A stretch of DNA of 35,999 nucleotides from an uncultured archaeon (GTDB lineage: Archaea > Halobacteriota > Methanosarcinia > Methanosarcinales > Methanoperedenaceae), in assembly GCA_902386255.1 (NCBI GenBank), contig CABMII010000052.1, forward strand, positions 1-35,999, read 5' to 3'. The position numbers and the translations under genes were made by a program. Numbering within the stretch: position 1 is the stretch's first letter; each line of letters begins with the position of its first letter. Under the pieces are notes generated by a model. That model did no database searches. It saw nothing but the letters and a program-made list of their open reading frames with translations, and was not told the DNA's origin. Below are positions 1-35,999 of this stretch, in pieces.

Positions 1-86
1 CATGTTGCTTTATGCATTTCTCTTGGTCCACTTGGTCTGAAACCTCTGCCTCCTCCACGGAAGCCGCCTCTTCTATCGTTGTCCAT
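1..86 (-). CDS. Partial small Gly/Arg-rich protein, probably CxxC-type zinc protein
   Basis: Only the first 28 codons are in the window; the gene runs off the left edge. The visible N terminus starts MDNDRRGGFRGGG and continues through an RGF/PSGPRE segment to MHKAT, with the next codon beginning TG (a Cys or Trp). Short archaeal proteins with a Gly/Arg-rich head followed by a CxxC-x17-CxxC zinc domain commonly read this way at the junction, so that family is my best guess, by recall and not by search. A purine-rich GGAAAG lies about 8 nt before the ATG. The Arg/Gly head suggests nucleic-acid contact. The zinc domain itself is not visible here, so the family call is tentative. Confidence 0.55.
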   Translation of the reverse strand, partial: MDNDRRGGFRGGGRGFRPSGPREMHKAT

Positions 87-278
87 TTAATTTCTTTCCT
101 TTATTTTTAAACCAATTAACCTAATAAAAACAGCCCTAGACGGATTTAACCCTCTGAGTTGCCAAATAAGCCAACCGATTAAGCTGATAATTGTAGCTTG
201 CACCTTATATATTTTTTCCTCGTTCGAATTAAATCATCAGTGAATGTAAATCATCATAATTATCATAAACGTTAGAAA

Positions 279-286
279 ATTATATT
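279..286 (+). promoter_or_regulatory. TATA-like box for the surface-protein gene
   Basis: The AT-rich box ATTATATT sits 26-33 bp before the ATG at 312. An archaeal start site about 25 bp downstream of the box would fall just ahead of the ATG, giving a leaderless or nearly leaderless message. The rest of the 225-bp gap from 87 to 311 is AT-rich and holds no gene I can support. It does contain a direct repeat AAATCATCA at 231-239 and 248-256, of unknown meaning. Confidence 0.4.
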
Positions 287-311
287 AGTCTTTAAGTTAT
301 ATTGATTTTAG

Positions 312-1979
312 ATGAGATATTACATTGCTGCATTAATCATTATCGTCTTGTCCGCAGGTATGGCATCAGCTTTTAGCCCGGGTGACATAGAATGGGCTAA
401 TGCCGTATCCGGCACCCTTTCCAAGGGAAGTACGCTCACAAATGGGCAGTACATGGTTAAGGCAGTGCAATTTCCTTCTGCAGTCCCGGGTGTTAAGGAT
501 ATCAATGGAAATATAGTCCCTGAAACAGATGTTGACCCGGCGGTCTTTCTTGAAATTTATAAGAATGGTACCCTCATAAAACAGTTCATCCATAATCTGC
601 AAAGCGAGCCTTTTATCGATCCCGATTACGAAGTCAAAGTTTCAGCAACCGGTTTCACAGCAGGAAATGCTAAAGAATGGGTATATGAATACTATAATCC
701 CTCCGCAACCATATCTATACAGACGCGAGGAACTCCTAAGATTGATGTTTCGGTTACAACTGATAAAAGCACATACACATCTTACGATGACAATATAATT
801 ACAGCAACAGTGACAGTAACAAATAGCGGGACTGCAAGAGCAAAGAATGTCGATGTAAATCTCGATACAGGTGAATTGAAACTCAGGGGAGGAGATTCGA
901 GCCAGCTTCATCGGTACTACTATAATATGGAAGCCGGAACAACTCAGAGTTTTTCAGTTATTCTTCTTGTCCCCGGACTTATTGACCAGAAATCCTATGT
1001 TTTGAGCGCGAACGCCACGGCGAATGATGTCAAAGACCTAAAATATAAAGCAGTAACTGGTTCGGTCACAATTCCAGTCTCACCCAAACAGAATTATTTT
1101 ACTATAAGTAAGGCGGTCAGTAAAGACAGGATATATCTGCAGGATACTGTGCTTATGAGGATTACAGTAGCTAATAGCGGCATGTTCGATGCATACAATA
1201 TCAATATTACAGACAGCGTGAGTGATGGTTTCGAGTTAAAATCAAACACCTCGCTGCGCTGGGACTACCCGGTTCTAAAAGCTGGAGAATCGAAGGAGAT
1301 GACATATTCAATCAAGCCTCTTGAAACAAATATTAATGGCTTCACCATCTCCACCGCTTCCGCACAATTCACGGTCAATAACAAACCCTACACCGCCTCC
1401 TCTAAGCCATTCACGGTAATCGTGAACGGCCCCAAGATTCTCGTGAACAAGACAGTGGATAAGAAGTCTGTGAACCTGGGTGAAAATGTAACAGTTACCG
1501 TGAGCATCAATAATGTTGGGAATATAGCGACAAAAACCGAAGTCAAAGATTCATTGCCCGATGGTGTGAGCCTTTTAGGCGGTTCTACATCTCTTGATTC
1601 CACATTTTTGGACATGAACTCTCCAAGGACTTTTAACTATACTATCAGGATGAATACAGAAGGAGAGATTGTGTTGCCGCCGGCAGTGGCTAACTTTACC
1701 GATATCCAGTATAGAGGTGCAACAAGAACTTCAAATACCTCTGGCAGACCTGTAATTACAGTCATCGATAAAAGCAAAATTACGCCAGTCCCAACAGGAA
1801 CTACGGTACCAGGCCAGGCAACAGCCCAAACACTATCACAGGAAACGACAACATCAACATCTCTGCCGAATGAAACAGCCCAGCCAACCCCTACTCCTAT
1901 AACACCGGGTTTTGGGATTTCATTTGCAGTCGTTGTTTTGGTTGTCATGGCCAGAATCAGGCGAAGATTAAGATTCTAA
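312..1979 (+). CDS. Secreted S-layer-like surface protein with DUF11/CARDB-type repeats and PGF-CTERM tail
   Basis: A 555-residue exported protein. Residues 1-20 form a signal peptide (short basic start, long hydrophobic core, ASA-like cleavage site). About three beta-sandwich repeats follow, near residues 143-235, 262-370 and 375-480; each has the pattern 'V.K.V....V.LG..V.V.V.V.N.G' typical of DUF11/COG1361 archaeal surface proteins. A Thr/Pro/Ser-rich linker near residues 488-530, likely glycosylated, leads to PGF at 532-534, one hydrophobic segment and a basic tail (RIRRRLRF). This tripartite end matches PGF-CTERM sorting signals processed by archaeosortase A, which would move the protein to a lipid anchor outside the cell. 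It stands alone, with a TATA-like box about 30 bp upstream suggesting a nearly leaderless message. Partner and ligand are unknown. Confidence 0.8.
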   Translation: MRYYIAALIIIVLSAGMASAFSPGDIEWANAVSGTLSKGSTLTNGQYMVKAVQFPSAVPGVKDINGNIVPETDVDPAVFLEIYKNGTLIKQFIHNLQSEPFIDPDYEVKVSATGFTAGNAKEWVYEYYNPSATISIQTRGTPKIDVSVTTDKSTYTSYDDNIITATVTVTNSGTARAKNVDVNLDTGELKLRGGDSSQLHRYYYNMEAGTTQSFSVILLVPGLIDQKSYVLSANATANDVKDLKYKAVTGSVTIPVSPKQNYFTISKAVSKDRIYLQDTVLMRITVANSGMFDAYNINITDSVSDGFELKSNTSLRWDYPVLKAGESKEMTYSIKPLETNINGFTISTASAQFTVNNKPYTASSKPFTVIVNGPKILVNKTVDKKSVNLGENVTVTVSINNVGNIATKTEVKDSLPDGVSLLGGSTSLDSTFLDMNSPRTFNYTIRMNTEGEIVLPPAVANFTDIQYRGATRTSNTSGRPVITVIDKSKITPVPTGTTVPGQATAQTLSQETTTSTSLPNETAQPTPTPITPGFGISFAVVVLVVMARIRRRLRF

Positions 1980-2077
1980 TCGTGCATCGCACTCTATTCA
2001 CAAATCCGGATATTTCTTGGAGTGGCATGGAAGAAGCAGGAAGCATTTTTATATGAGTTTGATGCAGCATTAGGCTA

Positions 2078-2164
2078 ATGAAAATCGTCGCACCGTTTTA
2101 CTTAGCAGACACATATGGGTCTGCCATATGTGGACACCGCATAAAGCGAGGTGTCGCTTTATGA
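2078..2164 (+). other. Candidate 28-codon leader ORF overlapping engB start
   Basis: An ATG at 2078 opens a 28-codon frame whose TGA (2162-2164) overlaps the engB ATG (2161-2163) in an ATGA arrangement, as in translational coupling. A TATA-like TTTTTATA at 2046-2053 would place the transcription start close to 2078, so the short ORF could be read from a leaderless message. An open frame this short is expected by chance about a quarter of the time, so the claim rests on its position and not on coding statistics. Confidence 0.35.
2110..2160 (+). promoter_or_regulatory. Structured engB leader with hairpins around the ribosome binding site
   Basis: Three inverted repeats are packed before the engB ATG at 2161. 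CACATATGG (2110-2118) pairs perfectly with CCATATGTG (2124-2132). GACACC (2133-2138) pairs with GGTGTC (2150-2155), which would bury the GAGGTG ribosome binding site. AAAGCGA (2143-2149) pairs perfectly with TCGCTTT (2154-2160), leaving GGTG exposed in a 4-nt loop. The last two structures share bases and cannot coexist, as expected of an on/off leader. Function is inferred from pairing only. Confidence 0.5.
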
Positions 2165-2733
2165 AAGAGATAATATTCGCAGGGCGCTCCAATGTTGGCA
2201 AATCCACTCTCATCAGGGCTCTCACAGGTATAAAAATCCCGGTGGGCAAGCGGCCGGGTGTAACCAGAAAAGTCCTTAAGATTCCATACAGGAACGTCCA
2301 GATTACAGATATGCCTGGATTCGGGTTCATGAGCGGGGTGTCGGAAGAAAGCCGGGAAGCCATCAAGGACAATATCATTCGATATATTGAGAATAACGCC
2401 GATAACATCGTGCTTGCAGTGATGGTTGTGAATGCAGGTTCCTTTGCAGAAATCGTGGACAAGTGGAATGAGCGAGGCGAAATACCGGTAGAGGTTGAAC
2501 TGTTCGGGTTTTTGCAGGAAATGAACATCGATGTGGTCGTTGCAGCAAATAAAATAGATAAGGTCAAAGATGTAGATGTGACGCTTGACGGGATTGCAGA
2601 GAGACTCGGAATGATGCCGCCCTGGAGACAGTGGCCTGATAGGATAGTCCCGGTGAGCGCAAAAAAAGGGGAAATAAGAGGATTAAAAGAGCTCATCCAG
2701 AAAAGACTGGAAGCGAAACAAAAATCATTATAA
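2161..2733 (+). CDS. engB: GTP-binding protein EngB (YihA family)
   Basis: A 190-residue TRAFAC-class GTPase of the EngB/YihA family, which in bacteria assists large ribosomal subunit assembly; the archaeal role is presumed similar. Nucleotide motifs are complete: G1 GRSNVGKS at residues 8-15, G3 DMPG at 50-53, G4 NKID at 130-133 and G5 SAK at 166-168. The start was placed at 2161 because family members begin just before the P-loop (MKEIIFAGRSN) and a GAGGTG site lies 8-13 nt upstream. A longer frame from 2128 would add eleven residues that look like leader hairpin sequence. The leader has competing hairpins and an overlapping short ORF, both described separately. Confidence 0.93.
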   Translation: MKEIIFAGRSNVGKSTLIRALTGIKIPVGKRPGVTRKVLKIPYRNVQITDMPGFGFMSGVSEESREAIKDNIIRYIENNADNIVLAVMVVNAGSFAEIVDKWNERGEIPVEVELFGFLQEMNIDVVVAANKIDKVKDVDVTLDGIAERLGMMPPWRQWPDRIVPVSAKKGEIRGLKELIQKRLEAKQKSL

Positions 2734-2827
2734 TACCTCTAACTAGACCATTTGTATATAGTTGGGAAAAGATAGTTGGGAATTCGTTGCGATACATTCA
2801 AATGCTATAAAAACATCATTGAAACCC

Positions 2828-2998
2828 ATGGCAAAAAAGAAAGAAGGCAGCGGCCTTATGTCCTCAGCGGGTTTAATGAGATATTACGACGCTGAAGAAA
2901 CTGCAATAATAGTAGAGCCAAAAACCGTTGTTACTGTAGCAGTAGCGGCAGGTTTAGTTATCATGGCTTTGAATGCGTACTATCATATCTGGCCTTAA
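2828..2998 (+). CDS. secG: Protein translocase subunit Sec61-beta (SecG)
   Basis: A 56-residue archaeal Sec61-beta, the small nonessential third subunit of the SecYE-beta protein-conducting channel. It has a Lys-rich cytosolic head (MAKKKEG), the conserved SSAGLMRYYDAEE segment followed by the 'I.VEPKTV' stretch, and a single membrane span near residues 33-53 ending in a short exterior tail. The start at 2828 gives the usual family length. Reading on from 2762 adds 22 residues without family resemblance, and a TATA-like CTATAAAAA at 2805-2813 lies inside that stretch, so the longer frame is probably untranslated promoter DNA. No clear ribosome binding site is seen. It is transcribed in the same direction as engB and aroE. 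Confidence 0.93.
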   Translation: MAKKKEGSGLMSSAGLMRYYDAEETAIIVEPKTVVTVAVAAGLVIMALNAYYHIWP

Positions 2999-3050
2999 TC
3001 AGGATTTTCTATCAAAATACTTTTTAACCATCACAATTAATTAGGATAGC

Positions 3051-3866
3051 ATGAAGCTATTCGGTGTTCTTGGCGATCCTGTTTCCCACAGTTTATCTCC
3101 CATTATGCATAATGCGGCATTCAAAGCTCTCGGGATGGACTGTGAATATCATGCATTCAGGGTCAGCCCCGAATCCTTGCACGATGCGATACATGGCGCA
3201 CACGCTCTCGGGTTTGGGGGATTAAATCTCACCATACCTTTAAAAGAAAAAGCCCTTGAGATAGTTGAGCCCACAGATATGGCAAAACAGATAGGCGCAG
3301 TGAATACTGTGGATTTTAAGGTAGGAATAGTCGGATATAACACAGATGGGCTCGGGGCTAAAATGGCGCTAAAAGATAATGGCGTCGAAATAAAAGGAAA
3401 GAACGTGCTACTCCTCGGCGCGGGAGGCGCTGCCCGTGCAATTGCATTCCAGCTTGTATCCGATGGGGCAAGCGTGACCATAGCCAACAGGACTCCCGGC
3501 AGGGCGATTTCCCTTGCAAAAGAAGTTAGCAGGATGGGAAAAGCAAGTGCCGGCGATATCCGGAATCTTAAAAATCTAATCCAGAATAGCGATATTCTCA
3601 TAAATTCAACGTCCATAGGCATGTTCCCGAAAGTATCGGAAAGCATTGTGACATCGGATATGATTCACAGGAACCTTGTTGTGTTCGATATCGTTTACAA
3701 TCCCCAGAACACGCAGCTTCTCAGGGAAGCTAAAAAGGCAGGCGCAAAAACAATCGATGGAGTGATGATGCTTGTGTACCAGGGGGCAGAGGCATTTAAA
3801 ATCTGGACAGGGCAGAATCCGCCACTTGATGTCATGGAAAAAGCGGTCAGGGAGAAGCTGGCATGA
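3051..3866 (+). CDS. aroE: Shikimate dehydrogenase
   Basis: Reduces 3-dehydroshikimate to shikimate with NADPH in chorismate synthesis. At 271 residues it has the usual length. The N-terminal substrate domain carries SHSLSP at residues 12-17, the catalytic lysine K65 in TIPLKEKA and the aspartate D99 in YNTDG. The Rossmann loop GAGGAA follows at 123-128, with NRT shortly after, as in NADP-binding members. A short AGGAT lies just ahead of the ATG. The stop codon overlaps the tyrA start by four bases (ATGA), so the two genes form an operon and are probably translationally coupled. Together they cover one middle step of the common pathway and the branch to tyrosine. Confidence 0.96.
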   Translation: MKLFGVLGDPVSHSLSPIMHNAAFKALGMDCEYHAFRVSPESLHDAIHGAHALGFGGLNLTIPLKEKALEIVEPTDMAKQIGAVNTVDFKVGIVGYNTDGLGAKMALKDNGVEIKGKNVLLLGAGGAARAIAFQLVSDGASVTIANRTPGRAISLAKEVSRMGKASAGDIRNLKNLIQNSDILINSTSIGMFPKVSESIVTSDMIHRNLVVFDIVYNPQNTQLLREAKKAGAKTIDGVMMLVYQGAEAFKIWTGQNPPLDVMEKAVREKLA

Positions 3867-5164
3867 AAATATTAATCATAGGCGGGACAGGTGAAACGGG
3901 AAGATTTTTTGCAAAATTTTATAAAAAACACGGCTTTGATGTGGCAATTTGGGGAATCAATAAGAAAAAAGACATAGCTCTGGAATTGGGCGTGCAGTTT
4001 GCCGATGACCTTGATAAGGAAATAAAATCGAGCGATGTTGTAATGATCTCTGTGCCCATCAATATCACGGAAAAGACCATTGAAGAAATCGCCCCGAAAA
4101 TGCAGACCGGCAGTTTGCTCATGGATATCACCTCCATAAAAAAAGGCCCGATAGAAGCCATGATAAGACATGCTCCTGCGAATGTGGAAATCCTGGGTTC
4201 GCATCCCATGTTCGGGCCATCCATACCCGATATAAGGGGACAGATTGTGATTTTTACGCCAATCGAAGGGAGATGTACAAAATGGTTCCCGGTAATCAGG
4301 AACCTGTACGAAGACAACGGCGCCCATATCGAGATAATGGACGCCGTGGAGCACGATAAAATGATGGCTGTGGTACAGGGTCTCACGCATTTTGCTTATA
4401 TTTCCATAGGGGCAGTTTTTGGGGAACTTGAATTTGATGTTGCGAATTCGAGAAGATTCATGAGCCCGATGTATGATATTATGCTTGACCTCGTGGGACG
4501 GATACTGGGGCAAAACCCGTACCTTTATGCCATGATACAGATGAACCCTGAGGTTGCGAAGGTTCATAAGGCGTATATCGAAGAATGCAACCTGCTGGCG
4601 GGCATAGTCAAAAAGAAGGATGTAGAAGGCTTCGTGGGTCTTATGAAAAAAGCTTCGGCGCATTTCGGGGATACCGAATCGGCCCTGCGGCGGTCTGAAA
4701 AGCTTATCGGGACAAAAATAGCGGAGCATGAAGAACTTGTGCGCTCTATCGGCAGCGAGAGGGCGCTCAAACATATTTATTCAAGCGTGGTTCACTTCGG
4801 TATCGTGAAAAAAGTGACACCGAGGACTGTTCTGCTTGAGCGTGGAGGGAGGACGACCGAGCTTTTGATAGAGAATGTGAGACTATTAAATGATAAGGAA
4901 TTGTTCGCATGGAAAGCTGCAAATTTAAAAAACGTGACACGAGATATCTCAGTTTTTATTCCGAAGGGTTCTGACACTGGTATTATAAAAAATGTAATAA
5001 GTGGCACAAACAGCGTGGTTTCCGTAGAGGTTATCGATGTATATTCTAAGCAAAATACCCAGAGTGTTACATATAGAGTCACAATATTCGGAGATCAAGA
5101 CATAGCTTCGGTGCAGGGAAGCGTAGAGGCGCTTCTCAGGGGCATAGGCTGTAGTGTAAGGTAA
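3863..5164 (+). CDS. tyrA: Prephenate dehydrogenase with extra C-terminal domain
   Basis: Converts prephenate to 4-hydroxyphenylpyruvate with NAD(P)+, committing chorismate to tyrosine. The N-terminal Rossmann motif is GGTGETG at residues 7-13. HPMFGPS near 113-119 holds the conserved catalytic histidine, and VVQGLTHFAY near 170-179 is the second conserved His block. The catalytic core ends around residue 290. A further domain of about 130 residues follows; its last 30 residues ('YRV.IFGD....V...V..LL..IG..V') look like a ferredoxin-fold domain, perhaps related to ACT or FDX-ACB modules. An ACT-like fold would suggest amino-acid feedback control, but this is inference. No chorismate mutase domain is present. 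Confidence 0.92.
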   Translation: MKILIIGGTGETGRFFAKFYKKHGFDVAIWGINKKKDIALELGVQFADDLDKEIKSSDVVMISVPINITEKTIEEIAPKMQTGSLLMDITSIKKGPIEAMIRHAPANVEILGSHPMFGPSIPDIRGQIVIFTPIEGRCTKWFPVIRNLYEDNGAHIEIMDAVEHDKMMAVVQGLTHFAYISIGAVFGELEFDVANSRRFMSPMYDIMLDLVGRILGQNPYLYAMIQMNPEVAKVHKAYIEECNLLAGIVKKKDVEGFVGLMKKASAHFGDTESALRRSEKLIGTKIAEHEELVRSIGSERALKHIYSSVVHFGIVKKVTPRTVLLERGGRTTELLIENVRLLNDKELFAWKAANLKNVTRDISVFIPKGSDTGIIKNVISGTNSVVSVEVIDVYSKQNTQSVTYRVTIFGDQDIASVQGSVEALLRGIGCSVR

Positions 5165-5214
5165 GTTTTATTAGATATGAACACACGCAACAATAGAAAG
5201 ATGGATTTGATATT

Positions 5215-5457
5215 ATGGTAGAAAAAACAACAGTTCGGCCGAATCTCAAAGACCTTAAAATAGGCGATGTACTGCATGTCGGGACAGAAGATAAGGGTGA
5301 AATCTTTACAGTTACCAAACTTGGCGAGAATACGTATATCCTCGACCGCGGCGGGGAACTTGTTGAATACGGCAGGGCGGTAATGGCCAAGAATATATAC
5401 GGTTTTGCTGAGAGGTACAAGGCTGTTTATTGGGTGACTCATGAGGACGAGGAGTAA
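5215..5457 (+). CDS. Conserved-looking 80-aa protein of unknown function
   Basis: An acidic 80-residue protein without signal peptide or membrane span. The centre alternates beta-like strands ('GDVLHVGTEDKGEIFTVTKL', then 'YILDRGGELVEYGRA'), suggesting a small beta-barrel such as an SH3- or KOW-like fold. It ends in an acidic tail EDEE. I do not recognise a named family. It follows tyrA by 50 bp in the same direction, so it could share the message, though a spacing of that size also allows a separate promoter. The ATG at 5215 is the only sensible start, but no strong ribosome binding site precedes it. Codon choice looks like that of its neighbours. Confidence 0.7.
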   Translation: MVEKTTVRPNLKDLKIGDVLHVGTEDKGEIFTVTKLGENTYILDRGGELVEYGRAVMAKNIYGFAERYKAVYWVTHEDEE

Positions 5458-5511
5458 TTAAGAGCTTGTATTCCATTAATTTATCAAGTTACATTGGTAA
5501 TGATTTTAAGT

Positions 5512-5540
5512 AAATAAAATATAAAAATAAAAAAAATCTG
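5512..5540 (-). terminator. T-rich terminator downstream of the Thr-rich membrane protein
   Basis: Just beyond the stop codon at 5545-5547 (minus strand) the transcript would contain long U runs, visible on the plus strand as dense A tracts such as AATAAAAAAAATC. Archaeal transcription commonly ends at such U-rich stretches without a hairpin. The assignment is based on composition only. Confidence 0.45.
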
Positions 5541-5544
5541 GAAA

Positions 5545-6165
5545 TTATTCTTGAGGCGGCGGGTTATTCGAATCCGTATCCTTCGGCTTATTTTTCTTGG
5601 CAACCGGATTACTTGTTGCAGCCTCTGTTACTCCCTTAAGCGCAAGTCCAGCCGTAAAAGCACTGAATGCCACTTGCGCCGGATTTGTAGTTGTAGTAGT
5701 CGTAGGCAAATTCCCAGTATTTGTTGTCGTATTTATAATAGTTGTTGTCATGTTTGTAATAGTTGTGGTCATGTTTGTAGTAACTGTAGACTGCCCTACA
5801 TTCGGGTTAAAAACTAAAATTCCTGCAACAACTCCTAAAATAATTCCTGCTATCGAACCAAGGTAAAGGCCATCTTCATTATTTTTTGGTATCAATATCG
5901 TACCTTGGCTTTGAGCAATTTCATGTACGAAACCGCCCAACCCACCCGCGGTCAGGGATATCAACACGAAGTCTCTAGCTATCCATGCCGATCTCAGCTC
6001 ATAAATCAAAAAGAGCAGGATCACAAAATTCAGCACTAAGAAAGCTACTTTTCCTAAATTATTACATATTGTAGATTTTATTTTTTCCCAAATACAATCT
6101 ATTAATGTTGTACCACCTGTTGTTGTACCACCTGTTGTTGTACCACCTGTTGTTGTATCGTTCAT
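5545..6165 (-). CDS. Thr-rich multi-pass membrane protein with tandem TTTGG repeats
   Basis: A 206-residue protein I do not recognise. The N terminus repeats TTTGG three times (encoded by perfect 15-bp DNA repeats). Hydrophobic spans follow near residues 38-60, 66-85 and 98-120. After the third span comes an Asn/Thr-rich stretch (TTNMTTT repeats, then TTTTTTN) near 128-165, a fourth weakly hydrophobic segment, and a Lys/Pro-rich charged tail. Thr-rich spacers of this kind are often glycosylated cell-surface linkers in archaea. A strong AGGAGGAT ribosome binding site at 6171-6178 fixes the start. It stands alone between tyrA's neighbour and initiator tRNA-Met, with T-rich DNA after the stop. 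Its function is unknown; the in-frame repeats could change length by slippage. Confidence 0.7.
   Translation of the reverse strand: MNDTTTGGTTTGGTTTGGTTLIDCIWEKIKSTICNNLGKVAFLVLNFVILLFLIYELRSAWIARDFVLISLTAGGLGGFVHEIAQSQGTILIPKNNEDGLYLGSIAGIILGVVAGILVFNPNVGQSTVTTNMTTTITNMTTTIINTTTNTGNLPTTTTTTNPAQVAFSAFTAGLALKGVTEAATSNPVAKKNKPKDTDSNNPPPQE
6107..6151 (-). repeat. Three perfect 15-bp tandem repeats inside a coding region
   Basis: The plus-strand unit GTTGTACCACCTGTT occurs three times in succession (6107-6121, 6122-6136, 6137-6151), and a partial fourth copy begins at 6152. On the minus strand it encodes TTTGG per unit, so gain or loss of a unit keeps the reading frame. Perfect identity between units implies recent expansion or ongoing slippage. 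Confidence 0.9.
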
Positions 6166-6273
6166 TTTTTATCCTCCTATGGTTTTTGAGAATACTCAAC
6201 CACCATTCAATATTTTAGATTTATTCTATATCATATATAGTTTTTGGCAGAATAAAGAAAAAAAGTTGCAATA

Positions 6274-6348
6274 TAGCGGGGAATGGATTCGAACCATTGA
6301 TCTACGGGTTATGAGCCCGTCGGGATATCCTGACTACCCTACCCCGCT
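6274..6348 (-). tRNA. Initiator tRNA-Met (CAU)
   Basis: On the minus strand the 75-nt sequence starts AGCGGGG and ends CCCCGCU plus discriminator A, a full 7-bp acceptor stem. The anticodon loop CTCATAA presents CAU at 34-36. The anticodon stem ACGGG/CCCGT carries three consecutive G-C pairs next to the loop, and the acceptor begins A1-U72; both are hallmarks of archaeal initiator tRNA. The T arm reads AATGG-TTCGAAT-CCATT. No intron is present and CCA is not encoded. Confidence 0.95.
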
Positions 6349-6449
6349 TCTGGAGTAAAAATAGTGAACTCTTCATTGTGAATGATAAATGATAAAGCCT
6401 TCGGTTATGGGAATCTCTATTATCTTTAAAAATAATATTACACGAAAGC

Positions 6450-7448
6450 ATGCTTTACGCAATCGAAACAAAAGAGATAACAAAACACTTCGATGATATT
6501 ACTGCAGTAAACAAAGTCAGCATATTTGTCAAACCCGGGGAACTATTCGGGCTCCTCGGCCCAAACGGGGCAGGGAAGACCACTCTCATACACATGCTGT
6601 CCACGATGACCGAACCATCAAGCGGAAGCGCTAAAGTCTGGGGTTATGATGTTGCACTGGAACCCGGATCGGTAAGGCAAAATATCGGCGTGGTGTTCCA
6701 GGATACTACATTGGATGACCGCCTTACCGGGAGGGAGAACCTCGACCTTCATGGCAGGCTCTATGGTCTTGACGGTAAAACAAGGAAAAAGAGGATTGAA
6801 GAGGTGCTTTCTCTTGTGGAACTCGCGGACAGGGCAGACGTTCTCGTCAAGACCTATTCCGGGGGAATGATGAGGCGCCTTGAAATCGCACGGGGTCTTA
6901 TGCACCACCCGCATGTTTTATTTCTCGATGAGCCCACCCTTGGTCTTGACCCGCAGACAAGGCTGCATATATGGGAATATATAAAAAAATTGAATAAAGA
7001 GGAAGGCGTGTCCATCATGCTCACAACACATTATATGGAAGAAGCCGACCACCTGTGCAACAGGATTGCGATAATCGATCATGGCGAGATAGTTGCGCTC
7101 GATACCCCGGAATCCCTGAAAAACATGCTCGGTGGGGATGTAATCACACTCGAGCTGGAAAAATCCGATGACATATCAAGATTATGTGAAATCTATCAAA
7201 AAAACGGATGCGCTAATATAGTTACAGAGAAAATGAATGAGATATTTATTACAGTTGAAAATGGAGAACGCCAGATTCCCCACATACTATCCCTGGCATC
7301 CACTGCAGGTATTTCCATCCAGGCGGTCAGCTTGCGAAAACCAACGCTGGACGATGTTTTTATTCATCATACGGGGCGCGCCATAAGGGATAAAGAAGTA
7401 AGTGAAATTGAAACAGTGGGTTATAAAATCCGCTCAAGGAGGAAATAA
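6450..7448 (+). CDS. ABC transporter ATP-binding protein (DrrA/CcmA-like)
   Basis: The ATPase of a two-gene export system, powering the membrane partner encoded next. Walker A GPNGAGKT lies at residues 37-44, the Q-loop at Q84, the signature YSGGM at 136-140, Walker B VLFLDEP at 156-162 and the H-loop at H194. About 80 residues after the nucleotide domain resemble the C-terminal extension of daunorubicin-resistance-type (DrrA) ATPases. The stop codon shares one base with the next start, so the permease is translationally coupled. A TATA-like stretch lies 20-25 bp before the ATG. The substrate cannot be inferred from sequence. The promoter appears to serve the ATPase, the permease and cofD together. 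Confidence 0.93.
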   Translation: MLYAIETKEITKHFDDITAVNKVSIFVKPGELFGLLGPNGAGKTTLIHMLSTMTEPSSGSAKVWGYDVALEPGSVRQNIGVVFQDTTLDDRLTGRENLDLHGRLYGLDGKTRKKRIEEVLSLVELADRADVLVKTYSGGMMRRLEIARGLMHHPHVLFLDEPTLGLDPQTRLHIWEYIKKLNKEEGVSIMLTTHYMEEADHLCNRIAIIDHGEIVALDTPESLKNMLGGDVITLELEKSDDISRLCEIYQKNGCANIVTEKMNEIFITVENGERQIPHILSLASTAGISIQAVSLRKPTLDDVFIHHTGRAIRDKEVSEIETVGYKIRSRRK

Positions 7449-8224
7449 TGGTTAGTGCATCGGTAAACAGGGCTGCACAGACCGTATATACCATGTGGCT
7501 TCGTGAGATGATCCGGTTTTCACGTTCAAAATCGCGAATTATCGGCGCTCTTGCAACCCCTCTTTTTTTCCTTATCATCCTTGGCGCAGGATTCAGCTCT
7601 TCTTTCCAGGTCCGCGGGGGCGGGGCTTTTAACACAAGTTATCTCGCGCCGGGTTTAATCGGTATGGCGGTGCTTTTTACCTCGTTAATGGGCGGCGTAT
7701 CTATCATATGGGACAGGGAATTCGGTTTTCTTAAGGAAATTTTAATCGCGCCTGTCAGCCGTTTTTTTGTGGCGCTCGGAAAAGCAATAGGCGGAGTCAC
7801 AACAGCCATGATACAGGGCGTATTGATTATGATTATTGCATGGCTGATAGGAGTTCACTATGTCTCGATATGGGGCGTGCTGGCCGCCATTGTTATCATG
7901 TTCATCTCAGGCATCGGGTTCATGGGATTGGGTATTGCGCTTGCATCGATAATCGACAGCCATGAAGGTTTCCAGATGGTCATGAGTTTCCTTACGATGC
8001 CGCTTGTTCTTCTTAGCGGGGCTTTTTTCCCGATTTCAAATCTTCCGGCATGGCTCAAGGCGCTTGTGTATGCAAATCCTTTGACGTATGGCGTTGAGGC
8101 GCTTCGCTACTGTTTATTGGGCAGTTCAACTATTCCGGTTTTGTTAAGCGTTTTTGTCCTGTTAATCTTCTCAACTGCAATGATTGTGATAGGGGGAAAA
8201 TTGTTCGGTGTAATGAGGGTTTGA
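7448..8224 (+). CDS. ABC-2 type transporter permease
   Basis: A 258-residue integral membrane protein of the ABC-2 family, partner of the preceding ATPase. About six hydrophobic spans are visible: near residues 34-53, 70-88, around 115-135, 140-170, 180-200 and a final one at 230-250. The family pattern 'PL..LSGAFFPISNLP.WL......NPLTYGVEALR' sits near 183-220, as in DrrB-like exporters of drugs, lipids or polysaccharides. It starts on the last base of the ATPase stop codon, and cofD begins one base after its own stop. Substrate unknown. Confidence 0.92.
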   Translation: MVSASVNRAAQTVYTMWLREMIRFSRSKSRIIGALATPLFFLIILGAGFSSSFQVRGGGAFNTSYLAPGLIGMAVLFTSLMGGVSIIWDREFGFLKEILIAPVSRFFVALGKAIGGVTTAMIQGVLIMIIAWLIGVHYVSIWGVLAAIVIMFISGIGFMGLGIALASIIDSHEGFQMVMSFLTMPLVLLSGAFFPISNLPAWLKALVYANPLTYGVEALRYCLLGSSTIPVLLSVFVLLIFSTAMIVIGGKLFGVMRV

Positions 8225-8225
8225 T

Positions 8226-9140
8226 ATGATTGTCCTATCCGGAGGAACCGGCACGCCCAAGCTTATCCAGGGTCTTCGTAAGCTTGTTCCTGATGAGGAG
8301 ATAACAGTAATCGTGAATACGGCTGAGGATATTACAGTTTCCGGGAATCTTATCTCGCCTGATGTGGACACGGTATTATACCTTTTTTCAGGCGCTCTCG
8401 ATACTTCAAAATGGTGGGGGATTAAAAATGATACTTTTCACACGAATAAGGCTTTACAAAAAATGGGTCTCAATGAAAAGCTCATGCTAGGGGATGCTGA
8501 CCGCGCCACATGTATTTTCCGCTCGGAATTAATGCGAAAAGGAGCAAGCCTGACAGCGGCGACACAACGGCTTTCATCGGCGCTCGGAATAAAAGCCAGT
8601 ATTCTTCCCATGTGCGATGAAAAAGTGGATACCATTGTGAATACCCCGCAGGGGCTCATACATTTCCAGGATTTCTGGGTTGGAGCCCGCGGCGAACCCG
8701 ATGTTCTGGATGTTAAAATTTCGGGAATTGAAAAGGCAAAACCTACAAAAGAAGTGTTGGCGGCGCTGGAATCCGAAGATAATGTGATAATCGGGCCGAG
8801 CAACCCCATAACGAGTATCGGGCCTATTCTTGCGTTAAAAGGCATGAGGAATCTATTAAAAAAGAAAAAAGTGCTTGCAATAAGCCCGATAATCGGTAAT
8901 TCCCCGGTCAGCGGACCTGCAGGAAAATTGATGAAAGCCTGCGGATTTCCAGTATCATCAAAAGGAGTTGCAGAATGCTACGGGGATATCCTGGATGTCA
9001 TGGTAATTGATGAAAGGGATGATGTGGAAGAAAATGACTTTCCAGTCAAAGTGGTTAAATACGACACCCTTATGACCTCGGTTGAAAAAAGTAAAGCGCT
9101 TGCACAACGTGTCCTTGACCTACTTGGGGATATTCGATAG
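8226..9140 (+). CDS. cofD: 2-phospho-L-lactate transferase (coenzyme F420 biosynthesis)
   Basis: CofD joins a phospholactyl (or phosphoenolpyruvyl) group from the guanosine-diphosphate-activated donor to the deazaflavin Fo, giving F420-0. The protein is 304 residues, typical of the family. It opens with the glycine-rich GGTGTPK at residues 6-12, followed by the conserved 'NTAEDITVSGNLISPDVDTVLY' region and later 'ISPIIGNSPVSGPAGKLM'. A GAGGGT site inside the end of the preceding permease gene serves as ribosome binding site, and the gap between the genes is one base, so cofD is part of the exporter operon. F420 is the electron carrier used by Mtd encoded at 18322-19149. Its end overlaps the convergent winged-helix gene by 21 bp. 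Confidence 0.96.
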   Translation: MIVLSGGTGTPKLIQGLRKLVPDEEITVIVNTAEDITVSGNLISPDVDTVLYLFSGALDTSKWWGIKNDTFHTNKALQKMGLNEKLMLGDADRATCIFRSELMRKGASLTAATQRLSSALGIKASILPMCDEKVDTIVNTPQGLIHFQDFWVGARGEPDVLDVKISGIEKAKPTKEVLAALESEDNVIIGPSNPITSIGPILALKGMRNLLKKKKVLAISPIIGNSPVSGPAGKLMKACGFPVSSKGVAECYGDILDVMVIDERDDVEENDFPVKVVKYDTLMTSVEKSKALAQRVLDLLGDIR

Positions 9141-9437
9141 CAGTACAAGCCCCCTGTCAGTGAGCCTGAAAGTGTCGCCTTCAATTTTGAGATAATTCCC
9201 TTTCATCAGGAAATCGGTCTGGAAATTTAACACAGCATCATCCACGCCGACTTCTTTTTGAAGCTCACCCTTCTTTTTCCCGAATACCCCGATGGCTTTA
9301 ATCATCCTGCGCCTGACGGGATGTTCAAGCGCCTTGACCATGAGTTCATGGTCTGCGACTTTTGCCTCGCGCACAGTGGGACGGCGCTCAAGCATTGCTT
9401 CAAGTTCGTCCTCACTTATTTCCGGCATATCACTCAT
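9120..9437 (-). CDS. Small winged-helix DNA-binding protein
   Basis: A 105-residue protein with an acidic N-terminal helix (about 1-25) followed by an ArsR-like winged helix. 'EHPVRRRMIKAIG' near residues 38-50 resembles the first helix of ArsR/TrmB-type regulators. The 'KKKGELQKEVGVDDAVLNFQTDFLMKG' region looks like the helix-turn-helix, and 'YLKIEGDTFRLTDRGLVLL' like the wing. No metal-binding cysteines are seen. It overlaps the upstream dodecin-like gene by eight bases and is surely cotranscribed with it. Its 3' end overlaps cofD by 21 bp on the other strand. Regulation of its own operon or a flavin-related response is possible but speculative. Confidence 0.8.
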   Translation of the reverse strand: MSDMPEISEDELEAMLERRPTVREAKVADHELMVKALEHPVRRRMIKAIGVFGKKKGELQKEVGVDDAVLNFQTDFLMKGNYLKIEGDTFRLTDRGLVLLSNIPK

Positions 9438-9648
9438 TGCCGCTCAGGAACATCTCTACCCTGCAAAGATAGGCAGCTATTTTGTTGTCCCTGATTTCCA
9501 CATCAAAACCCTTTATAGTGGCTTTTGTAATCGTGCCTTTCCGTTTGAAAATCGGAAGGTCTGACGCCTCTTCTATCGCATTTTTAGCTGCTCTCTCCCA
9601 GCTTTCCGGGGATGAGCCCACGGTATCGATTATTTTGACAAATGGCAT
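9430..9648 (-). CDS. Dodecin-like small protein
   Basis: A 72-residue protein with the dodecin pattern: an opening strand (FVKIIDTVGSSPESW), a helix (ERAAKNAIEEAS), and two strands ending 'DVEIRDNKIAAYLCRVEMFL'. Dodecins form hollow dodecamers that store flavins between paired tryptophans. Here the only Trp is W17 in the first helix; the position that usually holds the flavin-stacking Trp in strand two appears to be Lys or Thr, so flavin binding is uncertain. A GGGTGA site 7-12 nt upstream supports the ATG at 9648. The gene overlaps the winged-helix gene by eight bases, forming a two-gene operon. Confidence 0.75.
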   Translation of the reverse strand: MPFVKIIDTVGSSPESWERAAKNAIEEASDLPIFKRKGTITKATIKGFDVEIRDNKIAAYLCRVEMFLSGNE

Positions 9649-9741
9649 TTAATTTCACCCATGATATGTTGGGCTGGAAGAGTAATAAAGGTCACTGTGT
9701 TCGATGAATAGCAATTTTCAATGCGATTGTAAAATGAAAAA

Positions 9742-9790
9742 ACATATATCATAGTCTAACGTAGTCCAACATAGTATAACATTGTCAAAC
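9742..9790 (+). promoter_or_regulatory. vapBC promoter with four 10-bp direct repeats (probable autoregulatory operator)
   Basis: A TATA-like ACATATATC at 9742-9750 is followed without gap by four 10-bp units: ATAGTCTAAC (9751-9760), GTAGTCCAAC (9761-9770), ATAGTATAAC (9771-9780) and ATTGTCAAAC (9781-9790). Positions 2, 4, 5, 8, 9 and 10 are invariant. A start site about 25 bp after the TATA box falls inside the array. Repeat spacing of one helical turn places all units on one DNA face, fitting cooperative binding by the AbrB-type antitoxin encoded next. Binding is inferred. Confidence 0.6.
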
Positions 9791-9802
9791 AAGGTGAGAG
9801 AT

Positions 9803-10027
9803 ATGCAAAAAATAAGGATGAGCAGAAAGGGACAGGTAGTCATACCCGCGGATATCAGGAAAAAATATAAATTGAAAGAGGGAGAGATGCTTTTTTTAGA
9901 GGAAGAAGAGGGTACGATTAAATTAATGCCCAGAACAAAACTCAGATCGCTTTGCGGCACGTGGCCGAACCTTGATATTGAAGCTGTGACAAAAGAAATA
10001 ATAGAAGATCGCAAGAGGGATAGATGA
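9803..10027 (+). CDS. vapB: AbrB/SpoVT-type antitoxin (VapB-like)
   Basis: A 74-residue antitoxin. Residues 2-45 form a swapped-hairpin AbrB/MazE DNA-binding domain with the usual 'RMSRKGQVVIPADIRKKYKLKEGEML' pattern. The C-terminal 30 residues (from about LCGTWPNLDIEAV to ERDR-like charged end) would wrap and inhibit the PIN toxin. The ATG at 9803 was chosen because GGTGAG lies six bases upstream and the domain begins right there; an earlier TTG at 9782 falls inside the repeat array. It overlaps vapC by four bases (ATGA), the standard toxin-antitoxin arrangement. Autoregulation through the four 10-bp repeats is likely. Confidence 0.88.
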   Translation: MQKIRMSRKGQVVIPADIRKKYKLKEGEMLFLEEEEGTIKLMPRTKLRSLCGTWPNLDIEAVTKEIIEDRKRDR

Positions 10028-10440
10028 ATACAATCCTGATAGATACTATGTACATCGAGGCATTACTCAGTAAGGATGAGCCTCCATATACGGATTTTGC
10101 AGATGCGATAGATAATAGAAAAATCTTAGGGATATCTTCTACGGTCTCCCTCACAGAATTGATCAAAAATCTGGGTATGAAAGATGCAAATCGGATGCAA
10201 ACCACTATCATGCAGCTAAAATCATCAGAGATAATTCTTGTAAATGTTACCCAAAAAATTGCAGCGCAAGCAGGGGAATTGCGCTTGAGATACGATATAC
10301 CCACAGTTGATTCGCTGATAGCAGCCACGGGCATCGTTGAAAATGTGGGGCATATTTTAACAGATGATGATCATTTCGACCCGCTTGTAAATTTAATAAA
10401 ACCAATAGACATGAAGAAAGCTTTGAAACTGGCACGATAA
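10024..10440 (+). CDS. vapC: PIN-domain ribonuclease toxin (VapC-like)
   Basis: A 138-residue PIN nuclease, toxin partner of the preceding AbrB-type antitoxin. The acidic metal site is complete: D7 in ILIDTMY, E45 in SLTELI, D96 in PTVDSLIAA, and D114/D115 in ILTDDDHF. VapC toxins typically cut tRNA or rRNA when the antitoxin is degraded; the target cannot be read from sequence. The start overlaps the vapB stop by four bases. The residue pattern 'RYDIPTVDSLIAATGI.......ILTDDDHF' is typical of euryarchaeal VapC. Nothing suggests inactivation. The next gene is convergent, 81 bp away. Confidence 0.92.
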   Translation: MNTILIDTMYIEALLSKDEPPYTDFADAIDNRKILGISSTVSLTELIKNLGMKDANRMQTTIMQLKSSEIILVNVTQKIAAQAGELRLRYDIPTVDSLIAATGIVENVGHILTDDDHFDPLVNLIKPIDMKKALKLAR

Positions 10441-10521
10441 AAGTGAAAATAATTTCCGTGATACTCTCTGAGACTTTGCGAGACTGATAAAAAAATCACA
10501 AATGAAATGTCTAAAGAAAAA

Positions 10522-11346
10522 CTAATCTCTTCTCTTCACCACATCCGCTGCCAGCGTCTTATAATATTCTCTTGTAATCCTTCCCGAAAGCACTAAAGCT
10601 TCTTTCAACAATGCCTCGTCCTTCAGTTTATTTCCAATAACCCTCTCTGTCTCCACAATTTTTAACAATACAGCAGATTTCTCAAACTCATCAACAATTC
10701 CGTCAGCCAGCCCTATTGCCCTCTTTATGAACCCGTAACTTCGCTCATCGTTCAATAATGAAAGCAGTGATGCGATATCGCAGAAAGCGGAAATAAGAAA
10801 AACAGGCTCGACATCTTTACTTTTTTCGATCAACTCAATTGCGCTCCCAAGCAATTCATGCGCCCTTTTGGGATTTGCGCCAGCCTGCAATCTGGCAATG
10901 TTCCGGAAAGCTGATGAGCGGTATGTGTTCAAAGGGATTTTTTCTGACAAATACAGGGAATAAGAAATGAGTTTTTCATCCTTTCTATCAATGCCGATTT
11001 TGGCAAACGCGACCACAAGCTCATGAAGCGCCACTGAAAGGTCTAGATTGTTATCGATTCTTTCTGTAATTTTAACCCCCTCATTGAGCTTCTCTTCATC
11101 TTTCCTGTTCACCCCGATTTTTGCCATAGCCCGGATAATCTCCACATAAGCCTTTGATGGGTCATCGGTAACAAGCCCCGCAGTTTTAATGGCTTCTTCA
11201 AGATACCAGGGGTCATTTGACCGCACCGCTTCCATTGATAAAATTCCCACGATATTGCGGTATTTTCTTGACTTCTCTGCCGGATCCTGGATTTCCGATG
11301 CGGAAGAAATCATACTCAATATCCGGTTTTTCTTTTCATCTGTCAT
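10522..11346 (-). CDS. Alpha-helical repeat protein of unknown function
   Basis: A 274-residue protein predicted to be almost entirely helical, without signal peptide or membrane span. Repeats of roughly 45-50 residues are visible through recurring phrases such as 'AKIGVNRKDEEKLNEGVKI' and 'AKIGIDRKDEKLISYSLYLSEKI', then 'LRLxAG.NPKRAHELLGSAIELIEK' and 'VxNKLKDEALLKEALVLSGRI'. This resembles TPR- or HEAT-like superhelices used for protein binding. I do not recognise a named family. It stands alone on the minus strand, convergent with vapBC. Upstream lies a dispersed inverted repeat and the divergent MTH1187-like gene. No ribosome binding site is obvious before the ATG. Confidence 0.75.
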   Translation of the reverse strand: MTDEKKNRILSMISSASEIQDPAEKSRKYRNIVGILSMEAVRSNDPWYLEEAIKTAGLVTDDPSKAYVEIIRAMAKIGVNRKDEEKLNEGVKITERIDNNLDLSVALHELVVAFAKIGIDRKDEKLISYSLYLSEKIPLNTYRSSAFRNIARLQAGANPKRAHELLGSAIELIEKSKDVEPVFLISAFCDIASLLSLLNDERSYGFIKRAIGLADGIVDEFEKSAVLLKIVETERVIGNKLKDEALLKEALVLSGRITREYYKTLAADVVKRRD

Positions 11347-11370
11347 ATTTTTTTAAACATTCTGCCTACT

Positions 11371-11499
11371 TTGCGCCTGATATGAAAAAACAACTAACTC
11401 GTACGAACTGATACGAACTCACGCCGCAAGAGTAGTTCGCTGTTAATGTTTGTGTCGTTTTTCATTATCTTTGCAGTGCGCGATTTATTCACTGCCAGG
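11371..11499 (+). repeat. Dispersed inverted-repeat element, copy 1 (internally deleted)
   Basis: Shares about 130 bp of aligned sequence with the copies at 23015 and 34073. It begins TTGCGCCTGATATGAAAA, carries CTAACTCGTACGAACTGAT and ACGAACTCACGCCG, and ends with a hairpin GCAGTG (11473-11478)/CACTGC (11490-11495). Compared with copy 3 it lacks about 17 bp of the right arm, where GAGTTCGTACGAGTTCGTAT should be. The element fills most of the gap between two divergent genes and holds no ORF. Confidence 0.85.
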
Positions 11500-11588
11500 C
11501 TAATAGTTTGGTTGCATCCATATATAATTTTGTCAATCGACAAAAAGTATTTTGCCTTCAAAAACCTTCAAATATACGGGTGTTAGCC

Positions 11589-11897
11589 ATGAAATCAATT
11601 ATTACAGCCGAACTTGAGATTGTCGCACTTGGAACAGGAGACACGGGAATGAGCAAACATATAGCAGAAGCGGTGAAAGCTATCGATAAACTTGGTATAA
11701 AATACCAGTTGACCCCGATGGGCACGGTAATGGAAGTAGCTGCAATTGATGATGCCTTTCGTGCAGTTAAAGCGGCCCATGAAGCTCTTGTCAAAAGCGG
11801 CGTAAAAAGAGTAGTCACTCACCTCACCATAGATGACAGAAGGGACAATCCGAAAGGGATGGCTGAGAAAATAGATGCGGTAAAGCGAAAGCTTTAA
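11589..11897 (+). CDS. MTH1187 family thiamine-binding-like protein
   Basis: A 102-residue ferredoxin-like protein of the MTH1187/YqgV family (DUF77). Members form tetramers, and some have been reported to bind thiamine or its pyrimidine. The family pattern is visible: 'ITAELEIVALGTGDTGMSKHIAEAVKAI' at the start, 'YQLTPMGTVMEV' in the middle, and 'GVKRVVTHLTIDDRRD' near the end. The ATG at 11589 was chosen because homologues begin just before this strand and GGGTG lies 8-12 nt upstream; reading from a TTG at 11508 adds 27 unlikely residues. The 3' end overlaps the convergent MBL hydrolase gene by four bases. thiC is encoded at 32687-33967. Confidence 0.9.
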   Translation: MKSIITAELEIVALGTGDTGMSKHIAEAVKAIDKLGIKYQLTPMGTVMEVAAIDDAFRAVKAAHEALVKSGVKRVVTHLTIDDRRDNPKGMAEKIDAVKRKL

Positions 11898-12670
11898 AAC
11901 CATTTCTGTGTTTCTTGCTTTTCAAAATTTACACACATATCGTCATGGGCAGCCACGACGTCCACCCCGGTTTTTTCTGATATTCTCCTTGCCTGGAGTT
12001 CCGGGCTTGCTTTCAATACCTGCAGACCAAAATGCGTCAATATCGCACGCTTTGGATGAATCTCGTCTATCAGCCTTGCAGCTTCATCCATGTTCAGGTG
12101 TCGTATCCGTTTATCGGTTTTCATACGCACCACGTTAATTATCAGGAAATCAACGCCCTTGAAAGCCCCGGCCAGTTCAGGAAAATATTCAGTATCAGGT
12201 ATATAGCCAAGGCGTCCTTCTTTGAATGAGTAAATAATGCCGTATGTTTCAACAGGATGCATGGTCTGGATCGGGAATTCGATTTTAACTTCTCCAAGAG
12301 TCATCCCCAGACCCTTTTTCATTTCAATAATTTCAACAAACGGTCTAACATATTGAAGAACAACCGGGTCGGAATTCAGGCAATCCGCTGGTACGATCAA
12401 CCGCCCGCGGGGCTGGAAACCGCCTCCTGTCATTGCTTCTGTAACTACATTAACGTCATTTGAATGGTCAATGTGCCTGTGGGACAGCATGATTGCATCA
12501 AGCTCGCGCGGCTTGAGGCGGAGCTGGTGAACCATTACGAGTGAACCGGGTCCCGGGTCCTGTAAAATATTCACATTATCCAGTTTAAGCCAGAAACCTC
12601 CGCTCTTGCGCATCTGGTTCAGGACCACCATCCTCCCGCCGCCTGTTCCAAGAAATGTTACACTTGACAT
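11894..12670 (-). CDS. MBL-fold metal-dependent hydrolase
   Basis: A 258-residue metallo-beta-lactamase-fold protein. The zinc motif SHRHIDH spans residues 63-69 (H64, H66, D68, H69), with further ligands likely at H135-type 'TMHPVETYG', the aspartate in 'YIPDTEYF', and the C-terminal histidine in 'ILTHFG'. The opening 'VTFLGTGGG' is typical of the RNase Z/PhnP-like branch, but the protein is shorter than the RNase Z at 21996-22910 and lacks its exosite arm. The substrate (cyclic phosphodiester, tRNA-like or small molecule) cannot be assigned. It overlaps the end of the convergent MTH1187-like gene by four bases and shares a short divergent region with moeA. Confidence 0.88.
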   Translation of the reverse strand: MSSVTFLGTGGGRMVVLNQMRKSGGFWLKLDNVNILQDPGPGSLVMVHQLRLKPRELDAIMLSHRHIDHSNDVNVVTEAMTGGGFQPRGRLIVPADCLNSDPVVLQYVRPFVEIIEMKKGLGMTLGEVKIEFPIQTMHPVETYGIIYSFKEGRLGYIPDTEYFPELAGAFKGVDFLIINVVRMKTDKRIRHLNMDEAARLIDEIHPKRAILTHFGLQVLKASPELQARRISEKTGVDVVAAHDDMCVNFEKQETQKWF

Positions 12671-12760
12671 TTATGATTTAACACGTATAAGTTATACAAA
12701 AAAATATCTGAAAAAATGAATTGAAATTGGATAAACGATTTAACTTATTGGTTCGTGATA

Positions 12761-14131
12761 ATGGGTGTGAAAGAATTCAGAAAACTCGTTACCATGGATG
12801 AGGCAAAGAACATTATCAATGGCCTCGATATCCGCCCCGGCCCAATCGAAGTGGACATCGAAAATGCATCCGGATGCGTCCTTGCAGAGGATATAGTCTC
12901 TGAAGTGGATGTGCCTCCGTTTACCAGGGCTTCAATGGATGGCTACGCCGTTTGCGCCCCTGATACGTACCAGGCTCGCGAGGACATGCCTGTGCGCCTG
13001 GTGCTCGCGGGCTCCATTCCGACAGGGTCAAATCCCGATATCCATATTGAGCGGGGCGAGGCGGCTGAAATTTCAACAGGCGCGGTCATGCCCGCAGGCG
13101 CGGATTCGGTGGTGATGGTAGAGTACACGCATATCGATAAAGGACTGCATATCCACCGCCCGGTTTCTATCAATGAAAACGTAATGCATGCGGGCTCGGA
13201 CATCATGGTCGGTGAGCGGGTATTGAAAAAGGGGACACTTCTTACAGCGCGTGAAATCGGGGTTCTGGCTTCAATAGGGAAAAAAACAGTTAGCGTTTTA
13301 AGAATAAATGTCGGTATCATCTCCACGGGAAATGAGCTTGCAGAGCCGGGATGTGAACTCGCTGAAGGGGAAATCTATGACATTAATTCTTTTTCGCTCT
13401 TTTGCGCGATAAAAGAATGCGGCGGGACACCTGTTCGCTACGGCATAGTAAAGGATAACGCGAATGAAATAACAAAAGCCCTCAAAAAAGCGGCGGAAGT
13501 GTGCGATATCATCCTTCCATCAGGGAGCACTTCAGCAGGTTCGGGTGATATAATGTACAGGATAATCGAAAAAAATGGCGCCGTTTTGGCTCACGGGATA
13601 GATATCAAACCCGGAAAACCTGCGATTATCGGGAAAGTATTCGGAAAACCGGTTTTCGGTCTTCCCGGATATCCCGCATCCTCGCTTACGATTTTTAATG
13701 AATTTGTGGCGCCGCTTATCAGGAAAATAATCGGGAAAAAAGAGGAGCGCCTGCAAATAAAAGCAAGAATGGCAGTCCGCATCCGTTCCGAAGGGCGAAG
13801 CCAGCTCCTTCCGGTTGGCATTGTCCGGGACTTTGCTTATCCTGTTGATAAAGGTTCGGGTGCCATCACCACGCTTTCCGAGGCAGATGGTTTTATCAAA
13901 ATCCCGGGAAATGTAGAGATGATAGCTGCAGGTGAGTTTGTGGACGTTACGCTTTTTGGAAAGCTTGAGCCCTCGGATTTGCTGTTTGTGGGCAGCCACT
14001 GCCTTGGGCTTGACACGCTTGCTGACCTTACCAGGCTTAAAATGCGCGTGATAAATGCAGGCTCTTCGGGCGGGTTAAGCGCCATCCGGAGCGGTATTGC
14101 TGATATTGCAGGGATACACCTGCTGGATTAA
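12761..14131 (+). CDS. moeA: Molybdopterin molybdenumtransferase MoeA, fused gene truncated by in-frame TAA
   Basis: MoeA inserts molybdate (or tungstate) into adenylylated molybdopterin, the last common step of Mo/W cofactor synthesis. The full MoeA region is present over about 400 residues: 'DGYAV' near residue 56, 'STGAVMPAGADSVVMVE', 'ISTGNEL', 'LPSGSTSAGSGD' and 'GLPGYPAS' motifs. In many archaea MoeA continues into a periplasmic-binding-protein-like domain; here that domain begins (LLFVGSHCLGLDTL) but after about 50 residues meets TAA at codon 457. The frame then continues open to 14662. The ATG at 12761 was preferred over GTG at 12755; no strong ribosome binding site is seen. MoeA activity may survive the truncation. 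Confidence 0.9.
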   Translation: MGVKEFRKLVTMDEAKNIINGLDIRPGPIEVDIENASGCVLAEDIVSEVDVPPFTRASMDGYAVCAPDTYQAREDMPVRLVLAGSIPTGSNPDIHIERGEAAEISTGAVMPAGADSVVMVEYTHIDKGLHIHRPVSINENVMHAGSDIMVGERVLKKGTLLTAREIGVLASIGKKTVSVLRINVGIISTGNELAEPGCELAEGEIYDINSFSLFCAIKECGGTPVRYGIVKDNANEITKALKKAAEVCDIILPSGSTSAGSGDIMYRIIEKNGAVLAHGIDIKPGKPAIIGKVFGKPVFGLPGYPASSLTIFNEFVAPLIRKIIGKKEERLQIKARMAVRIRSEGRSQLLPVGIVRDFAYPVDKGSGAITTLSEADGFIKIPGNVEMIAAGEFVDVTLFGKLEPSDLLFVGSHCLGLDTLADLTRLKMRVINAGSSGGLSAIRSGIADIAGIHLLD

Positions 14132-14182
14132 TCGGGATTATATAATGTTCCTTTTCTTGAAAGGTTTGGAATAACGGATGCA

Positions 14183-14662
14183 GTGCTTGTTAAAGGGTAT
14201 CTGAGAGAACAGGGTTTGATTGTGAGAAAGGATAGCGGTATAAAGAAATTTGAGGATATTCTCGATGCAAGGATTATTAACAGGAATACAGGTTCGGGAA
14301 CAAGGGTCATAATAGATATGAAACTTAAGGCTATCGCAAAGCAGAGGGGAATATCATTCGAGGAACTTACAGGCAAAATAAACGGTTATCATACTGAAAC
14401 GAAAACGCACAGCGCCGTGGCGGCTGCGGTGAAACTCGGGAAAGCCGACGCGGGGGTTGGCATTCGTACGGTGGCTGAATTAAACGGACTTAAGTTCATC
14501 AAAATTGCGGATGAAGAATATGATTTTGTCATCCCCATCAGGCTCTTGGGGACGAAGGAAATTAAGACCTTCCTTGAGGTTCTCGGCGGAAACGAGTTCA
14601 AGGAAAAATTGCCTTCTGGCTTGAGGGTATATGAGAGAACCGGTGAGCTTGTGAAAGCGTAA
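14183..14662 (+). CDS. PBP-like C-terminal part of the moeA fusion, separated by a stop codon
   Basis: This is the remainder of the MoeA-linked periplasmic-binding-like domain, in the same frame as moeA and directly downstream of its TAA at 14129-14131. Homology-like sequence resumes immediately after the stop (SGLYNVPFLERFG) and continues to 'ELVKA'. It includes 'LVKGYLREQGLIV', 'RNTGSGTRVIIDMKL' and 'THSAVAAAVKLGKADAGVGI', which match the substrate-binding domain fused to archaeal MoeA. The first possible restart is a GTG at 14183, which would miss the first strand, and no convincing ribosome binding site precedes it. Either the gene is a recent pseudogene, the two halves are made separately, or the stop is a sequencing error. 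No other disruption is seen in 177 codons. Confidence 0.75.
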   Translation: MLVKGYLREQGLIVRKDSGIKKFEDILDARIINRNTGSGTRVIIDMKLKAIAKQRGISFEELTGKINGYHTETKTHSAVAAAVKLGKADAGVGIRTVAELNGLKFIKIADEEYDFVIPIRLLGTKEIKTFLEVLGGNEFKEKLPSGLRVYERTGELVKA

Positions 14663-14701
14663 ACATTATTAATCCTGCAAGTTTATAAGACCTGAGAATA
14701 A

Positions 14702-15703
14702 ATGACCAAAAGAAAAATCCTTGTTTTTTTCCTTATACTGATGTTGACGGCTTCCCCTGTATTAGCAGCAGGAGATGTAACGGTTAATAGATGGGTGTTG
14801 AACGTGACGCTACATGATGACGGACTTGTAGAAGAAGTAATACAGGCCGAAATCGACAATGGCGGCTCTTTGCCTCTTGATGGCTTTTCTTTTATCGTTC
14901 CTGCATCTGCCGTAACAATGATATATGATTTATCGCATACTATGAGCTTTACAGGCATGGTAGTTGACCAGCAAACCGTTCCCGGCGGTGTGAAGGTAAC
15001 GATCAATTTTAACAGCTCAATTACCCCCGGGAAAAACTGGGACGGGCGGATTGGTTTTAGCGCAGAAAACTGGGCTGTAAAACAAGGTTCGGACTATTCT
15101 ATCATCATACCAGTCAAGGCGCCCCAGGCAATTATCGCAGGTAAAGAAACTGAAATACCATTGTCCCAGAATAGCGATCTCAGAGGGCAGGTTTTTCTTC
15201 CAAAAGGCGTAACTGCCACTTCAGTTGAAGTAAAATCCAATAACATGAAGCCTTATAAAAAATTGTTACAGTTCGAACAGGTTGTTCTTACCTGGTTCCA
15301 GTTGAATAACGGCGACGTTATCACTATCAAAGGTTCATTTTCAGATGTATTAATGAAAATAGTCGATAATGATGCAAAATACAGGGAATTAAGTGCCAGG
15401 GTTAAGACAGCAACAGCACAGGGTTTGAATGTTTCGGAAGCGCAAACCCATCTCAATAATGCCGAGGATTACAATAACAACCAGGCGCTCCAGTCTTTCT
15501 GGACGAATGACACCAATGTAGCATTGCAGTATGCGGCGTACGCTAATGATGAATTGAAACTTGCAGAAAATAGTCTTTCATCACCTGAGAAAACAGCTCT
15601 CCCGCAAGAAACAGCGCAGGGTAAACAAACTCCAGGATTTGGAATTGTTGCTGGTCTCATATTCGTATTGCTGATTTCCAGAGTTATTAAAAAGAAAAAA
15701 TAG
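14702..15703 (+). CDS. Secreted surface protein with PGF-CTERM tail
   Basis: A 333-residue exported protein. Residues 1-22 form a signal peptide (MTKRKI, hydrophobic core, VLA cleavage site). The mature part begins with a beta-rich domain in which strands alternate through residues 25-220 ('VNRWVLNVTLHDDGLVEEV', 'GFSFIVPASAVTMIYD', 'IIIPVKAP'). A helical, possibly coiled-coil stretch at about 225-290 follows (KYRELSARVKTATAQGLN and neighbours). The tail has PGF at 311-313, one hydrophobic span and KKKK, matching an archaeosortase A sorting signal. The family is not recognised beyond this. It starts 39 bp after the broken moeA tail, possibly with its own promoter (TTTATAAGAC before the ATG). 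Confidence 0.78.
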   Translation: MTKRKILVFFLILMLTASPVLAAGDVTVNRWVLNVTLHDDGLVEEVIQAEIDNGGSLPLDGFSFIVPASAVTMIYDLSHTMSFTGMVVDQQTVPGGVKVTINFNSSITPGKNWDGRIGFSAENWAVKQGSDYSIIIPVKAPQAIIAGKETEIPLSQNSDLRGQVFLPKGVTATSVEVKSNNMKPYKKLLQFEQVVLTWFQLNNGDVITIKGSFSDVLMKIVDNDAKYRELSARVKTATAQGLNVSEAQTHLNNAEDYNNNQALQSFWTNDTNVALQYAAYANDELKLAENSLSSPEKTALPQETAQGKQTPGFGIVAGLIFVLLISRVIKKKK

Positions 15704-15806
15704 GGATTCAATCCCTTCGGGATACCGGATATTCCATAGTTACATAAGGGAGTTTCAGGCTCTCAACTTATTTTTAAAAAATTCAAAAAATGAACAGTCA
15801 ACAATG

Positions 15807-15968
15807 TTAACAGGCTTTTTTATAATATGAACAAGTTTCAGAACATCCACATAGAGACATTTTATTTATTCTACAATTAGGAATATCCATACTTCTTTCC
15901 CCTTCTCCAAGTTTAGTAATATCATTCTTTGAATAACCAAAATCGGCGCATTCTTCTTTTAAAATCAT
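15807..15968 (-). CDS. Small Cys-rich protein (53 aa), likely metal binding
   Basis: A 53-residue protein begins at the ATG 15968-15966 with a good AGAGGT ribosome binding site about 6 nt upstream and ends at TAA (15807-15809). It has six cysteines at positions 7, 32, 40, 42, 46 and 53, four of them clustered as C-x-C-x3-C-x6-C near the end. That spacing suggests a zinc or iron-sulfur site, or disulfide knots. There is no signal peptide or membrane span, so cytosolic metal binding is favoured. The N-terminal part (EECADFGYSKNDITKLGEGERS) resembles a short helical scaffold. I do not recognise a named family. The gene is short enough to be missed by usual length limits. It lies alone between the surface protein and the divergent 65-aa gene. 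Confidence 0.7.
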   Translation of the reverse strand: MILKEECADFGYSKNDITKLGEGERSMDIPNCRINKMSLCGCSETCSYYKKAC

Positions 15969-16107
15969 TTTTTAACCTCTTGTAATGTAATCATTTCGAG
16001 AAGGGATATAGTTATCATAATCAAAATAAATTAACAGTGCATAAATCAACTGAATTTTACAGCCGATTCTATCAACCGAAGACTTGACAGAATCCACATT
16101 TAGCAAG

Positions 16108-16173
16108 ATTTAAATATGGCAATGATTATTACAAATTCGGGAAAATTGATTGATGTATTTTTTAAATACATCA
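16108..16173 (+). promoter_or_regulatory. Promoter and perfect leader hairpin before the 65-aa protein
   Basis: A TATA-like ATTTAAATAT at 16108-16117 predicts a start near 16138. The resulting leader of about 50 nt contains a perfect 10-bp inverted repeat, TGATGTATTT (16151-16160) and AAATACATCA (16164-16173), with a TTT loop, just ahead of a GAGGTG ribosome binding site at 16178-16183. It could be a regulatory RNA hairpin or, as DNA, a palindromic operator downstream of the start site. Neither role is demonstrated. Confidence 0.5.
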
Positions 16174-16190
16174 TGTAGAGGTGGTATAAC

Positions 16191-16388
16191 ATGATTAAAA
16201 TAATGCATGCTCAGACGGTCCTCACGGAAGAGGATGTAGAAGCGCTAAAACAAAGAACTGGTGAAGACAGCGCCAAGGATGCAGTAGCAAAAGCTGTTGC
16301 ACACTATCTTGAGTGCGAATACACAAATGTTGAGGATATGTGGGCAAAGAAACTTGAAAAAATAGTAAAGCGTAAGCAGAAAAAATGA
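16191..16388 (+). CDS. Small conserved archaeal protein (DUF5371-like)
   Basis: A 65-residue, helix-rich, Lys-rich protein. The sequence 'AQTVLTEEDVEALKQRTGEDSAKDAVAKAVAHYLECEY' resembles small proteins I recall from methanogens annotated as DUF5371; the DUF number is from memory. The strand-helix-helix order ('AQTVLT', 'EEDVEALKQRTG', 'SAKDAVAKAVAHYLE') is reminiscent of ribbon-helix-helix regulators, with a basic C-terminal helix (KKLEKIVKRKQKK) able to contact nucleic acid. Function unknown. A good GAGGTG site 8-13 nt upstream defines the start, and a perfect 10-bp hairpin lies just before it. The convergent endA ends 14 bp away. Confidence 0.78.
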   Translation: MIKIMHAQTVLTEEDVEALKQRTGEDSAKDAVAKAVAHYLECEYTNVEDMWAKKLEKIVKRKQKK

Positions 16389-16402
16389 TTTATTCCTGAA
16401 TA

Positions 16403-17458
16403 TTACAACCGCATCCGCCCGATAATAATAAAATCAACTATGGAATCGGCTATTCCGTATATCATTTCTTTTCTCACGCTGTTGGCAAGCCTCACTGCAC
16501 GCGAAAGCTGTTGCAGTGAAAAAACATGGTTATTATCTATCGCATGAACGAGGTAATCCGAATGGGGAAGTCCTGATATTTTTTCAAAGCTTTTATAAAC
16601 ACGAAAATGTGTGCCGAATTTAAATCCTGTCTTTGGAACAAGACCGTTATTCCTCAGCGTGCTGTAAACAGCAAGTTTTATCATGAAATCGGATTCGATG
16701 TCCGATGCAATTCTTGAAAAATCATCAAAATCCAATTTCTTGTGGTTCCTCTGTTCTATGTCAAGTATCCCTTTTTCCAATAAATAACATGATTCAACAA
16801 GTGACAACTGAAGGTGTCCTTCATCCATCGGTTTGCCAAAAAATCCCTCATTATGAAGGACGGATGAAATAGCCGGGTCCCATACCATTACCCTGTCTTC
16901 AAGAAGGCTTGCAGTGGATTTCAACCTGTCCAATTTTAATTCATAAGTACCCGAGGGGATTGTTTTTTTCACTTCGTAATAGGTAATATCGCTTTCTTCA
17001 TCCACTATTGCCAGGACCAGGCGTTTCTTCAGATTTTCAACAGTATCAAGGTGTGTTCTCAGGTCAGAAAGCGGAAGCGGTATCCTTTCGGATGTTACAA
17101 AAACAAAAAATTCTGCCGGTGTCTTGCCTGGATGCCCTCCGCGCGGATAAACCCGGAAACCCGTGACTGCGGGCTGGATAAAGTATCCGCGTTCTCTTAA
17201 GTCCTTATAAGTAATATACAGCAATTCAAAATTTTTTACTAACAATGATGCTTTCAGGAAAAATTGATTGAAATCAAGCTCTTTCCCCCGGAATTCAACT
17301 TTTACTTTTCCAATATAAATAAGATAAGCGCTCTCGATGAGGGAAACTTCAAGCCTGTCATCTCTTGGACGGCCGTAAAAACTTGTGTTAAATAATTCTT
17401 CTATCGCCCGTTTGTCGAGTATTACCGCATTTTCGGTTAATTTTCCTGATATTGCCAT
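16403..17458 (-). CDS. endA: tRNA-splicing endonuclease (homodimeric, two-repeat type)
   Basis: Cuts bulge-helix-bulge motifs at intron ends in pre-tRNA. At 351 residues it is the double-length euryarchaeal type with an N-terminal pseudo-catalytic repeat and a C-terminal catalytic repeat, forming an alpha-2 dimer. The catalytic triad is visible in the second repeat: Y288 (FRVYKSF), H299 (LPHSDYLVH) and K330 (SVRKEM). The first repeat keeps a similar fold ('GFRVYPRGGHPGKTPAEFFVFV') but lacks the full triad. The ATG at 17458 was chosen because it gives the family length and avoids overlap with the DUF192 gene, whose stop is at 17475. Its natural substrate is encoded here: tRNA-Tyr at 23263-23431 carries an intron. 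Confidence 0.93.
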   Translation of the reverse strand: MAISGKLTENAVILDKRAIEELFNTSFYGRPRDDRLEVSLIESAYLIYIGKVKVEFRGKELDFNQFFLKASLLVKNFELLYITYKDLRERGYFIQPAVTGFRVYPRGGHPGKTPAEFFVFVTSERIPLPLSDLRTHLDTVENLKKRLVLAIVDEESDITYYEVKKTIPSGTYELKLDRLKSTASLLEDRVMVWDPAISSVLHNEGFFGKPMDEGHLQLSLVESCYLLEKGILDIEQRNHKKLDFDDFSRIASDIESDFMIKLAVYSTLRNNGLVPKTGFKFGTHFRVYKSFEKISGLPHSDYLVHAIDNNHVFSLQQLSRAVRLANSVRKEMIYGIADSIVDFIIIGRMRL

Positions 17459-17474
17459 AACAATCCATTTAATA

Positions 17475-17822
17475 TTAGAATTCCATTTGCCCGCCGGCTG
17501 AAAGATTGAACTTTTCAATCGTTCCTGCTTTCATTTCAATTACATACTTGACGTTCTTCATTGTTTTAAATCCGAGCCACGGTTTTAAACTGGAAAGCCC
17601 TGTAATTCTTTTTTCTTCGTCTAAAAATATAACGTCAATGGGAAAAAACACGAAGAGCATGTGAATACTGACAGATGACGGTTTTTTCAGGATAAATATC
17701 ATCGAATAATCAGATGATATGCTTTTGCGAAACATAAGACCGAACGCCTGGCTCAATATAGTCTGGGAAAGTTCGACGGTTCTTGCTATCTCTATACCAT
17801 TATATTTTAATACGGGAAGCAT
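17475..17822 (-). CDS. DUF192 family protein
   Basis: A 115-residue protein with the DUF192 signature: 'AFGLMFRKSI' near residues 26-35, 'MLFVFFPIDVIFLDEEKRI' around 54-72, and 'VKYVIEMKAGTIEKFNL' near the end. The family is a small beta-sandwich of unknown biochemical role, in other lineages often found in exported form. No signal peptide is seen here, so it is likely cytosolic. The ATG at 17822 is preferred to a TTG one codon earlier. It sits 16 bp upstream of endA on the same strand and probably shares its message. A TATA-like box at 17845-17856 reads toward it, with the predicted start near the ATG. Confidence 0.9.
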   Translation of the reverse strand: MLPVLKYNGIEIARTVELSQTILSQAFGLMFRKSISSDYSMIFILKKPSSVSIHMLFVFFPIDVIFLDEEKRITGLSSLKPWLGFKTMKNVKYVIEMKAGTIEKFNLSAGGQMEF

Positions 17823-17827
17823 CAAGT

Positions 17828-17866
17828 AGCTATATAATGGTCTTGTATAATATAAGAACGGAGGTA
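17828..17866. promoter_or_regulatory. Overlapping divergent promoters for DUF192-endA and aIF1
   Basis: The 56-bp gap holds two TATA-like boxes in opposite directions. CTATAATAT-like CTATATAAT at 17830-17838 reads rightward to a start near 17860, next to GGAGGT (17860-17865) for aIF1. CTTATATTATAC (minus strand, 17856-17845) reads leftward to a start near 17827, giving a leaderless DUF192 message. The boxes are interleaved, so the two polymerases should exclude one another. Confidence 0.45.
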
Positions 17867-17878
17867 TTAATCCAATAA

Positions 17879-18187
17879 ATGAGTTCAGAAATGTGCACTG
17901 TATGCGGTTTGCCTAAAGAGCTTTGCATATGCGAAGAAGTGGCAAAAGAACAGCAGAGAATTATAGTAAAGGTAGATACGAGAAAATATAAAAAAGAAGT
18001 GACGGTGATAGAAGGTCTTAATCCAACCGAGATTAACCTGCAGGAATTGACGAGCTACCTGAAATCAAAATTCGCATGCGGTGGTACGATAAAAGATAAT
18101 GTTATCGAACTTCAGGGAAACCACAAAAGCCGTATGAAAGATGTTTTAATTAAAAAAGGTTTTTCACCGGAACAAATCAAAATTTAA
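17879..18187 (+). CDS. Translation initiation factor aIF1 (SUI1)
   Basis: aIF1 binds the small ribosomal subunit P-site area and checks start-codon pairing. The 102-residue protein has an N-terminal zinc-like knuckle, C6-x2-C9 and C15-x-C17 ([14 protein letters not shown]), followed by the SUI1 domain from about residue 28. The SUI1 pattern is clear: '[13 protein letters not shown]', '[26 protein letters not shown]' and '[14 protein letters not shown]'. A GGAGGT site is 13 nt ahead of the ATG. It is divergent from DUF192-endA over 56 bp and convergent with mtd, with a strong hairpin between them. The organism's other initiation factor in view is aIF2-beta. Confidence 0.95.
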
Positions 18188-18288
18188 GTTCCTTTTGGGG
18201 AAGGGGATTCTACAAATATTGAGAAGATTTCGTGATGTGATGAACGTATTTTTTAATACAAAATCATTGCATCAGTTATAAAAAAATG

Positions 18289-18313
18289 ATCAGGAAGTGA
18301 AAAACTTCCTGAT
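18289..18313. terminator. Hairpin between convergent aIF1 and mtd
   Basis: ATCAGGAAGT (18289-18298) and ACTTCCTGAT (18304-18313) form a perfect 10-bp stem with a GAAAA loop. The stem lies 100 bp after the aIF1 stop and 8 bp after the mtd stop (on the minus strand), so it could end or protect both messages. It is preceded by an A-rich tract at 18280-18286, which would give a U run for mtd transcripts. A transcript-end role is likely but unproven. Confidence 0.6.
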
Positions 18314-18321
18314 TATGGTTT

Positions 18322-19149
18322 CTACTGTGGTTTTTCAAGGAGCTTAGTCTTGCTTAACAGCCTGCCGTCCTTTGCATGAGGCTTCCGCAGGACCGAATCG
18401 TTTGCCTTCTCCATTTCGCGCGCTTCATCTGCAAGTTTTGCAGCCGCGCGCATGGCTTCATGGCCTGCTGCCGCCGTGGTGGCAATCTGGTCAACCTCTT
18501 TTAATACAAAGCATGCCGGGAAGTCAATCTCTGCGACCTTGGTGGCTATGTGTAATGCGGCTAACGCCTTTGCTTTCGCGTATGGGTTTGCGAATCCCGC
18601 GCTCTCAACACACTTCTCAGGTTTTGCAAGTACCTTCGGGAGAGCCAGGGGTTTTGTGCCTGCTGCTACCTGGTCTATGACCTTGTCAATTTCTGTCTGG
18701 ACAAGCCTGATGGCGCCGCATACTGACAATACCTTTAATGCGTCGCTGTTGAAAGACGCCATTTCAACGCAGTCAAGGAATTCCCTTTTTGCGCCGATGA
18801 GGGGATCAACCGGCAGAATGATATAGCCGAATCCTGCCTGTTCCAGTTTTTCCCTGTCCTCTTTCTTGGTTGGGCCATCCGAGACCACGATAGCTGGTGT
18901 GCCTTTCCAGATATCGCGTGCCGCTGTCGGACCCGGGGCGCTTGAATTGGGGCTTATCATTACCACAAAATCCGGCCCCCAGTTCTTGAATGATGCCGTT
19001 TCTGCGGCCTCATCCTTACCCATCTTTGCACCTGTTCCGAATACCCGTACAGCAATTCCCTCTCTCGCCGCAATCTCATCAAGTAATAAATCAATTACCT
19101 GTGAGGTCCCAAGATTTCCAAGTTTGATAAATCCTACTTTAACGACCAT
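18322..19149 (-). CDS. mtd: F420-dependent methylene-tetrahydromethanopterin dehydrogenase
   Basis: Mtd reversibly transfers hydride between methylene-H4MPT and coenzyme F420 in the C1 pathway of methanogenesis, and in reverse in methane oxidation. The 275-residue protein has the usual length and the family landmarks: 'VGFIKLGNLGTSQVIDLLLDEIAAR' at the start, 'DFVVMISPNSSAPGPTAAR', 'VSDGPTKK', and 'FANPYAKAKALAALHIATKVA'. It is soluble and forms trimers in known members. It stands alone on the minus strand, 8 bp after a hairpin terminator, and has a clear promoter (see TATA feature). Its electron carrier F420 is made with CofD, encoded at 8226-9140. It is the main indicator of methanogenic or methanotrophic lifestyle in this window. 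Confidence 0.97.
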   Translation of the reverse strand: MVVKVGFIKLGNLGTSQVIDLLLDEIAAREGIAVRVFGTGAKMGKDEAAETASFKNWGPDFVVMISPNSSAPGPTAARDIWKGTPAIVVSDGPTKKEDREKLEQAGFGYIILPVDPLIGAKREFLDCVEMASFNSDALKVLSVCGAIRLVQTEIDKVIDQVAAGTKPLALPKVLAKPEKCVESAGFANPYAKAKALAALHIATKVAEIDFPACFVLKEVDQIATTAAAGHEAMRAAAKLADEAREMEKANDSVLRKPHAKDGRLLSKTKLLEKPQ

Positions 19150-19161
19150 ATTTGATCACAG

Positions 19162-19190
19162 GACGAGATTCGTCTGGTTTATTTATAAGG
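19162..19190 (-). promoter_or_regulatory. mtd promoter with small dyad at the start site
   Basis: On the minus strand CCTTATAAATAA at 19179-19190 is a close match to an archaeal TATA box, placing the start about 10 nt ahead of the ATG at 19149. A small dyad GACGA-GAT-TCGTC at 19162-19174 lies just upstream of the predicted start and could bind a repressor. The opposite gene starts at 19281, so the region also serves a divergent promoter. Confidence 0.5.
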
Positions 19191-19280
19191 TTTTTGAAAT
19201 TGTTCTGCGATTTTGGAAGATATATAAAAATTAATAAACCAGGGGCGTGATTAAGTAAACAACGAACCAACGAACTCTTT

Positions 19281-19817
19281 ATGATAAAACCAAACTCAAT
19301 CCTGGAAATCAGTTGCGGCGGGCACTCGAAACTGTATGAGACCAAAGGCAAGGAATGGGACTTTTTTGTTGGTATTGACATCAACATGAACCTGTGCAAA
19401 CAGGCAAAGAAGCAGGGGTTTGAAGTGGTATGCTGCGATGCCTTCAACCTCCCGTTCAAGCCGAAATCCTTCCAGGACGTATATATCCAGTGCTACACTG
19501 CGCTTCTTGAAAAAGACGCCCTCAGCGATGCATTCCAGAAAAGCGATTACGATGAGTTCTGCGAGTTCATGGGGCGCGAGATAGATTATGCCTGGCAGGT
19601 GATAGATCCGTTCTATGAGCTGCTGCTGGAATGTAAGCAGGTAAGCGACCACATAATATGCCTTCCCTCATGCAATCTTGAGATGAATAAATATCTTGTG
19701 AATGCGGTCAAGAATTTGCCAAGCGTTACAATCGACGTGGATTACCCCAAAAATTGGGGGGGCAAGACAAAGGCTTGTGTAATGTTTTTGGACATTGACT
19801 GCACCATATATTTGTAA
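19281..19817 (+). CDS. Class I SAM-dependent methyltransferase-like protein
   Basis: A 178-residue protein with a Rossmann-type methyltransferase core. Motif I appears as ILEISCGGHSKLY near residues 7-19, followed by an acidic end of strand two in FVGIDINMNLC (D34), then 'VVCCDAFNLPFKPKSFQDVYIQ' corresponding to motifs III-IV. Motif I has 'SCGG' instead of the common 'G.G.G', so SAM binding may be altered or lost. The second half is not recognised ('DAFQKSDYDEFCEFMGREIDYAWQ'). It is Cys-rich for its size. It precedes ribL by 41 bp on the same strand and may be cotranscribed. Substrate unknown; assignment rests on the first 70 residues. Confidence 0.65.
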   Translation: MIKPNSILEISCGGHSKLYETKGKEWDFFVGIDINMNLCKQAKKQGFEVVCCDAFNLPFKPKSFQDVYIQCYTALLEKDALSDAFQKSDYDEFCEFMGREIDYAWQVIDPFYELLLECKQVSDHIICLPSCNLEMNKYLVNAVKNLPSVTIDVDYPKNWGGKTKACVMFLDIDCTIYL

Positions 19818-19858
19818 TTACAAACATTTTTAGCTAACCAAAAATAATCTAGAGGTTG

Positions 19859-20290
19859 ATGGTTCGAGTCCTTGCAACGGGTACGTTCGATATACTCCAC
19901 CCAGGTCACCTGCTGTATCTATCAGAAGCAAAGGCGCTGGGCGACGAATTGTACGTGATTGTTGCGCGGGATTCGATGATAAAACACAAACCGAAACCTA
20001 TCGTACCGGAAGGGCAGAGACTGGCTATGGTGCAGGCGCTTCGCATGGTGGATAAGGCTATGCTCGGGAGCGAGCATGATATGTTCGAGCCGCTTCGCAA
20101 GATTTGCCCAGATATCATTGCGCTTGGTAAAAACCAGTTTTTTAATGAAAATGAACTGGAAACACAATTAAAAAGCCATGGCATTAATGCAAAAGTGGTA
20201 AGAATCCAGTCGTTTGAGAAGTGCGAACTATGCAGCAGTGCCGCGATTATCAGGAAGATACTTGATAGAAATGGGCTGCACAAGAGCTGA
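19859..20290 (+). CDS. ribL: FAD synthetase (FMN adenylyltransferase, RibL type)
   Basis: RibL makes FAD from FMN and ATP (or another nucleoside triphosphate) in archaea, replacing bacterial RibF. The 143-residue nucleotidyltransferase has the HxGH motif as HPGH at residues 14-17 and the typical ATGTFDILHPGHLLYL start. The C-terminal ISSS-type motif is represented by 'CELCSSAAIIRKIL', whose two cysteines recall redox-sensitive cysteines reported for the Methanocaldococcus enzyme. The ATG at 19859 was chosen over TTG one codon earlier; AGAGG sits 4-8 nt upstream. The opening codons spell GGTTCGAGTCC, which mimics a tRNA T-arm but is coding. It follows the methyltransferase-like gene by 41 bp. 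Confidence 0.92.
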   Translation: MVRVLATGTFDILHPGHLLYLSEAKALGDELYVIVARDSMIKHKPKPIVPEGQRLAMVQALRMVDKAMLGSEHDMFEPLRKICPDIIALGKNQFFNENELETQLKSHGINAKVVRIQSFEKCELCSSAAIIRKILDRNGLHKS

Positions 20291-20337
20291 CAAGGTTTTA
20301 GAATTGTATTTGTTATCTCCGCAGTGAATAAGAATTA

Positions 20338-20366
20338 CGCACCGCGAAGCCACTAAAAGCGCAAAG
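20338..20366 (+). repeat. Degenerate half copy of the CACCGC...GCAAAG repeat
   Basis: The stretch CGCACCGCGAAGCCACTAAA followed by AGCGCAAAG resembles the right-hand module of the repeat at 23015-23223 (CACCGCAGAGCCGCGAAGG, then TCGCAAAG) and the left arm of the palindrome at 27287. No matching partner arm is seen nearby, so this appears to be a decayed remnant in the ribL-aminotransferase convergent gap. Confidence 0.5.
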
Positions 20367-20381
20367 TTTTAGAATTTCGAA

Positions 20382-21521
20382 CTATAAAATCTCTTCCATG
20401 CGCAGCAAAGCCTCTTTGATGCGCTCCTGCGACGTGGCATACGATATCCGGATAAAATCATTTCCAGCTTCGCCGAAAGCCGAGCCCGGTGTGGTTGCAA
20501 CGAACGCCTTATTGAGAAGAAGTTCGGCTATTGCTTCGCCGCTTCCGTAATCGCTCACATCTGCAAAAGCGTAAAAAGCGCCGTCGGGTTTTGCACATTT
20601 AATGCCGAGTTTATTCAATCCATGAACCAGCAGATCTCTCCGTGTCCTGAATTCCCTGACCATGAGAGCCACAGGTGTCTGGTCGCCCTGAAGCGCAGCC
20701 AGACCTGCATACTGCACGAAGGAAGTCGCCTGGCTCACCGAATGCGAGTGAAGTTTTAGCATCTGTTCGTAGACTTCTTTTGGCGCGCTCACGTACCCGA
20801 GGCGCCATCCGGTCATCGCGTATGCTTTAGAGAAACCGTTGACCGTGATGGTCAGCTCCTGCATCTCATCCATAGAGCCTATGCTTATGTGCTCACGGTC
20901 ATAGATTATTTTCTCATAAATCTCATCAGATAATACAAAGATATTCTTATCAATCGCAATATCGGCTATTTCTTTTAATGTCTCCTTGCCATAAACTCCG
21001 CCTGTGGGATTGCACGGGCTGTTGATAACAATGAGTTTTGTCTTTTTGGTTATGAAATCCCCAATATCAAAAGGAGTGAAACCGTGGTCGCGCCTTGTGG
21101 GAGCCCAGACCGTCCTTGCGCCTGCAAGTTTCACGCACGGGTCGTATGATACCCAGGCCGGGTCAAATAAGATCGCCTCATCGCCTTCCTGCAATACAGA
21201 CAGCATGACTTCAAAGATGGCCTGCTTTGCACCCGGGGTCACGATGATGTTTCCGGGCTTTGTCTCGATTTTGTTATCCTTTTTTAATTTCTCGGCAATA
21301 GCCCGCCGCAGTTCCGGTATCCCGGGAGATGGGGTATAATGCGTCTCGCCGCGTTCAAGGGAAGCTTTGGCAGCTTCGATGATATGCGCAGGTGTAGTAA
21401 AATCCGGTTCTCCAAGGCTGAAGCTTATTATGTCCTTACCCTGGCTTTTTAATTCACTTGCAAGATTTGATATCCGGAGTGTTGCGGATTCCGTGATATT
21501 TTGCAGTCGTTTTGCTGTCAT
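20382..21521 (-). CDS. Pyridoxal-phosphate aminotransferase, class I/II (aspartate/aromatic type)
   Basis: A 379-residue fold-type I aminotransferase of the AspC-like group Ib. The PLP lysine is K232 in 'NGFSKAYAMTGWRLGY'. Other landmarks are 'SLGEPDF' near residue 35, 'TPGAKQAIF' near 95, 'NSPCNPTGGVY' (NPTG at 171-174), 'SDEIYE' at 198-203, and the C-terminal arginine in 'FIRISYATS' that binds the substrate carboxylate. Such enzymes transfer amino groups between aspartate, glutamate and aromatic amino acids, so this could complete tyrosine synthesis downstream of tyrA, but specificity cannot be read from sequence. A TATA-like GCTTAAATATTAAG about 30 bp ahead suggests a near-leaderless message. 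It is convergent with ribL. Confidence 0.93.
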   Translation of the reverse strand: MTAKRLQNITESATLRISNLASELKSQGKDIISFSLGEPDFTTPAHIIEAAKASLERGETHYTPSPGIPELRRAIAEKLKKDNKIETKPGNIIVTPGAKQAIFEVMLSVLQEGDEAILFDPAWVSYDPCVKLAGARTVWAPTRRDHGFTPFDIGDFITKKTKLIVINSPCNPTGGVYGKETLKEIADIAIDKNIFVLSDEIYEKIIYDREHISIGSMDEMQELTITVNGFSKAYAMTGWRLGYVSAPKEVYEQMLKLHSHSVSQATSFVQYAGLAALQGDQTPVALMVREFRTRRDLLVHGLNKLGIKCAKPDGAFYAFADVSDYGSGEAIAELLLNKAFVATTPGSAFGEAGNDFIRISYATSQERIKEALLRMEEIL

Positions 21522-21618
21522 AAAGTGTAGCTCACTGACTGATTTCTTAATATTTAAGCCATTCTAAAGAACTGTGAGAATCCAGTATGGCGTAGCGTGT
21601 GTGAGATCCTTAAGTGAT

Positions 21619-21963
21619 TTATTTTACAACATCATTCTCAAGCCTGAGCGAATAGAAAAATATCGCATCGCCTTCAGGAACATCTTTCCATAGGTTTTTA
21701 TCCACGCAATCCTCGCCCAGCTCCTTAACAAGACCTTCATAGGTGACTGCGGCAATTTTGTCAATGTTTACCGCGATGCTCTCAAGCCGCCCGCTGTTCG
21801 CATTTCGTACCCTGTAAACCCCTTTATTAAAGAATTTTGGAGAAATCAACGTGCTTTTGCCGTGTTCTTTTGCTTCATTTATTTTGAACTCATCCATGTC
21901 AAGAACATGCCCGATTCTTTCAATTTCCAGTTTAAATGAAGTTGTAGAATTCAACACAATCAA
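21619..21963 (-). CDS. Hypothetical 114-aa protein with non-ATG start
   Basis: A 112-114 residue protein I do not recognise. It appears to be a compact alpha/beta protein: 'TTSFKLEIERIGHVLDM' (strand-helix), 'GKSTLISPKFFNKGVYRVRNANSG' (strands), 'LESIAVNIDKIAAVTYEGLVKELGEDCVD' and 'EGDAIFFYSLRLEND'. No signal peptide or span. An in-frame TAA lies just upstream of the first TTG codon (21963), so translation must begin at TTG 21963 or GTG 21957; the TTG-ATT-GTG string makes both possible and no ribosome binding site is clear. It follows RNase Z by 32 bp on the same strand and may be its operon partner. Confidence 0.6.
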   Translation of the reverse strand: MIVLNSTTSFKLEIERIGHVLDMDEFKINEAKEHGKSTLISPKFFNKGVYRVRNANSGRLESIAVNIDKIAAVTYEGLVKELGEDCVDKNLWKDVPEGDAIFFYSLRLENDVVK

Positions 21964-21995
21964 TTAATGATTATGTACATGGGTGTATTTAATGT

Positions 21996-22910
21996 TTATT
22001 TATCTGATAGCAGTATCTCGATTTCCATTAATTCCTCTGCGATCATAGCGGTTTCAAGCACGGTTTTGGCATCATGTAGCAAAGGTTCCGTGCTCTCTGA
22101 ATACCTGGAACTGATATGGGTTAATACCAATTGTTTCACATTTGCATTTTTCGCAAGTTGGGCTGCTTCGCCTGCTGTTGAATGTTTCGTTTCAATTGCC
22201 CAGTCAGCAAGCTCATCAGCAAGTGTTCCGTCATGGATAAGTAAATCAGCTCCCGCGCTTACTTTTTCGATGGATTCGCAGGGCCGTGTATCCCCGGTAT
22301 AAACTATTTTCCTGCCTGGCCGGCCTTTTCCAATAACCTCTGATGGTAAAATTGTCTTACCTTTTATGATTACAGGTTCCCCATTCTGGAGTTTTGAGAA
22401 AAGCGGGCCGACCGGGACGCCAAGTTTTATTGCTTTTTCCCTGTTAAACCGCCCGGTGCGGCTTTTCTCTTCAATAACATAACCCAGGCTTGGAATGCCG
22501 TGGTCGGTACCGATTGCCCCGATGGAATAAGTTCCTTTGTCAATTACATCGCCGTCTTTCAGTTCATGGGCATTTATCACAAACCCAAGTTTATAATAAC
22601 CAAGTTGAACAAGGAGGTTTACAAATTGTTTTGTCCATTCCGGGCCATATATATCAAGAGGCTCGGTTCTTCCGTTAAATGACATTGTCTGGATAAGTCC
22701 GGGGATTCCAAGAAAATGGTCTGCGTGGAAATGCGTGATGAAAATGGAATTTATTTTCATTCCGGTCTTTGCGCGCATCATCTGCTGCTGTGTCCCCTCG
22801 CCGCAGTCAAAAAGTAAAAGCTCACCTTCCCTGTTGACTAATATCGCGGAAGGATTGCGGTTTGGTGTGGGCAGGGTTCCGCCTGTCCCGAGAAATGTTA
22901 CCCGAAGCAT
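21996..22910 (-). CDS. rnz: Ribonuclease Z (tRNA 3' endonuclease)
   Basis: Cuts the 3' trailer from pre-tRNA after the discriminator base. The 304-residue protein has the standard short (ElaC-type) length. The zinc motif is HFHADH at residues 60-65. The exosite arm lies after 'KTGMKINS..' in the region 'KSRTGRFNREKAIKLGVPVGPLFSKLQNGEPV', 'IVYTGDTRP' provides another ligand, and 'LVLTHISSRY' carries the final histidine. A TATA-like TTATTTAAATCC about 20-35 bp before the ATG predicts leaderless transcription. The three tRNA genes in this window lack encoded CCA, consistent with need for this enzyme. It precedes the unknown 114-aa gene. Confidence 0.96.
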   Translation of the reverse strand: MLRVTFLGTGGTLPTPNRNPSAILVNREGELLLFDCGEGTQQQMMRAKTGMKINSIFITHFHADHFLGIPGLIQTMSFNGRTEPLDIYGPEWTKQFVNLLVQLGYYKLGFVINAHELKDGDVIDKGTYSIGAIGTDHGIPSLGYVIEEKSRTGRFNREKAIKLGVPVGPLFSKLQNGEPVIIKGKTILPSEVIGKGRPGRKIVYTGDTRPCESIEKVSAGADLLIHDGTLADELADWAIETKHSTAGEAAQLAKNANVKQLVLTHISSRYSESTEPLLHDAKTVLETAMIAEELMEIEILLSDK

Positions 22911-23014
22911 GAGGTGCTTAATTGTGTTGTGGATTTAAATAATTCACTTATTGCAAAAATTATACAATTAACTTATAGCCAAGAGCCCAACATTTTAAAC
23001 ATATTTTATGAACT

Positions 23015-23223
23015 CTTTGCGTTCTTGGCGCTTGGTATAAAAAAATCAACAACTAACTCTTACGAACTGATACGAACTCACGTCGTCGGAGTTCGTACGA
23101 GTTCGTATTAGTTCGCTGCAAATGTTCATTTTGTTGTTTTTTCATTGTTATCTGTGAACTTCATTCATAGATGACTTTGCGGTGTGCGATTTTCTTCACC
23201 GCAGAGCCGCGAAGGTCGCAAAG
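23015..23223 (+). repeat. Dispersed inverted-repeat element, copy 2 (most complete)
   Basis: About 209 bp filling most of the 352-bp gap from 22911 to 23262. It is bounded by CTTTGCGTTCTTGGCGC on the left and CCGCGAAGGTCGCAAAG on the right, which are imperfect inverted repeats. The core (23050-23115) is a near-palindrome holding TACGAACT twice on one side and AGTTCGTA twice on the other. A second hairpin GCGGTG (23179-23184)/CACCGC (23197-23202) lies near the right end. No ORF is present. Copies are at 11371 and 34073. Confidence 0.88.
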
Positions 23224-23262
23224 ATAGTTTAAATTGACTCCTCGGAAAAAATATAAAAAATA

Positions 23263-23431
23263 TCCCGCCTCCCAGACTCGAACCGGGGACTTCGCGGTGC
23301 CTGCGCGGTAATGTGTGCATAAACATAGCGCTGGGTATGCAAAGCATACCCCGCATTTGATAAACCTTTCTTAAAGGTTTGCACATGAACCAAACTACAG
23401 CCGCGCACTCTAGCCACTGAGTTAAGGCGGG
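23263..23431 (-). tRNA. tRNA-Tyr (GUA) with 96-nt intron
   Basis: On the minus strand exon 1 (23431-23395) runs CCCGCCT... to ...CTGTAG, 37 nt ending at position 37 just after the GUA anticodon. Exon 2 (23298-23263) begins A-CCGCG and ends AGGCGGG plus discriminator A. The acceptor (CCCGCCT/AGGCGGG, C1-G72 as in archaeal tRNA-Tyr), anticodon stem CGCGG/CCGCG and T arm CCCGG-TTCGAGT-CTGGG are complete. The intron occupies 23299-23394 at the canonical 37/38 site and is large for its kind. It contains two perfect 8-bp hairpins (AAACCTTT/AAAGGTTT and GGGTATGC/GCATACCC). Confidence 0.93.
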
Positions 23432-23519
23432 ATTGCCTTTGAATAACCACGAATCTACTTAATCCTTTCTTTTAACGATAAATTAAAGTCCACCCACTGA
23501 TATTTAGGAACAACCCTGA

Positions 23520-23594
23520 GGGCGCGTGGCCTAGTCTGGATATAGCGGCAGCCTCCTAAGCTGTAGATCGGGGGTTCGAATCCCTCCGCGCCCG
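23520..23594 (+). tRNA. tRNA-Arg (CCU)
   Basis: A 75-nt cloverleaf. The acceptor GGGCGCG (23520-23526) pairs with CGCGCCC (23587-23593), followed by discriminator G. The anticodon loop CTCCTAA presents CCU, reading AGG. The T arm has GGGGG-TTCGAAT-CCCTC, with one G-T pair allowed. No intron; CCA is not encoded. It is divergent from tRNA-Tyr, with about 90 bp between them. Confidence 0.95.
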
Positions 23595-23650
23595 TAAAAA
23601 CAATATCAGTGACTTGTATTTTATTCTGGATGAATGGTCATATAAAATTG

Positions 23651-23710
23651 ACCACAGAGCGCACAGAGAGTTGTTTTGTTTTTCTCCGTGTCCTCTGCGC
23701 CCTCTGTGGT
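23651..23710. repeat. Short palindromic ACCACAGAG element
   Basis: ACCACAGAGCGCACAGAG (23651-23668) and CTCTGCGCCCTCTGTGGT (23693-23710) form an inverted repeat with 16 of 18 positions paired and a T-rich spacer. Very similar ACCACAGAG-type palindromes are scattered between genes in many Methanosarcinales and some bacteria. It lies between tRNA-Arg and the end of the phosphopantothenate synthetase gene and may act as a transcription end or a mobile remnant. Confidence 0.75.
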
Positions 23711-23741
23711 TTTGAAACGAGAAAATAATAAAAGTCGCATA

Positions 23742-24512
23742 TCAGGATCGTCGGGAAGCTAAATGAGCCACAATCTCATCTATTGCATGAGCTAAATTTT
23801 TCCTGTTATCAAATTCTTTGACAATTTTTATAAGTGCCTCTTCATTTGAGATTTTTAGTTCTTGCGCGAATTTTGATATATTCGGTATAGCGCGGGTAAT
23901 ATTATCCACGATTGTTATCGATGCGCACTGCGCCGTCCTTGAAAGAGGATTAAGGTCGATTGCGATTACGGTTTTACCCATATCCACAAGGGCTTTGCAC
24001 CTGTCCCCGTCCTCAAGAGGGACAAGCACAATGTCTGCGCTGAAGATTCCGTCACTATCCACTTTCCCGCGCTCATGAGAAAGAGCCGGTATTTGCGCAT
24101 CGCTTTTTGTGCACAAATTTTTTGCCCCAAGTTCGCGCAGGTGCATGAGTATCTTGTTCACTCTTTCTTCTGTCCTGTGGAATAAATTGACCTCGAGCGG
24201 TGCATTGACAAGCCCGCTAAGTTTTATAATCTCTTCAGGCACAAGGGCTGCAACGTTCCCATTGACCGAGATGACAGGTTTTTTTGCAAGCAGAAACGCT
24301 GCCGCCGCTGCTTTTTCAGCCTTCAAAGCGCTTTCCGGGGTTTTTTCACCGATCAAGTAATCAAATGCCTCGCCACGCCCCTGGGCAATCAGCCCGTGGA
24401 TGCTCGTTATTCCTTTTTCAACGCCCTCAACTATCAATTCGCGCGTAATCAGCGATTCGTACCTTGGGTGATTTTTCGGAAGCCGATACTTCGGTTTGGG
24501 CAAAGTTTTCAT
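23742..24512 (-). CDS. 4-phosphopantoate--beta-alanine ligase (phosphopantothenate synthetase)
   Basis: Joins 4-phosphopantoate and beta-alanine with ATP, giving 4'-phosphopantothenate in the archaeal route to coenzyme A. The 256-residue protein matches COG1701: 'KPKYRLPKNHPRYESLITRE' at the start, 'GLIAQGRGEAFDYLIGE', 'PVISVNGNVAALVPEEI', 'NLFHRTEERV', and 'ALVDMGKTVIAIDLNPLSRTAQ' with 'TIVDNITRA'. The ATG overlaps the stop of the pantoate kinase gene by four bases (ATGA), so the two consecutive pathway steps are made from one message and probably coupled in translation. No homologue of the bacterial PanC/CoaA route is seen. Confidence 0.95.
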   Translation of the reverse strand: MKTLPKPKYRLPKNHPRYESLITRELIVEGVEKGITSIHGLIAQGRGEAFDYLIGEKTPESALKAEKAAAAAFLLAKKPVISVNGNVAALVPEEIIKLSGLVNAPLEVNLFHRTEERVNKILMHLRELGAKNLCTKSDAQIPALSHERGKVDSDGIFSADIVLVPLEDGDRCKALVDMGKTVIAIDLNPLSRTAQCASITIVDNITRAIPNISKFAQELKISNEEALIKIVKEFDNRKNLAHAIDEIVAHLASRRS

Positions 24513-25357
24513 AGAGGATGCGCCCCTGCATTGGTTATCCTGCTTTGATGTACTTCCCCGAATTCCTGAAGCGCGCCATTGTCGTTTATGGCAAAAACCG
24601 TATTGCCAAGCATTGCCTGGCTAGCAAGACCACCTGCAGCCTCTACCGCCTCAATGGCATCTAAAACCTTCGGGCTCATGAGTTCAATTTCCTTTGCGAA
24701 TGCACAGGACTGGTGAAAAAATTCAGGAAGCGTGGGTTTTTTCAGGAGTTCCTTGAGCCTTAAGCGCCCTGCTTTATTGATGCTTTTCTTTTTCAGGTCA
24801 TCGGAAAGAACAGTTTTTGTGGAAATCTCACCAAAGCTCACCCAGGAAATTGTTGTGATGCCGCATGGGATTTTATCAATATCCACGGTAAAAGGCGCGC
24901 CAGCCTTTTTCCTGAGGACGATGCCGCCGAATGTCTGCCCTGTGACATCGCCAAGTCCAGTCCTGTTCGTGACTTCTGCGACATGTGCAGCCCTTGCCAG
25001 TTCTTTTAAGGTCAAATTCAGGGAAAGCGCTTCGTTTAAGCTAAGCGCCGCGCTCAATGCACCGGCGCCGCTTGCCCCGAACCCGGCGCCCACGGGTACA
25101 CGGAGCGTGGTTTCTACAAGGACAGGATTTGGGGTCAGGAGCTTTATGGCTGTGAGCGTTGTTGGGGCGTCTGTAACTGCGCCGTTGATTATAACTTTTG
25201 TCTCTTTCGCGGCGCTTACTTTTGTTACGGCGCCGTCCTCAAGACAGATTCCGCAGCCCATCGAGCCTGAATGTGTGGGGTCTTTCTTTATGTCGATTAT
25301 GAAAATGCCTGAGATATGGGCGGGGGCGAATGCTTGGGAGAGAATTTTTTGATGCAT
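24509..25357 (-). CDS. Pantoate kinase (archaeal CoA pathway)
   Basis: Phosphorylates pantoate at the 4-position, the step before phosphopantothenate synthetase, which is encoded next. The protein is a 282-residue GHMP-superfamily kinase (COG1829). The N-terminal 'AFAPAHISGIF' and 'SGSMGCGICLEDG' are family landmarks, and the GHMP ATP loop appears as 'PVGAGFGASGAGALSAALSLNEAL' near residues 91-114. The C-terminal 'GLASQAMLGNTVFAI' resembles the GHMP motif 3. It overlaps the ligase gene by four bases. Upstream is an AT-rich 150-bp region divergent from the 136-aa membrane protein. The starting pantoate is presumably made elsewhere. Confidence 0.94.
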   Translation of the reverse strand: MHQKILSQAFAPAHISGIFIIDIKKDPTHSGSMGCGICLEDGAVTKVSAAKETKVIINGAVTDAPTTLTAIKLLTPNPVLVETTLRVPVGAGFGASGAGALSAALSLNEALSLNLTLKELARAAHVAEVTNRTGLGDVTGQTFGGIVLRKKAGAPFTVDIDKIPCGITTISWVSFGEISTKTVLSDDLKKKSINKAGRLRLKELLKKPTLPEFFHQSCAFAKEIELMSPKVLDAIEAVEAAGGLASQAMLGNTVFAINDNGALQEFGEVHQSRITNAGAHPL

Positions 25358-25507
25358 TGGAATAGACTTTATGTACTTGTTTGGCTAAATTGTTTACTCA
25401 GATTTTTTGCATTAATTTCCTTTTCTCTTATTCTGTATTATACAAATAGAGCGAAACCGCAGCAATTACATAACTTTTATAAATGAGAAAAAACATAACC
25501 AAATCTA

Positions 25508-25918
25508 ATGGATAGATTGTTAGGAAGTATAGTTGACGATTATACTTTATTTAAAATTATTCAAGCACTTATAATAATACTCTCCCTGTTCACGGTTTAT
25601 CTTGGTATCCAGATAGCTCTGACATGGAAATCCCTGCAAAAGGATGCGTTTAATGCGGATGAAATAATTTCTCAAAGAGGAAGTTTCATTCGAAGAAGCA
25701 TATTTATAATCATTACAGGGTTTTTTATGCTATCTCATGAAATTTTTGAAGGTTTTGACGGTCTTACGCCGGATACTACCAGTTATGAATTGTTTGAACT
25801 CATAGCATTTTCGGGATTAGTACTGTTTCTATTTGAATGGTATAAAATATTGACCAAACTCAAAAAGAAGTATCACGGTGAATTCAATCATTTCGGTATC
25901 AGCAGAACCCGCGTTTAG
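25508..25918 (+). CDS. Small membrane protein with three or four spans, unknown function
   Basis: A 136-residue protein with hydrophobic spans near residues 14-38 ('LFKIIQALIIILSLFTVYLGIQIAL'), 64-84 ('SIFIIITGFFMLSHEIFEG'), and 95-114 ('LFELIAFSGLVLFLFEWYKIL'). The connecting loops are charged, with a Lys-rich C terminus (KLKKKYHGEFNHF) predicted inside the cell. A conserved-looking 'MLSHEIFE' sits at the end of the second span and 'FEWYKI' at the end of the third; similar patterns occur in small membrane proteins encoded near sensory genes, but no function is known. It is divergent from the CoA gene pair and convergent with the desulfurase. Confidence 0.7.
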   Translation: MDRLLGSIVDDYTLFKIIQALIIILSLFTVYLGIQIALTWKSLQKDAFNADEIISQRGSFIRRSIFIIITGFFMLSHEIFEGFDGLTPDTTSYELFELIAFSGLVLFLFEWYKILTKLKKKYHGEFNHFGISRTRV

Positions 25919-25945
25919 TTCCAGTAAAAAAGTTAATCGTTATTT

Positions 25946-27178
25946 TCACGGATTAAACAACCCAATCGTCTTCCCCAACACATCAATAAACTTCCTTGCC
26001 TCCTCCTCTGTATTATACAAATAAAGCGAAGCCCTTACTGCTGCCTCGCACTTTCGGTAATTGAACCACGAGTGCACGCAAAAAGCCCCTGAGCGCACCT
26101 CGATGTTCTCGGTCTCATCAAGCACGAGCGCTATGTCGTGGGCATCGCCGCCCTTTGGAAGCTCGACCGTGAATGCGATGATGCCGCCCCTCATTCCCGG
26201 CTCCTGCGGGCCTATGATTTTCAATCCGGGCATGTCCTTTATCCCTTTGGTAATAATCGTATTCAGCCTCTTTTCATGCTCCTCGATATCCGATAGCCCG
26301 ATATTATTCAGGTAATCCACAGCCGCGCCCGAACCGATGATGCCCGCATAGTTCTGCAAGCCGGCCTCGAATTTCTCTGGCGGAGGAAGAAATTTTGCCC
26401 CATCGTATGTGGTATCGCTAACCGTATCCCCGCCAACGATGAAAGGCGCAAGCTCCGAAAGCAGGTGTTGCTTCCCGTACAGCACGCCCATGCCAGTTGG
26501 CCCGGCCATCTTGTGTACCGAAAGAGCAAAGAAATCAACATCAAGCGCCTTCATATCCACATGTTTGTGCGGTGCGCTCTGTGCGCCGTCAAGCATTACA
26601 AGTGCGCCGTGCTCGTGGGCGATTTTGATAATCTCCTTTGCAGGAATGGTATAGCCGTCAAGGTTCGCTGTATGAACCATGCTAACAAGCCGTACGTTCT
26701 TGTTTTTGCTCACTATTTCTTCGAATTGGGGAATGTTAAAAGTATTATCGGGATTTGAATAAACGACCATGTGCTTAATCCCGCGCTTGTGAGCCTGTAT
26801 CTGCCATGGTATGAGGTTTGAATTGTGTTCCCTGTCTGTGGTGAGAACTATGTCGCCTTTTTTCAGTTCAAGCGAATTGGCAACGAGATTCAGCCCCTCT
26901 GTTGTATTTCGCGTAAAAATTATTTCCTCTGGGCATGATGCGCCCAGGAATTTCTGGAATTTCTCCCGCGCCTCAGTCACTTTCTCATCCACTTTCTTTG
27001 CCATCTTGTGAATGGAACGCCCGCCGCATACCGGATATTCGTTGTAGTATTCGTTCATTGAGTCAATGACCTGCTTTGGTTTCAGGGTCATGCAGGCATT
27101 GTCGAAATATATCGGGTACTTGCCGTTCCATTTTTTCCAGAGGGCAGGGAAGTCGAGGCGGATTTTTGAGATGTCCAT
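25946..27178 (-). CDS. Cysteine desulfurase-like aminotransferase (SufS/CsdA family)
   Basis: A 410-residue PLP enzyme of aminotransferase class V. The PLP lysine is K223 in 'SVHKMAGPTGMG'; H118 of 'EHNSNLIPW' stacks on the ring. A cysteine C367 in 'RSGAFCVHSWF' occupies the place of the catalytic cysteine in SufS. It likely takes sulfur from cysteine for Fe-S cluster or thiolated tRNA synthesis, although no suf scaffold genes are nearby. The ATG at 27178 is preferred because it gives the family length and a TATA-like TTTATATC lies about 30 bp upstream; reading from 27265 adds 29 unlikely residues. It is convergent with the membrane protein. Confidence 0.9.
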   Translation of the reverse strand: MDISKIRLDFPALWKKWNGKYPIYFDNACMTLKPKQVIDSMNEYYNEYPVCGGRSIHKMAKKVDEKVTEAREKFQKFLGASCPEEIIFTRNTTEGLNLVANSLELKKGDIVLTTDREHNSNLIPWQIQAHKRGIKHMVVYSNPDNTFNIPQFEEIVSKNKNVRLVSMVHTANLDGYTIPAKEIIKIAHEHGALVMLDGAQSAPHKHVDMKALDVDFFALSVHKMAGPTGMGVLYGKQHLLSELAPFIVGGDTVSDTTYDGAKFLPPPEKFEAGLQNYAGIIGSGAAVDYLNNIGLSDIEEHEKRLNTIITKGIKDMPGLKIIGPQEPGMRGGIIAFTVELPKGGDAHDIALVLDETENIEVRSGAFCVHSWFNYRKCEAAVRASLYLYNTEEEARKFIDVLGKTIGLFNP

Positions 27179-27286
27179 TATGGTTACAAAAGTAGTTGGG
27201 ATGTGATATAAATTTTGGTTAATGAGAACCTGTGCTGTTAACTTAATGTCAATCTCCTTCAGCATGTTGTGTGATTATGGATTCAC

Positions 27287-27357
27287 TCACCGCAGAGTAC
27301 GCAAAGTTCGCAAAGGTATTATTCTCTGCTTTGCGTTCTTCGCGCTCTTTGCGGTGA
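27287..27357. repeat. 71-bp palindromic element (TCACCGCAGAG...CTTTGCGGTGA)
   Basis: TCACCGCAGAGTACGCAAAG plus TTCGCAAAG on the left mirrors CTTTGCGTT plus CTTCGCGCTCTTTGCGGTGA on the right, with 23 of 29 positions pairing and a 13-bp spacer. The arms are the same modules that bound the element at 23015, in reversed order. It occupies part of the 309-bp gap between 27179 and 27487. The remainder holds a TATA-like TTTCATATATC ahead of the EF-Tu-like gene and nothing else I can support. Confidence 0.8.
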
Positions 27358-27487
27358 TTTCTATTCCAGCTCATTGATTAACCTCTAAGGCTTTTTAACA
27401 TTAATCGTAAGTCAACATCATCTGAGAACCCTTCGCTATTTTCATATAATTTCATATATCTGGAAACCAATTATAACTGGGATTATT

Positions 27488-28528
27488 ATGGCAAACGTAG
27501 CAATCATAGGCAGTGAAAAATCAGGCAGGACGAATCTTGCAGCAAAACTCGGGAAGAAGGGCACCGAGTCGGACATCACGCTTTACAATTTCGTAAAAGG
27601 CGACAGGATATATTCATTCGTGGATGCCAATGGCTATCCGTCTTCATTAAAATCGCTCATCAATGCAATAAACTTAAGCGATATCGTACTTGTCTGCGTC
27701 CCTTCAGACGGGGTCAATGCGCAGGTGGGAGAATGCATAATAGCGCTTGATTTGCTCGGGAATAAGCGCGGGTTATTCGTCATAACCATGTCGGATAAAT
27801 CAAACCCGGCTGCGATTGCAGTACTATCTGAAAAAATAAAAGCCATCGCCAGAGGCACGAACCTTGAGAAATGGGAATCGATTGCGGTTTCCACTACCAC
27901 ATTCGAAGGACTGGAAAAACTTAAGGAGAAGCTCTTTGCCCTCGGGGAAGAGGCATGGGCTGCAAACGCAGAGAAGAACGTCCTCCCGCAGCGTGTCATG
28001 GTGGACCATTTCTTCAATGTCACAGGCATGGGATGCGTGGTGCTTGGGGTTGTTACCCAGGGAACCATCAAAGTACATGACAGCCTGACCACTTTCCCGA
28101 TTAAAATTCCTACAGAGATACGCTCGATCCAGAGTAATGACGTGGATATGAAAACCGCACCAGCCGGTACAAGAGTGGGACTTGCGCTAAAAGGAATACA
28201 GTCAAAAGACTTCGATAGGGGATACATAATTTCACAGAAAGAAGAGGTAGCATCAAAATTCAACCTCAAATGCCATCTCACGAAATTCACGACTGGTCTG
28301 GGTGTGGGCGATGCAGTCCACCTGTTTGCTGGACTTCAGGGCATGCCGGCGACTATCAGCAGCATGGCAATAGGGGGAAAGGATGTGACGCAGGCGCCCC
28401 CGGGTTCTGAGTGTAATGTCACCGTGACGACTCAGAAAGATATCGCATACAGCAAAGATGACAGGTTTTTGATTGTCCAGCTCAATAATCCCAAGCAGAG
28501 GCTGGTTGCGGGCTGCGAGGTCGTTTAG
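27488..28528 (+). CDS. EF-Tu/SelB-like protein with degenerate GTPase domain
   Basis: A 346-residue relative of translational GTPases. The N-terminal domain aligns with the EF-Tu/SelB G domain but its motifs have decayed: the P-loop reads GSEKSGRT at residues 8-15 (K to R), the G3 region reads DANG (46-49) instead of DxxG-H, and G4 reads TMSD at 100-103 (K to M). Domain II (about 168-255, 'DHFFNVTGMGCVVLGVVTQGTIKVHD') and domain III (about 262-346) are well kept and most like SelB. Similar stand-alone proteins are known in methanogens. A role in RNA or tRNA handling without GTP hydrolysis is a guess. The next gene starts 4 bp after the stop, forming an operon with the phosphatase and NAD kinase. 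Confidence 0.82.
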   Translation: MANVAIIGSEKSGRTNLAAKLGKKGTESDITLYNFVKGDRIYSFVDANGYPSSLKSLINAINLSDIVLVCVPSDGVNAQVGECIIALDLLGNKRGLFVITMSDKSNPAAIAVLSEKIKAIARGTNLEKWESIAVSTTTFEGLEKLKEKLFALGEEAWAANAEKNVLPQRVMVDHFFNVTGMGCVVLGVVTQGTIKVHDSLTTFPIKIPTEIRSIQSNDVDMKTAPAGTRVGLALKGIQSKDFDRGYIISQKEEVASKFNLKCHLTKFTTGLGVGDAVHLFAGLQGMPATISSMAIGGKDVTQAPPGSECNVTVTTQKDIAYSKDDRFLIVQLNNPKQRLVAGCEVV

Positions 28529-28532
28529 ACCA

Positions 28533-29309
28533 ATGTCTTATTATGAATTATGCAATGAAGTCGCAGAGGCAATTCAGCAGGCGGTTTCAGGGCTGATTGG
28601 AAAACCGGAAGCTGGCGTAACGCTTCGTATCGGCGCAGATGGAACCCCGACTGAAAAGATAGATGAAACGGCTGAAAATGCAGCCCTGTCCGTACTTGAA
28701 AGAGATGGCAGGTCAATGCGGTTTGTGAGCGAAGAGCTGGGCGAGAAGATAATCGGAACCAAACCGGAATTCACGTTCGTGCTTGACCCTATAGACGGCA
28801 CGTTCAATGCAGTGAACAACATTCCGTTTTTCTGTGTGCCAATTGCAATCGGTGACTCCGACCTTTCAGACATCAGGTACGGGTATGTGAAAAACCTCGT
28901 TAGCGGGGATATCTATACAGCTGAGAAAGGAAAAGGCGCGTTTCTGAGCAAAAGGAAAATACACGTTTCCAGTATTTCGGAACTATCCGGGTTGAGTGTA
29001 ATATCATACAGCCTCCGTCCTCATGCAGTGACTATCAATAACCATAAAGTAAGGAGGGTGAGGGTATTCGGATGCGCTGCACTCGAATTATGTTATATCG
29101 CATCCGGCATATTTGATGCTTTTATCGATATGCGAAGCATGCTTCGTGTTACTGATATAGCGGCTTCGAAACTAATCGTTGAGGAAGCTGGCGGGAAAGT
29201 TACGGATGGACAGGGAAAAAGGCTTTCCACGCAGCTTGATGTGACCAAAAGAGTGAATATGGTTGCCAGTAACGGCATGGTTCATGATAAATTACTTGAA
29301 CTTGTTTAA
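28533..29309 (+). CDS. Inositol monophosphatase-family phosphatase (NADP phosphatase/FBPase candidate)
   Basis: A 258-residue lithium-sensitive phosphatase of the archaeal IMPase/FBPase IV group. Metal ligands are E67/E68 of SEELGE and D85-x2-D88 of DPIDGT, with the second aspartate block 'MLRVTDIAASKLIVEEAGG' near 205. Members hydrolyse inositol 1-phosphate, fructose 1,6-bisphosphate or NADP. In Methanocaldococcus MJ0917 such a domain is fused to NAD kinase and acts as NADP phosphatase; here NAD kinase is the next gene, so an NADP phosphatase role is favoured. The ATG at 28533 was chosen because it lies after the upstream stop and gives family length; starting at 28473 would overlap the EF-Tu-like gene. 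Confidence 0.9.
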   Translation: MSYYELCNEVAEAIQQAVSGLIGKPEAGVTLRIGADGTPTEKIDETAENAALSVLERDGRSMRFVSEELGEKIIGTKPEFTFVLDPIDGTFNAVNNIPFFCVPIAIGDSDLSDIRYGYVKNLVSGDIYTAEKGKGAFLSKRKIHVSSISELSGLSVISYSLRPHAVTINNHKVRRVRVFGCAALELCYIASGIFDAFIDMRSMLRVTDIAASKLIVEEAGGKVTDGQGKRLSTQLDVTKRVNMVASNGMVHDKLLELV

Positions 29310-29326
29310 ATGAGATGAATAAATAG

Positions 29327-30169
29327 ATGCAAGAGGCGCGACTCGGAATGAAGAAAATCGGGATAATTTCAAGATGCGACAGGGATGATGTGCTTGCTCT
29401 TGTAAAAGAAATAGTGCGTCACCTGAGATCAAAAGTTGTTGTGCTAATAGATCCGAGGACTGCTGAAAAAATTCAAGAAAAAGGCACGCCCATGGCAGAG
29501 ATGAGAAAAGCCGGCGCGGAATTTATTGTTTCAATAGGAGGCGACGGGACTGTGCTTCGCGGCATCCAAAAAATGGATGACCCGCTGCCGGTTCTCGGTA
29601 TCAATATGGGCACTATCGGTTTTCTAGTAGATGTGAATCCTGAAAATGCGCTGGAAGTTATTGATAAAGTATTATCTGGCTTTGAGGTCGAAGAACGCTC
29701 GCGCCTTTCAATAGCAGTAAATGATGAAAACCTGCCTCCTGCTACCAATGAAATGGTGATTCTTACGGCAAGTCCGGCCAAGATGCTGGCGTATCGGATT
29801 TTCGTGGACAAAAGTCCTCTTGAGGAACTGCGAGCGGACGGCGTTGTTTTTGCCACATCAACAGGATCAACAGCTTACGCAATGAGCGCCGGAGGCCCCA
29901 TAGTTGACCCGAGGGTGGACGGGACAGTAATCGTGCCCCTCGCGCCTTTTAAATTATCATCAAGACCATGGGTTGTCCCTGCACAAAGCGAGATAAGGGT
30001 GGAATTGACGTTACCGAAAAAGGAGGCTGTTCTTGTAATAGACGGTCAGTATACAAGGAAAATAAAAGAGGATGACACGATTCTTATCACAAAGGCTGAT
30101 AAACCCGCAAGGTTTGTGAAGACGAGAGAGGGTGGGTTTTATGAAAAGGTCAGGAGCAAACTGGCTTAA
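29327..30169 (+). CDS. nadK: NAD kinase
   Basis: Phosphorylates NAD to NADP with ATP or polyphosphate. The 273-280 residue protein shows the NAD kinase signature GGDGT at residues 64-68 (counting from the second Met), 'GINMGTIGFLVD', the 'PATNEMVI' Asn-Glu pair and 'ADGVVFATSTGSTAYAMSAGGP'. Two starts are possible: ATG 29327, or ATG 29348, where homologues usually begin (MKKIGIISR). The former has GAGATGA ahead, so I kept it while noting the alternative. It lies 17 bp after the phosphatase gene; together the pair could set the NADP/NAD balance through opposing activities. Confidence 0.94.
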   Translation: MQEARLGMKKIGIISRCDRDDVLALVKEIVRHLRSKVVVLIDPRTAEKIQEKGTPMAEMRKAGAEFIVSIGGDGTVLRGIQKMDDPLPVLGINMGTIGFLVDVNPENALEVIDKVLSGFEVEERSRLSIAVNDENLPPATNEMVILTASPAKMLAYRIFVDKSPLEELRADGVVFATSTGSTAYAMSAGGPIVDPRVDGTVIVPLAPFKLSSRPWVVPAQSEIRVELTLPKKEAVLVIDGQYTRKIKEDDTILITKADKPARFVKTREGGFYEKVRSKLA

Positions 30170-30191
30170 TGTGTTGAAATAGAAAAAAAAT

Positions 30192-30803
30192 TTAAGATAC
30201 TTTCTCGGCAAAAGCCAGGGTACCTGTAATTTTCTTGATTTTTATTTTTACTGTATCTCCCTTCACTGTATTGGGCACATAAATTGTATATTTATCCTTT
30301 TTGGCGATGCCGTCTCCTTTGCTTCCCACCGCATCGATCTTGACATCGTAGGTTTCACCTTCGGTCAGAGCTTCTTCTTTTGCAATGGTGGTTGCGCGCC
30401 GTTTCGTTACCGGCCTGTGCGCTCCGCATGCATCGCACCGCAGGGTCAGGATTCTCTCGCTTTTCATGAGGTGCGTATCAGGACGCCCGCATTCCGAGCA
30501 GGTCACATATTCCTTGACATATGCATTGATAAGTTCGGTAACGATTCCCGATGTGAGCTTCCTCTGGAATATTGCCCTTGAACCATCGATTTTACCGGCC
30601 GTGCCGAGCTCCCGCAAAAGGAATTTGAATAAATGCTCCTGTTCTCGGTTCAGTTTGTCAGCTATGGCTGCAAAATTTTCAAGGACTGTCGTCTTTCCTT
30701 CGGTGAGCAGCTTGGGCTCAGGAACGACAAAACGCTCCCCCGAACCTTTGATTTCAGGCAGTTGTTTTAATGCCCTGTCAAGGTTTGCAAGATAATCATT
30801 CAA
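30192..30803 (-). CDS. Translation initiation factor aIF2-beta with TRAM domain
   Basis: The beta subunit of the heterotrimeric factor that brings initiator tRNA-Met (encoded at 6274) to the ribosome. The 203-residue protein has the central core ('LNREQEHLFKFLLRELGTAGKIDGSRAIFQRKLTSG'), a C-terminal zinc ribbon with CSEC near 100 and CDAC near 122, and then an extra C-terminal TRAM domain from about residue 145 ('ALTEGETYDVKIDAVGSKGDGIAKKDKYTIYVPN'). Fusion to TRAM is a known feature of some methanogen aIF2-beta proteins. TRAM domains bind RNA. It follows L10e by 39 bp on the minus strand and may be cotranscribed with it. Confidence 0.94.
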   Translation of the reverse strand: MNDYLANLDRALKQLPEIKGSGERFVVPEPKLLTEGKTTVLENFAAIADKLNREQEHLFKFLLRELGTAGKIDGSRAIFQRKLTSGIVTELINAYVKEYVTCSECGRPDTHLMKSERILTLRCDACGAHRPVTKRRATTIAKEEALTEGETYDVKIDAVGSKGDGIAKKDKYTIYVPNTVKGDTVKIKIKKITGTLAFAEKVS

Positions 30804-30842
30804 AAAATGACACCCGGTTTATCTTTTGATTTTTCCATAAAC

Positions 30843-31364
30843 TTAAGTTGCAATTAATTCCTGGCCTTTATCTACGACCAGGCTGATGGGAGTCGGCAAT
30901 TTATATCCTGCTGATGTGAGTGATTTTTTTGCCTGTTTGAAACCTGCCGGGTTCACATAAACGGTCATTATTTTCTGACCTGACCTTACCCTGGCGGCAG
31001 TGCCTACAGCTTTCCCGAATGCCAGGCGCATTCCCTGTGAAACTCGGTCGGCGCCCGCTCCTGTTGCCTGTTTATTCTCCCTTAAGACTTCATGCGGGTG
31101 GACCCTGATTTTTAAATGATAATTGGGCTGCCCGAGAACTTCAAGTAAAATCCTGTTCGCTGCAATGCGAGCGGATTCAAGAGCGCTGTGCCGTATATTG
31201 CATGCTTCTTTTGCTATGAGGGACATTTGCACCGGAAAGTCATCTTTCAGGTTTCCCATATCATAAGTTACTATTTTGCTTCCCGGAACACCGCCCATGT
31301 ATTCGCGTCTTGTGTATGAACGCTGGGTGATTTTTGTGTACATTCTTCCTGGTTTTCTTGCCAT
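30843..31364 (-). CDS. rpl10e: 50S ribosomal protein L10e (uL16 family)
   Basis: A large-subunit protein next to the peptidyl transferase centre, archaeal counterpart of bacterial L16. The 173-residue sequence is typical: '[32 protein letters not shown]' at the start, '[15 protein letters not shown]', '[32 protein letters not shown]' and '[18 protein letters not shown]'. A GGAGGA ribosome binding site 8-13 nt ahead of the ATG defines the start. A TATA-like box on the minus strand at 31400-31408 places the start site near 31380. aIF2-beta follows 39 bp downstream, giving a small translation operon, and ftsZ is divergent. Confidence 0.97.
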
Positions 31365-31536
31365 TTGAGTAATCCTCCGATAATTGGAATGTGCGTATTA
31401 AAAATATATCACACAATTTGGTTTCCAGATGACTTTGAGGGTTTATAAGCTTTATTGAAATGGAATGGTCATAAGGTTTTTTATTGTAAAAAAAGACTTA
31501 AATACTAACAAAACGAGTTATTGGCGGAGGCTGATT
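31365..31536. promoter_or_regulatory. Divergent promoter region of L10e and ftsZ
   Basis: Leftward, AAAAATATA at 31400-31408 (read as TATATTTTT on the minus strand) would start L10e transcripts near 31380, right at the GGAGGA site. Rightward, CTTAAATAC at 31497-31505 would start ftsZ near 31526, just at the GGCGGAGG ribosome binding site (31523-31530); an alternative upstream box GTTTATAAG at 31441-31449 would give a longer leader. No operator is recognised. Confidence 0.4.
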
Positions 31537-32643
31537 ATGACTCGAGAAGAATTATTGGAAAAAGTAAAAACTTCACGCCCATCCGTGACTGTTGTGGGTC
31601 TTGGCGGTGCCGGCTGCAACATAGTAACATGGATAGCGGACAAGAAACTCGCCGGAGGCAAAATAATCGGAGCTAATACGGATGCTTCGCACCTTAGCAC
31701 AATGACAAGGGCAGACAAAATCATCCTGCTCGGTGAAAAGCTGTGTAAAGGGCATGGCTGCGGCGGATTCCCTGAAAGAGGGGCTGAAGCTGCAAAAGAG
31801 AATTTAGCCGAAATAAAAGAAGATCTAAAAGATACAAATCTCCTTTTCCTGGTAGCAGGTCTTGGTGGAGGCTCGGGTACAGGAGCAATCCCGGTTTTTG
31901 CAGGCGTAGGAAGAGAAACTGGCGCACTCACAGTAGCATGCGTTACAATTCCGTTCACAATTGAAATGACAAGGCGCGAAAAAGCGCGGGACGCCATAAG
32001 ATCACTCGCAGAGAACTGCGATTCAATCGTTGTCATTGATAACTCAAAACTCAGGGAAGTTGCAGGCAACCTGCCCCTGAAAGATGCGCTTGCAGTAGCG
32101 AACGCACTTGTAGGTTCTTTTGTCAAGAACGTAACAGATACAATAACCCAGCCAAGTCTTATTAACCTTGATTATGCTGACCTTCGCGCCATAATGGAAC
32201 GCGGAGGAATCGCCTCGATAGGAATTGGTGAAGGCGACGGCGCTAACCGTGTGGAGAAAGCGGTTTCGCAGGCGTTATCGACCCCGCTGCTTGATATAAC
32301 CGATGTATCGACGGCATACGGTGTCCTTATTCACATCGTCGGAGGCGAAGACCTGACGCTGGAAGAGGTAGCCGTAGTAGGGGAGCAGATTATGGATAAG
32401 GTTCCGAATACGAAGCGTGTGATATGGGGAGCAAAGGTTGATCCGATGCTTACCGGCGCGGTGCGCGTGATGGCTGTGCTGACAGGCGTAACATGCCCGT
32501 TCCTGACCGGAGTAGCAAAACCCGCCCCTGTTGTCATACCACAGGAAGTCGTTAAACCGATAAGAAAAGCAATGGAAGCCTTAGCGGAATCCTACCCGAA
32601 GGAAACTATATCAAGAGCGGCAGTATTCAGCAAGGAAAAGTAG
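31537..32643 (+). CDS. ftsZ: Cell division protein FtsZ
   Basis: A tubulin-fold GTPase forming the division ring. The 368-residue protein has the nucleotide loop 'GLGGAGCNIV' at 21-30, the tubulin signature GLGGGSGTG at 108-116, and the T7 loop 'INLDYADLRAIM' near residue 205-216. A Cys-bearing 'KGHGCGGFPERGAEAA' segment around 71-86 suggests the FtsZ2-type paralogue known in euryarchaea, but assignment to FtsZ1 or FtsZ2 needs a tree. A C-terminal tail about 20 residues long ('YPKETISRAAVFSKEK') could bind partners. The ATG at 31537 has a good GGAGG site; earlier codons from 31465 lack support. T-rich DNA follows the stop. Confidence 0.96.
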   Translation: MTREELLEKVKTSRPSVTVVGLGGAGCNIVTWIADKKLAGGKIIGANTDASHLSTMTRADKIILLGEKLCKGHGCGGFPERGAEAAKENLAEIKEDLKDTNLLFLVAGLGGGSGTGAIPVFAGVGRETGALTVACVTIPFTIEMTRREKARDAIRSLAENCDSIVVIDNSKLREVAGNLPLKDALAVANALVGSFVKNVTDTITQPSLINLDYADLRAIMERGGIASIGIGEGDGANRVEKAVSQALSTPLLDITDVSTAYGVLIHIVGGEDLTLEEVAVVGEQIMDKVPNTKRVIWGAKVDPMLTGAVRVMAVLTGVTCPFLTGVAKPAPVVIPQEVVKPIRKAMEALAESYPKETISRAAVFSKEK

Positions 32644-32686
32644 GAAAAATTTTCCTGCTTTTTATCTTTTCTTTTTTTCTGATTTT
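32642..32686 (+). terminator. ftsZ terminator: short hairpin and T-rich tract
   Basis: AGGAAAAATTTTCCT at 32642-32656 is a short dyad, followed by a long T-rich tract (CTTTTTATC, then TTTTCTTTTTTTCTG) up to 32686. This matches archaeal U-rich termination. The opposite strand carries the end of thiC, whose stop codon is at 32687-32689, so the tract separates convergent transcripts. Confidence 0.6.
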
Positions 32687-33967
32687 TCACCGCTCAAAAT
32701 TAAAATTCTGCTTCACAATCTTAAGCGCACAGTAATTCCCGCACATGGTGCAGGCATCTTCATCATCAGGCGAGCGGCTGTCCCTTACTGATTTTGCATG
32801 TTTGGGATCAATCGCCAGCTCATACATCCTGTCCCATTGAAGGTCACGCCTCGCCCGCCCCATATCAAGGTCGCGCTGCCGGTCATTGTTCTTCACCATA
32901 TCACCGATATGCGCCGCAATCCTTGCTGTTATTACGCCCTGCTTAACGTCCTCAATATTGGGAAGCGCAAGGTGTTCTGCAGGTGTGACGTAGCATATAA
33001 AATCAGCGCCGTATGCGCTCGATAAGGATGCGCCGATTGCCGCTACTATGTGGTCATAGCCGGGAGCAATGTCGGTGACCAGCGGCCCGAGCATATAGAA
33101 AGGCTTCTCGCCGCTCAAACGCTTCATGAGTTTCACGTTTGCATCTATTTCATCTATCGGTATATGACCTGGCCCCTCCACGATTGTCTGCACTCCTGCT
33201 TCGTGCGCCCTGTCTGATAGCTCCGAGTTCATTATTAGTTCCTGTATCTGCGCCCTGTCAGTGGAGTCATGTATTGCCCCGGCACGCATGCCGTTGCCCA
33301 TGCTGAGCGTTACCTCGTGCTCTTTCATTATCTCAAGCAGGTAATCGAATTCGCTGTACAGAGGGTTCTCTTTCTCGTTATGCAGCATCCACGCGGTCAT
33401 GAATGCGCCGCCACGCGAGCAGAGCCCGCCAAAACGTCCCTGTCTTTTTAGCCTTTCAACAGTAAAGAGGTTTATTCCGGTATGAATGGCCATGAAATTC
33501 GTGCCAAGCTTTGCCTGTTCCGCTGTTATCTTAAAAAGCTCATCCTCTTTCATGTCCACTGTGCTTCCGTATTTCCTGATGGCTTCAATAAAAGCCTGGT
33601 ATAGAGGCACACTGCCCACGGAGAGTGTTGTCGCCTCAATGACTTTTTTCCTGATTTCATAAAAATCCCCGCCTGTTGAGAGTTCCATGAGCGTGTCCGC
33701 GCCTGTGGCTTCTGCAACTTTTGCTTTCTCTATTTCCATATCGATATCCACTATATCCGAGGATGTACCGATGGAGGCGTTCACTTTTGTGCGAAGCCCT
33801 TTCCCGATTCCGCAGGGTTTTGTGGAGCGATAAGGGCTCACCGGGATGACTATTCTTCCATTTTCTATCCCGCGCCGCACGAATTCCGGTTCGACTCCTT
33901 CAGCTTTCGCTACCGCTTTCATTTCTTTTGTAATGCTGCCTTTTTTTGCTTCAGTGATTAGACTCAT
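32687..33967 (-). CDS. thiC: Phosphomethylpyrimidine synthase
   Basis: ThiC is a radical-SAM enzyme converting aminoimidazole ribotide to the pyrimidine of thiamine. The 426-residue form is the short type without the bacterial N-terminal extension. Landmarks include '[10 protein letters not shown]', '[13 protein letters not shown]', '[12 protein letters not shown]', '[11 protein letters not shown]', '[22 protein letters not shown]' and '[12 protein letters not shown]'. The C-terminal cluster motif reads C-x2-C-x3-C (CTMCGNYC), one residue shorter than the C-x2-C-x4-C of bacterial ThiC; whether this is usual in archaea I cannot confirm. A TATA-like stretch precedes the ATG. No TPP riboswitch is seen. 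A TACCG-N5-CGGTA dyad sits between TATA box and ATG. Confidence 0.95.
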
Positions 33968-33973
33968 AAATAT

Positions 33974-34012
33974 TACCGGCTTTCGGTATGCAACGCTTAT
34001 ATTTAAAAGTGT
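33974..34012 (-). promoter_or_regulatory. thiC promoter with TACCG dyad
   Basis: On the minus strand TTTTAAATATAAG (about 33999-34011) is a likely TATA box; a start 25 bp on would be close to the ATG at 33967. Between them lies TACCG-AAAGC-CGGTA at about 33974-33988, a perfect 5-bp dyad. Position suggests an operator rather than an RNA structure, because little leader would be transcribed. A thiamine-responsive repressor is conceivable but not shown. Confidence 0.4.
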
Positions 34013-34072
34013 TTAATCAAAAAAATTGATTTAAAGTCAAGTAAAATTGATTTGCTTTATATTTTGTGAATG

Positions 34073-34240
34073 CTTTGTACTTGGCGCGCCTGATATGAAA
34101 AAACAACTAACTCGTACGAACTGTTACGAACTCACGCCGTCAGAGTTCGTACGAGTTCGTATTAGTTCGCTGTTAATATTCTATGAACTTTGTTCATAAC
34201 CGACTCTGATGTGTGCGATTTTAGTCACCGCAAAGGTCGG
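34073..34240 (+). repeat. Dispersed inverted-repeat element, copy 3
   Basis: About 168 bp aligned with copies 1 and 2. The core 34104-34169 has the complete near-palindrome (TACGAACT twice, then AGTTCGTA twice). The left module TGCTTTGTACTTGGCGCG matches copy 2's CTTTGCGTTCTTGGCGC with changes, and the right ends CACCGCAAAGGTCGG. The second hairpin seen in copies 1 and 2 is degraded here (GATGTG opposite CACCGC). It occupies most of the gap between glyS and thiC. Confidence 0.87.
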
Positions 34241-34243
34241 GCG

Positions 34244-35999
34244 CTAAATCCTTTTGCCTGCATCCTCAAAGGCTTTCCGACCGTAAACCAGGTCATATAT
34301 ATTATCTGCAATATTGCTTATGCCCGTTCGCACCTGTTTCATCGTATCCCTGTCCCTGATTGTAACGGTGCCATCGTCAAGTGTCTGGTAATCCACGGTT
34401 ATCGAATACGGCGTGCCGATTTCATCGTTCCTGCGGTAGCGCCTGCCTATGGTTCCCGAATCGTCAAAAGCCACAAGAATACCGGCTTTCCGAAGCCCCG
34501 CGACAATCTCATTTCCCGGTTTTATCAATTCTTCACGCGAAAGAAGCGGCAGAACTGCGGCCTGCACGGGCGCAACCTCTGGAGGCAGGCGCAAAACAAT
34601 CCTCTTTTCTTCAACTTCTTCCTCTCCGATTCCTTCTTCTTTTCCAGCCTCTTCTTCAAAATATGAATGTTCAAGCAATGAATATGTGATCCTGTCAATA
34701 CCGAATGATGGCTCAATAACATGTGGTATTATATTCTCGCCGTGAATTTCCTCTGTTACAGTTTCGAATTTCACGGAATCTTTATTGATCTTGATTTTCT
34801 CGCCATCGACTGTCACTTCTATGACATCCCCTGACAGTTCTTCCGATTTTAATGCTTTCAGGGCATTTGCAACCTTTCCTGCCTTTCCCTTGAACATAGG
34901 TCCAAGTACTCCCATATCTGGTTTTACAACGAATTTTTCGACTTTTTTGGGAGTATCGTAAGAAACATATACAGATAATTCCTTCTCGCTCTGCTTTGCG
35001 TGGGCTTTCAGGTCGTAATCAGTCCGGTCAGCAATGCCCACAACTTCAACCCATCCGAACCGCTCGCTCAAAACCTCAGCATCCCAGCAGTCAGCGGCGT
35101 AATGAGCCATCTCATCCTTCATGTGCTGCCTGAAACGCAATTTCTCAGGCGATACCCCGACCCGGATAAGGAAGCGGTATGTCATGGAAAGACAATATGC
35201 AAGGAATTCATGAGCGATTATTCCATTTTTAACCGCATCGCCTAGCGATATTTTCTGCATTTCCTCTGTTGACTGCCCTTCCTGTGAATAAAGGTTCAGC
35301 ACAATATCCGCGACTTCCTTGAATTTCGGGTGCGTCTTGTCCCTCGGGTCAATGAATATTTCTGCCTCTGCCTGCGTAAATTCGCGCAGGCGTATAACTC
35401 CCTGGCGAGGGGATATCTCATTGCGGTATGCTTTTCCTATCTGCGTGGCGCCAAAAGGCAGGTGGTCGCGGTAGAATTTAAGGAGGCGCGGGAAATCCAC
35501 GAACATTCCCTGCGCCGTCTCGGGACGGAGGTAGCCGGCGCGCTTTCCGCCAGGACCGATTGAGGTTTTGAACATGAGGTTGAACTCATAGACTTTGCCG
35601 AGCTTGCCGCCGCATTCAGGGCATTTGATATCGTTTTTGCCGATGACTTCAGTCAGTTCATCTGCGCTCAGGGTATCGGGATTGTCCACCACATCCGTGA
35701 CAAGATGGTCTGCCCTGAAGGCCTCGTTGCACTTCTGGCATTCGGTTAGCGGGTCTGAGAAACCGCCCACATGCCCGGAAGCGATAAAGATATCCTCAAT
35801 ACCAATCGTCGGCGCCTCTATCTCGTAATACCCTTCGTTTATCACGAAGATGTCCCGCCAGATATTCTCAACGCGCCTTTTCAGCATGGCGCCAAGCGGC
35901 CCGTAATCGTAAAAACCCGCTGTGCCGCCGTATAACTCAAATGAATTCCAGATAAATCCCCGGCGCTTTGCAAGTTCAAGCACCTGTTCGTATTTGTCA
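34244..35999 (-). CDS. glyS: Glycyl-tRNA synthetase, partial at window end
   Basis: Charges tRNA-Gly; this is the class IIa alpha-2 type used by archaea and eukaryotes. About 584 residues are visible, nearly the full length; the start lies just beyond 35999. The reading frame passes through DKYEQVLELAKRRGFIW at the edge, where homologues begin. Visible landmarks: 'SFELYGGTAGFYDYGPLGAMLKRRVENIW', an insert zinc site C-x2-C (CQKC) and C-x2-C (CPEC), 'RPETAQGMFVDF' (motif 1/2 region), 'GATQIGKAYRNEISPRQGVIRLREFTQAEAEIF' and motif 3 'PSFGIDRITYSLL'. The C-terminal anticodon-binding domain begins near 'LPPEVAPVQAAVLPL'. The repeat element follows, then thiC. Confidence 0.96.
   Translation of the reverse strand, partial: DKYEQVLELAKRRGFIWNSFELYGGTAGFYDYGPLGAMLKRRVENIWRDIFVINEGYYEIEAPTIGIEDIFIASGHVGGFSDPLTECQKCNEAFRADHLVTDVVDNPDTLSADELTEVIGKNDIKCPECGGKLGKVYEFNLMFKTSIGPGGKRAGYLRPETAQGMFVDFPRLLKFYRDHLPFGATQIGKAYRNEISPRQGVIRLREFTQAEAEIFIDPRDKTHPKFKEVADIVLNLYSQEGQSTEEMQKISLGDAVKNGIIAHEFLAYCLSMTYRFLIRVGVSPEKLRFRQHMKDEMAHYAADCWDAEVLSERFGWVEVVGIADRTDYDLKAHAKQSEKELSVYVSYDTPKKVEKFVVKPDMGVLGPMFKGKAGKVANALKALKSEELSGDVIEVTVDGEKIKINKDSVKFETVTEEIHGENIIPHVIEPSFGIDRITYSLLEHSYFEEEAGKEEGIGEEEVEEKRIVLRLPPEVAPVQAAVLPLLSREELIKPGNEIVAGLRKAGILVAFDDSGTIGRRYRRNDEIGTPYSITVDYQTLDDGTVTIRDRDTMKQVRTGISNIADNIYDLVYGRKAFEDAGKRI

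Follow-up and report, generated by a model that had tools for sequence, protein, structure and literature searches.

The four gapless 10-bp units at positions 9751-9790 of the window (the whole stretch of 35,999 nucleotides that was analysed, from an uncultured methane-oxidising archaeon of the Methanoperedenaceae) are, judged from sequence, very probably the autoregulatory operator of their own vapBC toxin-antitoxin pair. The units start at 9751 (ATAGTCTAAC), 9761 (GTAGTCCAAC), 9771 (ATAGTATAAC) and 9781 (ATTGTCAAAC), and each contains a GT-N3-AC dyad with three free central bases. The same array was returned by Tandem Repeats Finder and by a separate repeat search, and on re-reading of the window T2, G4, T5, A8, A9 and C10 proved constant across all four units, as had been noticed initially. 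The coordinates of the array, the promoter parts and the genes are collected in Table 1.

Table 1. Features at and around the vapBC promoter in the window
Feature	Positions	Strand	Basis
CofD	8226-9140		Pfam
ORF	9120-9437		no Pfam match at 0.001
Dodecin	9430-9648		Pfam
Purine-rich stretch, BRE-like	9733-9742	+	sequence, 5' of the TATA box
TATA-like box, CATATATC	9743-9750	+	sequence
Putative operator unit 1, GTCTAAC	9754-9760	+	sequence, repeat search, homologous loci
Putative operator unit 2, GTCCAAC	9764-9770	+	sequence, repeat search, homologous loci
Putative operator unit 3, GTATAAC	9774-9780	+	sequence, repeat search, homologous loci
Putative operator unit 4, GTCAAAC	9784-9790	+	sequence, homologous loci
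Ribosome-binding site, GGTGAG	9793-9798	+	by eye
VapB, AbrB/MazE-type antitoxin, 74 aa from ATG	9803-10027	+	PF04014, 42.1 bits
VapC, PIN-domain toxin, 138 aa	10024-10440	+	PF01850, 45.7 bits
ORF	10522-11346		no Pfam match at 0.001

The gene names given to the pair (AbrB antitoxin and PIN toxin) were right, as both proteins score above the Pfam cut-offs (24.7 bits for MazE_antitoxin and 23.6 bits for PIN). The antitoxin is small and carries a SpoVT-AbrB/MazE DNA-binding domain, as in type II vapBC systems, and its family profile matches AbrB-family chains of solved structure, among them 5itm and 2l66. The order antitoxin then toxin, with the toxin gene overlapping the antitoxin stop by 4 bp, is likewise that of a vapBC operon. 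In the toxin alignment (42 toxins), D7, E45 and D96 are each acidic residues conserved in 41 of the 41 homologs having that column and D115 in 39 of 41, and a PIN toxin with these acidic active-site residues is predicted to be a nuclease. The source genome groups with Candidatus Methanoperedens, in which the nearest VapB homologs were found, among them a 93% identical protein (L088) from Ca. Methanoperedens sp. BLZ2.

The array is far beyond chance, because its best four-unit consensus score at period 10 (35 of 40, column consensus over 9653-9802) was reached by none of 2000 dinucleotide shuffles of the same region (shuffle maximum 31, mean 25.5), and this excess supports the operator reading. 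Other periods between 6 and 15 attained at most 0.71 of their own maximum, versus 0.88 for period 10. Three GTN3AC words at a pitch of 10 bp occur nowhere else within the window. In the source genome (G000; 2.6 Mb in 172 contigs), the two-unit word TAGTNYAACNTAGTNYAAC is found without mismatch at this locus only, in two overlapping places, and with up to two mismatches in 4 places versus 7 for the backward control. The shorter word TAGTNYAAC, which the initial annotation had put forward as a marker for other AbrB/PIN pairs, is uninformative on its own because the backward control is commoner (151 matches versus 40), and the other homologous pair of the genome (L053) has GTAAGA-type words in its place.

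In order to see how far the arrangement recurs, homologs of the antitoxin were collected, and matches with an E-value of 0.001 or better were present in 26 of 34 genomes of the same family. The upstream DNA of the better homologs was read and 44 loci were kept, including seven that belong to different families within the order; 45 places had E < 5e-27, and the one not counted (G003:C33:58049, stretch L060, whose best match is a repeat of L027) holds a truncated antitoxin with neither a start codon nor an array. Also left out were L063 (no start), L040 and L041 (truncated; L041 does have GTTGAAC-ATA-GTTAAAC) and the weaker matches L047, L048, L049 and L068-L073. Further weaker matches were not counted, and 19 stretches were inspected. 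L029 and L030 have identical upstream sequences and were each counted. The last 62 nt before each start codon were scanned, with 300 dinucleotide shuffles as control, and in the pairs and triples counted per locus a unit was accepted with a mismatch at one of its four fixed letters.

A GT-N3-AC pair was found at a pitch of 10 bp in 23 of the 44 loci (shuffle mean 0.94) and at a pitch of 9 bp in 14 (0.93), three units at a pitch of 10 bp in 17 (0.01), and TTAC-N2-3-GTAA in 22 (0.36). Any of the pair-10, pair-9 or TTAC-GTAA classes was present in 39 of 44 loci, as against a shuffle mean of 2.12 and a maximum of 7, which again argues for an operator; the 9-bp and TTAC-GTAA classes were set after inspecting the loci, and the 10-bp GTN3AC classes (23 and 17 of 44) follow from the window alone. 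When the rest of the window was scanned in the same way, 8 of its 578 blocks of 62 nt had any class, and the three-unit array was in none of them. Loci of the same family without such an array, which had been named as what would speak against the proposal, were thus mostly not seen. The five loci in which the scan found no array class (L038, L042, L056, L059 and L183) weaken the reading; four of them, L038, L042, L056 and L059, do have GTCTTAC or GTAAG words when read by eye.

The arrangement is kept in homologs down to about 40% identity, with differing words. Arrays of the closest relatives are of the GTCYAAC type (L025, L026 and L027), or have GTTTAAC (L031) or GTACAAC-GTAAAAC (L028). In a second branch (L044, L046, L057 and L065), GTAAAAC-ATA-GTAAAAC-GGT-GTAAAAC or near variants end exactly at the start codon, and a third (L035, L039 and L184) combines GTCTTAC with GTAAGAC or GTAAGAT at steps of 9 and 10 bp, with orientations mixed. 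Two further loci (L072 at G029:C14 and L073 at G007:C3) have a stop inside the antitoxin match and upstream repeats at a 10-bp pitch that lack the leading G, which may mean that operator and antitoxin are decaying together.

The strict pattern GTN3ACN3GTN3ACN3GTN3AC was also searched independently of the antitoxin. Over the 34 genomes it matched 13 places, which are 12 separate arrays since two places in the window overlap, and the backward control matched 1 place. Of these 12 arrays, ten precede the start of an antitoxin of the window VapB family by 0-21 nt, in support of the operator reading; the remaining two lie inside a succinyl-CoA-ligase-like gene (identified by eye from its translation) and where an unrelated gene ends. 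When 237 genomes of the class were searched, 14 strict arrays turned up outside the genus, in 20 places (backward control 49), and none of them had an A1-type antitoxin within a distance of about 1.5 kb. This lack of enrichment outside the genus, and of A1-type antitoxins nearby, counts against the reading; the strict tandem form at AbrB genes is seen in the genus only. The flipped 9/10-bp form extends to other families of the order (L174, L178, L180, L184 and L185). Among the strict arrays beyond the genus are some that are just simple repeats, as would suit a functionless expansion of simple sequence by slippage. We consider this origin scarcely credible for the window array, given the concentration of strict arrays in the 34 genomes at one gene type and the like position and pitch, in different words, among the distant homologs. 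Two long 10-bp GTN3AC tandem arrays were noticed in the same order (L214 in G157 and L215 in G160), and no A1-type antitoxin was present in the stretches around them. By eye, the former stands 5' of a lipoprotein-like ORF and the latter between ORFs, one of them transporter-like and on the other strand; these arrays may be operators of other regulators.

The initial annotation had also proposed a toxin-antitoxin operator for an AbrB-type antitoxin, with one-turn phasing over the probable transcription start, and this part stands. It had set the direct array against palindromic operators, and that contrast has to be given up, as every unit is itself a GT-N3-AC dyad and relatives have direct, inverted and mixed units at a pitch of 9-10 bp. 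For instance, L029 and L030 have GTCTAAC-ATA-GTTAGAT-ATG-GTTAGAC, in which the second and third units are flipped and the pitch is kept, and GTTTTAC in L061, L062 and L064 takes the place of GTAAAAC in L044, L046 and L065. Direct and inverted arrangements are two faces of one dyad array. Because a flip keeps GT and AC, it would be tolerable to a symmetric VapB dimer on duplex DNA; flipped units should look alike to a two-fold symmetric AbrB domain, and recognition in RNA should not be expected to tolerate them. The flips in place among relatives therefore support a DNA operator.

They also bear on a role of the repeats in the mRNA leader, as VapC binding or cleavage sites or as an element of translational control. 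The downstream units probably do lie within the leader, and many relatives have their last unit directly against the start codon, yet units are flipped at the same place among relatives, unit 1 is upstream of the expected transcription start, and the predicted fold of the leader RNA was no better than that of shuffles (z 0.50), a null result that itself favours the operator. A leader function is accordingly highly improbable.

A closer alternative keeps the operator and moves the dimer: repetition of GT-N3-AC every 10 bp creates a second dyad, AC-N3-GT, between units, and a VapB dimer centred there would read two adjacent half-units across an AC-N2/3-GT centre, so that the array would be a series of overlapping palindromes. 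Among gapped palindromes with three central bases, tallied in 47 loci including eight more distant ones (L114, L126, L128, L132, L139, L147, L155 and L160), AC-N3-GT (52) ranks after GT-N3-AC (85); TA-N3-TA reached 51, probably through AT-richness. In several relatives the only such sequence ahead of the start codon is CTTAC-N2-GTAAG, as this placement would have it. Against it, single units flip within arrays (L061, L062, L064 and L029), which a fixed pairing of half-sites would forbid, many arrays of the GTAAAAC branch start with GT and finish with AC at the start codon, and in a paralogous antitoxin family two whole units lie 22 bp from each other, and neither can be seen to adjoin a partner. 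We regard the shifted centre as rather unlikely, and return to the dimer centred on the GT-N3-AC unit.

The array itself, where it lies, how it recurs at related genes and the flipping of units among relatives are observed; from there we infer that VapB binds with one dimer on each unit, that VapC bridges the dimers, that the promoter is repressed and where transcription starts. Archaeal transcription usually starts about 26 bp after the TATA centre, so that the start is expected near 9772-9776, around unit 3. The purine-rich stretch before the TATA-like box may correspond to the BRE of archaeal promoters. Each 10-bp step would offer one GT-N3-AC dyad fitting the two-fold symmetric AbrB-type domain of a VapB dimer, and four dimers could sit side by side on nearly one DNA face, from after the TATA box to before the ribosome-binding site; taking 10.5 bp per turn, the rotational drift over four sites is about 51 degrees. 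A polymerisation of VapB along one face of the DNA is plausible. VapB, and more strongly VapB with VapC bridging adjacent dimers, would block the TBP/TFB/RNA polymerase complex or the opening of the start site, and loss of the antitoxin would free the promoter. The 44 homologous loci were also scanned upstream for a crude TATA pattern: in 23 of them it begins 5-15 bp ahead of the first chained unit (11 bp in the window), in 7 the distance is 22-57 bp, and in 14 no such pattern was found. The automatic finder of unit chains mis-registered some loci (e.g., L034, L066 and L053), and the array counts given above come from the separate scan.

If each pair regulates itself, related pairs in one genome should differ in their words. 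Some genomes do have two or three closely related pairs (e.g., G004, G007 and G016), and words were compared within genomes, with reverse complements taken as the same word. Among the 14 within-genome paralog pairs with strict words in both members, 11 have no word in common (e.g., in G000, G012 and G024), as expected of insulated autoregulators and in support of the operator reading. It is weakened by the three pairs that do have a common word, in G004 (L025 and L058), G016 (L034 and L052) and G017 (L032 and L056). These three pairs, together with the GT..AC frame common to all the loci, would suit an array that serves another regulator, one controlling several toxin-antitoxin loci jointly; this we judge very unlikely, because most pairs have no strict word in common, the words track the antitoxin subfamily, and the exact two-unit word is confined to one locus in the source genome.

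The words may in turn be tied to the antitoxin itself. In a tally restricted to loci that have two units or more (36 kept and 8 of the 44 left out; the rule was made after seeing the data), all 17 loci whose VapB has a basic residue at position 5 or R at position 8 have at least two GTT half-sites, which are present in only one of the 19 loci without these residues (L061). On an antitoxin tree that is poorly resolved (66 columns, with residues 5 and 8 excluded), the GTT trait changes three times and the basic residue 5 three times, and a pair test of the link had 2-3 independent pairs, too few to reach significance. The link between residues 5 and 8 and the operator word is only suggestive, a lead to follow. 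As a tentative extension, which we would sooner doubt than accept, the array could be an orientation-free one-turn series with a fixed GT..AC frame, whose inner bases would form a subfamily address set by one or two residues of the first strand and loop of the antitoxin (basic 5 or R8 with the GTT half-site), and whose length (2-5 dyads) would set the number of VapB dimers bridged by VapC, giving a tunable counter of toxin to antitoxin.

Kis has a MazE-type fold and Kid is a MazF-type toxin. At the parD operator, as described in the available text, the toxin bridges antitoxin dimers and so gives cooperative binding to half-sites (PMC4803016); this operator differs from the window array in having two regions with half-sites. 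The same source describes Escherichia coli mazEF, in which an antitoxin of AbrB/MazE fold acts on a multi-part 'alternating palindrome' operator over the promoter (PMC4803016). A row of adjoining short dyads at a promoter is also what the window has (four GT-N3-AC at a 10-bp pitch), and the K-12 operator can be divided by eye into GATATATAC, TGTATCTAC and ATATGATAG in 9-bp steps. It differs in its core GTATCTAC, which is GT-N4-AC, in its unequal parts, its MazF rather than PIN toxin and its bacterial promoter, whereas the window has four near-equal GT-N3-AC units in exact register. The E. coli core word is absent from the window units, which have three central bases; the array would thus work like the mazEF operator without being the same site.

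For Shigella flexneri, the accessible part of the report describes an AbrB-type VapB with a PIN toxin, the octameric VapBC binding two sites that overlap promoter elements (PMC3384007), which lends the operator reading further support. Those sites are separate, one at -35 and one at -10, and an octamer apparently occupies each of them; that part of the report describes no tandem one-turn array (PMC3384007). For AbrB itself, the texts as available give a pseudo-consensus TGGNA-N5-TGGNA (PMC11497800) and a bipartite TGGNA in B. subtilis (PMC11135676); such sites resemble the window array in being a direct repeat at one-turn (10 bp) pitch read by an AbrB fold, and differ in that AbrB is a global regulator rather than an antitoxin, with another word in two copies.

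Multi-part MazE-type operators (PMC4803016) and one-turn direct repeats for AbrB (PMC11497800) are therefore already known, as far as the available portions of these papers go. New here is an archaeal form of four clean units, orientation-free, in which most paralogs within a genome have different words. A literature search covering titles and abstract openings, with few subscription papers, found no description of such operators or of these promoters, and no text joining AbrB antitoxin, direct repeats, operator and autoregulation. The apparent covariation of words and candidate readout residues across the 44 loci bears on how related antitoxins stay insulated from one another, and simple swaps could now test the DNA code of such an antitoxin of AbrB type. 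The array can also serve to predict operators of this kind in anaerobic methane oxidisers.

The source genome has 15 AbrB-like Pfam matches. A window-type operator precedes the window pair and C126:7855, two GTN3AC words at a pitch of 13 bp precede L013 and L019, one precedes L010, and no GTN3AC word was found upstream of the remaining ten. L018 (G000:C156), an AbrB gene adjoining a PIN-like ORF (by eye), has three GTAAGAA-type words at an 8-bp pitch upstream, perhaps a different operator register. Four weak relatives of the antitoxin were found in viral contigs.

In a second AbrB antitoxin family (86-aa type, from Methanoperedens and a relative), the gene is closely preceded by GTAAGAC and GTCTTAC at a distance of 22 bp from each other, roughly two turns of the helix. 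This layout was found in 7 of 9 inspected loci (L189-L194 and L197, not L201 and L202), with GTAAAAC for GTAAGAC in L193; L010 of the source genome belongs to this family and has one of the two words intact. In the last 60 nt before 51 more distant genes, many of them bacterial, at least one GTN3AC was found in 32 loci (single-base-shuffle mean 7.7) and at least two in 16 (0.5). From these counts and the 86-aa family, the GT-N3-AC dyad seems general for such AbrB antitoxins, with a pitch that varies by subfamily. In Acidobacteria (L126, L134, L160 and L132), AbrB-type genes follow GTCTTAC and GTAAGAC with 6 bp between them, and in Peptococcaceae and Pelotomaculum (L143 and L161) the two words are 9-10 bp apart before AbrB-type genes, which suggests a dyad common to both domains with its pitch set by the subfamily.

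A dispersed hairpin element with facing 10-bp GAGTTCGTAC units was also noticed in the window, at 34114-34169, at about 23060-23115 and at 11401-11420. A 20-bp word of this element has 54 matches in the genome with up to two mismatches (backward control 0), and one element can hold two of them. Folded as RNA, the stretch 34095-34180 reaches -31.5 kcal/mol (z -4.79), and the element looks like a REP or MITE family that is unrelated to the vapBC operator.
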